In this document: piece by piece, positions 1 through 57,562 of the stretch
Layout: each line of letters starts with the position of its first letter
Position numbering within the stretch: position 1 is the stretch's first letter
Source: Anaerolineales bacterium
Lineage (GTDB): Bacteria; Chloroflexota; Anaerolineae; Anaerolineales; RBG-16-64-43
DNA length: 57,562 nucleotides
NCBI GenBank assembly: GCA_016928575.1
Contig: JAFGKK010000024.1
Location: forward strand, 1 to 57,562
Reading direction: 5' to 3'
Position numbers and translations under genes: made by a program
Notes under the pieces: generated by a model
The model's database searches: none
Seen by the model: the letters and a program-made list of their open reading frames with translations, nothing else
Told to the model about the DNA's origin: nothing

Positions 1-1
1 C

Positions 2-1060
2 CTGCTGGCGGGCCTGATCCGCTCGCAGATCGCCTCGTGCCTGATCTTCGACATGCACAACGATTACGGCTGGGCGGTGCGCGACGAGGCCGGGCGGGAA
101 TTCAAAGGCCTGCGCCAGCTGTTCGACGCGCGCGTCGTCACCTTCACCCTGGATCCGGAAACCTCGCGCCACCGCGGAAGCAAGGTGGACGGCATCCTGC
201 AGATCGGTTTGGAGGAGATCGAACCGGAAGACATCGAGTTGATCGCCCAACTGCTGCCGCTGAACGAGGTCCAGGTCGGTTCGCTGCACATGCTGCGCCG
301 AAAGCTCGGGAGAAAATGGATCGCGCGGCTCCTAAAGGAGGAGGCGGACGCGGACCTGCAGGAACTGGTGGCCAGCGAGCGCATCCTCCCCTCCACCCTC
401 GGCGCGATCCAGCGCAAGTTCGAATTGTTCCGCCGGCTCGGGTTTTTGCAGGAGAAGGCGCCGGATAAGGATCCGGTGGAGGAGATCTTCGCCACGCTCG
501 ACCAGGGGATCAGCGTGGTGTTGGAGTTCGGCCGGCACGGGAACCGGCTGGAAGCCTATATGCTGGTGGCCAACTACCTCACCCGGCGGATCCACGAGCG
601 CTACGTGGAGCGCAAGAACCGCGCCGCGGGCGGCGCCGCCGCCGAGCCGAAGCCGCTGGCGATCGTGATCGAGGAAGCCCACAAATTCCTCGACCCAGCC
701 CTGGCCCGCTTCACGATCTTCGGCGCGATCGCGCGCGAGATGCGCAAGTACAACGTCACCCTGCTGGTGGTGGACCAGCGCCCCTCGGCGATCGACGAGG
801 AGGTGATGAGCCAGATCGGAACGCGCGTCACCTGCCTTTTAGACAACGAGGCCGACGTGAAGGCGGTGCTTTCGGGGGTTTCGGGCGCCGGCGGCCTGCG
901 CGAGGTGCTGGCGCGGCTGGATACGCGCCAGCAGGCGCTGATCCTCGGGCACGCGGTGCCGATGCCGGTGGTGGTGCGCACCCGCGATTACGACTCCAAG
1001 CTCTACGCCGAGCTGGCCGGGATTCAGAAGAAGCCGAAGGGGCTGTATCCGGAATCCTGA
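2..1060 (+). CDS. HerA-like / DUF87 ATP-binding protein, 5' end outside window
   Basis: Only the C-terminal 352 codons are present; the reading frame is open from base 2, so the start and the Walker A region lie upstream of the window. The segment begins near the FDMHNDYG motif, which matches the D-x-H-x-E/D-Y signature that follows the Walker A strand in HerA/FtsK-type hexameric translocases. A Walker B strand with glutamates (IVIEEAHKFLDP) is encoded at about 658-693. A conserved late region (GTRVTCLLDNEADVKAVLSG) and a C-terminal strand ending in a TRDY motif are also typical of HerA-like ATPases. HerA proteins pump or process DNA, often with the NurA nuclease, but no nurA is visible because the upstream side is cut. 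DNA translocation is inferred from family membership. Confidence 0.8.
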   Translation: MLAGLIRSQIASCLIFDMHNDYGWAVRDEAGREFKGLRQLFDARVVTFTLDPETSRHRGSKVDGILQIGLEEIEPEDIELIAQLLPLNEVQVGSLHMLRRKLGRKWIARLLKEEADADLQELVASERILPSTLGAIQRKFELFRRLGFLQEKAPDKDPVEEIFATLDQGISVVLEFGRHGNRLEAYMLVANYLTRRIHERYVERKNRAAGGAAAEPKPLAIVIEEAHKFLDPALARFTIFGAIAREMRKYNVTLLVVDQRPSAIDEEVMSQIGTRVTCLLDNEADVKAVLSGVSGAGGLREVLARLDTRQQALILGHAVPMPVVVRTRDYDSKLYAELAGIQKKPKGLYPES

Positions 1061-1256
1061 TCCCGGCGCCCTTCCCCCCGGGTTCATTCGGCAGAGGCCA
1101 TAAGAGAACGGGGGAAAGGCGATTCCATCAAAGAATTCGGATCGAATAGATGGGGCGCGAATCAGCACCGATGATTTTCCATGGAGGAACGGTCGCCAAG
1201 GGCCATTTGCCGGCCGGCGCCGTCAACCCGCAAGCAATGCTTCCAAGGCCTTAACC

Positions 1257-2333
1257 ATGAAAAAATCCGTTGCCGCAATCATCCGCAGGATCGGCGCTTC
1301 CCGCAATGCGGCACCTTTCGCCGTCGCGGCCGCAGCCGTATTGCTCAGCCTTGCGACCGTCGCCTGGCAGGCGCGCAGCCTGGGCTTGCCTTATCTGGAA
1401 GAGTATCTTCAGATCGAACGCCACACCGCCGTGATCCAGGGCACAGCGGGCAATCCCTGGCAGTACCGCGTGTTGTCGGAATACATCTCCGAGGGTTTGA
1501 TTCGGTTGTTTCAAGGGGTCGGCGTCCCGCACGCCGTCGCCGCCGCGTTCATCTTCCTGCGCGTGCTTCAGAACATCCTGATCTTTCTCGCCGCGTTTGC
1601 GTATTATCGGGCCGTCGGCCTTCCCGCGGCGCACGGGTTCGCGGGTCTCGGCATGCTTTCCTGGAGCATGTTGACCTCGCTGTACAACAGCGATCTTTCC
1701 TTTAATACCTACTTCGACGTTTTATTTTTCTTGCTGGCCGGCCTCGCCATTCTCGGCCAGAAACCGCTGTGGATCCTTCCGCTGTCGGTGCTGGCGGCGT
1801 TCAACCGCGAAACCGGGGTGCTGATCCCGCTCATGCTGATGGCGGTCCAGCTGCGGCGCGCACCGGGAAAGCAACGGAACGCGGCCCTGGGGGTGGGCGC
1901 GCTGTCGCTGGCGATAAACCTGGCCGTGTTTTTCGGCTTGCGGATTGTATACGGACCCCAGGAGATGGTGTTGAGTTTCGTAGGCCTGTCTCCCGGCGCG
2001 GAGGTCTTGTCATACAACCTGTTGCGGCCATTGACTTGGGTGATCCTGATCAATATGACGGGAATCGCGCCGTTGCTGGCGCCGTTCTCCTACCCCGGCT
2101 GGCGCCCAGAGTTGAAAACCTGCTTTTGGGTCGTGGTTCCAATCTGGCTATTCGTCCATGCAGTTGCCAGCATCATGGCGGAATGCCGGGTTTTCCTGGT
2201 TCCGCAGGCGATGTTCTTCATTCCGGGCGCGCTGCTGGTGTTGCACTCTTCCGGCAATCCCCCTCCGGCGCCCGCAGACCGGTTCGCGCCGAATCGGCCG
2301 GAACCCACAAGCGGGTTAAGGGGCCGCGTTTGA
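1257..2333 (+). CDS. polytopic membrane protein of unknown function
   Basis: A 358-residue protein with roughly eight to nine hydrophobic segments spread from about residue 20 to residue 335, so it is an integral membrane protein. The N-terminal loop carries QYRVLSEY and the middle carries FNRETGVL. Motifs of this kind occur in unassigned GT-C-like or mannosyltransferase-like membrane proteins, but I cannot place it in a named family. The ATG at 1257 is used because the hydrophobic part starts soon after it; the purine-rich stretch before it is weak. It is followed by about 170 bases without a gene and then by a broken DinB-like gene. Role unknown. Confidence 0.6.
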   Translation: MKKSVAAIIRRIGASRNAAPFAVAAAAVLLSLATVAWQARSLGLPYLEEYLQIERHTAVIQGTAGNPWQYRVLSEYISEGLIRLFQGVGVPHAVAAAFIFLRVLQNILIFLAAFAYYRAVGLPAAHGFAGLGMLSWSMLTSLYNSDLSFNTYFDVLFFLLAGLAILGQKPLWILPLSVLAAFNRETGVLIPLMLMAVQLRRAPGKQRNAALGVGALSLAINLAVFFGLRIVYGPQEMVLSFVGLSPGAEVLSYNLLRPLTWVILINMTGIAPLLAPFSYPGWRPELKTCFWVVVPIWLFVHAVASIMAECRVFLVPQAMFFIPGALLVLHSSGNPPPAPADRFAPNRPEPTSGLRGRV

Positions 2334-2501
2334 AGCTGATATAGAAATCCCGCCGCAATGACGCGAGGCCTCGAAGGGATGTTGGGCATGGTTCTTGTCA
2401 ATACTTCTGCTTTTCTTGCGTCCTTGCGGTAAAAAGGCTTCCCAATGAAATCCGACCGCAAAGCCTGGAACCGATAGCAGACACTCATCCGCCGGATTCT
2501 G

Positions 2502-3221
2502 ATGAAGGAAAAAGACTACCGCAAGGCGCTGTCGCTGCTGGTCGAGCACCACGCCGCGGTGCACGCCGCCGGACTCGGAGGACGCTGGTCGTATCAGGAG
2601 GACCTCCTCGGTCCGCTGAGCGAAGCCCAATACCGGTTTGTTCCGAAAGCCGGCTAAGGGGTCATCCGGAAAATCTGGCACATTACCCGGATCGAAGACC
2701 TGACCATCAACCTGTTGTTGGCCGTCGCCAAACGGTTGATCCTGGACGGCGAGTGGCTGAAGCGGCTCGGAATCCGGCATACGGATTGCGGGAACGGCAT
2801 GCCGCAATCCAACGCGGCGCGGATGAGCCGGACGAAAAACATCGGGGCGCTGCTGGCTTACCGGAGGATCTTCGGCCGGCGCACGCAAAGCATCCTGCGG
2901 CGGTTGAACCCCGAAGCATTGTGGGAGAAACCCGCGCCGGAGCGAGTGGCGCGGATCGTAAAGGAGAAAGGGGTGCGTAAAAACTCGGCCTGGCTGTTGA
3001 AGTTCTGGAGCGGAAACCCGTCCGCCGACATCCTGCTGATGCCGATTACGCGCCATCCGTTCGTCCACCTCAACGAAATCGGGCGGATGATGCCGGCGCT
3101 GAAGAGAATTCCAGGGCCTCTCTCCGCCAAGCCCGCCTTCGGCACGCGCGGGCTGAGGGCAGGGCGGCCGCAGAGCATCCGCAAAGGGGTACCCGTACCG
3201 CCGGCGGCCGACAAACCCTGA
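2502..3221 (+). pseudogene. DinB-like protein interrupted by an in-frame TAA
   Basis: Two open stretches in the same frame are separated by a single TAA at 2655-2657: codons 2502-2654 and 2658-3218. Read through the stop, they form one protein of about 235-240 residues with the pattern of DinB/YfiT four-helix metal-binding proteins. These features are an N-terminal helix with VEHHAAVHAAG, then IWHITRIEDLTIN just after the stop, and a late RHPFVHLNEIGRMMPALKR helix. In the family these histidines bind a metal. The second half has no good start of its own (only a TTG at 2715, inside a helix), so independent translation is unlikely. The last 30 residues after the helix look like run-on sequence. 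It is either a recent nonsense mutation, a base-calling error, or recoding; the first two are more likely. Confidence 0.65.
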
Positions 3222-3502
3222 AGGCCGCCGGACAGCCCCGCAAGGGCGAATAGAGAACGCCGGTTTTCCGCAAGCGAAATCGGGTTGGCGAAGGAAGCCC
3301 GGCGGACGCGCTGCACAAACAGCGCTCCTCGGATATTTGCTTCGTCACCCGGATGGAATTGCCCCGCCTCCTTCGCGCCCCGGTCCGGTTTACGGCCGCG
3401 CCCGCAGGAAGCCGCTCCGCGCGAGGCGCAAGCCGAAATGGGGCGTTGAGCGCGCGCGTCGCGGCAAGACCCGGCCATCCCCAAAACAATGCCAATCGGG
3501 TT

Positions 3503-4702
3503 ATGATAATCCCCGGTTCAGGAGGCCTTATTAAAACATTCCGGTCGGCCCTTTTCTATTTCTTGTTTTTCGGGGGATACGCCTCGGCCTTTCCCTACAT
3601 CGTCGTCTATTACCAGGGATTGGGATTCTCCGGCGCGGAAATCGGCCTGCTGACCGGCGCCGTCCCCCTGGTCACGTTCTTCAGCGCTCCGTTCTGGACC
3701 AGGCTTGCGGATTCCACGGGCCGCCACCGGCGGATCATGACTCTCACCATCGCCGGAGCCGTCCTCTCCGTCTGTTTGATCCCGCTCCTGCGTTCGTTCG
3801 CCCCGATCCTCGTCTGCGGACTGAGCCTGAGTTTCTTCATGGCTCCGGTCTCCTCCTTCGCCGACAACTCCACCATGCAAACCCTGGGCGAAAAGCGGGA
3901 GCTCTTCGGCCGCGTCCGCCTGGGCGGGTCGGTCGGTTTTGCGCTCATGGCGGCGGTGGCGGGCGCCGTCGTTCAGACCACCGGTTTGCGGACGGCGTTT
4001 TGGATCGCCGGATTCCTGTACTTGCTGGGCTTGCTGGTCAGCCAAAAATTCGATCACGGTTCTTCGGCCGCCAAACCCGGCGCACGCCACGGCCCCGGCG
4101 CCCTTCTGCGCGATCCGCGCTGGATCATCTTCCTCGGAATCGCGTTCGCAGGCGGCCTGGCGCTGACCGCCGTCAACAACTACCTCTTCCCGCTGATGAA
4201 GGAGCTGGGCGCGAAGGAATCCGTCATGGGAATCGCGCTGAGCATCGGAACCGTCCTGGAGTTTCCCATCCTTTTTTTCAGCAACCGCCTGATCCGTTTT
4301 TTCAAGCCCTACGGACTTTTTTTGCTCTCGATGGTGTTCACCGGGGCGCGCCTGCTTCTGCTGGGGTGGAACACCTCGCCCGAGCTCGTCCTGCTGATCC
4401 AGCTCTTGAACGGACTCTCCTTCCCGGTGATGATCATCGCGGGCGTGGCCTACGCTCACGAACGGGCCCCCGCAGGATACACGGCCACCGCCCAGGGAAT
4501 GTTCAGCGCGACGGTGTTCGGGATCGGCTGCGCGGCCGGCGGCTTCCTCGGCGGACCGCTTCTGGAGACGCTCGGCGGACGCGGATTGTTTTTGGTCTAC
4601 GGCGCGATCACCACGGTGATCCTTGCGGCCGGGGCGCTTCTCGGCCGAATGCTCCCTGCGCGAAGGCCCGCCGCCGGCTCCGCAATCGGAAGAATTCCCT
4701 GA
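3503..4702 (+). CDS. MFS transporter (LacY/MFS_1-like, nucleoside or sugar type)
   Basis: About 399 residues with 12 predicted membrane helices. The beginning (FGGYASAFPYIVVYYQGLGF) and the loop between helices 2 and 3 (ARFWTRLADSTGRHRR-like) match the MFS_1-like group, which includes LacY and the phenylpropionate permease HcaT. It probably moves a small solute with protons; the substrate cannot be told. The start is unusual. ATG 3503 lies inside a TATGATAAT string, while a perfect AGGAGG sits at 3520-3525 followed four bases later by an in-frame ATT at 3530. Starting at 3530 gives the expected short hydrophilic N-terminus (I/M-KTFRSALFYF). The gene stands alone, with the broken DinB gene upstream and an ABC exporter downstream. 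Confidence 0.8.
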   Translation: MIIPGSGGLIKTFRSALFYFLFFGGYASAFPYIVVYYQGLGFSGAEIGLLTGAVPLVTFFSAPFWTRLADSTGRHRRIMTLTIAGAVLSVCLIPLLRSFAPILVCGLSLSFFMAPVSSFADNSTMQTLGEKRELFGRVRLGGSVGFALMAAVAGAVVQTTGLRTAFWIAGFLYLLGLLVSQKFDHGSSAAKPGARHGPGALLRDPRWIIFLGIAFAGGLALTAVNNYLFPLMKELGAKESVMGIALSIGTVLEFPILFFSNRLIRFFKPYGLFLLSMVFTGARLLLLGWNTSPELVLLIQLLNGLSFPVMIIAGVAYAHERAPAGYTATAQGMFSATVFGIGCAAGGFLGGPLLETLGGRGLFLVYGAITTVILAAGALLGRMLPARRPAAGSAIGRIP

Positions 4703-5205
4703 CGCGGGCGGAGGCCTTTCTACTCGTCGTTCCAACCGGCGTGCCCCAAAAACCCGCAATCCCCCCGGAATCGCACCGCAAGGGATCGGATCCGCCCCGG
4801 CGATTGGAGTACACTGTCTTGAGGAACGGCGGAGAACCGTCGGGGAATCCAAAGCAAGGCCAAACAACCACAGCTTCAACCCGGCGATCCTCATGCCGGC
4901 ACCCGCTCTCGGCTTTTTTCGCCGGGGGCGGATGATGGGGGGGAAGAATTGGGCGGTTTTTTTTGTAAGTTCTTCAATACCGGCAACAGGCTGAGCAGAC
5001 ATAAAAGAGGAAAACTTTATATAGGAGTCGGCCGTATGTAGTACAGTAAGCGCCTAATCCGCCGTTGCGGAGCTTTCAAGAAGCCCGGCGGCGGTCGCGA
5101 TCCTCACAACAAACGCCGTGCGGCCGCTTCTTCCGGTCTCCGGCGGGGCGGTTTCCGGGCCTGATCCCAAGCCGGCCGTTGGTTTTTCACAGGAGCGAGG
5201 TTTTC
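4703..5205. other. gene-free 503-nt spacer with a partial dispersed repeat
   Basis: No coding sequence is convincing here. The segment 4892-4935 (ending in the CGCCGGGGGCGG string) resembles one arm of the dispersed repeat seen complete at 10979-11105, 45578-45739 and 51097-51192. A run of eight to nine T at about 4957-4965 follows a G-rich stretch and could end transcription of the MFS gene. The AT-richer stretch 5000-5050 may hold the promoter of the following ABC operon, but no clear pair of hexamers is visible. Confidence 0.4.
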
Positions 5206-5976
5206 ATGGATGCATCTTCCCCCCTGATCCAGACCAGCCATTTGGTGAAGAAGTTCGGCGAGAAAACCGCCGTCAACGACGTTTCCTTCGCCGTCCACGG
5301 CGGCGAGGTGTTTGGATTCCTCGGGCCCAACGGCGCCGGCAAGACCACCACCATTAAAGCGATCGTCGGCCTCCTGCAGCCCACCTCCGGCACGGTGACC
5401 GTGGCGGGATACGACGTGCAACTGCAGCCGACGCAGGCCAAAGCGGCGATCGGCTACGTCCCCGACACGCCCAACCTGTATATGAAGCTTTCGGCCCGGG
5501 AACTCCTGCGATTCGTAGGCGACCTCTACGAGCTGCCGCAGGCCAAAGTCCGGGAGCGGATCGACGAACTGCTGCGGCTGTTCGACCTGGCCGATGCCGG
5601 CAACGACCTGATCGACTCCTACAGCCACGGCATGAAGCAGAAGGCGGCCCTGGCCGCGGCGCTGATCCACGATCCGAAGGTGCTGGTCCTCGACGAACCG
5701 ACGGTCGGACTGGATCCGAAATCCGCGCGATTGATCAAGGACATGCTGCGCCAGCTGGCCGACCGCGGCGCGGCGGTGTTCCTCTCCACCCACATCCTCG
5801 AGATCGCCGAGCGGATGTGCGACCGGATCGGCATCATCGACCGCGGAAATCTCGCGGCGGTGGGGACGATGGACGAACTGCGGGCTTTGGGCAAAGGCGA
5901 GCGCAGCCTGGAGGACATCTTCCTCGCCGTGACCGGCGGGGCCGAGGAGGCCGAGATCGCCGAGGTGCTGAAATGA
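5206..5976 (+). CDS. ABC transporter ATP-binding protein (ABC-2 export type)
   Basis: A 256-residue nucleotide-binding domain. Walker [10 protein letters not shown] is at residues 40-48, the signature region is degenerate (YSHGMKQKAALAAAL), Walker B is VLVLDEPTVGLDP at about 160, and the switch His is in STHILEIAERMCDR. The long C-terminal tail and the modified signature (SHGMKQK) are typical of ABC-2 exporters of the CcmA/NatA/DrrA group. ATG 5206 is chosen because AGGAGCGAGG lies just before it; longer in-frame starts upstream lack this. The stop overlaps the start of the permease gene as ATGA, so the pair is translationally coupled. Substrate unknown. Confidence 0.93.
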   Translation: MDASSPLIQTSHLVKKFGEKTAVNDVSFAVHGGEVFGFLGPNGAGKTTTIKAIVGLLQPTSGTVTVAGYDVQLQPTQAKAAIGYVPDTPNLYMKLSARELLRFVGDLYELPQAKVRERIDELLRLFDLADAGNDLIDSYSHGMKQKAALAAALIHDPKVLVLDEPTVGLDPKSARLIKDMLRQLADRGAAVFLSTHILEIAERMCDRIGIIDRGNLAAVGTMDELRALGKGERSLEDIFLAVTGGAEEAEIAEVLK

Positions 5977-7796
5977 CGGCCGTCCGTCCCGCCGGCTGGA
6001 AGGAGCCCTTCCATCCCGAGCATTCCCTGTGGCACCATGTGTGGCGCCTGCTGGGCCTGCAGGTCCGGATTTCCTGGAGCACGTTCCGCGCCGCGAAATT
6101 GCGCCGCAAGATCGGCACGGTCGCCCTGGCTGTGGTGATTCTGGTTTTCGCCGGCGGCGTCTTTGCCTTGAGCTGGTTCCTGCTCAGCCTGCTGCGCTCC
6201 CCCGAGCTTGCCGAAGTGCTCGCCGAGCAGAACCAGCCTTCGATGGCGCCCTTTTTGGAAAGCGTGCCCGTCCTGATCCTGGCCGGCGCCTTTGCGGGGA
6301 TCCTGATCACCAGCTTTGGCGTCCTGCTTTCGGCCCTATATCTCTCCGGCGATTTGGATTTCCTGCTCTCGGCGCCGGTGCCGATCCGGGCCGTGTTCGT
6401 GGCCAAGCAGCTGCAGGCGATCCTGCCCAACTTCGGCTTCATCGCCCTGTTCGGCCTGCCGATCCTTTTCGGACTCGGCGCGGCGGGAGGCTACAACTTC
6501 CTCTATTATCCGTTGGCGGTGATCGTCCTGGCGCTGCTGGCGTTGGCCGCGGCGGGGATCGGCAGCCTGCTGGTGATGGGCGTATGCCGGATCTTCCCCG
6601 CCCGGCGGGTGGCCGAAATCCTCGGCGCGATCGGCGCGACGTTCTCGATCCTGTGCTCGCAATCCGGCAACTTCGTGAACGCCATGAACCTGGAGGAGCA
6701 AAACCTCGGCCCGCAGCAGATCCCGATCGGCGCCATCACCCGCTTCAATTCCCCTTGGATCCCGCTTTCCTGGGCCGGGCGCGGATTGGTCGATCTCGGC
6801 GAAGGACGTTGGCTGGGCGCGGCCCTGTTCCTGGGGCTGACCATCACGCTGACCGTCGGCCTGTTCCTGCTTTCGCTGGCCGCCGCCGAGCGGCTGTATT
6901 ACAGCGGTTGGGCGAGCATGCAGGCCGGCGGCCGCAAGAAGCGCGCGGCGAAAGCCCGTTCCCCTCAAGCGGGGAAGGCGCCCTCCGCCCCGGCAAAGGC
7001 CGGCGCCGCCGCATCCTTCCTGGCGGAATTTATCCCGCAGCCCGTGCTGGGAATCTTTCAGAAGGATTTTCTCACCCTGCGCCGCGATCCGCGCAACATG
7101 GGCCAGCTGATCACCCCGATCATCGTCGCCGTCGTCTACATGTTCGTCATCTTCCGCCCCGGCAGCCCGGCGCTGGAAGGCCAAGGCGAAGCTCCAGCGT
7201 GGTTCATGCAATTAATCGAAACCGCGATGTATTACGGGAACGCCGCGATTGCGCTGTTCGTGGGCTGGTCGCTGATCTCGCGGTTGGGGATGATGGGATT
7301 TTCCCAGGAGGGCCGAAATTACTGGATGCTGAAGACGGCGCCGGTGGGGGCCGCCGTGCTGCTCGGCGCGAAGTTCCTGGTAGCCTATCTGCCCGGCTTG
7401 GTCCTCGGCGTGCTGACGATGGCGGTGATCACGCTCGTGCGCGGCGGATCGATCCCGCTGCTGCTGTTCGGCCTGGCGGTGGTGGCGCTGGCGGACACCG
7501 GAGCGGCCGGAATCAACGTGGCCTTCGGCGTAACCGGCGCGAACCTGACCTGGGAAGATCCGCGCCGGATGAACGCCGGCTGGTCAGGCTGTTTCGGGAT
7601 GCTGTTCAGTTTTCTGTACCTGGGAATCGTTGCGGCATTGTACTTCGGGCCGCCCCTTCTGCTTTCGGCCTTCGGCCTGCCCGATTTGGTCGGCTATGCG
7701 GCAGGCATCCTGTTGGGAGGCGCCTTTAGCCTGGGATGCACTGTTATTCCTCTGCGGTTGGTCGCCGGCCGTGTGGCGCGGATCGGGAACACCTGA
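5973..7796 (+). CDS. ABC-2 type exporter permease
   Basis: A 607-residue membrane protein with about 12-14 hydrophobic segments and a charged, Ala/Lys/Pro-rich cytoplasmic linker near residues 310-345 (KKRAAKARSPQAGKAPSAPAK). The start at 5973 overlaps the stop of the ATPase gene (ATGA), which supports a two-gene exporter. Such fused, long ABC-2 permeases pair with NatA-like ATPases; the architecture resembles the family annotated as putative ABC exporter (ABC_tran_2), an assignment from pattern rather than a search. Because the permease looks duplicated in one chain, one copy plus two ATPases may be enough for a transporter. Substrate unknown. Confidence 0.85.
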   Translation: MTAVRPAGWKEPFHPEHSLWHHVWRLLGLQVRISWSTFRAAKLRRKIGTVALAVVILVFAGGVFALSWFLLSLLRSPELAEVLAEQNQPSMAPFLESVPVLILAGAFAGILITSFGVLLSALYLSGDLDFLLSAPVPIRAVFVAKQLQAILPNFGFIALFGLPILFGLGAAGGYNFLYYPLAVIVLALLALAAAGIGSLLVMGVCRIFPARRVAEILGAIGATFSILCSQSGNFVNAMNLEEQNLGPQQIPIGAITRFNSPWIPLSWAGRGLVDLGEGRWLGAALFLGLTITLTVGLFLLSLAAAERLYYSGWASMQAGGRKKRAAKARSPQAGKAPSAPAKAGAAASFLAEFIPQPVLGIFQKDFLTLRRDPRNMGQLITPIIVAVVYMFVIFRPGSPALEGQGEAPAWFMQLIETAMYYGNAAIALFVGWSLISRLGMMGFSQEGRNYWMLKTAPVGAAVLLGAKFLVAYLPGLVLGVLTMAVITLVRGGSIPLLLFGLAVVALADTGAAGINVAFGVTGANLTWEDPRRMNAGWSGCFGMLFSFLYLGIVAALYFGPPLLLSAFGLPDLVGYAAGILLGGAFSLGCTVIPLRLVAGRVARIGNT

Positions 7797-8012
7797 TCGG
7801 ATATCGGGACGTTAAAAGGGGGGAGAGTTACTAAGTAGCCCCAACGCTTCTTACGGGCGCTGGGAACCCCCCGGCCGATATCGCGGTCGGCCGGCGCTGA
7901 ATCCCCGCGCCTTTTAAACACCCCGGCAGAGCCCCATCCGCTCGCGGCCTTTGCGATATACTCGACCAATCCCGAAGGAAATTCCTTCGCCGTCCGCTCA
8001 ACGGGAGGTGCG

Positions 8013-8510
8013 ATGAAACCCGCCTTGCTCGTCATCGACGTGCAGAAAAAGTTTTTCGGTGGCAATGCCCGCCTCGCCGAGGAACTGCGCGAAGCTTCGG
8101 AATACATCAACGCCGCGATCGACCTGTTCCGCAAGAAGGGCTTTCCGGTGGTCTGCATTCAGCACACGGACCCGGACAACGATCTGGTTGCCGGCCAGCC
8201 CGGCTTCGACGTCCCGGAGATTCTGAAAATCCTTCCTGGCGATTTGCACATCCACAAGACGTACAGCAACTCCTTCACCAAAACGGGGCTGGCGGAAAAG
8301 CTGCGCGGACTCGGCGCGGACACGATCGTCGTGACCGGATTCGCGGCGGAATACTGCGTCCTGGCCGCCGCCCGCGGCGCGGAGGATCACGACTTCACCG
8401 CGGTAATCCTGCGCGATTCGATCATCGGCGGCAGGCCGGGCAACGCCAAACTGATCGAAAGCATCTGCAACATCGTCTCGTACGATGCGCTGGAAAAATT
8501 CTTAGAATAG
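8013..8510 (+). CDS. isochorismatase-family cysteine hydrolase
   Basis: A 165-residue protein of the usual family length. The catalytic triad can be read directly: Asp9 in LLVIDVQKKF, Lys82 in HIHKTYSNSF, and Cys115 in GFAAEYCVLAAARGA. The family hydrolyses C-N or C-O bonds in isochorismate, nicotinamide, ureidoacrylate and similar compounds; the substrate here cannot be read from the sequence. An AACGGGAGGTGCG purine-rich stretch precedes the ATG at 8013. The gene is about 80 bases upstream of a broken glycosyltransferase gene and looks transcribed alone. Confidence 0.92.
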   Translation: MKPALLVIDVQKKFFGGNARLAEELREASEYINAAIDLFRKKGFPVVCIQHTDPDNDLVAGQPGFDVPEILKILPGDLHIHKTYSNSFTKTGLAEKLRGLGADTIVVTGFAAEYCVLAAARGAEDHDFTAVILRDSIIGGRPGNAKLIESICNIVSYDALEKFLE

Positions 8511-8589
8511 CGATTCCGGCGGATGCGTTCAGTCGGACCGAGTAAAGCCGCGTCGGCCGCCCGCCGGTTGTTCCCCGGCAAGGAACGCC

Positions 8590-9869
8590 GTGAACGTCAC
8601 CATCGGCACGGTCGGTTCGCGCGGCGACATCCAGCCGCTCCTGGCGTTGGCGCTGGGCCTGCAGCGGGCCGGGCATCGCGTGCGGCTGGTCGCCCAGCGC
8701 GATCTGGAGGATTGGATCCGGCCGTACGGCGCGGCCGTGCACCCCATGCAATTCAGCGTCCGGGAATTCATGAGCCGGCCGGACGTCGTCGCGCTCTTCA
8801 AGAGCCGCAACATGCCGCGGCAGCTCCGGACGATCCGGCGCGTCCTGGACACGCTGGTCGGCGGGGTTCTCGACGAAACGCTGCAGGCGGCGCAGGGCGC
8901 GGACTTCCTGATTCTGCCGATCACCGAGTGCGGCGGGGTGGACATCGCGACGCAAGGCAGGATCCCGATGGCCTACGCCTCCCTGCAGCCGATGTATCCC
9001 CCCACCCGGGCCTTCCCGTCGTTCTTCCTTCCGCTCCGGTTTTCTTCCAACGCCCGGATCAACCGCCTGACATATTCCGCCTTTCTGCGCATGGCCTGGC
9101 CCTTTCTCGGCGGATCGTTCAACCGCTGGCGCGCCGACCGCTTCGGCCTTCCGCCGTGGCGCACGATGCGGGAGATGCTGGAAGCCCGCCGCGGATTCGG
9201 AACGCCGTGGCTGTTTGCCTTCAGCCCTTCGGTGGTCCCGAAGCCGCCGGATTGGGAGGATTTCCACCACATCACGGGGTATTGGTTTTTGGATGCTCTC
9301 CGGATTGGAGGCCGCCGGACGGGCTTGTGCGATTTCTCGAAAGCGGTCCGCCGCCGGTGTATATCGGCTTCGGGAGCATGCGCGACAAGGATCCGGAGGG
9401 CCAGGCACGAACGGCGCTGCGCGCGCTCGGCCTCGCCGGGCAGCGGGGCGTGGTCTCCACCGGCTGGGGCGGGATCGCCCGGCTGGAAACCGGCGCCGAA
9501 GTTTTCTTCGTCGACGACGTTCCGCACGGCTGGCTTTTTCCGCGCATGGCCGCCGTTGTGCATCACGGCGGCGCGGGCACCACCGGCGCGGTTTTTCGTT
9601 CCGGCGCGCCGAGTCTGATCACGCCGTTTGCGGCCGACCAGTATGCCTGGGCGGAGCGGGCGGTGAGCTTGGGAGTCGGACCGCGGATGCCGGACGTGAA
9701 AAACCTTTCGGCTGAAAAATTAGCGCGGGCCGTCGCCGCCGCGGTGAACGACGCGGGGATGCGCGCCAATGCCGCCGCGCTCGGGGAACGCATCCGCGCC
9801 GAGGACGGCATTGCATGCGCGGTCGAGATCATCGAACGCCATGCGAGGCAATTCCGGCAACGGGGTTGA
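8590..9869 (+). pseudogene. GT1-type glycosyltransferase with a frameshift near 9297
   Basis: The N-terminal half runs in one frame from GTG 8590 (GTVGSRGDIQPLLALALGL, the start of sterol-glucosyltransferase / MGT-like GT-B enzymes) to YWFLDA at about 9297. The C-terminal half continues in another frame from about 9297 to 9869 (SPDWRPP, PPPVYIGFGSM, VVHHGGAGTTGA). Joined, they give a complete protein of about 425 residues with both Rossmann domains and the HHGGAGTT nucleotide-sugar site near the C-terminus. One missing base after the GCT at 9295-9297 would restore the frame. Both halves keep coding-like composition, so the break is recent or is an assembly error. The product would transfer a sugar to a lipid or small hydrophobic acceptor. 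An AAGGAA before the GTG supports that start. Confidence 0.8.
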
Positions 9870-10147
9870 CTATCGCCGCGATTCCCGACTCGTCCGATCC
9901 GGGCGATACGCGGAACGGCAGGCAGGCGATCCCGCTTAGGGAAGGGCGGCGGAAAATCGCCGCCGACAGTAGAATTCTTCGGCGGCATGGCGATGAGGTT
10001 CCGCCGATTCCGCGTTTCGGCGGGACCGACACAGCAATCCGCTAATTGAGGATGAACCGCGAAGGCAAGAGAGCGCTTCGTCGACCCGGCCGCGCCGGGT
10101 CGACGCGCGAAGACGAACACACACAAAAAAAAACGGGAGATACCACC
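9870..10147 (+). other. spacer with a perfect 10-bp hairpin before the SDR gene
   Basis: No gene is seen. Bases 10081-10103 form TCGACCCGGC, a three-base loop, and the perfect reverse complement. It lacks a T tract, so it is either a weak terminator for the upstream gene or a leader hairpin. The 25 bases before the next ATG hold a run of nine A and a GGGAGA ribosome binding site. Confidence 0.45.
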
Positions 10148-10936
10148 ATGGCTGCTTCACCGTTGCAAGGCAAGACCGCGCTGGTCACCGGCGCCTCGAG
10201 CGGCTTGGGCGCGGATTTCGCGCGCGAGCTGGCGGACCGGGGCTGCAACCTGATCCTGGCCGCCCGGCGGGCGGACAAGCTGGAAGCGCTGCGGGATGAA
10301 ATCCGCGGCCGGAACGGCGTGCGGGCGGAGACTGCCGTGACGGATCTTTCCGCCCCCGACGCGCCGCAGGAACTGTACGACCGGATCCGGTCGGAGAACC
10401 TGACCGTGGACGTGCTGGTCAACAACGCCGGATACGCCTTGTACGGGGAATTCCGGTCGGCGGACTGGGCCGTTTGCCGCCGGATGCTCGAGCTCGACGT
10501 CGTTGCGCTGACCCACCTGACGCGCCTGTTCGCCGCCGACATGGCGGAGCGCCGCTTCGGATACATTCTGAAGGTGGCCTCGAACGGCGCCTTCCAGCCT
10601 ACGCCGCTATACGCCGCCTACTGCGCCGCCAAATCCTACGTGCTCTACTTCGGCGAAGCGCTGCACCACGAGCTGCGCCCGCACGGCGTGGGCGTGACGG
10701 TCCTCTGCCCGGGTCCGACGCGCACCGAATTCTTCGAGGTCGCCGGCCAATCGCTGACGCTGTACCAGCGCCTGACGATGATGAACAGCCCCGACGTGGC
10801 GCGGATCGGGATCCGGGCGATGCTCCGCAAACGCTCGTGCGTCGTGGCCGGGCCGCTCAACGCGGCGGTGGCCGGGCTGGCGCCGCTCCTGCCGCGCCAG
10901 TTCATGGCCGGCATGGCGGCCAGGCTGATGCGCTGA
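10148..10936 (+). CDS. short-chain dehydrogenase/reductase (SDR)
   Basis: A 262-residue classical SDR. The cofactor motif TGASSGLG is at residues 14-21, NNAGYA marks the usual NAG motif, and the catalytic Ser145, Tyr158 and Lys162 (YCAAK) are all present. A PGPTRTEFF motif follows, as in the DltE/YqjQ-like group of SDRs that act on lipid or carbonyl substrates. Arg residues after the second strand (AARRADK) suggest NADP(H). ATG 10148 is chosen because of the purine-rich site just before it. The gene has no close co-directional partner, and the reaction is not identifiable. Confidence 0.93.
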   Translation: MAASPLQGKTALVTGASSGLGADFARELADRGCNLILAARRADKLEALRDEIRGRNGVRAETAVTDLSAPDAPQELYDRIRSENLTVDVLVNNAGYALYGEFRSADWAVCRRMLELDVVALTHLTRLFAADMAERRFGYILKVASNGAFQPTPLYAAYCAAKSYVLYFGEALHHELRPHGVGVTVLCPGPTRTEFFEVAGQSLTLYQRLTMMNSPDVARIGIRAMLRKRSCVVAGPLNAAVAGLAPLLPRQFMAGMAARLMR

Positions 10937-10978
10937 ACCTCCCCGCCGGCGGCGCGCCGTCCGGGGTTGTCTCCGGAT

Positions 10979-11105
10979 CGTCATGCCCGCGCCTGCCCTC
11001 GCGGAGCGGGGGTGTTCGTAGCGGGCATCCAGCCTTGGAAACCCTGGATTCCCGCCAAACCAACCCCCGGCGAAGAACGCGCCGAGGGCCGGCGCGGGAA
11101 TGACG
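10979..11105. repeat. dispersed palindromic repeat, family 1 (CGTCATTCCCGCG ends)
   Basis: The element begins CGTCATGCCCGCGCC and ends with GGCGCGGGAATGACG, so its ends are 15-nt inverted repeats matching at 14 positions. Inside lie a GGATTCCCGCC string and a CGAGGGC box. Related elements with the same ends are found at 45578-45739 and 51097-51192 (the latter in opposite orientation), with partial copies at about 4892-4935 and 48345-48415. There is no transposase, so it resembles a MITE-like or REP-like element. Confidence 0.7.
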
Positions 11106-11428
11106 ATCTGTCTCCGCCAAGGAGTTTTCCACAAATACCATTGATTCACTTTATAGACGGACCCGGATAAGAGGGTGAGGGGTGAAAAGGAAGCCCGACG
11201 AAGCGATCCTGCGCTATTTTGAAGCAGGAGATTGCTTCGTCGGGCCGGAGAAACGCCGCCTCCCGGCCCTCCTCATAATGACAACATTCTTCGTCCCTTT
11301 CGCCGGCCTTTCTCGTCTTTCCTCCACCGCCTCCGGCACCGATAATTTTTGCGCCCCGGTTTATAATAGCTCCGCAATCCATTCCGCAGGCTTCCAGTAA
11401 ACCGCCGCAGTTAAGAAAGGATCCGCCC
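11106..11428. repeat. spacer with inverted repeat of family 2 (CGAAGCAATC)
   Basis: CCCGACGAAGCGATC at 11194-11208 and GATTGCTTCGTCGGG at 11230-11244 are inverted repeats matching at 14 of 15 positions. The second arm continues to ATAATGACA near 11283. The same family occurs in several copies at 36003-36385 and probably at 42761-42855. A TATAAT at 11362-11367 could be the -10 box of the aminotransferase gene, but no good -35 is seen at the right distance. AAGAAAGGATCC before ATG 11429 is a reasonable ribosome binding site. Confidence 0.55.
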
Positions 11429-12658
11429 ATGCCCACCCCCTGGCAGCAGCGCTTCGCCCAGAACGCCAAGTCCACCCAATCCTCCGCCATCCGCGAACTG
11501 TTCAAGGTCACCGCCAATCCGGAGGTGATCTCCTTCGGCGGCGGCCTGCCGGCGCCGGAGGTCTTTCCGATCGAAGAATTCAAAACCGCCTGTGAAAAAG
11601 TCCTCACGGCCGACGGGCCGAAGGCGCTGCAGTACAGCAACTCCGAGGGGTATGCCCCGCTGCGCGAAATGATCGCCCGCCAGATGGACGCCTTCGGCTT
11701 GAAGCTGACCACGGAAAACATTCTGATCACAACCGGCACCCAGCAGTCGATCGACCTGATCAGCAAGATGCTGATCAACAATGCCGAGCGCATCTTGGTG
11801 GAGGATCCGACGTTCCTCGGGGCGCTGCAGGTGTTCAGCGTCTTCGGCGCGCGCTACATCGCCGTCCCGATCGACGCCGACGGCATTCAAACCGAGCTCC
11901 TGCCGGAGGCCTTCCGCGCCGGCCCGCGGTTCATGTACATCATCCCCACCTTCCAGAATCCGGGCGGGGTGACCCTCTCGCTGAAGCGGCGCGAGACTCT
12001 GATCGCGCTCTCGGACCAATACGGGATCCCGATCCTCGAGGACGATCCCTACTGCGCGCTGCGCTTCGAAGGCGAAACGCTTCCCCCGCTGATCGCCTTG
12101 GACGCCAAACGACTGGGGACCGCCGACGGCTATCCGGCTGGGAACGTGATGTACTGCGGATCGTTCTCGAAGACCCTGGCGCCGGGCTTGCGCCTGGCCT
12201 GGATCGCCGCCCCGCCCGAGGCGATCGCCAAGCTGGTCCAAATCAAGCAGGGCGCCGACCTGCATACGCCGATCTTCGTCCAGATGGCGGCTTACGAGTG
12301 CCTGCGCGACGGCTTCCTCGAGCGCCACATCCAGAAAATCCGCGATGTCTACCGCGATCGGCGGAACGTGATGCTTGCGGCGATGGAGCAGCATTTCCCG
12401 AAGGGCATGGAATGGACCCGCCCGGAGGGGGGCCTGTTCCTCTGGGCCAAGCTGCCGGAGGGCATGGCCAGCATCGAGCTTCTGCGGACGGCGATCAAGA
12501 TGAACGTCGCGTTCGTTCCAGGCAACAGCTTCTTCTCCGTCGACGACAAAGCGGGCGAACGCTATTTCCGACTGAATTTCTCCAATATGAAGCCGGAACG
12601 GATCCAGGAAGGGATCCAACGGCTTGGCGGGGCGATCAGCGAAGCGATGAAATCCTAA
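11429..12658 (+). CDS. PLP-dependent aminotransferase, class I/II (2-aminoadipate / aromatic type)
   Basis: A 409-residue fold-type I aminotransferase. The start (SSAIRELFKVT, VISFGGGLPAPEVFPIEEF) is typical of the LysN / 2-aminoadipate / aromatic aminotransferase branch, related to the catalytic part of MocR regulators. The PLP lysine is Lys248 in GSFSKTLAPGLRLAW, and the phosphate-binding arginine is in the same string. EDDPYCALRF marks the Asp that contacts the pyridine nitrogen. It sits just upstream of an amino acid transporter operon and an indolepyruvate oxidoreductase cluster. A likely role is therefore removing the amino group from aromatic or branched-chain amino acids to give the 2-oxo acid; this is inference from position. 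The stop is followed within ten bases by a new promoter, so it is probably its own transcription unit. Confidence 0.92.
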   Translation: MPTPWQQRFAQNAKSTQSSAIRELFKVTANPEVISFGGGLPAPEVFPIEEFKTACEKVLTADGPKALQYSNSEGYAPLREMIARQMDAFGLKLTTENILITTGTQQSIDLISKMLINNAERILVEDPTFLGALQVFSVFGARYIAVPIDADGIQTELLPEAFRAGPRFMYIIPTFQNPGGVTLSLKRRETLIALSDQYGIPILEDDPYCALRFEGETLPPLIALDAKRLGTADGYPAGNVMYCGSFSKTLAPGLRLAWIAAPPEAIAKLVQIKQGADLHTPIFVQMAAYECLRDGFLERHIQKIRDVYRDRRNVMLAAMEQHFPKGMEWTRPEGGLFLWAKLPEGMASIELLRTAIKMNVAFVPGNSFFSVDDKAGERYFRLNFSNMKPERIQEGIQRLGGAISEAMKS

Positions 12659-12667
12659 ATCCGGGAA

Positions 12668-12696
12668 TTGGCGCCACGAAAAAGGTTTGATACAAT
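12668..12696 (+). promoter_or_regulatory. sigma70-like promoter for the liv cluster
   Basis: TTGGCG at 12668-12673 and TACAAT at 12691-12696 are separated by 17 bases. This is the best hexamer pair in the intergenic region, and it begins ten bases after the aminotransferase stop. Transcription would start near 12703, leaving a leader of about 280 nt before livJ. Confidence 0.55.
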
Positions 12697-12983
12697 TATC
12701 CCCTATCTTCCAACCGGACTGATTTGTGGCTTGATGGCCCGATTAGAATTCTTTTTCCTGTTTATCGACCCGGCAAGTCAAACGACTTGTCGGGTCTGAT
12801 TTGTTCCCTCCAAGCGCCCTCCGCATCCCTATTCCGCCTCGGCATCATCCGGCCGCCCTTGCGGGCGATTCCAGTTTTTCCGGCCCGGTTTCGGCCGGCT
12901 CTCCAGACACCAAGTTACAAGCATTCGGGATTCCCCCTTCCCCGTTCCAGGGGTGGGGATTCTGACCACCTTCGGAGGAGAAT
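12697..12983 (+). promoter_or_regulatory. long structured leader before livJ
   Basis: This stretch holds no plausible gene but several hairpins. The clearest is GACCCGGCAAGTC / GACTTGTCGGGTC at 12767-12779 and 12784-12796 with a four-base loop, followed by a T-containing stretch. A second lies near 12877-12902 (CCGGCC / GGCCGG arms), with a C-rich / G-rich pair near 12935-12960. GGAGGAG at 12974-12980 is the livJ ribosome binding site. The leader could attenuate transcription or bind a ligand; I recognise no known riboswitch. Confidence 0.4.
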
Positions 12984-14210
12984 ATGTCATCCAAGCGCAT
13001 TGTGAAACTCATTCCAATCTGCATCCTCGCCTTGGCCGTCCTCGGCGGATGCGGCGCGGCAGGCTCGAAGGAAGGAAGCGTCTATAAAATCGGCTTCAGT
13101 TCGGCCGCCACCGGCAACTACGCCTCGCTCGGACTGCCCGAGGCCAAGACCGCCGAAATGATTCAAAAGCAGATCAACGACCAGGGCGGAATCACCGGTC
13201 CGGACGGAGTCAAGCACGAGGTGGAAATCATCATCCTCGACGACGCGAACGAAGCCGACAAGGCGGTCTCGAACGTCACCCGCCTGATCACCGAGGACGA
13301 GGTCATCGCGGTCGTTTCTTCCACCGGCAGCGGCACGAGCGTCGCCCAGATCCCGGTCTGCGAGGAAAACGAGACCCCGTGCGTCTCGATGGCCTCCGCC
13401 GCGACGATCACCACCAATCCCGATACCGGCGCGGAATATAAATGGATGTTCAAGACGCCGCAGACCAACGGGCACGCCGGCGAATGGCAGGCCGCCTACC
13501 TGAAGGCCAAGGGCGTGAAGAACATCTGCATCCTTTCCACCAACGACGGCTATGGGAAAGACTGCCTGGCCAATTACAAGGCGACCGCCGAAGCCGCGGG
13601 CTTGACGGTGGTCTATGAAGGCAACTACGCGGCGACCGACACCGAATTTTCCGCGCAGATGGCCGGCGTGCAGGCCAGCGGCTGCGAAGCGGTGGAAATC
13701 GGCTCCACCCCGCCGGTGGCGTCGCTTGCGACCATCGCCGTCCGCAACGCCCTGCCCGACCTGCCGGTCACCCTCGGCCACGGCGTGTGCAACCAGTCCT
13801 ACATCACCACCGCCGGACAGGCGGCCGACGGCGCGGTGTTCCCCTGCGGCAAGGTCACCGTCGTCGACCAACTGCCCGACAGCGATCCGCAGAAGGCGGT
13901 GCTGACGAAATACATCGCCGACTACACCGAATTCACCGGCGGCGAAGCCGTCAGCACCTTCGGCGGCCACGGCTGGGACGCGCTGGAAATGATCGTCGAC
14001 GCCCTGGAAAGCTTGAAGGACGGGATGTCGCTGAAGGACCAGCGGGCGGCCGTGCGCGACTACCTGGAAAACAAGGTTGTCGATTGGCCGGGCATCAGCG
14101 GGACCTTCACCATGAGCCCCTCGGATCACACCGGCCTGACCAAGGAATCGCTGCTGTTCGTGACGGTCCGGGACGGCAAGTGGGTCGCGTTCCCCGAAGC
14201 GGATTGGTAA
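12984..14210 (+). CDS. livJ: branched-chain-type amino acid ABC transporter, substrate-binding lipoprotein
   Basis: A 408-residue periplasmic-binding-protein type 1 of the Leu/Ile/Val family. The N-terminus is a lipoprotein signal with lipobox LGGC and Cys23, so it is anchored outside the membrane. Typical strings follow: IGFSSAATGNYASLGLPEAK, EVEIIILDDANEADKAVSNV, VSSTGSGTSVAQIPVCEE, and STNDGYGKDCLANYKATAEAAG. It is followed by genes for two permeases and two ATPases, a complete LivJHMGF system. The ligand may be branched-chain or aromatic amino acids. The downstream indolepyruvate oxidoreductase genes favour aromatic ones, but the sequence does not settle it. GGAGGAG four bases before the ATG supports this start. 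Confidence 0.93.
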   Translation: MSSKRIVKLIPICILALAVLGGCGAAGSKEGSVYKIGFSSAATGNYASLGLPEAKTAEMIQKQINDQGGITGPDGVKHEVEIIILDDANEADKAVSNVTRLITEDEVIAVVSSTGSGTSVAQIPVCEENETPCVSMASAATITTNPDTGAEYKWMFKTPQTNGHAGEWQAAYLKAKGVKNICILSTNDGYGKDCLANYKATAEAAGLTVVYEGNYAATDTEFSAQMAGVQASGCEAVEIGSTPPVASLATIAVRNALPDLPVTLGHGVCNQSYITTAGQAADGAVFPCGKVTVVDQLPDSDPQKAVLTKYIADYTEFTGGEAVSTFGGHGWDALEMIVDALESLKDGMSLKDQRAAVRDYLENKVVDWPGISGTFTMSPSDHTGLTKESLLFVTVRDGKWVAFPEADW

Positions 14211-14246
14211 ACCCGTCCGCCACCGGATTCACACTCCTGCCTCCAA

Positions 14247-14285
14247 ACCTGACCTGTCAGGTCCCGAGGACCTGGCAGGTCAGGT
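14247..14285 (+). terminator. 18-bp hairpin between livJ and livH (ACCTG-type repeat)
   Basis: ACCTGACCTGTCAGGTCC at 14247-14264 and its near-perfect reverse complement at 14268-14285 (17 of 18 pairs, the other a wobble) are separated by CGA. It lies 36 bases after the livJ stop and has no T run. It could protect the livJ message or partly stop transcription, giving more binding protein than permease. The same ACCTG(A/T)CAGGT unit makes up the larger palindrome at 41907-41970. Confidence 0.6.
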
Positions 14286-14340
14286 CCGTCCCCTCGCCCG
14301 GACCAGGGGATGACCACATCGAGAAACGCCGGAAGTGACC

Positions 14341-15357
14341 ATGCATCGAAAGCCGCGGCGCCGCCCCATCCATATCCTCCTGACCGCGCTGGTGATCGTC
14401 GGTTTGGCCGGGGTGAGCCTTCTGCTCGGATCCCAGAAAAACCTCCAACCCCAGCATTACGTCCAGCTGGCGATCGACGGCGTGCGCGCCGGGTCGATCT
14501 ACGCCCTGATGGCGCTCGGATTCGTCGTCGTCTACAGCGTCACCGGAATCATCAATTTCGCCCAAGGCGAATTCGTGATGCTGGGCGCGATGATCTGCCT
14601 GACCGTCAACGACCTGAACCTCCCCCTGCCGCCGGCGCCCAAGCTGGCGGCCGCCGTCGCGTCCGGGGTGCTGGTCACCACGCTGATCGGCGCGGCGATG
14701 GAGCGGCTGACGATCCACCCGGCCCGCCGCTCGCCGCCCGTCACGCTGATCATCATCACCATCGGCGTCACGATCACCCTGCGGGCGGCGGCCCTGCTCG
14801 TCTGGGGGGCCGATCCGCACGTCCTGCCCTCCTTCACCACCTTCGCCCTCGAAGATAAACTCTTCCGCCTCGGGCCGATATTGATCCAGGCCCAGAGTCT
14901 GTGGATCTGGGGCACCCTGGCAGTGATCCTGGTTCTGCTGTACTTCTTTCTCGAACGCACCCTGGCCGGCAAAGCCCTGCGGGCCTGCGCCGTCAACCGG
15001 CGCGCCGCCCAGCTAATGGGAATTAACCCGGACCGCATGTCGCTGTTGTCGTTCGCGCTGGCGGCCTTGCTCGGCGCGGTCGGCGGGATCGTCCTGGGCC
15101 CGGTCACCCGCCCGATTTACGACATGGGCGTGATGCTCGGCCTGCGCGGATTCGTCGCCGCGATCATCGGCGGCCTGGTCAGCGTTCCGGGAGCCGTCGT
15201 GGGCGGGCTGCTGCTCGGCGTGGTGGAGAACATCGCCGCCGGCGTAACCGATCCCGCCCTTAAGAGCGCGGTGTCCTTCATCATCCTGATCGTCCTCCTG
15301 CTCTTCCGGCCGCAGGGGATCGTCGGAGGCGGCGAGAAGCCGGCCGAAGAATTATGA
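14341..15357 (+). CDS. livH: branched-chain-type amino acid ABC transporter permease 1
   Basis: A 338-residue LivH-type permease with about eight membrane helices. Family strings are clear: VQLAIDGVRAGSIYALMALG, YSVTGIINFAQGEFVMLGAM, RACAVNRRAAQLMGINPDR (cytoplasmic loop contacting the ATPase), and GLRGFVAAIIGGLVSVPGAV. ATG 14341 is preferred over GTG 14335 because GGAAG at 14331-14335 is then at the right distance; the difference is two residues. The stop overlaps the next start (ATGA at 15354). It works with LivM, LivG, LivF and the LivJ lipoprotein. Confidence 0.93.
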   Translation: MHRKPRRRPIHILLTALVIVGLAGVSLLLGSQKNLQPQHYVQLAIDGVRAGSIYALMALGFVVVYSVTGIINFAQGEFVMLGAMICLTVNDLNLPLPPAPKLAAAVASGVLVTTLIGAAMERLTIHPARRSPPVTLIIITIGVTITLRAAALLVWGADPHVLPSFTTFALEDKLFRLGPILIQAQSLWIWGTLAVILVLLYFFLERTLAGKALRACAVNRRAAQLMGINPDRMSLLSFALAALLGAVGGIVLGPVTRPIYDMGVMLGLRGFVAAIIGGLVSVPGAVVGGLLLGVVENIAAGVTDPALKSAVSFIILIVLLLFRPQGIVGGGEKPAEEL

Positions 15358-16454
15358 AAAAGGCGCCCTTCCGAAACCTTCTGCGCGCGCATCCCAACCT
15401 GGCCGGGGTCGCCGTCCTGGCTGCGGTCCTCGCCGTCCTGGGAGCGGTGGATCTGATCCGGCCCTTCGGTGTGCGCTTCAGCGACCTCTCCGGCCGGGTG
15501 GTGACGATGGACACCATGATCCGGATCGGGATTCTGACCATCGTCGTGGTCGGCCTGAACCTGCTGATGGGGTACGCCGGGCAGGTCTCGCTCGGGCAGG
15601 CGGGGTTTTACGCGCTCGGCGCGTACGCCTCGGGGATCCTGACGACGCTCGCCCCGCGCCACGGCCTTCTGACCGGGATCGCCGACACGTGGTGGTGGCC
15701 CTGGCTGGCGGCCGCGGCCGGGATGCTCCTGACCGGCGCCTTCGCCTACCTGGTGGGAAAACCGATCCTGCGCCTGAAGGGAAACTACCTAGCGATGGCC
15801 ACCCTCGGGCTGGGATTCATCATCAACATTTTCAGCGGCCAATTCTCCGAAATCACCGGCGGGTACGACGGGTTGACCGGCGTGCCCCGCCTGCGGATCG
15901 GCGACTTCGCGCTGTGGCCGGCACAGCGCTACTACTTCCTTGTCTGGGGGGCGGCCATCGCGGTGATCGTCGTGGCGCTGAACATCGTCCATTCGCGCGT
16001 CGGCCGCGCGTTGCGCGCGATCCACGCCAACGAAACCGCGGCCGAAACCAGCGGAGTGGACACCGAACGCTACAAGATCCAAGCCCTGGTGATCAGCGCC
16101 ATGTTCGCCAGCCTGGCCGGCAGCCTGTACGCCCATTTTCAGAGCGCCGTCTCGCCCAGCCCGTTCGGGTTCAAAGCCTCGGTCGAATTGGTGACGATGG
16201 CCGCGGTCGGGGGACTCTCCAGCATCTGGGGCGCGCCGCTCGGGGTGGCGGCGATGTTCCTCGTCGGCAACTTGATCCAATCCCAGATGGAAAGCGTGTT
16301 CCACATCCGGGGCGGCGAATACGAACTGATCCTCTACGGCCTCGTGTTGGTGCTGATCATGATCTTCATGCCGCAGGGCATGATCACCAGCCTGCGCGCC
16401 GCGCGCGCCTTCGGAAGGCGGCCGGCGCAACCCGACGGAGAACGGACGGCATGA
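15354..16454 (+). CDS. livM: branched-chain-type amino acid ABC transporter permease 2
   Basis: A 366-residue LivM-type permease with around ten membrane helices. [25 protein letters not shown] and [19 protein letters not shown] are hallmark stretches, and [24 protein letters not shown] is the cytoplasmic coupling loop. The start overlaps the livH stop and the stop overlaps the livG start (ATGA at both ends), which ties it into the operon. It forms the membrane channel with LivH. Confidence 0.93.
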
Positions 16455-17236
16455 CGGACCGGGCGGCGGAACTCGAAATCACCGACCTGCGGAAGGATTT
16501 CGACGGCCTGATGGCCGTGTTCGACGTTTCCTTTTCGGTCGGGGGCGGCGAAATCGTCGCGCTGATCGGCCCCAACGGAGCCGGCAAGACCACCATCTTC
16601 AACATGCTCTCGGGGGTCCTGCCCGCCACCGGCGGCTCCATCCGCTACCGCGGGCGGTTGCTCAACGGCCTCCGGCCCCACGCGATCAACCGGCTCGGGC
16701 TGGCGCGCACCTACCAGAACGTGCGCCTGTTCGGAACCATGACCGTGCTGGAAAACGTGATGGTCGGCCGCCATGCCAAGGCGGAGTACGGCGTCCTCAG
16801 CACCGCCTTCCGCCTGCCCGCGGCCCGGCGGCAGGAGACGGCAATCCGCACGCAGGCGCTGCGCCAGCTGGAAAGGGTCGGACTGGCGGACAAAGCCGAG
16901 GCCGAGGCGCTCAGCCTGCCCTTCGGCCAGCAGCGGCTGTTGGAGATCGCCCGCGCCCTGGCCACCGAGCCGCGTCTGCTCCTGCTCGACGAAGCCGGGT
17001 CCGGACTCAACCGGCCGGAGAAGGACGAACTCCAGCGGCTGATCCGCTCCATCCGCGACGGCGGAGTCGCGGTCCTGCTGGTGGAGCACGACATCCCGTT
17101 CGTAACCGGATTGTCGGACCGAATCGTCGTGCTCGAGCACGGGGTCAAGATCGCCGAAGGCACGCCGGCCGAAATCCGCAGCGACAAGCGCGTCATTGCG
17201 GCGTACCTCGGGGAGGATGTCCGGGACCTATGCTGA
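16451..17236 (+). CDS. livG: branched-chain-type amino acid ABC transporter ATP-binding protein
   Basis: A 261-residue ATPase. Walker [10 protein letters not shown] lies near residue 41 and [19 protein letters not shown] is the LivG-type Q-loop region. The signature is unusual ([17 protein letters not shown] rather than LSYGQQR), followed by Walker [13 protein letters not shown], where the family normally has DEP or DEPAAGLN. The Gly in the DEAGSGLN segment is within known LivG variation. ATG 16451 is used because it overlaps the livM stop. It powers the transporter together with LivF. Confidence 0.92.
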
Positions 17237-17943
17237 CCGTCGAGCAACTCAGCGCCTTTTACGGGCGGATCCAAGCCTTGGATGAAGTCACCCTGCGGGT
17301 CGCCGAAGGCGAGATCGTCGCCGTCATCGGATCCAACGGGGCGGGCAAATCCACCCTGATGAACGCGATCTCCGGGCTGATCCCATCCCGCGGCGGAAGA
17401 ATCCTATTCGCCGGGCAACCGATCACGAACCTCCGCGCCGACCGGATCGTGCGCCTGGGAATCAGCCAGGTTCCCGAACGCCGGCAGATATTTTCGACGA
17501 TGAGCGTGGAAGACAACCTGATCCTCGGCGCCTACCACCGCTTCGGCCGCGACGGCCGCAAGGCGGTCGAGCGGGATCTGCAATCCGTGTTTGATATTTT
17601 CCCCCGCCTGCGCGAGCGGATCCACCAGACCGCGGGAACCCTTTCCGGCGGCGAACAGCAGATGCTCGCCCTGGGCCGGGGCTGGATGGCGAAGCCGAAA
17701 CTTCTACTCATGGACGAGCCCTCGTTGGGGCTCGCGCCGCTGATGGCGCGCGAGATCTTCCGCGTGTCCGGGCAGCTGCGCGAGCGCGGCACGACGATCC
17801 TGCTGGTGGAGCAAAACGCGCACGCCGCGCTCGATCTGGCGGACCGCGCCTACGTTCTGGAATCCGGCCGGGTGACGTTCGAGGGCAAGGCGTCCGAACT
17901 CGGGAGCGACGAACGGGTGCAGAAGGCCTACCTGGGGAGGTGA
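17230..17943 (+). CDS. livF: branched-chain-type amino acid ABC transporter ATP-binding protein
   Basis: A 237-residue ATPase of standard LivF length. Walker A GSNGAGKST, Q-loop ISQVPERRQIFSTMSVEDNL, signature LSGGEQQMLALGRG and Walker B LLLMDEPSLGLAP are all intact. It overlaps the livG stop by seven bases and ends the transporter part of the operon. A 226-nt spacer then leads to the CBS-ACT gene. Confidence 0.93.
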   Translation: MLTVEQLSAFYGRIQALDEVTLRVAEGEIVAVIGSNGAGKSTLMNAISGLIPSRGGRILFAGQPITNLRADRIVRLGISQVPERRQIFSTMSVEDNLILGAYHRFGRDGRKAVERDLQSVFDIFPRLRERIHQTAGTLSGGEQQMLALGRGWMAKPKLLLMDEPSLGLAPLMAREIFRVSGQLRERGTTILLVEQNAHAALDLADRAYVLESGRVTFEGKASELGSDERVQKAYLGR

Positions 17944-18169
17944 CACGCCCGCCTTCCCGCAGAAAGCATTACACTTGACGAGGGAGAACGGCCGCCGAAA
18001 ACCTCCCCGCTTGTCGGTTTTTGATATCCGGGGAATTGAGGGCTCCGCCCAGAATCCCTGCCCGCCGGCCGGTTTATGATTGGCGGGGAGGCCGAAGGCG
18101 GGGGAGCCCCTTGCACAACCGCATACTCCTCCCCCCATCCGGAGACGTCAGGAAAATCAGGAGGCTTCC

Positions 18170-18817
18170 ATGCTTGTCAAAGACCGAATGACCCCCAATC
18201 CGAAAACGATCGCCCCCGATGCCTCGCACCCCGAAGCTCTGCGGATGCTGCACAAGGAGAAGTTCCGCTACCTTCCGGTGGTCGAAAAATCCGGCAAGGT
18301 GGTCGGGATGGTGACGGAGACCGACCTGTTGCACGCGGCCCCCTCCTCCGCCACGTCGCTCTCGATTTACGAAATGAACTACCTGCTGGCGAATTTAAAA
18401 ATCCAGGAAGTGATGAGCAGTCCGGCCGTCACCGTGCAGGAAGACGTGCCGCTGGAGATCGCGGCCAAGATCATGATCGACAAGGAAATCGGCTGCCTGC
18501 CGGTGATGCGCGGTGACAAGCTCGCGGGGGTGATCACCGAGACCGACATCTTCAAGACCTTCGTGGAGATCCTCGGCGGCGGGGAAAAGATCCTGCGGGT
18601 CACCCTGCGCTCGCCGAACGTGCCCGGCGAGCTGGCGCGCCTGGCCGGCGTGATTGCCGGGATCGGCGGCAATTTGCACTCGATCGCCGCCTTCCACGGA
18701 GAGGATCCGCAGCACGTCTATTTCACCTTCCGCCTCGACGGAGTCGAGGAGAAAACGCTGGTCCCGGCGCTCAAAGCGGCGGGCGAGCAGGTGATGCACG
18801 TGTACATGGTGGATTGA
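18170..18817 (+). CDS. tandem CBS plus ACT domain protein (AcuB-like)
   Basis: A 215-residue protein with three regulatory modules. The first CBS (MLVKDRMTPNPKTIAPDASH) is at about 1-60, the second (VMSSPAVTVQEDVPLEIAAK) at about 78-133, and an ACT domain (LRSPNVPGELARLAGVIAGI) at about 143-213. CBS pairs bind adenine nucleotides and ACT domains bind amino acids. The protein may therefore sense energy state and amino acid supply for the neighbouring degradation pathway; it carries no catalytic domain. CAGGAGG at 18158-18164 fixes the start. It lies between the liv genes and the first arylacetate-CoA ligase. Confidence 0.88.
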   Translation: MLVKDRMTPNPKTIAPDASHPEALRMLHKEKFRYLPVVEKSGKVVGMVTETDLLHAAPSSATSLSIYEMNYLLANLKIQEVMSSPAVTVQEDVPLEIAAKIMIDKEIGCLPVMRGDKLAGVITETDIFKTFVEILGGGEKILRVTLRSPNVPGELARLAGVIAGIGGNLHSIAAFHGEDPQHVYFTFRLDGVEEKTLVPALKAAGEQVMHVYMVD

Positions 18818-18842
18818 CCCTTCCTCACCCCTTTCCCCTGCG

Positions 18843-18885
18843 CCCCTTCCCTCTCTCCGACCGTAAGTCCGGAGAGGGGAAAGGG
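18843..18885. repeat. pyrimidine/purine hairpin with CGTAAG loop, family 3
   Basis: A C/T-rich arm (18843-18861) pairs with a G/A-rich arm (18866-18885) around a CGTAAG loop. The same design occurs at 49665-49706, and a relative without that loop at 43867-43904. It lies between the CBS-ACT stop and the ligase start and could act as a hairpin in the message. Confidence 0.55.
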
Positions 18886-18916
18886 GTTGGGGGATGGGGG
18901 CGAGGCGGATAAGACC

Positions 18917-20245
18917 ATGCCGGAAAAGCCCATCCGTTATTGGAACAAGCAAGCCGAAACCCTTCCGCGGCCGAAGCTGGAAGCCCTCCAGCTCCGGCGC
19001 CTCCGCCAGACCGTGGGGCGGGTTTACCGGACGGTTCCGTTCTATCGCGAGGCGCTGGATCGCCGGGGATTGACCCCGGCCAAGATCCGCTCCCTCGCCG
19101 ACCTGCGGCGGATCCCCTTTACGACGAAAACCGACCTGCGCGAACACTATCCGCTGGAGTTGCTGGCGGTGCCGAGGGACGACGTGGTGCGCGTGCACTG
19201 CTCCTCGGGGACGACCGGCAAGCCGACCGTCACCGCCTACAGCGCCGAGGACTTGGACATGTGGGCCGAGGTGATGGCGCGGGTCTACACCATGGCCGGC
19301 TGCACCCGGCGCGACGTCATCCACAACGCGCTCGGCTACGGGCTGTTCACCGGCGGCCTGGGTTTTCACCTCGGCGCGGAGCGGATCGGCGCGATGGCCG
19401 TGCCCTGCTCGGGCGGAATGTCGAAGCGCCAGATCATGCTGATGGAGGATTTCGAAGCCACGGTGCTGGCGGCCACACCCTCCTACGCGCTCGTGCTGGC
19501 CGAGACGGCGCGCGAGATGGGCGTGGATTTCCGCGAGCGGATGAGGCTGCGGGTGGGGCTGTTGGGGGCCGAGCCCTGGACCGAGGAGATGCGCCGCGAA
19601 CTGCAGGTGCGGATGAACATCGAAGCCTACGACAGCTACGGGCTGACCGAGATCGTCGGCCCGGGAGTCGCGCTGGAATGCCCCTACCACGACGGGCTGC
19701 ACATCTGGGAGGACCATTTCCTGCCGGAGGTGGTGGACCCCGATAGCGGCGCCCCGCTGGAGGACGGCGCGGAAGGCGAATTGGTGATCACCACCATCAC
19801 CCGCCGGGCGATGCCGCTCCTGCGCTACCGCACGCGGGACCGGGTGGCGCTGAGGCGCGAACGGTGCCGCTGCGGCCGGACGATGGCGCGAATGGGCAAA
19901 GTCCAGGGGCGGACCGACGACATGCTGATCGTCCGCGGCGTGAACGTCTTCCCGTCACAGATCGAAGAAGTGGTGCTGGCCGAATCCGGCGTGGAGCCGC
20001 ACTACCAGATCCTCGTCGACCGGCCGAAGAACAAGCTCGACACGCTCGAGGTGTGGGTGGAAGCGGCGCCGGCGCTGTGGGGGCTGGGGCCGGAGGCGGT
20101 CCAGCGGGCGGAACAGCAGATCGCCGGAAAGATCCACGATTCGCTCGGCCTTTCCACGGCCGTCCGCGTGGCCGCGCCGAACGCCATCCGCCGCAGCGAG
20201 GGCAAGGCGCGGCGGGTCGTGGACAAGCGCGATTTGAACGCGTAG
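18917..20245 (+). CDS. paaK: phenylacetate-CoA ligase family protein, copy 1
   Basis: A 442-residue AMP-forming ligase of the PaaK family. The ATP/AMP motif is [14 protein letters not shown] at about residue 94, followed by [40 protein letters not shown] (A5-like motif) and RGVNVFPSQIEE near the flexible C-terminal domain. It converts an aryl acetate (phenylacetate, indoleacetate or hydroxyphenylacetate) plus ATP and CoA to the CoA ester; the family is also reversible in principle. ATG 18917 gives the standard MPEKPIRYWNKQAETLPR start; ATG 18887 would add ten residues. A second copy lies at 23190, separated by a thioesterase and the indolepyruvate oxidoreductase genes. Confidence 0.92.
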   Translation: MPEKPIRYWNKQAETLPRPKLEALQLRRLRQTVGRVYRTVPFYREALDRRGLTPAKIRSLADLRRIPFTTKTDLREHYPLELLAVPRDDVVRVHCSSGTTGKPTVTAYSAEDLDMWAEVMARVYTMAGCTRRDVIHNALGYGLFTGGLGFHLGAERIGAMAVPCSGGMSKRQIMLMEDFEATVLAATPSYALVLAETAREMGVDFRERMRLRVGLLGAEPWTEEMRRELQVRMNIEAYDSYGLTEIVGPGVALECPYHDGLHIWEDHFLPEVVDPDSGAPLEDGAEGELVITTITRRAMPLLRYRTRDRVALRRERCRCGRTMARMGKVQGRTDDMLIVRGVNVFPSQIEEVVLAESGVEPHYQILVDRPKNKLDTLEVWVEAAPALWGLGPEAVQRAEQQIAGKIHDSLGLSTAVRVAAPNAIRRSEGKARRVVDKRDLNA

Positions 20246-20283
20246 GGGCAGGCCGTTTCCGGCGGGTGCCGGTTCCGCCGGCA

Positions 20284-20424
20284 AACAGACGATAGACGAC
20301 GGACGATAGACCATGGACAACGGACGATGGTCGAAAATGATCATTCGACCGCATCTCGTCCGCCAAAATCGAAACGCCCGACAAACCGATCGACCATGGC
20401 CCATCGTCTATGGTCCATGGTCGC
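20284..20424. repeat. inverted repeats built on GACGATAGACCATGG-like units
   Basis: Units such as GACGATAGACCATGG on the left and CCATCGTCTATGGTCCATGG on the right face each other, with a GGTCGAA / TTCGACC palindrome around ATGATCAT between them (about 20329-20350). The stretch lies in the spacer between the ligase and thioesterase genes and contains no convincing start for either. Confidence 0.5.
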
Positions 20425-20465
20425 CCCCTCCGAGGGCGGAGATTCTTCCGCAGGAAGGATGGAAA

Positions 20466-20885
20466 ATGGTGACCATGGAAGACCCCTTCATGAAACTGCT
20501 CGGGCTGGAGGCCCGCTCCGACTCGCCGGGAACGGCGCGGGTGCGGGGCCGGGTGCTTCCGGAGCATCTGAACCTGCACGGCACCACGCACGGCGGATTC
20601 CTCTACACCCTGGCGGACACCGCCTTCGCGCTGGCGGCGAACTCGCACGGCGTGCCGGCCGTCGCCCTGGCGACGCACATGGACTACCTCCAGCCGGGCA
20701 AACCCGGCGAGGAGGTCGAAGCCGTCGCCGGCGAGGTGCACCTCGGCCGCTCGACCGGAGTGTACCGGATCGAGGTTCGCGGCGGGGACCGGCTGCTCGC
20801 GACCTTCACCGGGACGGTTTTCCGGAAGCAGACAACGGCGGAATCCGCGAATACCGCGAAGGAAAATTCAAAGGGCGCAAATTGA
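20466..20885 (+). CDS. hotdog-fold thioesterase, PaaI type
   Basis: A 139-residue hotdog thioesterase. HLNLHGTTHGGFLYTLADTAFALAAN carries the HGG..-LAD helix motif of PaaI-type enzymes, where the Asp and the His/Gly turn form the active site. It hydrolyses acyl-CoA esters, most likely aryl-acetyl-CoA in this context, releasing free acid and CoA. A purine-rich AGGAAGGA before ATG 20466 supports the start, and a second ATG three codons later is possible. It sits between two arylacetate-CoA ligase genes, so it may act as a safety valve for trapped CoA. Confidence 0.9.
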   Translation: MVTMEDPFMKLLGLEARSDSPGTARVRGRVLPEHLNLHGTTHGGFLYTLADTAFALAANSHGVPAVALATHMDYLQPGKPGEEVEAVAGEVHLGRSTGVYRIEVRGGDRLLATFTGTVFRKQTTAESANTAKENSKGAN

Positions 20886-21011
20886 AGAAGCATTAGGCTT
20901 GCCAACGTGTTCCCTCCTACCAAAAGCACGCCCCCCATTCTTTCGGAACGGGGGTTGAGAACCGAGGGGACGGGGTCCGCGGAATAGAACAACGATCTGG
21001 AGGAAGTATCT

Positions 21012-22625
21012 ATGGCACTGAAACTGGCGGAGAAGATGCTGATTCACGGCGACGAGGCGCTGGCAGTCGCGATGCTCGACGCGCGGGTCGCACTCGGAGC
21101 CGGGTATCCCGGGACGCCCTCGAGCGAGATCCTCGAAACGTTCTCCCAAATCGGCGGCCGCGGGGAATGGGCGCCGAACGAGAAGGTCGCGCTCGAGGTC
21201 GCCCTCGGGGCCGCCTTCGGCGGGGCGCGGGCGGTGGCGGCGATGAAGCACGTCGGGTTGAACGTCGCCGCGGACCCGTTCTTCACCGCGGCCTACACCG
21301 GCACGGCCGGCGCGCTGGTGGTCGTCTCGGCCGACGATCCGGGCATGGCTTCGAGCCAGAACGAACAGGACAACCGGCGCTACGCCGAGGCGGCCGGCGC
21401 GCCGATGCTCGAGCCCGCGGACGCCCAGGAAACCTACGATTTCTTCTTCACCGCGCTCGAGATCGCCGAGCGCTGGCGGATCCCGGTCCTCTTCCGGATG
21501 ACGACGCGGGTGTGCCATTCCAAGAGCGTCGTCGTCCGACGCGGCGCTCCGCTTCCGCCGCCGGCCTATGGCTTCGAGCATGACCGCCGGGGCCGGGTGA
21601 TGGTGCCGGGAAACGCCCGCCCGGCCCACCGCCGGCTGCGGGCGAAACTGGCCGAGATCGCCGAGTGGAATGAGGAAAGCGGCCCCAACCTCGAAATTTC
21701 CGGCTCGCGGGATCTCGGGATCATCACCTCGGGCGTCAGCTTTCTGCACGTCCGCGAAGCCGCGCCCGAGGCGAGCGTACTCAAGCTCGGGATGACCTAC
21801 CCGTTCCCGTTCCGGAAGATCCGCGCGTTCGCCGCGGGATTAAAACAGATCGTCGTCATCGAGGAGGGCGACCCATTCCTAACGACCGCCATACGCGCCA
21901 ACGGCTTGCCGGCCGAGGGCAAAGCCGAGATGTACCGATTCGGCGAACTCTCCGTCGAGCGCGTGCGCCGGATCTTGGCAGGCGACGCCTCGCCCGAGCC
22001 CGCCCCGCCGCCCGGCAAGCCGCCGCAGTTCTGCGTCGGCTGTCCGCACCGCCGCACGTTCGAGATCCTCGGGAAGATGGACCTGATCGTCGCAGGCGAC
22101 ATCGGCTGCTACACCCTCGGGGTGCTCCCGCCCTTCAACGCGATGGACAGCTGCGTGTGCATGGGCGCCTCGATCGGCGTGGGCCTCGGCCTGCGCCACG
22201 TCCTGCCGGAGGACCAGGCCCGGCGGGTGGTGAGCGTGATCGGAGACAGCACCTTCGCCCACAGCGGCCTGACCGGCTTGGCGGAGATGGCCTACAATCC
22301 GCCGAAGACCGGCCACGTGCTGCTGATCCTCGACAACGGCACGACCGCGATGACCGGCCTGCAGGACCACCCCGGAACCGGCTACACGCTTGGGGAGTGC
22401 GCCACGACGCGCATGGATTTCGAAGCGGTGGGCCGGGCGATGGGGATGCACAAGGTGCACACTGTCACCCAGAAGGATTCAGCCGAGGATTTCGAGCGGC
22501 TGCTGCGCGATTCGCTGGCGTCGAACGACCTGACGCTGATCGTCGTGCGCAACCCGTGCCTGTTGGCGGCGAAGAAGCTCCGCGCCCGCGGGCGGGCCGC
22601 GGCGGAACCGCCGGCGGCCGGATGA
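21012..22625 (+). CDS. iorA: indolepyruvate:ferredoxin oxidoreductase, alpha subunit, lacking the C-terminal ferredoxin domain
   Basis: A 537-residue thiamin-pyrophosphate enzyme subunit that oxidatively decarboxylates aryl pyruvates to aryl-acetyl-CoA with reduction of ferredoxin. The pyrimidine-binding part begins with GAGYPGTPSSEILETF. FCVGCPHRRTFEIL is near residue 340. The diphosphate/metal site reads GDIGCYTLGVLPPFNAMDSC then GDSTFAHSG and LILDNGTTAMTGLQDHPGTG. The usual IorA is about 60-100 residues longer and ends with two 4Fe-4S cysteine clusters; here the chain stops after CLLAAKKLRARGRAAAEPPAAG with no such cluster. GGAGGAAG before ATG 21012 supports the start. It is followed by iorB after 22 bases. 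Confidence 0.93.
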   Translation: MALKLAEKMLIHGDEALAVAMLDARVALGAGYPGTPSSEILETFSQIGGRGEWAPNEKVALEVALGAAFGGARAVAAMKHVGLNVAADPFFTAAYTGTAGALVVVSADDPGMASSQNEQDNRRYAEAAGAPMLEPADAQETYDFFFTALEIAERWRIPVLFRMTTRVCHSKSVVVRRGAPLPPPAYGFEHDRRGRVMVPGNARPAHRRLRAKLAEIAEWNEESGPNLEISGSRDLGIITSGVSFLHVREAAPEASVLKLGMTYPFPFRKIRAFAAGLKQIVVIEEGDPFLTTAIRANGLPAEGKAEMYRFGELSVERVRRILAGDASPEPAPPPGKPPQFCVGCPHRRTFEILGKMDLIVAGDIGCYTLGVLPPFNAMDSCVCMGASIGVGLGLRHVLPEDQARRVVSVIGDSTFAHSGLTGLAEMAYNPPKTGHVLLILDNGTTAMTGLQDHPGTGYTLGECATTRMDFEAVGRAMGMHKVHTVTQKDSAEDFERLLRDSLASNDLTLIVVRNPCLLAAKKLRARGRAAAEPPAAG

Positions 22626-22647
22626 GCGAGGGAGAGGAGACACGGCC

Positions 22648-23124
22648 ATGGAAAAAACCGTCAACGTGAAGATCGCCGGACTCGGCGGACAGGGCGTGAT
22701 CCGCGCCTCCGACATTCTGGCGGAGACCGCATTCCGCGCCGGCCTAGCGGTGAAGAAGAGCGAATTGCACGGGATGAGCCAGCGCGGCGGATCGGTCTCG
22801 AGCGACGTGCGCTTCGGCCGGGAGGTGCTCAGCCCGATGATCCCGGCGGGCGAATCGGACTATCTGGTGGTCGTTTCGTCCGACCAGGTGGAGAACAACC
22901 TGCCGTCGCTCAAGCCCGGCGGCGTGCTGATCCGCCCGGAGATGATCGACGAGAACGCCCTGACAAACAAGAAGAGCTTGAACGTTGCGCTGCTCGGAGC
23001 GCTCAGCACGCGCCTCGAGCTTCCGGAAGCCCTCTGGCTGGAGACGATCCGCGAGGCGTTCAAGCCGGAACTGTTCGAAGCCAACGCCAACGCCTTCCGG
23101 CTGGGCCGGAGCGCGAAGGAATAA
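22648..23124 (+). CDS. iorB: indolepyruvate:ferredoxin oxidoreductase, beta subunit
   Basis: A 158-residue subunit of the pyruvate/ketoisovalerate oxidoreductase gamma type, which contacts Co[20 protein letters not shown] and [22 protein letters not shown] are diagnostic. It is shorter than many IorB proteins (about 190-200), mainly at the C-terminus. The ATG follows a GAGAGGAGA site in the short gap after iorA. It is followed by a perfect hairpin and then the second ligase gene. Confidence 0.93.
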
Positions 23125-23130
23125 ACCTAC

Positions 23131-23165
23131 GAGACCGAGGCGGTCTCCAAGACCGCCTCGGTCTC
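23131..23165. terminator. 16-bp perfect hairpin between iorB and the second paaK (CCGAGGCGG core)
   Basis: GAGACCGAGGCGGTCT and its perfect reverse complement are separated by CCA. No T run follows on the plus strand, so full termination is doubtful; an RNA-stabilising or partial-stop role fits better. The same core occurs in the hairpins at 25774-25813, 52957-52989 and 55391-55425. Confidence 0.6.
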
Positions 23166-23189
23166 GGGAATTCGGAGGAGGAATCCCAC

Positions 23190-24524
23190 ATGACGATCGA
23201 ACAATGGAACGACATACCCGGAACGTTTCACCCGGCGTGTACGCCGGACTTCCTGCCCCTGCCGCAGCTGCGCGAACTCCAGCTGCAGCGGCTGCAGGCC
23301 ACCGTCCGGCGCGCCTACGCCAACGTCCCGCTCATGCGGAAACGCATGGACGAAAAGAAGGTCAAACCGGAAGACATCCGGACCCTCAAGGACATCGAGC
23401 GGATTCCCTTCACGGTGAAGGCGGACCTGCGCGACACCTACCCCTTCGGCATGTTCGCCAGCCCGATGCAGGAAATCGTCCGTCTGCACGCCTCCTCGGG
23501 CACGACCGGCAAACCGATCGTGGTGGCTTACGCGCGCGAGGACATCGAAGTCTGGACGAACGTGATGCTGCGCTCGTTCGCCGCCTGCGGCCTGCACCAG
23601 GGCGACATCGTCCAGAACGCCTACGGGTACGGCTTGTTCACCGGCGGGCTGGGCGCGCATTACGGGGCCGAAGCGCTCGGCGCGACGGTGATCCCGATCT
23701 CCGGCGGCAACACCGACCGGCAGATCATGATCCTGAAGGATTTCGGCGTCACGGCGATCTGCTGCACCCCGTCGTATTTCATCCACCTGATCGAACGGGC
23801 GGGGGAGATGGGGGTTAAGATGAAGGAATTGCCGCTGCGGGTGGGGGTCTTCGGCGCGGAACCGTGGTCCGAATCCATGCGCCAATACATCAAGGAGAAC
23901 TCCAACGTCGAGCCCTACGACATCTACGGCCTGTCGGAGATCATCGGGCCGGGGGTGGGGATCGAATGCTCCGCCCATCAAGGATTGCACATCTTCGAGG
24001 ACCATTTCCTTCCAGAGATCATCGATCCCGAGACGGGCGCGGTGCTCCCGGACGAGGCCGAGGGCGAGCTGGTGCTGACGACCCTCTCCAAGAAGGCGAT
24101 GCCCATGCTGCGCTACCGCACGCGGGACATCACCACGCTCGCGCGCGGGCAATGCGGCTGCGGGCGGACCATCTGCCGCTTCCTGCGCGTCGGCCGCCGC
24201 AGCGACGACATGTTCATCATCCGCGGGATCAACGTCTTCCCCTCGCAGGTGGAGCACGCCCTGCTGCGGGTGGAGGGCACCTTGCCGCACTACCAGATCG
24301 TCCTTACCCGCGACAAGGGGCTGGACAAAATGGAAGTGCAGGTGGAGGTGACCCCCGAGGTCTTCGCCGACACGGTCGGGGCGATGGAGGCCCTGCAGAA
24401 GAAGATCGCCCAGGCGCTCAACCAGACGATCAACCTCAACGTGGCGGTCCGCCTGGTGGAGCCGCACACCATCCAGCGCAGCGAGGGCAAAGCCAAGCGC
24501 GTCATCGATCAGCGCAAGATGTAG
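23190..24524 (+). CDS. paaK: phenylacetate-CoA ligase family protein, copy 2
   Basis: A 444-residue AMP-forming ligase, clearly paralogous to the one at 18917. [20 protein letters not shown] is the nucleotide motif, [18 protein letters not shown] follows, and [19 protein letters not shown] lies in the C-terminal domain. The C-terminal basic string [15 protein letters not shown] matches copy 1 (RSEGKARRVVDKRDL). A ligase beside iorAB is a common arrangement in anaerobes that ferment aromatic amino acids. There the ligase either activates the acid or runs backwards to conserve energy; the direction here is unknown. GGAGGAGG before ATG 23190 is strong. Confidence 0.93.
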
Positions 24525-24665
24525 AAAGTCGAACCGCACCCGCGGCCGCACGGCAGGCCGTGCGCATCAAGACCCATGTCTCGACGGGAGAACGGCCTTG
24601 ATACGGGTGTGCGGCGGAAGAACGCCGCGGGTCCACTCGACCACCTGAAAGAAAAGGAGACTCTC

Positions 24666-25097
24666 ATGAAACTCCAACAACTTTCCGTATTCCTGGAAAA
24701 CAAACCCGGATCGCTCAAGAAATCCCTCGCCGTGCTGGCGGACGCCAAGATCAACATCTCCACCCTCGCCCTGGCCGAGACCAAGGATTACGGCATCTTG
24801 CGCCTGGTGATCAAGGACTGGGAGAAAGCCAAGTCCGCCCTCGAGCAGGGCGGATTCACCGTCCGGCAGACGGAAGTGCTGGCAGTGGAGGTGGAGGACC
24901 GGCCGGGCGGGTTGGCGACGGTGCTGGCGCCGGTCGAAGCCGCAGGGGTAAACGTGGAATACATGTACGCCTACTCGACCGGGACCAAAGCCAAGGCCGT
25001 GCTGATCTTCCGCTTCAGCGACCTCGACAAAGCGATCGCGGCGCTGAAAGGCGCGGGGATGAACGTGCTGGAGAACCTCCAGGTGTTCGGCCCGTAA
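24666..25097 (+). CDS. tandem ACT-domain protein
   Basis: A 143-residue protein made of two ACT folds: residues about 1-65 (LQQLSVFLENKPGSLKKSLAVL) and about 70-140 (LAVEVEDRPGGLATVLAPVE). ACT pairs of this size commonly lie directly after paaK in iorAB-type clusters and probably sense amino acids allosterically. No DNA-binding or catalytic part is present. AAGGAGA precedes the ATG at 24666. It is the last gene of the cluster and is followed by a strong hairpin. Confidence 0.9.
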   Translation: MKLQQLSVFLENKPGSLKKSLAVLADAKINISTLALAETKDYGILRLVIKDWEKAKSALEQGGFTVRQTEVLAVEVEDRPGGLATVLAPVEAAGVNVEYMYAYSTGTKAKAVLIFRFSDLDKAIAALKGAGMNVLENLQVFGP

Positions 25098-25118
25098 TTT
25101 GCGCCCCGACTTGGAAAA

Positions 25119-25151
25119 CGAACGCCGGGATCGCTCCCGGCGTTCGTCGTT
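25119..25151 (+). terminator. 12-bp terminator-like hairpin after the ACT gene
   Basis: CGAACGCCGGGA (25119-25130), loop TCGC, and the perfect reverse complement (25135-25146), followed by TCGTT. It lies 21 bases after the stop of the last gene of the aryl-CoA cluster and probably marks its end. Confidence 0.65.
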
Positions 25152-25325
25152 AAGCGCGGATGGACCGGAGTCGGCCGGCAATTCATAAAGGAGAAGCATG
25201 CCGGGGACCGCCTCCGCGCCGTCCGGGTTTTTTAATGCTCCTCCACCCGCAAAGGCATATACTTAAATCCGCGTACCGCGCAACAGCAGTTCTTTTCCGT
25301 ATCACCCGAGGTTTGCGAAGACGCT

Positions 25326-25727
25326 ATGGACAATCCCATCCCCAAAGGCTATGAGGATTTGCTCGCGCCGGAACGCCGGGCCGTCGCCTGCCTCGCGCTG
25401 GCGCTCAGCGACGGCACACCGCAAGCGACCCCGGTTTGGTTCGATTGGGGCGGAGAATGCATCGTGATCAACACGGCGCGCGGGCGGGTAAAGGACAGGG
25501 TTCTGCGGCGCCGCCCGGCCGTCGCCCTGCTGATCATCGATCCGGCCAATCCCTACCGCTACCTCCAGATCAAAGGCCCGGCGGTCTATGAAGCCGAGGA
25601 GGGCGCCTATGAGCAGATCTGCGATCTGCAGCTTAAATATCGCGGCGACCGCAACTATCCCAAGCGTCCGGGGGAAACGCGCGTGGTCTACAAGATCCGT
25701 CCGGAGAGAAGCCAGGCGCGGGGTTGA
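25326..25727 (+). CDS. split-barrel F420- or flavin-dependent protein (PPOX class)
   Basis: A 133-residue split beta-barrel protein. The pattern LALALSDGTPQATPVWFDWGG, then INTARGRVKDRVLRRRPAVALLIIDP and YLQIKGPAVY, matches the PPOX-class F420-dependent family (Rv1155-like). Such proteins bind F420 or FMN and reduce various substrates. The choice of cofactor cannot be read from the sequence; F420 would fit some Chloroflexota. It stands alone and is followed by a bidirectional terminator. Confidence 0.82.
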   Translation: MDNPIPKGYEDLLAPERRAVACLALALSDGTPQATPVWFDWGGECIVINTARGRVKDRVLRRRPAVALLIIDPANPYRYLQIKGPAVYEAEEGAYEQICDLQLKYRGDRNYPKRPGETRVVYKIRPERSQARG

Positions 25728-25773
25728 CGCCGAAGGCATTTGCGAAGGCGGAGGTTGCCGGACAGCGCAAAGA

Positions 25774-25813
25774 AAAACCGAGGCCGGGAATCCCCGTTCC
25801 CGGCCTCGGTTTT
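25774..25813. terminator. 17-bp perfect bidirectional terminator
   Basis: AAAACCGAGGCCGGGAA (25774-25790), a six-base loop, and the perfect reverse complement ending in TTTT (25797-25813). It sits between two convergent genes and carries A and T runs on its two sides, so it can stop both. Confidence 0.85.
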
Positions 25814-25864
25814 ATCGACAGTCGACGAACGATCGCCGGCGTTCGAGTTTCGGCGGCCGGCGGC

Positions 25865-26593
25865 TTACAGGATCAGAATGTAATTCCACCCTCCGCTGCC
25901 GCCCATTCCCGAAAACGGAAAGAATTTATTCGCGGAGCCCTTTGCCGCCAGTTGGCTGTAGGATACGGTGATGGTGCGCGGTTCCTCGAGCGGTTTGAGC
26001 GGGAGCGGGATCGGCACCTCCTCCTTGTCGTCGCCTTCGCCGCACAACATCGTCACCTGACCCTCCTCGTAATACTCCTTAATGATCAGGGTCAACGTAT
26101 CGTCCAGGCAATTGCCGCTTACGTCCGCGTGCATGGAGGTCGTGCCGGTCCCCTTCTCGCAGTTTTCAAAATCCTCGGCGGTCAGGCGGACGGTGAGCGG
26201 CCCGGTGTCGATATTGCTCACCCCATGCCGCTCGCCCCCCTGGGTGTAGCTGATGCTGTGGATAATGTTGATCTTATAGGTGCCGGACACCGTGACCCCG
26301 AAGCGGCCCATGCCCTCGACCCCGAATTTTATATCGTGGTTGAAGGTCAGCGAGGCCGTGGTGTAGTCGCTCGGGCAGGTGAGCGGAAGAGGCGGGTAAT
26401 CCTCCGGGGCGTCCGCCTGCCCCTCTCCGCCGCCGGAAGCCGGGGCGCCGTCGGCGTCGCCGGATTCCTCGGCACTGCCGCCGCCGAGCCCGGCCGGGAG
26501 CGAAAGCGGCAGGCTGCAGGCCAACAGCAGAAATCCAGCCGCGAGCAATGCGGCCGCGCGCCGCGCGCCATGGGGGGAAAATTCTGCGGTCAT
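25865..26593 (-). CDS. exported lipoprotein of unknown function
   Basis: A 242-residue protein. A lipoprotein signal ends at the lipobox FLLLAC, followed by a Gly/Ser/Glu/Asp-rich low-complexity linker of about 45 residues. A beta-rich globular domain follows (SLTFNHDIKFGVEGMGRFGVTV, CLDDTLTLIIKEYYEEGQVTML) with four cysteines that could pair. ATG at 26593 is preferred because GGAGGAGGTGG lies just upstream of it; a longer reading to 26668 adds a hydrophilic stretch before the signal. I do not recognise the family. It is convergent with the split-barrel gene. Confidence 0.7.
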   Translation of the reverse strand: MTAEFSPHGARRAAALLAAGFLLLACSLPLSLPAGLGGGSAEESGDADGAPASGGGEGQADAPEDYPPLPLTCPSDYTTASLTFNHDIKFGVEGMGRFGVTVSGTYKINIIHSISYTQGGERHGVSNIDTGPLTVRLTAEDFENCEKGTGTTSMHADVSGNCLDDTLTLIIKEYYEEGQVTMLCGEGDDKEEVPIPLPLKPLEEPRTITVSYSQLAAKGSANKFFPFSGMGGSGGWNYILIL

Positions 26594-26768
26594 CTCCACC
26601 TCCTCCAATCGAGACATCTTGGCCGTTCTTTTCTTTCCTACCCAATATACGCCGGGATCGGCCCCCAAACCTCCAGAAAACCTCTAGAGAATTTTCCCGC
26701 TGCGGATTCCGACCGGTACGGCAAAAGCCGGGAAAACCACAAGCCTCGAAAAGTAAAAAAAACGCCCC

Positions 26769-27980
26769 TCATCCGTTCCAGGTTTCCAGGGCTTCCACCG
26801 CACGCGGCGGGCCGCCGAGGGCGCAGATCTTCTCCCCGAGCCGCGCGGCGGCCGCGGCGTACGCCTCTCGCCCGCTCATCACTTCGCCGATCCAGCGCGC
26901 GTTGAAATCCGGAGCCTCGCCGAAGCGCCCGGCGCCCGCCGCCTGCACCCTTTCGGCGTTGAAGCGCCGCTCGAAGATCGGACCGGGGAAGAGCAGGAGC
27001 GGAACCTTGTGGGCGAGCGATTGGATGATGGTGTTGTGTCCGCCGTGGCAGAAGGTCCAATCGCAATGCGGCAACAGGTTTTCCGCGTCCCAAAACGGGC
27101 GGAACACCACCCCGCCGATCCGCTCCTCCTTTTGCAGAGTTTGGGAGCCGACGAGGCAGAAGAGCCGGGGAGTCCCTCCCCCAGCCGAATCCGGAAACAC
27201 TTGCGGCAAAACTTTTCGCATAACGGGCAATCCCACCGAACCGGTGCCCAGATACGCGAACGCGTACCGCCTTCCCGGCTCGGCCTGGAAAGAGGAATCG
27301 GCCGCCGCGCGGAATGAACGGAAAAGGCTTCCGGTAAAAACATAGTCGGGCGAGGCAGCAGCCTCCGGCTCCAATTCGGGGATGGACGGGACGATCTTAA
27401 GCGTGCGGCGGTCCAGGATCATTTCCTGCGGCTCGACGCTTTCCTTGCCGAAATCCCGCAAGACGCGCCCGGCGGCGGCGTGTACCATCCGCCAGGCGAA
27501 CCCGCCGATGCCGACCTTGAGCATGCCGGCGTAGGTGCAGGCGATGGGGATTCCGCGGATCCGGGAGACGAGAAACGCCCCCGGATCGACCTCGGTGAAG
27601 AGGAAATCCGGCTTGTACTCATCCACCGCCGCCAGTTGGGAAGAGACCAACCGACGGAGGTAGCCGTAACGGGCGATGCCGGTGATCATCAGGACGAGCC
27701 AGATGCTGCCGATCGAACGCCCCGGCGGAACGGGGGGCACGACGTTTTGGCTGCGGGCTGAGAAGGCATCCGAAAGCGGCTTGGGCAGGCCGAACATCGT
27801 CGTCTGCGGCATGCGGAAGACCAGATGGCCGAGCGCTTCCAAACGGTCCGCCAGATACCCGGCGGCGCAGAAGGCGACCGCATGGCCGCGGACGACGGCC
27901 GCGCTTCCGAGCGCCAACACGCGGGTAAGGCTGCCCCAGGTTCCGGTCGGCGGGGAAAAGAGCGGGATTAAAATTTTCAT
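26769..27980 (-). CDS. GT-B glycosyltransferase, UGT/MGT-like
   Basis: A 403-residue GT1-like enzyme. The N-terminus (LIPLFSPPTGTWGSLTRVLALG) matches the first Rossmann strand and acceptor-domain start. Near the C-terminus, FCHGGHNTIIQSLAHKVPLLLFP is the nucleotide-sugar site equivalent to the HGG motif. It would transfer a sugar from a UDP- or dTDP-sugar to a small or lipid acceptor. It differs clearly from the broken enzyme at 8590. It lies 19 bases downstream of the ceramidase-like gene on the same strand, so the two are probably co-transcribed, which hints at a glycolipid role (inference). Confidence 0.85.
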   Translation of the reverse strand: MKILIPLFSPPTGTWGSLTRVLALGSAAVVRGHAVAFCAAGYLADRLEALGHLVFRMPQTTMFGLPKPLSDAFSARSQNVVPPVPPGRSIGSIWLVLMITGIARYGYLRRLVSSQLAAVDEYKPDFLFTEVDPGAFLVSRIRGIPIACTYAGMLKVGIGGFAWRMVHAAAGRVLRDFGKESVEPQEMILDRRTLKIVPSIPELEPEAAASPDYVFTGSLFRSFRAAADSSFQAEPGRRYAFAYLGTGSVGLPVMRKVLPQVFPDSAGGGTPRLFCLVGSQTLQKEERIGGVVFRPFWDAENLLPHCDWTFCHGGHNTIIQSLAHKVPLLLFPGPIFERRFNAERVQAAGAGRFGEAPDFNARWIGEVMSGREAYAAAAARLGEKICALGGPPRAVEALETWNG

Positions 27981-27999
27981 GGATCCCCATGCATGGGGG

Positions 28000-28785
28000 T
28001 TATTCGCCGTCTTCGGAATAATAATACAAAAACAACATCCCGGCCGACACCGCAGTCAGGAAATGCCACACGACGTGCCACTGCCACAGGCTGGCGGGGG
28101 CGCAGATCGCGCCGCTTTCATCGGCCATGTTAAGCGCGTAGGCGGCAAGGAAGCAACCCAGCGCGCCCAGCAGATACCGCGTTCGGATCCGCAGCAGCCG
28201 CCGGATCCAATGAGCCCCGACCTCCACGGCGGTCACGCCCACGATCAACCCCCCCAACAGCGGCCGCCGCATTCCGGGCGCGGCGAACCACAGTCCGCCG
28301 CATGCCGCCAACAGCAGAAAGTAGGCGGCGAGGAAAGCCGCATCGCTCCAGCGGCGCAGACGGGCCAGACCGTAAAGCAGGGCGTAGCCGGCGAAGGCGT
28401 ACATGCCGAGGTAGTCCAACCACCGGCCGGCATGGGTCAAGGATACGTGGAAGAAGAATGAGGTCACCCCGATGAATATCACCGCCAGCCCGAAACCGGC
28501 GGCGTACCCGCGATGGCGGGTCATCCGGTTCGCGCGCGCCGGAAACCATGCCGCCCCGCTCGCGCCGAGAATCAGCAGTCCGGCCAGGAGATAAAAAAGG
28601 TTGGAATAGCTGGAGAGCGGCTGGACGACCCCGCCGGCGCGGAACGCCTCGCAGAAACAGCCGGGGTAACAGGAGGCGAGCTTCCAGCCCGGCCAGGGGA
28701 ACGGCAACGCCTCGAGGCCGAGGGTCATGGCGGCGATGAGCGCGAAGGCCGCCAGCGGAAGAAAAAACGGCTTGAGGAACCTCAT
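28000..28785 (-). CDS. ceramidase-like (alkaline ceramidase / CREST) membrane hydrolase
   Basis: About 261 residues with seven hydrophobic helices. The metal-site pattern of alkaline ceramidases and CREST proteins can be read: CEAFRAGGVVQPLSSYSNLF, then SFFFHVSLTHAGRWLDYLGMY (Ser, His, Asp), and late WQWHVVWHFLTAV (two His). Family members hydrolyse amide or ester bonds in membrane lipids with a zinc ion. The start is uncertain: ATG 28785 begins just before the first helix, while ATG 28824 and 28881 are also in frame and none has a strong ribosome site. The adjacent glycosyltransferase suggests lipid modification. Confidence 0.75.
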   Translation of the reverse strand: MRFLKPFFLPLAAFALIAAMTLGLEALPFPWPGWKLASCYPGCFCEAFRAGGVVQPLSSYSNLFYLLAGLLILGASGAAWFPARANRMTRHRGYAAGFGLAVIFIGVTSFFFHVSLTHAGRWLDYLGMYAFAGYALLYGLARLRRWSDAAFLAAYFLLLAACGGLWFAAPGMRRPLLGGLIVGVTAVEVGAHWIRRLLRIRTRYLLGALGCFLAAYALNMADESGAICAPASLWQWHVVWHFLTAVSAGMLFLYYYSEDGE

Positions 28786-28958
28786 CCACCCCGAATTGTA
28801 TCCGGGATGGGTCGGTCCGGCCATCGGCCCGCGGGAGGGAAACAGGTCATCTTGAAGCCCGGCCGCAGGACGCGGTATCATCCGAAAACTCTTCCGGGAA
28901 GGAACCGGGCGCCTTGCGCATGGCGGAAGTCACCCCTTGCAGTCGAATTCACAGCCGG

Positions 28959-29999
28959 ATGACGGCGCATCCCCCGGGCCAGCCCCGGCGGGGCAGGGTT
29001 GCGCGGGCGGGGATTCTTGTAGCCGCCGCCGCGTGCGCGCTCGGATGCAGGTTGTTGGCCGCCGAAACCGCCCCCGCGCCCGCGCTCGAACCCGGCGGCA
29101 CGGCGACGCGGACTCCGTTCATGCCGCGTTTCAATTGGCCCGGGAATTCCCCACCCGCCGACAGCCCGACCCCGTCCGCCACCGCCACCGCCACCTCCAC
29201 TCTCACCCCCGCCCCCCAGGCATGGTACGACTACCCGATCATCCCCGCCATCAGCGACCGGGCGCGGGCGATCTTTGCGCACGGTCGATCCCTGGGCAAC
29301 ACCCCCAACGCCTTTTCGGTGATCGGCGATTGCGAAGGAATCCCTTCCCGCTTCCTGGGCGTGTTCGACTCCCACCCTTCCTACTATCGTCTGGGGGAGT
29401 ATGCCTACCTGCAGCGAACCATCGAACACTTCCGGGGATATTTCGGCCGGATCAGCCGCGCTGCGCACGACAGCTTCACCACATCGTCAGTGCTCTCTCC
29501 GCTCTGGGCGCATCCGGCGTACTGCCTTTCCGGCGAGACTCCGCTGGGATGCGAATTGCGAATCAACCGCCCCAGCTTCGCCTTGGTCACGATCGGGACG
29601 ATGGATTACCTTAACCCGCCGCGTTTCGAGCCGCAGATGCGGATCATCATCGAGACCCTGATCCAAAATGGGACCGTCCCGATCCTTTACACCAAAGCCA
29701 GCAATTACGAAGGAAATTGGAGCATCAACGCTGCGGTGGGGCGGCTGGCGTACGAGTACGACGTTCCGCTGTGGAACTTTTGGCGGGCGGTCCAGCCCCT
29801 GCCTTCGCACGGCCTGCAGGCGGACGGACTGCATCTGACCTGGGCCTACAACTACTTCGACGACCCCTGGTCGATGCAGCATGGATGGCCGTGGCGCAAC
29901 CTCACCGCCCTCCAGGCGCTCGACGCCGCCTGGTTGGCGATGGCGGACACCCCGCCGGTGGATCTTTCCGGCCCGCCCGCCATCGGGGCTTCCGGCTGA
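28959..29999 (+). CDS. SGNH/GDSL-like lipoprotein with Cys at the nucleophile position
   Basis: A 346-residue exported protein with a lipobox (CALGC, Cys at about residue 30), then a Pro/Thr/Ala-rich linker to about residue 90. The globular part has the order of SGNH blocks. SVIGDCEGIPSRFLG stands where GDS is usual, VTIGTMDYLNP stands for the GTND block, and ADGLHLTW holds the Asp289-x-x-His292 pair. The nucleophile Ser is replaced by Cys125. It may hydrolyse esters outside the cell with a Cys nucleophile or have lost catalysis. ATG 28959 gives a normal-length signal peptide; ATG 28920 and TTG 28914 are alternatives. Transcribed divergently from the ceramidase-like gene. Confidence 0.75.
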   Translation: MTAHPPGQPRRGRVARAGILVAAAACALGCRLLAAETAPAPALEPGGTATRTPFMPRFNWPGNSPPADSPTPSATATATSTLTPAPQAWYDYPIIPAISDRARAIFAHGRSLGNTPNAFSVIGDCEGIPSRFLGVFDSHPSYYRLGEYAYLQRTIEHFRGYFGRISRAAHDSFTTSSVLSPLWAHPAYCLSGETPLGCELRINRPSFALVTIGTMDYLNPPRFEPQMRIIIETLIQNGTVPILYTKASNYEGNWSINAAVGRLAYEYDVPLWNFWRAVQPLPSHGLQADGLHLTWAYNYFDDPWSMQHGWPWRNLTALQALDAAWLAMADTPPVDLSGPPAIGASG

Positions 30000-30069
30000 C
30001 TCCGGCTTTCCAAACCCCCGACGGCCGTGCGGCCCCAAGGCTCCTTCGGAGGAACCGTCCGGCGGCGTC

Positions 30070-31971
30070 TCAGGTCCGGAACTGGGTTTCGTACAGGCGC
30101 GCGTACAATCCGTCGATCGCAAGCAGTTGCCCGTGCGTGCCGCGCTCGACGATCTTTCCGCGGTCCATCACCAGGATCGTATCGGCCGAGAGGATCGTGC
30201 TCAGGCGGTGGGCGATGACGATGTTGGTCCGCCCGGCCATGACGCGCCCCAGCGCCTCCTGAATCAGCGCCTCGGACTCGCTGTCGAGGTGGCTGGTGGC
30301 CTCGTCCAAGACCAGGATTGGGGGATCCTTCAGAATCACCCGGGCCAGCGCGATGCGCTGTTTTTCGCCTCCCGAAAGCCGGTAGCCGCGCTCTCCGACG
30401 ATCGTGTCGTATCCGTCCGGAAGCCCCGCGATATAGGCGTGGATGTTGGCGGTCCGGGCCGCCTGCTCGATCTCCTCCTGCGATGCGTCCGTCTTGGCGT
30501 AGGTCAGATTGGTGCGGATGGTGTCGTGGAAGAGGTACGCCTCCTGGGTCACCATCCCCACCGCCGCCGAAAGCGAATCCAGGCGCAGATCGCGGAGGTC
30601 GTGCCCGTCGAGGAGGATCCGCCCCGCGGCCGGGTCGTACAGGCGCGGGATGAGATAGGTCAGCGTGGTTTTTCCCGCGCCGGAAGGCCCGACCAGCGCG
30701 ACCAGCTGGCCGGGCGCGGCGCGGAAGGACACGTCCTCGAGGGCCGATCCCCTCGCCGGCGGGGCGCCCTCCTCCGCCGCGGGCCGCTCCGCCTCCTCCT
30801 TCGACATCACCGCCGTGACGGCGTCCATCCCGAACCGCTTCACGTCGGCCAGCAGTCCGCGTTCGTCCGCCGAATACCGGAAAGAAACGTTTTCGAACGC
30901 CAACTCGCCCCTCACTTCGCGGAGGCAGAGCGCGTTCGGCTTTTCGGGTACGTCCTGCGGCAGATCGAGCACCTCGAACACGCGCTCGAAACTCACCACC
31001 GAAGCGGAAAATTCCACCGGCGCGTTGGCCAATCCCTGCAGTGCGCCGTACAGGCCGCTCAGGTAGGAACCGAAGGCCACGATCGTTCCGACCGTGAAGG
31101 CTTTTTGAACGACCAGGTAGCCGCCGAAGCCGTAGACGAACGCGGTGCCGACCGCTGCCAGGAGGCCGACGAAGACGAAGAAACTCGCGCCGATCAGCGC
31201 GCGGCGGATCCCGAGGTCGCGCACCCGGGCCGCCCGGTCGCGGAAGCGCCGCCCTTCGTCCTGCGCGCGGCCGAACAGCTTCACCAGCAGCGCGCCGCTG
31301 ATGTTAAGGGTCTCGTTCATGTGGGCGTTCATCCGCGCGTTCATGTCCATCTGCCGCCGGGCCGCTTCCCGCAGGCTTCCGCTCAGCCGCCGGGAGACCA
31401 GCACGAACAGCGGCAGGATGCAGACGCTGACCAGCGTCAGCCGCCATTCGAGCGCCAGCATCACCCCCAGCAGCGCCGCGGCCTGGACAGTGTTGGTGAC
31501 AAGGTTCACCACGGTGTTGCCGATCGCATTCTGCGCGCCGACCACGTCGCTGTTCAGGCGGCTCATCAATTCGCCCACTTTGGTGTTGGTGAAGAACCGC
31601 AGCGAGAGGCGCTGCAGTTTGTCGAACAGCGCCACCCGCAGGTCGTAGATCACGCCCTCGCCGACTCCGGCGTTCAGCCGCCGCTGGAGGACACCCGCGG
31701 CGCCGTGCAGGACCGGGATCAGGAACAGCCCCAGCGCGAGCCACGCCAGCCGCGGAAGATCCCCGGCGGGCAGGACCCGGTCGATCATCTCGCGGAAGAT
31801 GAGCGGGGTGACAAGCGAAAGGGCTGCGTTGAAGAGGATCAGCAGCAGCATCCCGGCGATCGCCCTTGCATACGGGCGCGCATAGGCCGTCACGCGCAGC
31901 AGCAGCGCGCGGCTGACTTTCGGCTGCCGATCCTCGGGGTTTAACATCGCCACCCGGCCGAAACCATGCAT
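30070..31971 (-). CDS. ABC exporter, fused membrane and ATPase domains, with NBD insertion
   Basis: A 633-residue half-exporter of the MsbA/LmrA/BmrA type. A six-helix membrane domain covers about residues 20-330. The ATPase domain has Walker A GPSGAGKTT at about 424, Q-loop TQEAYLF, signature YRLSGGEKQR, Walker B ILVLDEATSHLDSE and the switch His in IAHRLST. Between the strand FENVSFRYS (about 356) and Walker A there are about 68 residues instead of the usual 32 or so. The extra part contains LLADVKRFGMDAVTAVMSKE and an Ala/Glu/Pro-rich stretch. It likely works as a homodimer exporting a lipid or hydrophobic compound. ATG 31947 is an alternative start. Confidence 0.92.
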   Translation of the reverse strand: MHGFGRVAMLNPEDRQPKVSRALLLRVTAYARPYARAIAGMLLLILFNAALSLVTPLIFREMIDRVLPAGDLPRLAWLALGLFLIPVLHGAAGVLQRRLNAGVGEGVIYDLRVALFDKLQRLSLRFFTNTKVGELMSRLNSDVVGAQNAIGNTVVNLVTNTVQAAALLGVMLALEWRLTLVSVCILPLFVLVSRRLSGSLREAARRQMDMNARMNAHMNETLNISGALLVKLFGRAQDEGRRFRDRAARVRDLGIRRALIGASFFVFVGLLAAVGTAFVYGFGGYLVVQKAFTVGTIVAFGSYLSGLYGALQGLANAPVEFSASVVSFERVFEVLDLPQDVPEKPNALCLREVRGELAFENVSFRYSADERGLLADVKRFGMDAVTAVMSKEEAERPAAEEGAPPARGSALEDVSFRAAPGQLVALVGPSGAGKTTLTYLIPRLYDPAAGRILLDGHDLRDLRLDSLSAAVGMVTQEAYLFHDTIRTNLTYAKTDASQEEIEQAARTANIHAYIAGLPDGYDTIVGERGYRLSGGEKQRIALARVILKDPPILVLDEATSHLDSESEALIQEALGRVMAGRTNIVIAHRLSTILSADTILVMDRGKIVERGTHGQLLAIDGLYARLYETQFRT

Positions 31972-32085
31972 GGGATTTTTCTTCTCCTTCCCAAAGGATC
32001 CGGGAGTGCGCGTCCGGACAGGCCCTCCCGGACGCTTTCATCATCTCACTTTATAATATATATCAGCCGCCGCCGGGAGAAGGCC

Positions 32086-32835
32086 ATGAATCGGACCACG
32101 CTGAGCATTGCGATCGTCATCGGAGGAAGCCTCGCGGCCTGCACTCTGGCGCCGGGCGCATCCCCGACGGCGGCGCCAACGGCGACTCTACCGCCAGCGG
32201 CGACCGCCACCGAGCGGCCGCCCCCCACCGTCACTCCGACCTTCACCCCGACCGACACGCCCACGGCGACGCCGTTCCTCCCCTTCGAAATCGCCATCGC
32301 TTCGACCGACGCCGCCAACCTGCGGGCCGGCCCCGGATACCTGTTCCTGATCCTGAAAATCCTGCCGCCGGGAACCAAGGTGCAGCTGCTCGGCCGCGCC
32401 CCGGGCAGCGAATGGTTCCTCGTTCAAACGGCGAACAACCTGGAGGGCTGGGTGTTCGGAAAACTGCTGCGCCGGGACGAGGAATTGCTCCACGCGCCGA
32501 TCGTCGAGCCTTCCGATGCCGGCGTCATCCGCGGAAGGGTGCTCGATTCCGCCGGCACGCCCATGCTCGGGATCGGGTTTACCGTTTCCCGCCGTGCGGC
32601 TCCGGCCGAACCCGGCAACCCGGTGGTGACGGACGCGAATGGGGAATTCTACTCTTTCCAACCGTACAAAGGCGGCGTGTGGACGGTCACCTTCACCGGA
32701 GTCGCCTGCGAGAGCAACGCGTGGCTGGACGCCGGGTGCACCTACTACAAGGAAGGATACCGGGGAGCCGTCGAACCCCTGGCCCGGGACGTCCGCCTGC
32801 CGCAGGAGGGAATTCTGGAATTTACGTGGATGTGA
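32086..32835 (+). CDS. SH3-domain lipoprotein with Thr/Pro linker and carboxypeptidase-regulatory-like fold
   Basis: A 249-residue lipoprotein. The signal ends with lipobox LAAC (Cys19), followed by a Thr/Pro/Ala linker to about residue 65 (TPTFTPTDTPTATPF). A bacterial SH3 domain follows (AANLRAGPGYLFLILKILPPG) at about 72-128, then a beta-sandwich (VIRGRVLDSAGTPMLGIGF) that resembles carboxypeptidase-regulatory-like domains, to the end. SH3 domains of this type bind cell wall components, so a surface role is likely. GGGAGAAGG before ATG 32086 is a clear ribosome site, and AT-rich TATAATATATAT lies 25 bases upstream as a possible -10. Confidence 0.85.
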   Translation: MNRTTLSIAIVIGGSLAACTLAPGASPTAAPTATLPPAATATERPPPTVTPTFTPTDTPTATPFLPFEIAIASTDAANLRAGPGYLFLILKILPPGTKVQLLGRAPGSEWFLVQTANNLEGWVFGKLLRRDEELLHAPIVEPSDAGVIRGRVLDSAGTPMLGIGFTVSRRAAPAEPGNPVVTDANGEFYSFQPYKGGVWTVTFTGVACESNAWLDAGCTYYKEGYRGAVEPLARDVRLPQEGILEFTWM

Positions 32836-32957
32836 AATCCCGCCCGGCCCGCTCCTCCGACGCGGCAGATGCGGAAAGGACCGGAGCAGCCGCCCGGGCG
32901 GATCCAACCGACCGAAAAAGCAGATACCATCCGCCACTTGCGCAGAGGAGCGAACCG

Positions 32958-33437
32958 ATGAACATCAAGAATTTGATCCTTGTGAGTGTGATCGGCGCGG
33001 CAATCAGCGTGGTTTTTTCCAATGTGTCGTTCCTGAATTTCACCGTCTGTTTCTGTTGCGCGCCGTATTGGGCCAGCGCGATCTTCGCCGTGTGGCTTTA
33101 CCGGCGGATGACCTTCCCCGGCTCGTTGACCCTCGGCCAGGGCGTGATCATCGGTCTGCTGATCGGCCTGCTGGCCACCGCGGCCAGCTTGGCCTTAAGC
33201 ATGCTCGGCCTGTTCAACACCGCCGAGTTGATGAACCGGGTCCAATCCTTTGTTCCGCCCGATTCGAACATCAGCATCCCGATGGAGATCAATACGGAAT
33301 ACCGCTTCGGATGCAGTTGCGGAGTCGAAGTGATTTTCTGCCTAATCGGCGGTCTGATCGGCGGCGCGCTCTTCCGCACGGACAAGGGAACTCCTCCGCC
33401 TCCGCCGGATTCCTCCCTGCCGCGGATGAATGTATAA
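32958..33437 (+). CDS. small four-helix membrane protein of unknown function
   Basis: A 159-residue protein with four hydrophobic segments: FLNFTVCFCCAPYWASAIFA in the first half, GVIIGLLIGLLATAASLALS, and near the end CGVEVIFCLIGGLIGGALF. The C-terminal tail is proline-rich. Several cysteines lie in or near the membrane. It resembles the general DUF4199 pattern (TLGQGVIIGLLIGL) but I do not assign it. GAGGAGCG precedes ATG 32958. It lies 122 bases after the SH3 lipoprotein gene on the same strand and may be co-transcribed. Confidence 0.7.
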   Translation: MNIKNLILVSVIGAAISVVFSNVSFLNFTVCFCCAPYWASAIFAVWLYRRMTFPGSLTLGQGVIIGLLIGLLATAASLALSMLGLFNTAELMNRVQSFVPPDSNISIPMEINTEYRFGCSCGVEVIFCLIGGLIGGALFRTDKGTPPPPPDSSLPRMNV

Positions 33438-33893
33438 CCCGGCGCCGGACGACGGGAATTCTTCCGGCCGACGCGCTGTTTGGGGCGAAGAAATGTTACG
33501 GAATTCGGAACCCTAAGGGTTGTCCGAACCCTTGGGGTTCCCCTTTTCCGGGATGGAGGCGATCCATACCGAGGCCGGGAACCGGCAGGGCGCGCTCGCC
33601 GCGATCGGACGGCGCGATCCCGATTTGGCCGAGCGGGGCGCGCGGTTCGCCCGCGACGGCTGACGTTGGCGCGGAATTGAAACGCAAGCCCGATCGCTCG
33701 CCGCGCAGGCCGGGGTCACCTTCACCGGTTTCTACCTTCCCTGGAAACCGATCCTTCGCCGGCGACGCTGCAAATCCGTCCCGGGGACCGTCCCTCCGAG
33801 CACCGCAGCAGTCGGTCCGCGGGAGACGGGGAAACGCCGCGCGCCGCAACCCAACGTGCTATGATTTTCTTTTAATCCATCAGGAGACGGTCT
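33438..33893 (+). other. 456-nt spacer with a hairpin and a possible gene remnant
   Basis: A 15-bp hairpin lies at 33507-33541 (GGAACCCTAAGGGTT arm). From ATG 33553 a short frame with coding-like codons (36 residues, ending at TGA 33661) continues after the stop in the same frame for about 60 codons. This may be the remains of a gene, but I cannot identify it. Just before 33894, ATCAGGAGACGG is the ribosome site of the next gene, and TATGAT at about 33858-33863 could be its -10. Confidence 0.35.
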
Positions 33894-35516
33894 ATGCCTG
33901 AATCTCAGCCGTCAAAATCCGTCTGTCCCTCCTGCGGCGGGTCGATGGTTTTCGGGCCCGGAGAGATCTCCGTCCGCTGTCCGTTCTGTCATGCGACGGT
34001 GGAGAGGCCCTTGCAAACCGAGGGACCGGCCAAGGTAAGGACCGAATCCTCCCGGGTTTCCAGCCGGTTCCAACCCGCAACGCGCTCCGCCGAGTCGAAT
34101 CCCTCCACGGTGTTCGCCCGGGGAATGTGGGTTCTGGGATTGTCCGTCGCCGGTTTGGCGGTCGCGCTGGCGGCGGTCCTGATCGCCCGGCGGGCCTCCG
34201 AATCCGGCCTAGCCCTGCGGATCAGCGGACCGACCGCCGTGCTTTCCACCGACACGCCCGGCGAGCCGGAGTTCATCTCCCTAGTCTATGATTCCACCGC
34301 GGAAACATACTTGTTCACCCGGTTGAATCCGGCCCGGGGCAAGGTGATCTGGCGCGGTAAGCCATTTGACGAGATTTCCGATGTCGACCGGATCGCGGCC
34401 GGCGACGGAAAATTCTTCACGGTCGAAGGAACCAAGCTGTATGCCTACCGCGCCGCGGACGGCGCCGAACTGTGGCAGGCGGGCCTTTCCGACCAACTCG
34501 GATATTGCGATGAATGCCTGAGCGCCACCCACAGCCGTGTGATCGTTCTGACCGCGGATTACAATCTCCAAGTTTTCGACGCCGAAACCGGCGCCTCCGC
34601 CTGGAGCCGCTGGATGGACGGCTATACCAAAGGCTTCACCCTCGCCGACGGCGGATTGTGGGTGATCGATAAAGTCGGCGGCGCTTCCCGCCTGGTGTTC
34701 CTCGACCTTGCGGACGGCTCCGTGCTGAACCAGATCACGCCCGAATGCCGCCGCTCAGACGGCCTCGTGAGCTCGCCCCTGGATTCCATTTCGCCGTTCC
34801 TCCTGGATCCATCCCCTTCCGTCCGGTCCTCCGAGCGCTCGGTGTACCTGCTTTACGGATGGCACCCCGGATGCATCGAATGCCGGGACGCCGCTTCGGG
34901 AACCCTGCTTTGGCAAACCATCAGCGAAGAGGGATTTTCGCCCTCGCGGGATTTCGCCGTGCTGATGACGACGGAGACTCTGTTTTTCGCCTACCAGGAC
35001 ACGCTCTGGTCCGTCGGCAAATCCGACGGCGGACTTCGGGTGGTTTCCACGGGCGGTGATTATCACTTGGCGCCGCTGGCGCTCGAGCGGGGCGTGCTGG
35101 TCCTGCGCACCAAGCGCACTCGCGGGACAACCCAATTCGGCTTGCGCGGCGTGGATCCGCTGCGCGGGGAAACGCTGTGGGAATATCCGATCCCCGGCGG
35201 CAATCCCGCCGATCCGCCGGAAGCCGTCTACCGCCACGTCGACCAAGACGCGTCGATCTGGAGTTGGCGGATGGTCGACGGCCGGATCCGGCTGTTTCTC
35301 TTCCAAGCGGATCCGAGCCGGATCACCTTCGACGCCATCGATCCGCAAACCGGAACCGTTTCGGATCACGCAGTCCTGGCCCTGCCGATCGACGGCGATT
35401 CCTACTTCGGGCCGGAGATCCTGACCTGGCACGGAACGACCATCTGGTTTGTGGCGGACGGAACCCTATTGGCGGTCGACGTTTCCACAGCGACGCTCGC
35501 CCACCGGTTCTTATGA
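33894..35516 (+). CDS. zinc-ribbon, membrane-anchored PQQ-like beta-propeller protein
   Basis: A 540-residue protein in three parts. A zinc ribbon spans residues about 11-32 (CPSCGG then RCPFCHA), a single membrane helix about 80-101 (GLSVAGLAVALAAVLIA), and a long extracytoplasmic domain begins at about 115. The last part has repeated PQQ-like blades such as LYAYRAADGAELWQ, LQVFDAETGASAWSRW, CRDAASGTLLWQ and LRGVDPLRGETLWEYP. The zinc ribbon lies on the cytoplasmic side and the propeller outside. No enzymatic residues are seen, so a scaffold or sensor role is possible. The GNAT gene starts 25 bases after it. Confidence 0.82.
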   Translation: MPESQPSKSVCPSCGGSMVFGPGEISVRCPFCHATVERPLQTEGPAKVRTESSRVSSRFQPATRSAESNPSTVFARGMWVLGLSVAGLAVALAAVLIARRASESGLALRISGPTAVLSTDTPGEPEFISLVYDSTAETYLFTRLNPARGKVIWRGKPFDEISDVDRIAAGDGKFFTVEGTKLYAYRAADGAELWQAGLSDQLGYCDECLSATHSRVIVLTADYNLQVFDAETGASAWSRWMDGYTKGFTLADGGLWVIDKVGGASRLVFLDLADGSVLNQITPECRRSDGLVSSPLDSISPFLLDPSPSVRSSERSVYLLYGWHPGCIECRDAASGTLLWQTISEEGFSPSRDFAVLMTTETLFFAYQDTLWSVGKSDGGLRVVSTGGDYHLAPLALERGVLVLRTKRTRGTTQFGLRGVDPLRGETLWEYPIPGGNPADPPEAVYRHVDQDASIWSWRMVDGRIRLFLFQADPSRITFDAIDPQTGTVSDHAVLALPIDGDSYFGPEILTWHGTTIWFVADGTLLAVDVSTATLAHRFL

Positions 35517-35540
35517 CCCGCGCGGCCCGGACGGCAAGCC

Positions 35541-35975
35541 ATGATCACCTACAAACAAATCACCACCGCCGATCCGGAATACGCCTCCGAAAAGGACCTG
35601 CGCAACCGCGTCTTGCGCCTGCCCCTCGGTCTGGTCCTTTCGGAAGACGACGTGCGCGGGGAGGATTCGCAAATCCATTGGGTGGCGGCGGACGACGGCG
35701 GCCGGGTGGTCGGCTGCGTCCTGCTCGCCTTCCCCGGCGGCGGAACGGCCGACCTGCGCCAGATGGCGGTGGACCCGGCCTGCCGCGGCCGGAGGATCGG
35801 CGCCGGATTGATGGAGCGTGCGGAGCGCACCGCCCGCGAACGCAAGCTTTCCAAGGTGACGCTGTGCGCACGCCTGTTTGCCCGCGGATTCTACGAGCGC
35901 CTGGGGTACCGCGCCTTGGGGAAGGTGTTCACCGCCGTCACCATTCCGCACATTCGGATGGAGAAGGAATTGTAG
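35541..35975 (+). CDS. GNAT-family N-acetyltransferase
   Basis: A 144-residue acetyltransferase of the YjcF/ElaA-like type. The acetyl-CoA loop reads DPACRGRRIGAGLMERAER, and the C-terminal strand-helix contains ARLFARGFYERLGYRALGK. The N-terminal ALKDLRNRVLRLPLGL-like string is usual for this branch. The acceptor is unknown. It follows the propeller gene closely on the same strand and is followed by a repeat-rich spacer. Confidence 0.9.
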   Translation: MITYKQITTADPEYASEKDLRNRVLRLPLGLVLSEDDVRGEDSQIHWVAADDGGRVVGCVLLAFPGGGTADLRQMAVDPACRGRRIGAGLMERAERTARERKLSKVTLCARLFARGFYERLGYRALGKVFTAVTIPHIRMEKEL

Positions 35976-36002
35976 CGGGGCATCCCCCTGCGGGGGATGC
36001 CT

Positions 36003-36385
36003 GACGCAGAAATACAGCCGGGGGCAGACCCGTCCTTGTCATTGCGAGGAAGCCCGGAACGGAGCGCCTTTCTCCGTTCCGGGCGACGAAGCAATCCCCT
36101 GCGCAAACGAATATCAAAGGCTGTTGAGAGTGCTTCTCCGCCCCTGGATCATCGACGCAGAAACACAGCAAGGGGGAACACCCGTCCTTGTCATTGCGAG
36201 GAAGCCCGGAACAGGGCGCCTTTCTCCGTTCCGGGCGACGAAGCAATCCCCTGCGCACAACGGGTTCCTTCGTCGTTGCCGAGCCGACGGGAAAAAAATC
36301 CCTGCGAGGGCTTATTCCCAAGGCCGAGGAGATTGCTTCGTCGGCTCCGCCGAACACCGCCGGCGGAGCCTCCTCGCAATGACAC
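36003..36385. repeat. repeat cluster, family 2: two direct copies and one inverted copy
   Basis: Two nearly identical units lie at 36003-36107 and 36154-36258 (period about 151-152). Each runs from GACGCAGAAA through CATTGCGAGGAAGCCCGGAA to GACGAAGCAATCCCCTGCGC. Each unit contains its own inverted repeat (GCCCGGAAC / GTTCCGGGC). A third, inverted copy covers about 36327-36384 (GATTGCTTCGTCGG ... CTCGCAATGACA). The flanks are duplicated too, so the first two arose by tandem duplication. No open frame in this stretch is convincing. Confidence 0.75.
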
Positions 36386-36464
36386 AGGAGAAATTCTTTC
36401 ATCCGAGGAAGCCCCTTCGTCGCCCATCCCTCTTTTCCATGAAATCCTGTGGTATCCTCGGCCC

Positions 36465-37331
36465 ATGATCTATCGCCATCCTGTAACGGAATTAATCCGC
36501 CGACGGTTTTCCTGCCGCACGTTCGCGCCGGAGCCGATTGAGATCGAGGACCGGCGAACTTTAGAGGCGGCCGCGGCCGGGATGCGCTCCGGCCCCCTTG
36601 GAAGCCCTCTGCGGTTCCGCCTGGTCGCGGAATCCGACGAGGATCAAGCCGCGCTGAAGGAACTCGGCACCTACGGATTCATCCGCGGCGCGGCCGGCTT
36701 CCTGATCGGCGCCGCGCCCCGCTCGCAAACATCCCTGGAAGACTGCGGATACCGCCTGGAAGAGCTCGTGCTTTTGGGCACCGATTTGGAATTGGGATCC
36801 TGCTGGCTCGGCGGAACCTTCACCCGGAGCGGCTTCGCGCGGAAAATCGGCCTCGCGCCGGACGAGGAGCTTCCGGCGGCGGTTGCCCTGGGGCGGATCG
36901 CCGATCCGGAGCGCGCGAAACGCGGCGTCATCCGCCGGGCGGCCGGCTCCGATACGCGGCTGCCCTGGGGCATGTTGTTCTTTCAGGATTCGTTTTCCGT
37001 GCCGCTTCCCCGCGAAGCGGCCGGCCCGTACGCCGAGGCGCTGGAGACGGTCCGCCTCGCTCCGTCCGCCTCGAACAAGCAGCCCTGGCGGATCCTCCGC
37101 ACGGACGGCGGCTGGCATTTCTACCTGCGACGGACTCGGGGTTACCACAAAGGCTTCTTGCAGAAAGCGCTGGGCGTGGCGGACCTGCAGCGGATCGACA
37201 TCGGAATCGCCATGTGCCACTTCGAACTCGCCGCGCGCGAGGCCGGCCTGCACGGGGAGTGGACCGACCGCGAACCGGCCGTGGAAACAGAGAACAGCCA
37301 GACGGAGTACCGCATTACCTGGTCTGACTGA
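36465..37331 (+). CDS. nitroreductase-family protein (TM1586-like)
   Basis: A 288-residue FMN-binding-like protein. VTELIRRRFSCRTFAPEPIE at the start is the nitroreductase R-R-S-x-R-x-F pattern. LEELVLLGTDLELGSCWLGGTF and a late APSASNKQPWRILRT are also typical, and IDIGIAMCHFELAARE is near the end. This order and size match the putative TM nitroreductase family with a doubled half-domain. It would reduce small aromatic or flavin-linked substrates with NAD(P)H. ATG 36465 is the first start after the repeat cluster; a long in-frame extension upstream is only repeat DNA. Confidence 0.85.
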   Translation: MIYRHPVTELIRRRFSCRTFAPEPIEIEDRRTLEAAAAGMRSGPLGSPLRFRLVAESDEDQAALKELGTYGFIRGAAGFLIGAAPRSQTSLEDCGYRLEELVLLGTDLELGSCWLGGTFTRSGFARKIGLAPDEELPAAVALGRIADPERAKRGVIRRAAGSDTRLPWGMLFFQDSFSVPLPREAAGPYAEALETVRLAPSASNKQPWRILRTDGGWHFYLRRTRGYHKGFLQKALGVADLQRIDIGIAMCHFELAAREAGLHGEWTDREPAVETENSQTEYRITWSD

Positions 37332-37401
37332 GACAGCCTCCCCCGGCGCTCGTATCCGGACTTCCTGTAATACTTCGACCCCTCCTCCGTATAATGGATC
37401 G

Positions 37402-37938
37402 ATGATGACCAGACCGCGCATCCTTCCATGGCCCCGGACGAAAGCCGCCGAAGAGGATTTCGAGGCGTCGTACCGCGCCGAGCTCCCGCGGATCTACAAC
37501 TTCTTCCGCTACCGCGTCGGGGACGGCCCGTTGGCGGAGGATTTGACGTCCGAAACCTTCGAGAAGGCTTGGCGCAGGCGCGGCAGTTACGCCCGCGACC
37601 TTGCCGCCTTCTCCACCTGGCTGTTCACCATCGCCCGGCGGGTCGCGATCGACCATTACCGCACGCACAAGGTCGAGGCGCCGGTCGAACCGCTCGCCTG
37701 TACGGCCGGGGAGGAAACCCCGGAGGACCTGGCCGAACGGAGGGATGATTTCTCCCGCCTGTCGGTTCTCCTGGCCCGGCTTGCAGACCGCGAGCGGGAG
37801 CTGGTGGCTTTGAAATACGGCGCCGGCCTTACCAACCGCGCCATCGCAGATCTCACCGGGCTGGGCGAATCGAACGTCGGAGTGATTTTGTTCCGCACCC
37901 TGAACGCCCTGCGCAGCCGATGGGAGGAAAACCCATGA
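37402..37938 (+). CDS. ECF-type RNA polymerase sigma factor
   Basis: A 178-residue sigma factor with only the sigma2 and sigma4 regions. Sigma2 runs from about 20 to 90 (YRAELPRIYNFFRYRVGDG, LAEDLTSETFEKAWRRRGSY, TWLFTIARRVAIDHYRTHK). Sigma4 is at about 120-172 (DRERELVALKYGAGLTNRAIADLTGLGESNVGVIL). It should redirect polymerase to special promoters. The stop overlaps the start of the membrane-anchored DUF4367-like gene (ATGA), the usual layout for a sigma/anti-sigma pair. TATAAT lies only six bases before ATG 37402 and no good ribosome site is seen, so the transcript may be nearly leaderless. ATG 37405 is an equal alternative. Confidence 0.93.
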   Translation: MMTRPRILPWPRTKAAEEDFEASYRAELPRIYNFFRYRVGDGPLAEDLTSETFEKAWRRRGSYARDLAAFSTWLFTIARRVAIDHYRTHKVEAPVEPLACTAGEETPEDLAERRDDFSRLSVLLARLADRERELVALKYGAGLTNRAIADLTGLGESNVGVILFRTLNALRSRWEENP

Positions 37939-38633
37939 ACGAGGAATTTCTCGCCCGCTGTCGCAAATCCCCCCGCCCGGAATTTGCCGAGGAGCTCTTT
38001 CGGAGAATCAGCCGGCCGGCGCCGAAGACGGGGCTCGGTTCCACAGCCCGCGCCGCGCTGGCCGCGTTCTTCGTGTGCGCCGCCCTGGGGTTGACCCTGC
38101 TTGCCTCGCCCGCCGCGCGCGCCGCCGGACTTGCACTTCTCCGCGACATCGGCGGAGTCGCCTTTATCCAAACCGCGGACTACCCGGGAGGGGACAACCC
38201 GGCCGTCGTCCCCGATGAAATCATGAGTCTGGAACAGGCACAGGCCGAATTGCCGTTTGCGATTCACCTGCCGGCTTGGGTTCCGGCGGGCTACGTCCGC
38301 GACAGCGGCGTCCGGATCCTGCGGTTTTCCGCCGACTGCACGCCCGCGACGATCACCTGGCACGGCGTCAACCTTAACGACCTGCTCGAACTCACCATCG
38401 TCCAATCCGGCCGGGGATGGATCGCCGGATCGGACGAGCTCGAGACGGTCCGGATCCACGGCCGGGACGCCGCGCTGGTCCGGGGGATGTGGAACGCCGA
38501 TGCAAAAGAATGGGACGCCGAAGCGCCGACCGGCCTGGCTTTGTATTGGAGCATGGGAGACACAACGTACATTCTCTGCTCGCCGACTCTCCCGCGGAAG
38601 GATTTGATCCGGATCGCCGAATCCATCCCCTGA
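37935..38633 (+). CDS. membrane-anchored DUF4367-like protein, candidate anti-sigma factor
   Basis: A 232-residue protein. A short cytoplasmic N-terminus (residues 1-40) is followed by one membrane helix at about 41-62 (AALAAFFVCAALGLTLLAS). An extracytoplasmic domain starts at about 85 with SLEQAQAELPFAIHLPAWVP, the DUF4367 pattern seen in sigma-factor partners. Because its start overlaps the ECF sigma stop, it is the likely anti-sigma factor; however, the N-terminus lacks the clear H-x3-C-x2-C zinc motif. It probably senses something at the envelope through its outer domain. The 3' end meets a bidirectional terminator. Confidence 0.8.
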   Translation: MNEEFLARCRKSPRPEFAEELFRRISRPAPKTGLGSTARAALAAFFVCAALGLTLLASPAARAAGLALLRDIGGVAFIQTADYPGGDNPAVVPDEIMSLEQAQAELPFAIHLPAWVPAGYVRDSGVRILRFSADCTPATITWHGVNLNDLLELTIVQSGRGWIAGSDELETVRIHGRDAALVRGMWNADAKEWDAEAPTGLALYWSMGDTTYILCSPTLPRKDLIRIAESIP

Positions 38634-38644
38634 TCCGCTTCCGA

Positions 38645-38672
38645 AAAAAACCCCGCCGCAGCGGGGATTTTT
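38645..38672. terminator. bidirectional terminator
   Basis: A run of seven A, then CCCCGC (38651-38656), loop CGCA, GCGGGG (38661-38666), then ATTTTT. It lies between convergent genes and has A and T runs on both sides. Confidence 0.8.
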
Positions 38673-39670
38673 CATCGGCTGAACTGGATCGTCCAATAAT
38701 ACCGGTAGGGCGAACCCACCACCCAGGCGTACCCGACGCCGCATTTGTAGTAATACCGTCCGAGGATGTTGTCGTGGTGCGGCTTGCTGTTCCACCACCA
38801 ATTCCAGGCCTCCTCGACGGTGTTGTAGCCTGCCAGGATGTTCTCGTACACCCCGCCGGTATGGGCGAAATACCGGTTGCAGCCCATGTCGATGCTGTGA
38901 TACCGGGCCCCCTCGGCCAAAGGACCGTACCACGAGAGCGACCACAATCCCGCGTCGGCGCGCGCCTGATTAATCCGCGCGTAGATCTGGTTTTCGAAAT
39001 CCACGTTCAGGGAATAGGTGCAACCCGGGAACGGATTGGTGGGCTCGGGCGTGGCGGCGCTGGTCGGGGTTTGGGTGGGAGAAGCCGTGGGAGTCGGCGA
39101 TTGGGTCGGCGTCGGCGTTTCGGTGAAGGTCGGCGTTGCCGTCTCGCTCCCGGAAAGGGTCGGCGTCACCGTCGGGGAGAGAGTCTCGGTCGGAGTGGCG
39201 CTCGGCGTGATGGGCGTGACCGTGGGCGTTTCCGTCGGCGATGGGCCGGAGGTTGCTTTCGGCTTGGAGGTCGGATACGGGGTGACGGTCGGATACGGCT
39301 TGGGAGTGCTCTGCTTGCCGGACGGATTGCCGCCGGCCGGTTTGGAGGTCCGAGTCACCGACGGCAGGATGACGACCGTCAGCGTGGCGGTGGGCCGGTC
39401 CGTCGCGGTCAGGATCTCGACCACGGTGAAGGTCGGCGTGTGGGTGACCGCGACGGTCGGGAACGCGGTCGCCGAGGGAAGCAGAGTCGCGGTGCGGGTG
39501 TAGAAATCGGGCAGGAAAGGGGTGTTGGAGGGCGGGAGGAAAGCGTTCTGGTCCTGGATGGAGGCATTCCGGTAACCGCCGGAAAGCGTTTCCGCGGCGA
39601 AGGAGCATCCCGTCGCCGCCATCAGGGGGATAAACCACAGCCACCACAGGATCCGTTTCGGCGTGAGCAC
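38672..39670 (-). CDS. CAP/SCP-domain lipoprotein 1
   Basis: About 332 residues. A lipoprotein signal (MAATGC, Cys at about 22) is followed by a Thr/Pro/Ser linker of about 170 residues (TETPTVTPITPSATPTETLS type) and then a CAP (SCP/PR1) domain. The CAP core reads NQIYARINQARADAGLWSL, YHSIDMGCNRYFAHTGG, ENILAGYNTVEEAWNWWW and HHDNILGRYYYKCGVGYA, with the usual His/Glu/His cavity residues. Bacterial CAP lipoproteins are surface proteins of unclear enzymatic role. GTG 39670 is preferred because GAGG lies five bases upstream; a TTG at 39694 is another possibility. A 9-bp hairpin (39684-39704) precedes it. A paralog lies next upstream. Confidence 0.88.
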   Translation of the reverse strand: MLTPKRILWWLWFIPLMAATGCSFAAETLSGGYRNASIQDQNAFLPPSNTPFLPDFYTRTATLLPSATAFPTVAVTHTPTFTVVEILTATDRPTATLTVVILPSVTRTSKPAGGNPSGKQSTPKPYPTVTPYPTSKPKATSGPSPTETPTVTPITPSATPTETLSPTVTPTLSGSETATPTFTETPTPTQSPTPTASPTQTPTSAATPEPTNPFPGCTYSLNVDFENQIYARINQARADAGLWSLSWYGPLAEGARYHSIDMGCNRYFAHTGGVYENILAGYNTVEEAWNWWWNSKPHHDNILGRYYYKCGVGYAWVVGSPYRYYWTIQFSR

Positions 39671-39683
39671 TTTTTCCTCGCGG

Positions 39684-39704
39684 GGGGAGGCCAACGGCCT
39701 CCCC
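39684..39704 (-). promoter_or_regulatory. 5' leader hairpin before CAP lipoprotein 1
   Basis: GGGGAGGCC and GGCCTCCCC are perfect arms around a three-base loop, just upstream of the GAGG ribosome site on the minus strand. A weaker GGGAGGC / GCC relative lies in the leader of the second CAP gene. It could stabilise or tune translation. Confidence 0.45.
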
Positions 39705-39726
39705 GACGGGCATGAATATCGTAATC

Positions 39727-39778
39727 CGAAACCGGACGACGAAGATACTTTCTTTCCCTTACGTTCGTCTTGTTTTTC
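39727..39778 (-). promoter_or_regulatory. shared upstream element, candidate ECF promoter of CAP gene 1
   Basis: On the minus strand GTAAG, 17 bases, then GTCGTCC. The 52-nt block matches 41071-41122 upstream of CAP gene 2 at about 41 of 52 positions with no gaps. GTAA(C/G)-N17-GTCGT has the form of an ECF sigma promoter (AAC-type -35, GTC-type -10). It would give a leader of about 55-60 nt to GTG 39670. Confidence 0.55.
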
Positions 39779-39942
39779 CGGAATGGACGACGCCGGCGGG
39801 ACGAATGGGTCAAACCGGAAGTACCGGTCGGCGGACGGGTCGGCCGAAAATTTACTTTAGTACTACGGAAGGAGAGCCTGCGAATCGCTCGACGATCCAT
39901 CCGTCGGACAAATAAAAAATACATCTTGTGGGAAAATTCTGA

Positions 39943-41016
39943 TTACGGCGCGCCGAAATCCACGGTGAACCAACCCTGGCCGGGGCAATAGGCGTATCCG
40001 ACTCCGTAGTCCACGTACGGCCAATTCGTCCCCAGGACCATGTCGCGGTGGCCCGGCTCGTTCATCCACCAATTGACCGCGATGGTCGGGGTGCCGCCGC
40101 CGATGATCTCCCCCCAGTAGCGGCCGTAGTAGCCGGCCCGGCGTTCCCGCTCCTGCGGGGTGGAGCCGTCGGATCCGGTGTGCGACATAAATCTATTGAC
40201 CACCATGTCCACGCTGTGGGCGCGGGCGGAGTTGGTCAACCGGTCGTCGAGTCGGAGCGCGTACTGGCCGTATTCCGCGCGCTCCTCGTTGATCATCACC
40301 GCCACCTGCTCCTCCCACTCGAAGTTGAAGGTGGCGCATCCCGCGGCGGTCGGTCCGGCTGTGCGCGTCGGAGAGGGCGGAGGGGTTTGGGTGACCGTCG
40401 GCGTGGGGGTAATGCTCGGAGTCGCGGTTGCGGTGGGGGTGACGGTGGGCGTCGCGGTTTCCGTGCCGGTCGGCGCGGCGGTTTCACTGCCGGTGAGAGT
40501 TACGCTCGGAGTGGGGCTGCGCGGGTTCTCGGTCAGCGTGGGCGTCTGGGTCGGTTGAGGCGTCGCCGTCGGAGTCGGCAGCGGAGTGGGAGTGCCCGTC
40601 AGGGTGATCTTCACCTGCGGCTTGGATGTGGGGCTGGGATGGGCCGCGGGCGGTTTGGATTTGGTGATCGTCGGCGAGAGGTAAGCCACAGGCTCCGCGG
40701 TGAGTGTGGCGGATGGAAGGATGGTCAGGGTCAGAGTCGGGGTCGGCGTATCGGTCCCGGTCAGGGTGAAAACGATCGTCAGCGCGGCCGCGGGCGAATC
40801 CGCCGGGGGAAGCCCGGTGAGGAAAAAGGCGGTCGGACTCGGCTCGCCGCGGGCGGGCAAAAAGGGGGTGCTCGACGGGGGTTGAAAGGCATTGAGATCC
40901 CGGATGGCCTCCTGCTTCAAGGCACCCGGCACCGACCCGGCCAGCATCGTACAACCCAGCGCCAGCATCGCGGTCGCCAGAAACAGGAGCCTGCGGTTAT
41001 CGTCTGCTCGTTGCAT
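39943..41016 (-). CDS. CAP/SCP-domain lipoprotein 2
   Basis: A 357-residue paralog of the protein encoded at 38672. The lipobox is ALGC at about residue 22, followed by AFQPPSSTPFLPA (the first CAP protein has AFLPPSNTPFLPD) and a Thr/Pro linker of about 160 residues. The CAP domain follows: EEQVAVMINEERAEYGQYAL, AHSVDMVVNRFMSHTGSDGS, GGGTPTIAVNWWMNEPGHRD and VDYGVGYAYCPGQ. Here HRDMV and SHTG keep the cavity residues. It is transcribed on the minus strand, 270 bases upstream of its paralog, each with its own copy of the shared promoter-like element. Confidence 0.9.
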   Translation of the reverse strand: MQRADDNRRLLFLATAMLALGCTMLAGSVPGALKQEAIRDLNAFQPPSSTPFLPARGEPSPTAFFLTGLPPADSPAAALTIVFTLTGTDTPTPTLTLTILPSATLTAEPVAYLSPTITKSKPPAAHPSPTSKPQVKITLTGTPTPLPTPTATPQPTQTPTLTENPRSPTPSVTLTGSETAAPTGTETATPTVTPTATATPSITPTPTVTQTPPPSPTRTAGPTAAGCATFNFEWEEQVAVMINEERAEYGQYALRLDDRLTNSARAHSVDMVVNRFMSHTGSDGSTPQERERRAGYYGRYWGEIIGGGTPTIAVNWWMNEPGHRDMVLGTNWPYVDYGVGYAYCPGQGWFTVDFGAP

Positions 41017-41070
41017 CGGTTCAACCCGTCGGGCGTTGCCTCCCAGTAATTAACTATGACCATAATAATT

Positions 41071-41122
41071 CGAAACGATACGACAAAGATAATCTCTTTT
41101 CGTTACGTTAGTCTTATTCTTC
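41071..41122 (-). promoter_or_regulatory. shared upstream element, candidate ECF promoter of CAP gene 2
   Basis: On the minus strand GTAAC, 17 bases, then GTCGTA. It aligns with 39727-39778 without gaps. The predicted transcription start is about 55 bases before ATG 41016, almost the same leader length as at the sister gene. Confidence 0.55.
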
Positions 41123-41389
41123 ATTTCCGACCCACCCCCTTAGTACGAATGGGGAGAGTAAAAAGTCCCATTCGCCTGAAAAACGGGAACGGCCGAGGAG
41201 AAACCGGGGGGATGCGTCCGTCTGCGGATCATCGGGAAAGTGCGTGCCCGCCTCCGATGCGCTTCCTCATCCATTCCGACTCCGCAAGAATGGCCTATAA
41301 TCCGATGGTCCGTCCGCCGCCTGTCTGAAATCCCGCAAGTCGGCGCGGAAACGCGGACTGTTTCTCGCCGTTCCACCGGAAAGGATACG
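41123..41389. other. spacer between divergent CAP 2 and DinB genes
   Basis: A short hairpin (CGAATGGG at 41146-41153, CCCATTCG at 41167-41174, 13-base loop) lies beside the ECF-like element. TATAAT at 41296-41301 could serve the DinB gene, without a good -35. No open frame is convincing. Confidence 0.4.
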
Positions 41390-41896
41390 ATGACCCACCC
41401 ATTAATCGATCAACTTCGGTTTACCCGCAACGAATTCCAGCGCGGGCTGGAGAGCCTCTCGGAGGCCGACGCCGCGCGCCGCCTGCCCCCCTTGAACTGC
41501 ATCAGCTGGAACGTCGGGCACCTGGCCTGGCAGGAGCAGCTCTGCTTTTTGTACGGAGGCCAAAAGCGGATCCTGCTTCCGGACGTCAACATCGCCTACG
41601 CTTACGGCGCCCCCGCCTGCGCTCCCGGCCTGGCGGAGGTACAGAACGCCTGGAACGCCGTCACCGCCGCGGTCGACCCTTGGCTGAATTCGCTCGTCGA
41701 AGGCGACATGACGACAATCCTCGACCGGGGAGAGGATTTCGGGCGCTATTCCATCGGCAACCTCTTGCAGCGCGTGATCTACCATTACTGGTACCACAAC
41801 GGAGAAAACCTGGCCATCCGCCAGGCGCTCGGGCACACCGACCTGCCGCAATTCGTCGGCGACATCGACAACCTGGCGCCGTACCGGCCGGCCTAG
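41390..41896 (+). CDS. DinB-family protein
   Basis: A 168-residue DinB/YfiT-like four-helix protein. The metal histidines are readable: His in ISWNVGHLAWQE (about 48) and two near the end in VIYHYWYHNGEN (about 130-136). The first helix begins LRFTRNEFQRGLESLSEADA, which is standard. Family members use metal and a thiol cofactor (bacillithiol or mycothiol) in transferase reactions, or are uncharacterised. GGAAAGG before ATG 41390 fixes the start. This copy is intact, unlike the one at 2502. A large palindrome follows ten bases after the stop. Confidence 0.88.
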   Translation: MTHPLIDQLRFTRNEFQRGLESLSEADAARRLPPLNCISWNVGHLAWQEQLCFLYGGQKRILLPDVNIAYAYGAPACAPGLAEVQNAWNAVTAAVDPWLNSLVEGDMTTILDRGEDFGRYSIGNLLQRVIYHYWYHNGENLAIRQALGHTDLPQFVGDIDNLAPYRPA

Positions 41897-41906
41897 CCGA
41901 ACCGCG

Positions 41907-41970
41907 GCGGACCTGACAGGTGCGGACCTGACAGGTGTCGACCTGTCAGGTCCGCACCTGTCAGGTCCGC
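41907..41970. repeat. 30-bp perfect palindrome made of ACCTGACAGGT units
   Basis: The left arm is two tandem copies of GCGGACCTGACAGGT (41907-41936). After the four-base loop GTCG the right arm (41941-41970) is the exact reverse complement. Each unit is itself nearly palindromic around ACCTG-A-CAGGT. It lies just after the DinB stop. The same unit builds the hairpin at 14247-14285. Confidence 0.8.
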
Positions 41971-42240
41971 ATTTGCGAATCCCGGAAAGCCGGAGGTACG
42001 GGTAACGAACGCGCAGAATTAATTATCGATGAGTCCGGCTTTCTTGCCGGAAGAAATTCCGGCTATTTGCGAATTATGGACACGACCCTCCGAATAAACG
42101 GCTTTGCTTTAATGTATATTTTTAATGGGTTGAAAAAGAACCAGCTCCCGCTTACCCCAGACTCGCGTCTTAATCCGCCGGATCCGGTACGCAGACATGG
42201 GGAACGGGATGCCAGAGCGAACTCATCCAAGGAGGCCGCC
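41971..42240. other. AT-richer spacer before bcp
   Basis: Bases 42010-42130 are clearly less GC-rich than their neighbours and may hold the bcp promoter or old foreign DNA; I see no clear gene. A small inverted repeat surrounds GCCGGAAGAAATTCCGGC at about 42045-42062. AAGGAGGC at 42229-42236 is the ribosome site of bcp. Confidence 0.4.
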
Positions 42241-42693
42241 ATGAATGCCAGAAAACTATCTATCGGCGATCCGGCCCCGGATTTTGTACTCCCCGGCGAT
42301 TCCGGCCGGGCTGTCAGACTGTCGGAATTCCGCGGCCGGCGCGTCATCCTCTACTTCTACCCGAAAGACGACACCCCTGGTTGCACCGCCCAGGCTTGCG
42401 GATTCCGAGACCAATTTCCCCGGATCGAGGAACAAAACGCCGTCGTGCTGGGCGTAAGCCCGGACGGCCCCGAATCCCACCGGGCGTTCAGGGAAAAACA
42501 CAACCTGCCCTTTTCGCTCCTGACGGACGCGGATCACCGCGTCGCCGAATCCTACGGCGCTTGGAGCGGGCTGGGGATCATCCGCAGCCATTTCGTCATC
42601 GACGAGCACGGCAACCTGGCGGATATTCAAATCTCGGTCAGCCCGTCCGACAGCGTGGAACGCGCGGCGAAAGCCGTCGGCGCGGGAGGATGA
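42241..42693 (+). CDS. bcp: thioredoxin-dependent thiol peroxidase (peroxiredoxin Q / Bcp)
   Basis: A 150-residue peroxiredoxin of the Bcp/PrxQ class. The peroxidatic Cys48 is in YPKDDTPGCTAQACGFRD, and Cys53 five residues later is the usual resolving cysteine of this subclass. GVSPDGPESHRAFREKHNLPF and ESYGAWSGLG complete the pattern. It reduces hydrogen peroxide and lipid peroxides in the cytoplasm using thioredoxin. AAGGAGGC is well placed before ATG 42241. Probably a single-gene unit. Confidence 0.95.
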   Translation: MNARKLSIGDPAPDFVLPGDSGRAVRLSEFRGRRVILYFYPKDDTPGCTAQACGFRDQFPRIEEQNAVVLGVSPDGPESHRAFREKHNLPFSLLTDADHRVAESYGAWSGLGIIRSHFVIDEHGNLADIQISVSPSDSVERAAKAVGAGG

Positions 42694-42760
42694 CGCACGG
42701 GCCGTCGGAATGGAAAAGTTGGGATTTAGTCCTTGCCAGGGGCGGCGCTGAAATCTCCGG

Positions 42761-42855
42761 GGCGGCGAAGCAGTTCCCTTTTTCCAGAAGAACTGGGTCG
42801 CTTCTTCGCGGCGGGGCGGAACGTCGCCGCCCCCGCCGCTCTTCGCAATGACATC
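42761..42855. repeat. diverged copy of repeat family 2
   Basis: GGCGGCGAAGCAGTTCCC, then GGGTCGCTTCTTCGCGGC, and finally CTTCGCAATGACATCG echo the CGAAGCAATC / GCAATGACA ends of the 36003-36385 repeats, in mixed orientation. The match is weaker than between those copies. Confidence 0.45.
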
Positions 42856-42942
42856 GTTCGTTCCATTTCCCGGGTGGTGTTTGGTCGTTCTTTCCTTGGC
42901 GTCGTGCTACAATCCTGACATCCTTCCAGGAAAATCATCTCC

Positions 42943-43338
42943 ATGAAGCCTCTACTGCAGAAACCGGATTGCGTCCGCCTGCCCGTGCCGGATCTGGAAT
43001 CCGGACTTTCTTTCTACCGCGACCGGCTCGGGCGCCAGCTCCTCTGGCGCACCGAGGACTCGGCCGCCCTGCGCCTTCCGGATTCCGATTGCGAGCTTTT
43101 GCTCTTCACGCGCGGACCGGACGAGGCGCTGGATTGGCGGGTGGATTCCGCGGACCGGGCCGCCGATTCATTCGCCGCCACGGGAGGCTCGATCGCCATG
43201 CCGCCCTTCGACATCCCCGTCGGCCGCGCCGCGGTGGTCCGCGACCCGTGGGGCAACACGCTTGTCCTGCTCGACTTGAGCAAAGGTACGTTCGTCACCG
43301 ACGCCGAGGGAAATGTCACCGGTGTGAAGAAAGCCTGA
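42943..43338 (+). CDS. glyoxalase/bleomycin-resistance (VOC) family protein
   Basis: A 131-residue vicinal-oxygen-chelate protein with two beta-alpha-beta3 halves: CVRLPVPDLESGLSFYRDRLGRQLLWR in the first and RAVVRDPWGNTLVLLDLSKG in the second, which ends with the conserved D-P-x-G-N motif. Members bind a metal and detoxify or modify small molecules; the substrate is not known. It lies 23 bases before a GNAT gene on the same strand, so the two may be co-expressed. Confidence 0.88.
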   Translation: MKPLLQKPDCVRLPVPDLESGLSFYRDRLGRQLLWRTEDSAALRLPDSDCELLLFTRGPDEALDWRVDSADRAADSFAATGGSIAMPPFDIPVGRAAVVRDPWGNTLVLLDLSKGTFVTDAEGNVTGVKKA

Positions 43339-43361
43339 GGCCGACCTGCGCCGGGAACGCC

Positions 43362-43805
43362 ATGGAAGAGATCACCCTGTCCGAAGAATCCCCCAGCCCC
43401 GCGGAATACGCTGCCCTGCGAGCCCTGGTCGGATGGCGGAACCCGGATCCGGCCGCGATCGCGCCCTCGCTTCGCAACTCGCTCTACTGCGTCTGCGCCC
43501 GCTCGCAGGGAAGAATGATCGGCATGGCGCGCATCATCGGCGACGGCGGATTGACCTTCTACATCCAGGATGTGATCGTCGCGCCGGACCGCCAGGGCGA
43601 GGGAATCGGCGCACGGCTGATGGAGCGCGCCATGGAATACATCCGCCGCACCGCCGCGCACAACGCGGTCGTCGGATTGATGGCCGCCAAGGGCAAGGAG
43701 GAGTTTTACGAACGCTACGGATTCACCCGCCGCCCGAACGGGGAGCTCGGCGCCGGAATGACTATCTTCTGGAGAAACCCTGACCTCCCTGCCCCCCTCA
43801 CGTAA
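43362..43805 (+). CDS. GNAT-family N-acetyltransferase
   Basis: A 147-residue acetyltransferase. LTFYIQDVIVAPDRQGEGIGARLMERAMEYI contains the acetyl-CoA Q-G-x-G-I/A loop, and GKEEFYERYGFTRRPN is the usual late strand-helix. The N-terminal SPAEYAALRALVGWRNPDP is common in the branch that contains many unassigned GNATs. ATG 43362 follows CGGGAACG. It may form a two-gene unit with the VOC gene. The acceptor is unknown. Confidence 0.9.
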   Translation: MEEITLSEESPSPAEYAALRALVGWRNPDPAAIAPSLRNSLYCVCARSQGRMIGMARIIGDGGLTFYIQDVIVAPDRQGEGIGARLMERAMEYIRRTAAHNAVVGLMAAKGKEEFYERYGFTRRPNGELGAGMTIFWRNPDLPAPLT

Positions 43806-43866
43806 GCGCTCTGTCGGTCAAAAACCGTCTGCGCGCCATTGGAGGACAGGTCCCGTTGGCAGAGTG

Positions 43867-43904
43867 CCGCCCCCTCTCCCGCCCCAAATCGGGAGAGGGG
43901 GCGG
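43867..43904. repeat. 14-bp perfect hairpin, C-rich / G-rich (family 3 relative)
   Basis: CCGCCCCCTCTCCC at 43867-43880 and its perfect reverse complement at 43891-43904 with a ten-base loop. It lies between the GNAT stop and the methyltransferase start. Confidence 0.6.
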
Positions 43905-43956
43905 GAGTGCTGGGGAAGCACAGGAAGCGGGAAGCCCAAACGGCAAGGAGCGCATC

Positions 43957-44769
43957 ATGCCCGATCCGAAAGAAAAGGTCCGTCTCACCGCCGAGCAGGA
44001 AACGCTGATGATCACGCTCTACTGCAAAACCCTCGCGGCGCCGAAGGGGGCGTTCTCCGACGCCGAGGCGTGGAGGGTCGTGGAGCGGATCGATTACGAT
44101 TTCTCGCGCCTGAAGCTCAAACCCGGGACGCGTCTGACCGTCTTCATGCGGGCCAAGCGCCTGGACCATTACGTCCGCGGGTTCCTTTCCCGCGCGCCGG
44201 ACGGAATCGTGCTGCACCTCGGCTGCGGGCTGGATACGCGCCATGCCCGCGTCGACAACGGCTCCGTCCGCTGGTTCGACCTCGACCTCCCGGACGTGAT
44301 CGCACTGCGCCGGAAGCTCTTCGCCGAATCACCCCGCTACCGCATGATCGCCTCGTCCGTCACCGATTTCCGCTGGCTGAAGGAAATCCCCCGCGGCAAA
44401 CCGGCGTTCATCGTCGCCGAAGGTTTACTGATGTATCTCGCCGAGGAAAAGGTGAAGGAACTCTTGCTCCGGTTGCGGGACGCGTTTGCGGGATGCGAAA
44501 TCGCCTTCGACGCCTTCAGCACGCTGACGGCTCGGAACATCAAGCGCGCCGACGTGCTGAAGACGACCGGCGCCACGGTCCGTTGGGGGATCGACGATCC
44601 GAAATGGATCGAAACGTGGGCGCCCGGGATCCGCCTGAAGGAAGAATGGACCTTCATGCAATCGGAAGATATCCGTAAACTGGGGGCGGCCAATTTTCTG
44701 ATGTTCAAGCTGGCCGGACTGTTCCCCGCGGCGGCGAAAGCGCATCGGATTCTGTATTATTCGCTGTAG
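43957..44769 (+). CDS. class I SAM-dependent methyltransferase (LCM / PPM-like)
   Basis: A 270-residue methyltransferase of the leucine carboxyl methyltransferase-like family (COG3315 type). VLHLGCGLDTRHARVDNGSVRWFDLDLPDV is the SAM-binding region: G-C-G-x-D-T-R then W-F-D-L-D-L-P. FIVAEGLLMYLAEEKVKELL is the family post-motif. Related proteins methylate carboxyl or hydroxyl groups of small molecules, often polyketides. ATG 43957 follows AAGGAGCG. The gene is not part of a visible biosynthetic cluster. Confidence 0.9.
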   Translation: MPDPKEKVRLTAEQETLMITLYCKTLAAPKGAFSDAEAWRVVERIDYDFSRLKLKPGTRLTVFMRAKRLDHYVRGFLSRAPDGIVLHLGCGLDTRHARVDNGSVRWFDLDLPDVIALRRKLFAESPRYRMIASSVTDFRWLKEIPRGKPAFIVAEGLLMYLAEEKVKELLLRLRDAFAGCEIAFDAFSTLTARNIKRADVLKTTGATVRWGIDDPKWIETWAPGIRLKEEWTFMQSEDIRKLGAANFLMFKLAGLFPAAAKAHRILYYSL

Positions 44770-44806
44770 ACCGCGATCGAGAAAAAATGAAACACTACAT
44801 AGAAAA

Positions 44807-44867
44807 TCCACGGAGAATACGGAGCGGCACGGATTTTCATTCCGTGGATCTCCGTGTCCTCCGTGGA
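44807..44867. repeat. nested inverted repeat with CCACGGAG ends
   Basis: TCCACGGAGAATACGGAG (44807-44824) faces CTCCGTGTCCTCCGTGGA (44850-44867), 16 of 18 pairs, and CACGGA / TCCGTG arms are nested inside. It is 58 bases before the msrA start and may be a terminator-like element or a short dispersed repeat. Confidence 0.55.
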
Positions 44868-44924
44868 TAACGCCGGCATTACCGTCGTTCTAAATGTACG
44901 CGCCGGATGAAAAATGAGGCCTCA

Positions 44925-45482
44925 ATGATCGACAAACTCGAAACCGCCACCTTCGCCGCCGGCTGCTTCTGGTGCGTGGAAGCGGTGTTCCAGGACGTGC
45001 GCGGAGTGGAACGGGTCGCATCCGGATACGCCGGCGGGGAAAAAGCCGATCCCACCTACGAGGAGGTTTGCACCGGGACGACCGGGCATGCCGAAGCGGT
45101 GCAGATCACCTTCGACCCGGCGGTCGTCTCCTACACCGACCTGCTCGACATCTTCTGGCACACGCACGATCCGACCACGCCCAACCGCCAGGGCGCGGAC
45201 GTCGGAACGCAGTACCGCTCGGCGGTTTTCTACCACGACGAGGCACAGAAGCGGGCGGCCGAAGAGGTGAAACGGAGGATCGAGGAGGAGCGGCTGTGGC
45301 CCCTGCCGATTGTGACCGAGATCGTTCCGTTCACGGCTTTCTACCCAGCCGAGGATTACCACCAAAATTACTTTAAAACCAACCCGCACCAGATGTACTG
45401 CGCGCTGACGATCAATCCGAAAGTGCGGAAATTTCGGATCGCCTTCCGCGAGAAATTAAAGAACCCGGGGGATTATCCGTAG
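44925..45482 (+). CDS. msrA: peptide methionine sulfoxide reductase A
   Basis: A 185-residue MsrA. The catalytic motif FAAGCFWCVEAVFQDVRGV holds Cys14, and GYAGG, DLLDIFWHTHDPTTPNRQG, GTQYRSAVF and EDYHQNYF are all at their normal places. It reduces methionine-S-sulfoxide in proteins with thioredoxin. ATG 44925 is preferred because GAGG lies five bases upstream; ATG 44907 would add six residues. A repeat element lies in the 156-base gap upstream. Confidence 0.96.
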   Translation: MIDKLETATFAAGCFWCVEAVFQDVRGVERVASGYAGGEKADPTYEEVCTGTTGHAEAVQITFDPAVVSYTDLLDIFWHTHDPTTPNRQGADVGTQYRSAVFYHDEAQKRAAEEVKRRIEEERLWPLPIVTEIVPFTAFYPAEDYHQNYFKTNPHQMYCALTINPKVRKFRIAFREKLKNPGDYP

Positions 45483-45859
45483 CGTAGGTCAGGTTGGCCG
45501 CTCTGGACCAAGAATATTCCGGGGCGATAGAATCCGTCATGGGACTGTCCGGAAAGAACGTCACGCCGTCTCGGGATCGTCATCCCGGGCTAATCCCGTG
45601 GCAGGTGCCTGCGCTTGCTTCCCTGGAATATTAAGGTTCCCGGTGATGGGGAACCGGAACAACCTTGGAGCGAGAGGCCCGTTAAGGTCATCTAGTGGCC
45701 AAGATCCTGGATTCCCGCCAAGACCACGCGGGAATGACGAACAAACGACTGCATGGAATTAACCCATCGAGCAGTTCGCTTGCTTTATAGCCAACCCCGT
45801 CCCAAATTCGAATGGAAAAAATGGATCTCCGCTAAAAACACCCCTTGCGAAATAAACCC
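45483..45859. other. spacer with a family 1 repeat
   Basis: The main content is the repeat at 45578-45739, which starts CGTCATCCCGGGC and ends GCGGGAATGACG. The remaining 120 bases toward the transglycosylase stop are AT-richer and hold no gene or clear terminator. Confidence 0.5.
45578..45739. repeat. dispersed palindromic repeat, family 1, diverged
   Basis: The ends match the family (CGTCAT-CCCG at the left, GCGGGAATGACG at the right) and a CTGGATTCCCGCC string lies inside, as in 10979-11105. The interior contains an added stretch not seen in the other copies. Confidence 0.6.
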
Positions 45860-48244
45860 TTACCCCGCCTGGTACAGATCGGAATAGATGACGTAATTCT
45901 CATACACCCGCCGCACGTAATTCCTCGTCTCGTCATAGCGGATCACTTCGACGAAAAGATCGTCGTCGCCTCCGGCGAGGTCGCGCCAAAAGGATGCACT
46001 GCCCGGTCCGGCGTTGTAGGCGGCAAGCGCCTGGAACAGGCTGCCGCCGAAGGAATCCCGCTGGGCTGCGAGATAGGCCGCCCCGAGCTGGACGTTGATC
46101 ACCGGCCGGTAGAGGTCGCCGACGGTCAGGCCGGCCATCCCAAGCTCGGCGGCGACCGCCTCGGCGGTCGAGGGGATCAACTGCATCAGCCCGTGGGCGT
46201 TCGCGGCCGAGGCGGCGGAGATCCCGAAGAGCGATTCCTGGCGAACCAGTCCGAAGAGCAGCAGCGGGTGGAGCGAGAAACGCGCCGCCTGGGGGACGAT
46301 CAGATCCATGAAGTAGGGGCCGAAGCGGACGTGGTTGAAGTAGGCCGGCGCGGCGAGAGTCTGCGCGTCGTTCAATCCGGCGGCGTCAAGCACCTGGCGC
46401 GCGGCCTGGGTCGCGCCCGGATAGTAGCCGATCGCCTCGAAGCGGCGGCTGAGGTAGAGCGAACCGGCCGGATCGTTCGCGGCCGAAAACCACAAACCAT
46501 CGAACTCCGCCCGCGCCTCGTCGTACAGACCGATGTCCCATAACACGCCGCCGCGCGCCAGGCGGGGATCGTTCTTCACCCCCGCGTACCGTTGTTCGAT
46601 CGGTTGATCCGACGCGAACACCGACTGGACCCAGGCTTCCGCCTGCAGGTATTCGGCGTCGAGGTCGAACGCCAGGTTGATCTCGAAGCTGCGGGAGAAG
46701 GCGCGGTTTCCGGCCAGGATGTCGGCCGCCCGTTCGGAATAGTAATCGGTCGGCGAGGCGGCTGCGGCCTGCTCCAGCGCGGACCGCGAGCCCTCCGGAT
46801 CCCCGCGCATCCCGCGCGCCTTGGACGTCCAGAACAGCGCCCGGGAGCGGGTCCAGCCGTCGCCGGAGGAAGCGCCCGCCGCCCACGCGGCTTCCGCGCC
46901 CGCGTAGTCCCCGAGCCGGTAGAGGGCAATGCCCGCCAGATGCCGCGCCTCCGCGGCGCCGGAATCGGCCGGGTAATCCTGCGCCATGCGGGTCCAGAGT
47001 TGCGCGGCCAGGGTCAGTTCCCCACCGCGCTCGGCGATCCGCGCGGCGGTATACAGCGCTTCCGGGGAGCGTGGGTGAGCCGGTATCGCATCCGCCAAGC
47101 CGGCGAGAATCGAAACCGCGCCGGCGGTATCGTCGAGCCAAGCCCAGCGGGTATACGCCAGCTCGAACAGCGCCGAATCCCAAAAGCCGGTTTCAAGACC
47201 GAGCGCCGCCGCGGCCTCGAAATCCGCCGCCGCCTCCCCGGGCCGGTCGAGAGCGCGGGCGGCCAGGCCGCGGAAGTAGAGCGCCTTGGCCGGTTCGGCG
47301 GGATCCGCCGCGAGGTAGTCGGTCAGGACAACCAGCGCCGTGTCGTGCACGCCCGCGTAATAATCCACGATCCCGCGGATCAGGTTGTCGACGGAGCGTC
47401 CGGCGTAGATCAATTCCGAAAGGCACAGGAAGGCGTCGTACGCCGCGGGGTACTCGAGCGCCGCCTCGTAGCGGGCGTAACCCTCCTCCGCCCGCCCGAG
47501 GGCGATCAGCGCGCCGCCGATCTTGCGCTGCAGCCGCGCCTTGGCGTAGGTGCTGGTCACCCCGGCCAGCACTTCCTCGTAAATGGGGATCGCCGCTTCG
47601 GCCTGTTTCGCGCCCGAGAGCGCGTCGGCCTCCTTCTCCAAGAGCCGCAGCCGGTTGGCCGGATTGGAGGCGTCCGCCGCGGCGGCATACGCCTGGACCG
47701 CCTGATCGGTCCACCCGCCGGCGAGCGAAGAATCGCCGACCCGCTCCTGGACGAAATCGTTCAACAACCCCGGGGCAAGCAGGAGAAAATTCTGATACGC
47801 GGCGACCGAGGCGGCCCAATCCGCCTGCGAAGCGGCGACCTCGCCGAGGAGCAATTGGGCGCGCCCGGCGAAGGCGCCCGCCGGATATCCGCCGATCAGG
47901 CTCTCCAGCATCGAACGCGCGCCGGCGAGATCCGCGGCATGGTACATCGTGCGCGCCAGGAAAAACGCCGCGCGTTCCGGCTCCGCTCCGGCGGCCAGCG
48001 CCGCCTGGTAGTGCGCCGCCGCGGCGGCCCAATCCCCGTTGAGCAGGGCGCGGTCTCCGAGCAGGAGGCTTTCATTCAAGGACGGCGTGGCGCTCGGCGC
48101 GACCGTCGGTGAGGGGACGGCGGTCGCGGTCAAGGTCGGCCCGGCCGCAGTCGCCGCATGCGGAATCTCCGCGCGCGGAAGCGCACATGCGGAAAGCGCG
48201 AGGAGGAGTGGAAATAAAAACGGAAATCGGCGCGTCATTTTCAT
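45860..48244 (-). CDS. lytic murein transglycosylase lipoprotein with TPR region (Slt70-like)
   Basis: A 794-residue exported protein. The lipobox LSAC is at about residue 20, followed by a short Thr/Pro/Ala linker. A long alpha-helical repeat region (about 60-600) contains TPR-like strings such as NGDWAAAAAHYQAALAAGAE, ADFEAAAALGLETG and YDAFLCLSELIY. The SLT domain begins near 650. The catalytic Glu is at about 671 in GLVRQESLFGISAASAANAHGLMQLIPSTA, and NVQLGAAYLAAQRDSFGG and ALAAYNAGPGSASFWRD follow. It cuts glycan strands of peptidoglycan, making anhydromuropeptides, and is tethered outside. The order (repeats then SLT) matches Slt70, which in Proteobacteria is soluble. Confidence 0.95.
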   Translation of the reverse strand: MKMTRRFPFLFPLLLALSACALPRAEIPHAATAAGPTLTATAVPSPTVAPSATPSLNESLLLGDRALLNGDWAAAAAHYQAALAAGAEPERAAFFLARTMYHAADLAGARSMLESLIGGYPAGAFAGRAQLLLGEVAASQADWAASVAAYQNFLLLAPGLLNDFVQERVGDSSLAGGWTDQAVQAYAAAADASNPANRLRLLEKEADALSGAKQAEAAIPIYEEVLAGVTSTYAKARLQRKIGGALIALGRAEEGYARYEAALEYPAAYDAFLCLSELIYAGRSVDNLIRGIVDYYAGVHDTALVVLTDYLAADPAEPAKALYFRGLAARALDRPGEAAADFEAAAALGLETGFWDSALFELAYTRWAWLDDTAGAVSILAGLADAIPAHPRSPEALYTAARIAERGGELTLAAQLWTRMAQDYPADSGAAEARHLAGIALYRLGDYAGAEAAWAAGASSGDGWTRSRALFWTSKARGMRGDPEGSRSALEQAAAASPTDYYSERAADILAGNRAFSRSFEINLAFDLDAEYLQAEAWVQSVFASDQPIEQRYAGVKNDPRLARGGVLWDIGLYDEARAEFDGLWFSAANDPAGSLYLSRRFEAIGYYPGATQAARQVLDAAGLNDAQTLAAPAYFNHVRFGPYFMDLIVPQAARFSLHPLLLFGLVRQESLFGISAASAANAHGLMQLIPSTAEAVAAELGMAGLTVGDLYRPVINVQLGAAYLAAQRDSFGGSLFQALAAYNAGPGSASFWRDLAGGDDDLFVEVIRYDETRNYVRRVYENYVIYSDLYQAG

Positions 48245-48589
48245 CTCGTAGTGTACTTCACTCGTCCGGCATCCGCGGGGGAGAAATCCTCCTTCCGCCC
48301 CTCAACCGGCCTCCCGTCGCTTCGCTCCGGGACAGGTTCGGCCGCCTTCTCCCAGCACCTGCCCTCGCGCCCGCCCTCGGCATGGTTTTCGCCGGGGGAA
48401 GCAGGGGTATGCTGAAAGAAGGCCGGGCTGAGGGCGGCACTGATGATCCATCACGGAATAGGAATTTCGACGCACTCCTTCGCCTTTTCAGGGTTCAGGA
48501 CGGCTTGGAACAGAGAGAGGCGGCCGGGGCTTGATCGGCTTCCGATACATTCCCTTGTCCCTCTCCGACGAGAAATTGACCCTCCGATT
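48245..48589. other. spacer between divergent transglycosylase and kinase genes
   Basis: Bases 48345-48415 contain a partial family 1 repeat (GCGCCCGCCCTCGGC then TTTTCGCCGGGGG). I see no gene. TACACT on the minus strand near 48250 could be a -10 of the transglycosylase gene. Confidence 0.4.
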
Positions 48590-48618
48590 TTGACAAAGCC
48601 GCCTGCGCATGTTACCAT
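48590..48618 (+). promoter_or_regulatory. sigma70-like promoter of the adenosine kinase gene
   Basis: TTGACA (48590-48595), 17 bases, TACCAT (48613-48618). The start would be near 48625. This is the strongest hexamer pair I see in the window. Confidence 0.65.
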
Positions 48619-48619
48619 A

Positions 48620-48662
48620 CTCCCGCGGCGCTCTCGCGAAGGGAGCGCTTTTTGCGCGGGAG
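48620..48662 (+). promoter_or_regulatory. 16-bp two-part hairpin overlapping the ribosome site of the kinase gene
   Basis: The outer stem CTCCCGCG (48620-48627) / CGCGGGAG (48655-48662) and inner stem GCGCTCTC (48628-48635) / GGGAGCGC (48641-48648) are separated on one side by a TTTTTG bulge. GGGAG at 48658-48662 is the ribosome site and lies in the outer stem, seven bases before ATG 48669. If transcription starts near 48625 only part of the outer stem is transcribed, so the element may act on DNA (operator) or RNA. Confidence 0.5.
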
Positions 48663-48668
48663 CAGAAC

Positions 48669-49625
48669 ATGAACATCGTCCTCACCGGATCGGTCGCCTT
48701 CGACTGCCTGATGACCTTCCCGGGCTTGTTCCGCGAGCAGATCCTACCCGAGAAGCTGGATTCGCTCAGCCTCTCATTCCTGGTCGACGGCCTAGCCCGC
48801 CATCGCGGCGGGACCGCCGGCAACATTGCCTACACGCTGGCCCTGCTCGGCGAACGGCCGCGGCTTATGGCGACCGCAGGCATGGATTTCGGAGAATACC
48901 GCGCCGCGCTGGAAGCGGCCGGGGTGGACACCTCGCTGACCAAGCAGTACGACGATTGCTACACCGGATCGTTCTTCGCCACCACCGACAAGGCCAACTG
49001 CCAGCTGGCTTCGTTCTATCCCGGCGCGATGGGCCGCGCGGCGGAGTTGACCTTGCGGGACGTTTCGCCGAAGCCGGACCTCGCGGTGATCTCGCCCAAC
49101 GATCCGGCGGCGATGGTGAAGTACGCCCGCGAATGCCGGGAGCTCGGCCTGCCGCTGATGTACGACCCCTCCCAGCAGGTCGCCCGGATGGACGGCGCGG
49201 ACGTCGCGGCGGGAATCGACTCCTGCCGGATCCTGATCTGCAACGAATACGAGTTCGGGCTGATCTCCAAGAAGACCGGGCGCAGCGAGGCGGAGCTGGA
49301 AGCGGGTATCGAGACCGTGATCGTGACCCTCGGGGAAAAAGGTTCGCGGATCAAGGCTGGGAATTCGCAATTCGAGGTTCCGGTCGTTCCGCCGCGGCGG
49401 ATCGCCGATCCGACCGGGGTGGGCGACGCCTTCCGCGGCGGCCTGCTGAAGGGAATGGCGCACCAAGCCCCATGGGATACCTGCGGCCGGCTGGGGGCGC
49501 TGGCGGCGACCTATTGCCTCGAGGAAGTGGGCACGCAGAACCATCAATATGCGCGCGCAGAATTTCTGGCGCGGTACGAGCAAGCGTTCGGAAAAGACAA
49601 TACGGTGGAAAAAATTCTGACCTGA
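48669..49625 (+). CDS. PfkB-family kinase, probable adenosine kinase
   Basis: A 318-residue ribokinase-fold enzyme. The first strand is VLTGSVAFDCLMTFPG, the lid region contains HRGGTAGNIAYTLALLG, and the catalytic/anion-hole motif near the end is DPTGVGDAFRGGLLKG, with the base Asp in GVGDAF. It phosphorylates a sugar or nucleoside. Because the next gene is adenosylhomocysteinase, which makes adenosine, adenosine is the likely substrate; the sequence alone does not prove it. ATG 48669 follows GGGAGCAGAAC. A 135-base spacer with a hairpin separates it from ahcY. Confidence 0.88.
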   Translation: MNIVLTGSVAFDCLMTFPGLFREQILPEKLDSLSLSFLVDGLARHRGGTAGNIAYTLALLGERPRLMATAGMDFGEYRAALEAAGVDTSLTKQYDDCYTGSFFATTDKANCQLASFYPGAMGRAAELTLRDVSPKPDLAVISPNDPAAMVKYARECRELGLPLMYDPSQQVARMDGADVAAGIDSCRILICNEYEFGLISKKTGRSEAELEAGIETVIVTLGEKGSRIKAGNSQFEVPVVPPRRIADPTGVGDAFRGGLLKGMAHQAPWDTCGRLGALAATYCLEEVGTQNHQYARAEFLARYEQAFGKDNTVEKILT

Positions 49626-49664
49626 CCCTTCCCCTCCATCCCCTGCCTCATCTCCTCCCCTTCA

Positions 49665-49706
49665 CCCCTCCCCTTCTCCTAGCGTAAGCCAGGAGAAGGG
49701 GAGGGG
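49665..49706. repeat. 16-bp perfect hairpin with CGTAAG loop, family 3
   Basis: CCCCTCCCCTTCTCCT (49665-49680), loop of ten bases containing CGTAAG, and the perfect reverse complement (49691-49706). It lies between the kinase and ahcY genes. Compare 18843-18885. Confidence 0.65.
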
Positions 49707-49739
49707 ACGGGGACGGGGTTGAGGAGGGATGGGGGTTAG

Positions 49740-51023
<1,284 letters not shown>

Positions 51024-51306
51024 CTCCTCCCCTGCCAAAGGGCTGTTAAAAATTGGTTGGATCGCGTTTCTAAATTATTCCATCCAGTTAGTTGTTCGTC
51101 ATTCCCGCGTGGTTCCAGCGGGAATCCAGGTTTTCTGCGGCCTCATGCCCGCTAAGAACACCCCCGTTCCGAGGGCAGGCGCGGGCATAACGGTCCACAG
51201 ACGGAGTTCGGCGGCCTTCCCGGCCGCTTTGTTTTTTACCGGGCACCGATTGCGTTTTCCGGACAATTGGCGCACAATTGCTCGGAAACCCCGGAAGGAT
51301 AATCGC
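51024..51306. other. spacer with a family 1 repeat
   Basis: Mostly the dispersed repeat at 51097-51192. GGAAGGA at 51292-51298 is the ribosome site of the next gene, and CACAATTG near 51268-51275 may belong to its promoter. Confidence 0.5.
51097..51192. repeat. dispersed palindromic repeat, family 1, inverted relative to 10979
   Basis: It starts CGTCATTCCCGCG and ends GGCGCGGGCATAACG, with GGGAATCCAGG and a GAGGGCAGGCGCGG stretch inside that match the reverse complement of 10979-11105. Confidence 0.7.
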
Positions 51307-52842
51307 ATGACGCAAAGCGCAGAAAAGAAGATACCGGCGCTATCCCGGTTTCCCATCCGGGAAATCCTCCTCTGCGGATTCCTGGCGGCCTGCGCCCTGC
51401 TTCCCTCCTCGCCCCTTTTCCAGCGCTTCCCGTTCCGGGATTCGGGCGCATTCCTCTACACCGGCTGGCGGATGCAAGAGGGGGAAGTGCCCTACCGGGA
51501 CGTGTGGGACCATAAACCGCCGCTGATCTATTTCATCAACGCGGCCGGCCTGACGCTCGGCGGCGGATCGGCTTGGGGCGTATGGGCGCTCGAATGGATT
51601 TCGCTCGGCGCGGCCTGCCTGCTGGCGTACCGCCTGCTGAAGCAAACCTTCGGCCCGTGGCCGGCCGGGATTTGCCTGCCGTTGATGCTGGGCGCGTTTT
51701 TCGTTCTGGCGATGGGCGGCAATCTGGCTACCGAATATGCGCTTCCGATGCAGTTCGCCTGCCTCTTCCTGGCCGCGGGTATGGGCGATGACCGGCCCGA
51801 ACGCGGCCGGATGTTCCTTCTCGGTATCCTCGGCGGCTGCCTGTTCCTTTTAAAACAAAACCTGATCGGGATCCCGGCCATCGTCGCGGCGTACCGGATT
51901 CTGTCGTCGCTCCGCCGCAAACAAGGAATCTCCGCCCTGCGCGAAACAGGCTATGCGGCGGCCGGCGCCGCCCTGGCCTTCCTCCCGGCGCTGGGCTATT
52001 TCGCCGTCCACGGCGCGCTGACCGATCTTTGGGACGCGGCGTTCCGCTACAACTTTTTTTATGCCGAGACCGGAGTTGCGGCCGCAGGAAAAAGCGTCGT
52101 CCGCGGGCTGGAAGCCGTCTCGGAAGCGGGTTTCGGGATCCTGGGTTGGATCGGTTGGTCGGCGGGAGCTTGGCTGTGGGCGCGCGGCAATGGGATCTTC
52201 CGCACTTCAGGCGGCTGGCTGAAGGCGGCGCTTTTCGCATTGCCGGTCGAACTGCTCCTGGCCGCGCTTCCCGGCCGGGTGGAGACGCATTATTACTTGA
52301 GTCTACTTCCGGCGTTTTCGGTCTTCGCGGCGCTCGCGCTGTGGGCGCTGCTGCGCGGCGCGCGGTTCCACGAGCTGTCTTTTCCGGCGCGGCTCGCCGG
52401 CGCCGCGCTGCTCTCCGCGGGGTTGTTCGCCGCCTCGGCGCCGGCCATGGTCACGCAGGCCGGCGCCTGCCGGGCCAACGATTATTCGGACGTGACGGAT
52501 TATTTGCGCGCCAACAGCACCGCGCAGGACGGCGTCTTGTTCTGGGGCGCGGAGGCGGGGTTGAACTTCGCCACGCAGCGCGCGAGCCCGACCCGGTACG
52601 CGTATCTATACCCGCTCTACCATTCAGGATATGCGCAGGAGGCGGACGCCGCGCGGTTCTTCGCCGGGGTGCGGGCCGATCCGCCGTTGTGGATCGTCGA
52701 TACCAAGAATCCGGTGACGCCGTTCCTGGAAATCCCCGCCGGCGGAGCGGCCCAGGCGGAATTCCGGGAGTGGTTCGAAGGCAACTACGCGTTTGCGGCG
52801 GAGATCCACGGGTGGAGATTTTACAGACGGAAGAGCTCATAA
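51307..52842 (+). CDS. GT-C (family 39-like) membrane glycosyltransferase
   Basis: A 511-residue integral membrane protein with about eleven helices. The first outer loop has FPFRDSGAFLYTGWRMQEGEVPYRDVWDHKPP, the GT-C pattern of an acidic pair (RDSG) followed by a conserved YRDxWDHKPP, as in dolichyl-phosphate-mannose and ArnT-like transferases. The last third is a soluble outer domain. It would transfer a sugar from a lipid-phosphate carrier to a protein or glycan outside the membrane. ATG 51307 has GGAAGGA upstream. It stands alone and meets the minus-strand module head-on. Confidence 0.85.
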   Translation: MTQSAEKKIPALSRFPIREILLCGFLAACALLPSSPLFQRFPFRDSGAFLYTGWRMQEGEVPYRDVWDHKPPLIYFINAAGLTLGGGSAWGVWALEWISLGAACLLAYRLLKQTFGPWPAGICLPLMLGAFFVLAMGGNLATEYALPMQFACLFLAAGMGDDRPERGRMFLLGILGGCLFLLKQNLIGIPAIVAAYRILSSLRRKQGISALRETGYAAAGAALAFLPALGYFAVHGALTDLWDAAFRYNFFYAETGVAAAGKSVVRGLEAVSEAGFGILGWIGWSAGAWLWARGNGIFRTSGGWLKAALFALPVELLLAALPGRVETHYYLSLLPAFSVFAALALWALLRGARFHELSFPARLAGAALLSAGLFAASAPAMVTQAGACRANDYSDVTDYLRANSTAQDGVLFWGAEAGLNFATQRASPTRYAYLYPLYHSGYAQEADAARFFAGVRADPPLWIVDTKNPVTPFLEIPAGGAAQAEFREWFEGNYAFAAEIHGWRFYRRKSS

Positions 52843-52956
52843 GCGACGACCAATCCGCCTGCATTACATAACCGAAGCGGTCCCCGCTTTGAACACATAC
52901 GCTGCGCGAATGTCGGAGCGTAGATGATGGGCCGTGCCGATTCTGCATTTTTCTTT

Positions 52957-52989
52957 ACGCCGAGGCGGGCTCTACGCCCGTCTCGGCGT
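52957..52989. terminator. hairpin between convergent genes (CCGAGGCGG core)
   Basis: ACGCCGAGGCGGGC and ACGCCCGTCTCGGCGT form a stem with one wobble. Only short T stretches lie on either side. It probably ends both the GT-C gene and the minus-strand module. Confidence 0.55.
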
Positions 52990-52998
52990 TTCACCCCC

Positions 52999-54144
52999 CT
53001 ACCTCGTACACCCGTCGATCTCCGCCGAGTTGCATAGCGTCGAGATCAGGATATAGACGGTAAATTTGCTGCCTTCTTTCTCATATCCATGGCCCGGATA
53101 AATATGGGTATTGGCATTCATCCAATTCGGCTCCAACCTTTGTCCGTTGTAATACTTCGCCGGGTTTACCATCACACTCACTCCGACATACCACACCCCG
53201 GGAAGGTCCATCGGCGCATTGAGCAGATCCAACCGCAGGTAGGTTATTCCCGGTGCGTCCAAGTCGGCGTTGAAAAATCCTGTCCCGGGAGTCATCTGAC
53301 TCAGGTTGGTCGCCGTCTGACAGCGCGCATTCTTCATCCCCGGCCGCTCGATCAGACACGCGCCCTCCAGCGTCGTCCAACCTTGGGTGTACCAGTTGAT
53401 AAACTCGCCGTACAGCGCCAGCACCCGCTTCCCCGCCCCCTCCACCGGATCCTGAGCCCTCACCAATGCATGGGTGGGGATATCTTCCGGACGCGGATCG
53501 CCCTTCAGGAATTCGAACCCGGGATTTGCCGCGATCAGCGCGTCGATCTGCTCCTCGGTATAAATAAAATCTTCGCCGACTGTTGTGTACCCTTCCGGCG
53601 TCCAGGTCCCCAACGACCACTCCTCCGGAAACATGTAGCGAAGGGGATATTCTTTCACCGCCAAATAATCGATATTCCAACCAAGCCAATCTAATGTTTC
53701 TTCCGATGGTTCCAGCCAGACCTTCAACGAATTACCGATGATTGTCCGACGGACCGGCTCGCCTTTCACCTCCACGCATTTTCTGACCTTCGTCAGGAAA
53801 TAATGCGGCGGGCAATCGTCATCGTATCCCCTCCGGGTTCTATCCTCGACGCACTCCTCCACCTCGACCGGCGCCCAGTACGTGACCGTCATCGGCAGGG
53901 ATGCAATTTCCACCGTAATGCTCACACCCGTTTGCTCCTCCATGTCCTGCCCGATGACAATCGGGTATTCCGGGGTCGTCTTTTTCGCCAGTGTGATTTC
54001 AAAGCCAAACTCTTCTTTATCCGGAAAAGTAACTTTCACCGGATACCCCTCACACGGGTCTGCCGCCTGCGCCCGTGCCGGTGCGGTTTTCATCAACGCA
54101 ATAAAAAACAAACCCGTCAGCAGAGACCATTTGTTTATTTTCAT
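52999..54144 (-). CDS. secreted eight-cysteine protein A, copy 2 (unknown)
   Basis: A 381-residue protein with a Sec signal peptide (KWSLLTGLFFIALMKTAPARA, then QAADP). I do not recognise the family. It shares most of its length with the protein encoded at 55433. Eight cysteines are conserved between the two (CE.YP, ECVED, DDCPP, RKCVEV, a CL pair partner, CQTA, TLCNSAE, DGC), so four disulfides are likely. Other shared strings are EYPIVIGQDMEE, SLPMTVTYWAPVEV, ANPGFEFLKGDPR, EDIPT, NPAKYY and SKFTVYILISTLCNSAE. The gene follows lipoprotein B copy 2 after 24 bases on the minus strand. Extracellular role unknown. Confidence 0.8.
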   Translation of the reverse strand: MKINKWSLLTGLFFIALMKTAPARAQAADPCEGYPVKVTFPDKEEFGFEITLAKKTTPEYPIVIGQDMEEQTGVSITVEIASLPMTVTYWAPVEVEECVEDRTRRGYDDDCPPHYFLTKVRKCVEVKGEPVRRTIIGNSLKVWLEPSEETLDWLGWNIDYLAVKEYPLRYMFPEEWSLGTWTPEGYTTVGEDFIYTEEQIDALIAANPGFEFLKGDPRPEDIPTHALVRAQDPVEGAGKRVLALYGEFINWYTQGWTTLEGACLIERPGMKNARCQTATNLSQMTPGTGFFNADLDAPGITYLRLDLLNAPMDLPGVWYVGVSVMVNPAKYYNGQRLEPNWMNANTHIYPGHGYEKEGSKFTVYILISTLCNSAEIDGCTR

Positions 54145-54168
54145 TTCGCACCTAAGAATTGAATGTCA

Positions 54169-55212
54169 CTACAACTCTTTGCTACAAAACGTGTAATCGG
54201 ATATCTCGTTGAATATCCTAACTCGTGCTACTCGCCCAAGCTCCTCTTCGCCCAGATACGCATACGATTCCCAAATTTGGTTTTCGATATCCGGAGTCTC
54301 CCACCATTGATATTCGGCCATTGGCGTTTTTCCCGCAAAAGAAGGATGTTCAATACCAATTCCATAATACTGGTTTTCACCGGTGGCGTATCTTAGTTTT
54401 TCATATAATACATTAATTATTTTCCCTTCGATATCATACAGGATTATCCACGAAGGAAATGTGTAAAATGGTTGATATTCAACACCGGGAGGGATGTTTT
54501 TGCTGTCGAAGCGTATCGCCATAATGGATCCGCGGATTTCGTACTTCACCTTTTCCGGCAGCGGATGGTACCCCTCATAGATCGTCGGCGAGTATCCACG
54601 CCAAGATAATTTTTCGTATATCTCATCCCAGCGCAAGTAAAAGGCTTCGTAATTGTTTATCCGATACCCCAAATGCGGCGGCGGAGTGTCCAATTCCCCC
54701 CATTCCCCCGGACAATTCGATTGACCGCCGCTGCAATAATTGGAAAGGTCAAATGCGATCACCCCAACCTCTCCCGGATATAGGACGCAATTCATCCTCT
54801 TATCGTCTGAGCCGGGTTTGACATAAACGTCTTCCAAAATATGAAAGTAATATCCTCTGGATTCCCACCATCCTTCCACCCCAAGCCGCAGCGCCCACTC
54901 CATTCCCGGAAAGATCATCGCCTCGCTGGTATTATTACGCATCTCGGCCATGAATATCGTCCCCAGCGGGCCCTCGGCGAAGGTCACGTTCAGCAGTTCC
55001 AGGTCCGGCGCCGGGCCCGGGCTGGCCGTCACCACCGGCTCGACGGTCGGGATCTCCATCGCGGTCGGGGTCGGCGTGGGCACCCCCGTCGGCGTCCTGC
55101 TCGGCCGGGGCGTGTTCGTCGCCGCGGCGGACGGATTTGCCGGCCCAGCCGAGCAGGCGGCGGTTGCCGCCAGAAGAATGCACACGATGCTGAGGACGCC
55201 CTTCTTGTTCAT
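54169..55212 (-). CDS. lipoprotein B, copy 2, with two FxLYD-like segments (unknown)
   Basis: A 347-residue lipoprotein. The lipobox is TAAC with Cys20, followed by a Thr/Pro linker (TNTPRPSRTPTGVPTPTPTA). The mature domain begins PDLELLNVTFAEGPLGTIFMAEMRNNTSEAMIF and later has YEIRGSIMAIRFDSKNIPPG then SWIILYDIEGKIINVLYEKL. The x-G-x-M/I-R-N-N-T and L-Y-D-x-G-K-I pieces resemble FxLYD beta-sandwich domains, but weakly. ATG 55212 is preferred to GTG 55218 because GGGAG lies five bases upstream. It precedes protein A copy 2 in the same operon and is paralogous to the gene at 56585. Confidence 0.78.
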   Translation of the reverse strand: MNKKGVLSIVCILLAATAACSAGPANPSAAATNTPRPSRTPTGVPTPTPTAMEIPTVEPVVTASPGPAPDLELLNVTFAEGPLGTIFMAEMRNNTSEAMIFPGMEWALRLGVEGWWESRGYYFHILEDVYVKPGSDDKRMNCVLYPGEVGVIAFDLSNYCSGGQSNCPGEWGELDTPPPHLGYRINNYEAFYLRWDEIYEKLSWRGYSPTIYEGYHPLPEKVKYEIRGSIMAIRFDSKNIPPGVEYQPFYTFPSWIILYDIEGKIINVLYEKLRYATGENQYYGIGIEHPSFAGKTPMAEYQWWETPDIENQIWESYAYLGEEELGRVARVRIFNEISDYTFCSKEL

Positions 55213-55218
55213 TATCAC

Positions 55219-55432
55219 TCCCAGTAGCTATCCGTCCCAGCTTTTTCTCGCTTGATCCATCACACTCCCCCCTGGGCTCCTCCAATTTCTGAGTGCGGTT
55301 TCAATTCCCCCATCCCCGAAGGGATGGGGGGAAGTGCGCTTGGGGGGTGGAGGGAAAGTGGTGTACCATATCGGTATATCTATGTGTCATAAGACCGAGG
55401 CGGTCTTAAAGACCGCCTCGGTCTTTTCATTT
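55219..55432. other. spacer between the two modules, with two hairpins
   Basis: CCCCCATCCC / GGGATGGGGG at 55307-55330 (four-base loop), then the perfect palindrome at 55391-55425. Neither has a strong T run on the minus strand. The spacer should hold the promoter of the copy 2 module; no clear hexamer pair is seen. Confidence 0.45.
55391..55425. terminator. 17-bp perfect palindrome (CCGAGGCGG core)
   Basis: AAGACCGAGGCGGTCTT and its exact reverse complement, one base apart, eight bases below the stop of protein A copy 1 on the minus strand. It probably ends transcription of the copy 1 module. On the plus strand it is followed by TTCATTTT. Confidence 0.65.
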
Positions 55433-56572
55433 TCACATCGTGCATCCGTCGACCTCCGCCGAGTTGCAGAGGGTGGAGATCAGAATGTAGACGGTAAATT
55501 TGCTATTATCTTTCCTATATCCATTGCCCGTGTCCATATGCAGGTTCGCGGGGGATGGTTCCGTCCTGGTTTCATGATAGTACTTCGCCGGATTTACTTT
55601 GACGCTTACCCCGATGAACCACTCCCCGGGCAGATCCATCGGGACCTGACGCAGATCCAGCCGAATGTAAGTAATACCCTCCGCGTTCAGGTCGGCATTA
55701 AACAACTCCGTCTCCGGCGTCGTCATGCTCAGGTTGGTCGCCGTCTGGCAATAGCCGTCCGTTATTCTGTTGTCCACCAGGCACGGTCCGTCCGCCGTCG
55801 TCGGCGCCCCGGTGTACCAATTGGTGAATTCTCCATAGAGCGCCAGCACCCGCTGCGCCCGCGCCGCGTCCGTCGTGGGGTCCTGCACCCTCGTCAGCGC
55901 ATAGGTCGGGATGTCCTCCGCGCGCGGATCGCCCTTCAGAAACTCGAATCCGGGATTTTGCGCGATGATCGCGTCGATTTGCGCCTCGGTGAACATGAAA
56001 TCGCTGCCGACCGTCGTAAAGCCCTCCGGAGTCCAGGTCCCCAGCGCCCACTTCTCCGGAAACACGTAGCGCAGAGGGTAATGATTATCATCATCCGTAC
56101 TCCATCCAAGCCACTTACGCGTAACCTCCGCAGGCTCCAGCCACACCTGCAACGAAGCTCCGATGATCGTCCGGCGCACCGGCTCGTCTTTCACCTCCAC
56201 GCATTTTCTGACCTTCGTCATGAAATACTGCGGCGGGCAATCGTCATCGTACCCTTTCCGGTTTTTATCCTCGACGCATTCCATCACCTCGACCGGCGCC
56301 CAATACGTGACCGTCATCGGCAGGGATGAGACTTCCACGGTCAGGTCCACCCCCGTCTTCTCCTCCATGTCCTGCCCGATGACGATCGGATATTCCGGGG
56401 AGATCTTCTTCGCACCGGTAACCGCGAAACCATATTGTTGCTCGTCGCCGGGAAATTTGACAGCAACAGGGTATTCTTCGCACGTAATGTCTTCCTCTGC
56501 GTACACAATCACAGGCTTCAGCGCCGCAATGGAGAGGAGGACAATCCACAGGCACGATTTCATCTTTTTCAT
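55433..56572 (-). CDS. secreted eight-cysteine protein A, copy 1 (unknown)
   Basis: A 379-residue paralog of the protein at 52999, with a Sec signal (CLWIVLLSIAALKPVIVYA, then EEDIT). The same eight cysteines and the same motif order are kept. The regions between (for example after the RKCVEV and EFLKGDPR strings) differ moderately, as expected for an older duplication. It lies 12 bases after lipoprotein B copy 1 and is surely co-transcribed with it. ATG 56572 or the ATG three codons later could start it. Function unknown; secretion and disulfides suggest a stable extracellular or surface protein. Confidence 0.8.
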   Translation of the reverse strand: MKKMKSCLWIVLLSIAALKPVIVYAEEDITCEEYPVAVKFPGDEQQYGFAVTGAKKISPEYPIVIGQDMEEKTGVDLTVEVSSLPMTVTYWAPVEVMECVEDKNRKGYDDDCPPQYFMTKVRKCVEVKDEPVRRTIIGASLQVWLEPAEVTRKWLGWSTDDDNHYPLRYVFPEKWALGTWTPEGFTTVGSDFMFTEAQIDAIIAQNPGFEFLKGDPRAEDIPTYALTRVQDPTTDAARAQRVLALYGEFTNWYTGAPTTADGPCLVDNRITDGYCQTATNLSMTTPETELFNADLNAEGITYIRLDLRQVPMDLPGEWFIGVSVKVNPAKYYHETRTEPSPANLHMDTGNGYRKDNSKFTVYILISTLCNSAEVDGCTM

Positions 56573-56584
56573 ATCGCATCCCCC

Positions 56585-57562
56585 TCAGCCGTGTTGACTT
56601 TGCAGGTCTTTATAACAAAAATTGAAATCCGCCAACTCGTTGAACACCCTGATGCGGGAGATCCTCCCCCAATCCGCTTCGGACAAGTCCGCCATCGGTT
56701 CCCACCACTGGTTGTCGATCGTCGGTGTTTCCCATGGCATTTGTATCTCCGCGCCTCCGATTCCGTAGATGTGAATTTTTCCGGCGAATCTGGATGTCTT
56801 TTCAAACCGTAGATCCGTACGTAAGATGTTTATGATTTTCCCCGCCTCATCATAAAGGATTATCCACGATGGATCGAGATAAGCGGTTCGCAGATCCGGA
56901 AGCGCGATTTCCAAATCGTAGTTTATCACCATATTTTCACCCCGGATTTCATACTCCAGGTTCTCCGCCGGCGGGTGGTACCCCGGGTGGATCTCCGGCG
57001 AATACTTATAACCCTTTCTTACTCCTACTTCATATATATACTCCCAGCTTCGGTAGAAGGCTTCATAACTTATCAGCCGCATGCCGAGCTGGGGGGGAGG
57101 ACCGGATAATTCCTCGCTTTCAACTTTACAAATATTTCTATCCGAACACTCTAAGGAAATGCTAAACATCGCCACGCCCGTTTCTCCCGGATAGAGCAGA
57201 CAATTCATCCTATCCGCCTGTATCTCGGGTTTTAAATACACATCATATTGATGATGATAATAAGGATAATATCCGCCACCCACCCATTTCTCCAATCTCA
57301 GATGCAGCGCGTCTTCCCGCCCCGGGAAGATCATCGCCTCGGCTGTGTTGTTGCGCATCTCCCCCATGAAGATCGTTCCACTCGGACCTTCGGCGAAGGT
57401 TACGTTCAGCAGTTCCAAGTCCGGCGCCGGGCCCGGGCTGGCCGTCACCACCGGCTCGACGGTCGGGATCTCCGTCGCGGTCGCGGTCAGGGTCGGCACC
57501 CCCGTCGGCGTCCTGCTCGGCCGGGGCGTGTTCGTCGCCGCGGCGGACGGATTTGCCGGCCC
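56585..57562 (-). CDS. lipoprotein B, copy 1, 5' end outside window
   Basis: The reading frame is open to the right edge, so the signal peptide and start lie outside. The visible 325 residues begin GPANPSAAATNTPRPSRTPTG, almost the same as copy 2, followed by the Thr/Pro linker, PDLELLNVTFAEGPSGTIFMGEMRNNTAEAMIF, then a diverged middle and SWIILYDEAGKIINILRTDL. It ends 12 bases before protein A copy 1. The first part is nearly identical in DNA to copy 2 while the rest has drifted. Confidence 0.8.
   Translation of the reverse strand, partial: GPANPSAAATNTPRPSRTPTGVPTLTATATEIPTVEPVVTASPGPAPDLELLNVTFAEGPSGTIFMGEMRNNTAEAMIFPGREDALHLRLEKWVGGGYYPYYHHQYDVYLKPEIQADRMNCLLYPGETGVAMFSISLECSDRNICKVESEELSGPPPQLGMRLISYEAFYRSWEYIYEVGVRKGYKYSPEIHPGYHPPAENLEYEIRGENMVINYDLEIALPDLRTAYLDPSWIILYDEAGKIINILRTDLRFEKTSRFAGKIHIYGIGGAEIQMPWETPTIDNQWWEPMADLSEADWGRISRIRVFNELADFNFCYKDLQSQHG

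Follow-up and report, generated by a model that had tools for sequence, protein, structure and literature searches.

The right end of a 57,562-nucleotide stretch of Anaerolineales DNA carries two tandem gene pairs, each encoding a lipoprotein (B) and a Sec-exported protein (A), and we propose, with a probability of roughly 0.5, that such B-A pairs form the rapidly evolving, exposed component of accessory cassettes for the tip of a Tad (Flp, tight adherence) pilus. Many bacteria rely on Tad pili to control attachment, surface sensing and predation, and to our knowledge the components at the end of these pili are known in very few of them. The initial annotation, made from the stretch alone, had suggested that A and B work as partners at the cell surface. 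This idea is supported within the genus; the more telling link is that of A to the Tad pilus. The genes that consistently accompany A are Tad pilus genes, which were invisible in the window (the whole stretch analysed) because they are located past the end of the contig.

The window is the complete contig C24 of a genome assembled into 137 contigs (3.84 Mb). Open reading frame and sequence checks confirm a B-A-B-A array on the minus strand, in the order and at the positions first annotated, and the gaps of 12 and 24 bases within the pairs and 220 bases between them also match. The features of the array are as follows.

56585-57562, minus strand: B1, lipoprotein of pair 1, with its 5′ end open at the contig end
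C74 14631-14701: leader of B1, which lies off the window on contig C74
55433-56572, minus strand: A1, 379 amino acids, Sec-exported, with eight mature cysteines and a Tad-locus-associated domain
54169-55212 (or 55218), minus strand: B2, lipoprotein of pair 2, with a signal peptide, a lipobox-like TAAC, a Thr/Pro linker and two predicted Ig/FnIII-like domains
52999-54144, minus strand: A2, 381 amino acids, Sec-exported protein of pair 2, with the same eight cysteines
55391-55425, no strand assigned: GC-rich palindrome 3′ of A1, terminator-like, a dispersed genomic repeat
55265-55351, no strand assigned: hairpin repeat between the pairs, also dispersed; the element is found before B1 on C74 as well

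The hairpins that had been pointed out in the 220-base gap are present but are not special to the locus, being dispersed repeats that recur on nine other contigs. Such hairpin or palindromic repeats occur in the window at 55265-55351, 55391-55425 and 23132-23164, and at many places in the genome of a sister species (G001). A search of the 220-base spacer for a riboswitch gave zero Rfam matches, even at an E value of 1.

A1 and A2 are 67% identical (dN 0.23, dS 1.04, dN/dS about 0.22) and B1 and B2 are 61% identical (dN 0.34, dS 0.83, dN/dS about 0.41), values that indicate genuine coding duplicates with purifying selection on both proteins, weaker on B. Along the DNA, the first 50 codons of the in-window part of B1 are 96% identical to B2 and the remainder about 60%; A1 and A2 have the reverse pattern, with a divergent leader and a core that is up to 91% identical. 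The near-identity of the B leader and linker spans window positions 55062-55212 and 57412-57562, together with C74 14631-14701. The contrast between the B1/B2 leader (about 96%) and the rest of the gene (about 60%) suggests that the leader has undergone gene conversion or recombination.

Near-identical stretches are a common cause of assembly breaks, and B1 and B2 are nearly identical exactly where the assembly breaks. The missing leader of B1 was found at the end of C74 (14631-14699; 91% identity over 23 residues), and the last bases of C74 abut the first of C24, read on the minus strand, with zero sequence overlap. From these sequences, the joining of C74 to C24 is likely rather than proven. 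Pfam matches identify three genes on C74 on the same strand as the B1 leader.

C74 13099-13500, same strand as the B1 leader: TadE-like
C74 13602-14012, same strand as the B1 leader: TadE-like
C74 14036-14440, same strand, directly upstream of B1: TadG-like

If the join is right, the position of TadG upstream of B1 makes the array TadE-TadE-TadG-B-A-B-A, with two pairs. The array, which the initial annotation had allowed might continue past position 57562, therefore probably ends at these two pairs, with TadG and no further pair upstream of B1; the rejection of a longer array rests on the inferred abutment of C74 and C24.

Further B-A pairs are present in the same genome on contigs C9 and C72, with 25-30% identity to the window copies, and one pair is present in G001 (at a place corresponding to JAFGCU010000025.1; Anaerolineales metagenome-assembled genome, isolate Zod_Metabat.1134). 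Within the genus, A and B homologues are thus regular neighbours rather than rare ones: in all five intact pairs A is found with B, and always in the order B-A. A remnant of A at C66 6452-7027 (L027), 71% identical to the C72 copy, has a broken frame and no adjoining B. The proposed partnership of A and B stands in so far as they are paired in 5/5 cases and duplicated as a unit within the genus, but outside the genus A domains occur without B, and the pair is therefore not an obligate two-part system.

Directly upstream of B and A, on the same strand, lie TadE and TadG genes at all four B-A loci (three in this genome and one in G001). The Pfam families PF07811 and PF13400 were matched at each of the four, mostly above the curated cut-off, with the first TadE of C74 (22.5 versus 22.9) and the TadG of C9 (17.8 versus 22.3) falling below it. 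Each cassette encodes small minor pilins (about 135 amino acids), of which one is TadG-like and one or two are TadE-like, followed by B and then A. Seven TadE matches were found in the whole genome, of which four are in B-A cassettes, one is in a core operon on C118 and two are on C121; by our own estimate (7 × 2 kb / 3,840 kb, cubed), the chance of three unrelated loci all lying within 1 kb of a TadE gene is about 5e-8. The core tad genes on C118 encode a TadZ-like protein, CpaB, a TadA-type ATPase (PF00437), TadB/C, TadE and TadG, with the TadC match (PF00482) slightly under the cut-off. Another candidate Tad tip set in the same genome, a TadE-TadG(VWA)-TadE cluster at C121 9919-13892 (L095), resembles the B-A cassettes as a minor-pilin cluster away from the C118 core operon; it differs from them in the VWA domain of its TadG-like protein, in its large pilins (233-549 amino acids) and in having neither B nor A.

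Identity tables for A, B, TadG and TadE give one and the same grouping, with C24/C74 and G001 in one group and C9 and C72 in the other, which indicates that the cassette has travelled as a unit. Within these groups, TadE and TadG are 63-76% identical whereas B and A are only 37-54% identical; divergence is faster in A and B than in the pilins. In G001, the TadE-TadE-TadG-B-A cassette lies in a unit of 4,054 bases, flanked on either side by an exact direct repeat of 16 bases (L030 10131-14200). The matching site in the window genome (G000), upstream of argG on C66 (L027, about 10481), has no such unit and one degenerate copy of the repeat, consistent with either insertion in G001 or precise loss in G000; as a random control, 600 pairs of window positions with the same spacing were compared, and not one had 14 exact bases in common. 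For the C72 cassette, the search for an empty site found no match in G001 to the left flanking gene, and a search for relatives on plasmids or viral contigs found none.

The sequences of A and B place neither protein in a named family. As the initial annotation had it, A has a Sec signal, belongs to no named family (searches of Pfam and NCBIfam gave zero matches for A and for B) and keeps eight cysteines of the mature protein in both copies, at positions 31, 99, 112, 124, 264, 275, 369 and 377 in A1 and 31, 98, 111, 123, 263, 275, 371 and 379 in A2; seven of the eight are invariant across five family members. Sequence comparison with solved structures yielded no relative of either protein, the one match of A being at chance level (E = 0.66). 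The leader of A is Sec-type and that of B lipoprotein-type. Profile searches of A and B returned no pilin family, and by sequence they are therefore not minor pilins. The model of A is poor (pLDDT 50), with beta strands in residues 36-147 allowing only a prediction of a beta-rich protein; its best structural match (Z 4.0) was set aside, and a fold is not assignable.

The lipobox ascribed to B is visible in the window in B2, whereas B1 is cut by the contig end and has its leader on C74. A resemblance of B to FxLYD proteins, also proposed at the outset, is not supported by Pfam, in which none of the five B proteins matches FxLYD at E ≤ 1. The model of B (pLDDT 65) has a disordered linker followed by two Ig/FnIII-like beta-sandwiches. 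For the first (residues 69-195), the archaellum stator FlaF gives Z 7.0, with 95 residues superposed at an rmsd of 3.2, a score that unrelated folds equal, and the second has its best match (Z 6.8) in the FnIII domains of cytokine receptors. Both scores are in the range of common folds, and B is thus modelled as two Ig/FnIII-like beta-sandwiches and nothing more specific. In an order-wide search B was found in the window genus, to which its sequence appears confined, plus a marginal match in G589 (E = 0.004).

The A domain extends much further. A profile of the five A proteins matched 12 of 396 genomes of the class at E 0.01, the window genome included, and alignment of the five to 13 distant relatives with hhalign gave a probability of 98% (E = 1.5e-13 over 100 columns). 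A carries a P-[IL]-V-x-G-Q-D motif and has profile similarity to relatives at tad loci; in the joint alignment this similarity also takes in W-[IL] and DPG/LPG segments and the final strand, between which the A proteins of the window genus carry extra sequence. The joint profile, used for the order, was positive in 46 of 301 genomes and 32 of 112 sampled genera, and a profile of the distant relatives, used for the phylum sample, in 7 of 400 genomes. By these searches the A domain is frequent in the order and rare across the phylum at large.

Unmistakable tad genes are in reach at 25 of the 36 A-domain loci examined; the remaining 11, of which several are at contig ends, have only parts of an ATPase/membrane-gene block. 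Four gene arrangements are seen among the 36.

Arrangement 1, canonical tad operon: Flp-TadE-TadG-X-A-CpaB-TadZ in G069, where the protein X is rich in Thr and Pro and has an SH3-like end; and, with genes read by eye, TadA-TadB-TadC-...-A-prepilin peptidase-TadE-TadG in G095
Arrangement 2: A-CpaB-TadZ-TadA-TadB in G403 and G529
Arrangement 3: a longer A (mostly about 450 amino acids), a 180-amino-acid membrane protein, a serine-rich HerA-like ATPase (NF033849), CpaB, TadZ, TadA and TadB
Arrangement 4: satellite TadE-TadG-B-A cassettes of the window genus

Many loci share arrangement 3 by descent and are not independent, and the weight lies in the occurrence of four different arrangements. The arrangement 3 block is seen at L074 7174-17320 and also at L073, L077, L078, L080, L133, L137-L142, L144 and L146; several genomes have more than one copy, and at L074 a replication-relaxation-type gene lies near the block, which may be a Tad-based DNA transfer element. 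These loci, with their longer A relatives in fixed order before CpaB-TadZ-TadA-TadB, differ from the B-A cassettes in that a HerA-like gene was found only beside the former, and not beside the cassettes of the window genus. On the available sequences, A is a member of a previously undescribed family found in tad gene clusters across the class; our search of the literature available to us on Chloroflexota Tad loci or a HerA/Tad element found nothing naming the A or B proteins.

The upstream TadE and TadG genes, the shared history of the cassette and the class-wide linkage of A with tad loci together support a place for the pairs at the pilus tip, with A and B probably serving as exchangeable exterior components of an adhesive pilus. 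The genes of the core Tad machine lie in one place (C118) and several minor-pilin clusters elsewhere in the genome. In the proposed scheme the TadE and TadG minor pilins would cap the pilus, A would dock on the minor-pilin complex much as TcpF does with a minor pilin of type IVb pili, and B would hold or deliver A at the cell surface or the pilus exit. Each cassette could then give the pilus a different binding specificity, and the duplication in the window would provide one TadE-TadE-TadG base with two alternative B-A heads. Gene order, the common history of the four genes, the export signals and the link of A to tad genes are seen in the sequences, whereas co-expression, physical contact, tip position, ligand and binding function are inferred. 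Several points speak against this assignment: A and B are not pilins, and their sequences therefore do not place them on the pilus; no B is found beyond the genus; most A relatives adjoin a HerA-like ATPase, where A may serve another function; and a lipoprotein would sit in the membrane rather than at a pilus tip.

A could instead be an envelope part of the Tad apparatus, at its exit or as a scaffold, rather than a part of the tip; in this genus B would then be the lipoprotein that anchors it. We regard this as unlikely: it is consistent with the A-type genes inside core tad operons beside CpaB/RcpC (G069, G403 and G529) and with the lipobox of B, whereas the A genes of the genus are in satellite minor-pilin cassettes off the core operon, in several diverged copies, which is odd for a fixed part. 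It also seems improbable that A, with or without B, is cargo exported or released by the Tad system, such as an enzyme or effector, for although type IVb pili export proteins encoded in their operons (TcpF) and fast divergence of A and B would fit, family searches recognised neither an enzyme family nor a catalytic motif in A, and the only prediction for the domain is that it is beta-rich. Most doubtful is that A and B form a surface pair functionally unrelated to the pilus, a passenger in minor-pilin islands, as might be read from the discrete 4-kb, island-like cassette of G001, which the other genome lacks at the matching site, and from the predicted Ig/FnIII-like folds of B, which are common in binding proteins; passenger status leaves unexplained the linkage of the A domain to tad genes in several arrangements across the class.

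Pilus-tip cassettes of the kind that we favour have a precedent in Myxococcus, in which TadE/F/G-like minor pilins of the Tad pilus are interchangeable tips encoded in scattered Tip clusters (PMC12075869). As with KilL, KilM and KilN of the Kil (Tad) pilus of Myxococcus xanthus (PMC12075869), there are scattered minor-pilin clusters, one core Tad set, a conserved base and variable exposed parts; in contrast to that system, in which the variable domains lie within the minor pilin KilN, the cassettes described here have small pilins and separate exported B and A proteins. TcpF of the Vibrio cholerae toxin-coregulated pilus (TCP) is reported to interact with a minor pilin (PMC9565799). The likeness of A to TcpF and to CofJ of ETEC CFA/III is one of setting only, each being a soluble Sec-exported protein encoded with its pilus operon, and the pilus there is type IVb whereas here it is Tad. 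We know of no lipoprotein partner of type B for TcpF or CofJ.

More tentatively, we suggest that in Chloroflexota Tad pili the binding heads may be separate, swappable exported proteins (A, held by B in this genus) that are gained and lost as units in discrete cassettes, which would make A the founding example of an unrecognised Tad component of the Anaerolineae. Following tad genes throughout the class, absent from Pfam and NCBIfam and present in multiple copies within minor-pilin cassettes, the A family offers specific candidates for what Tad pili expose in uncultured Chloroflexota.
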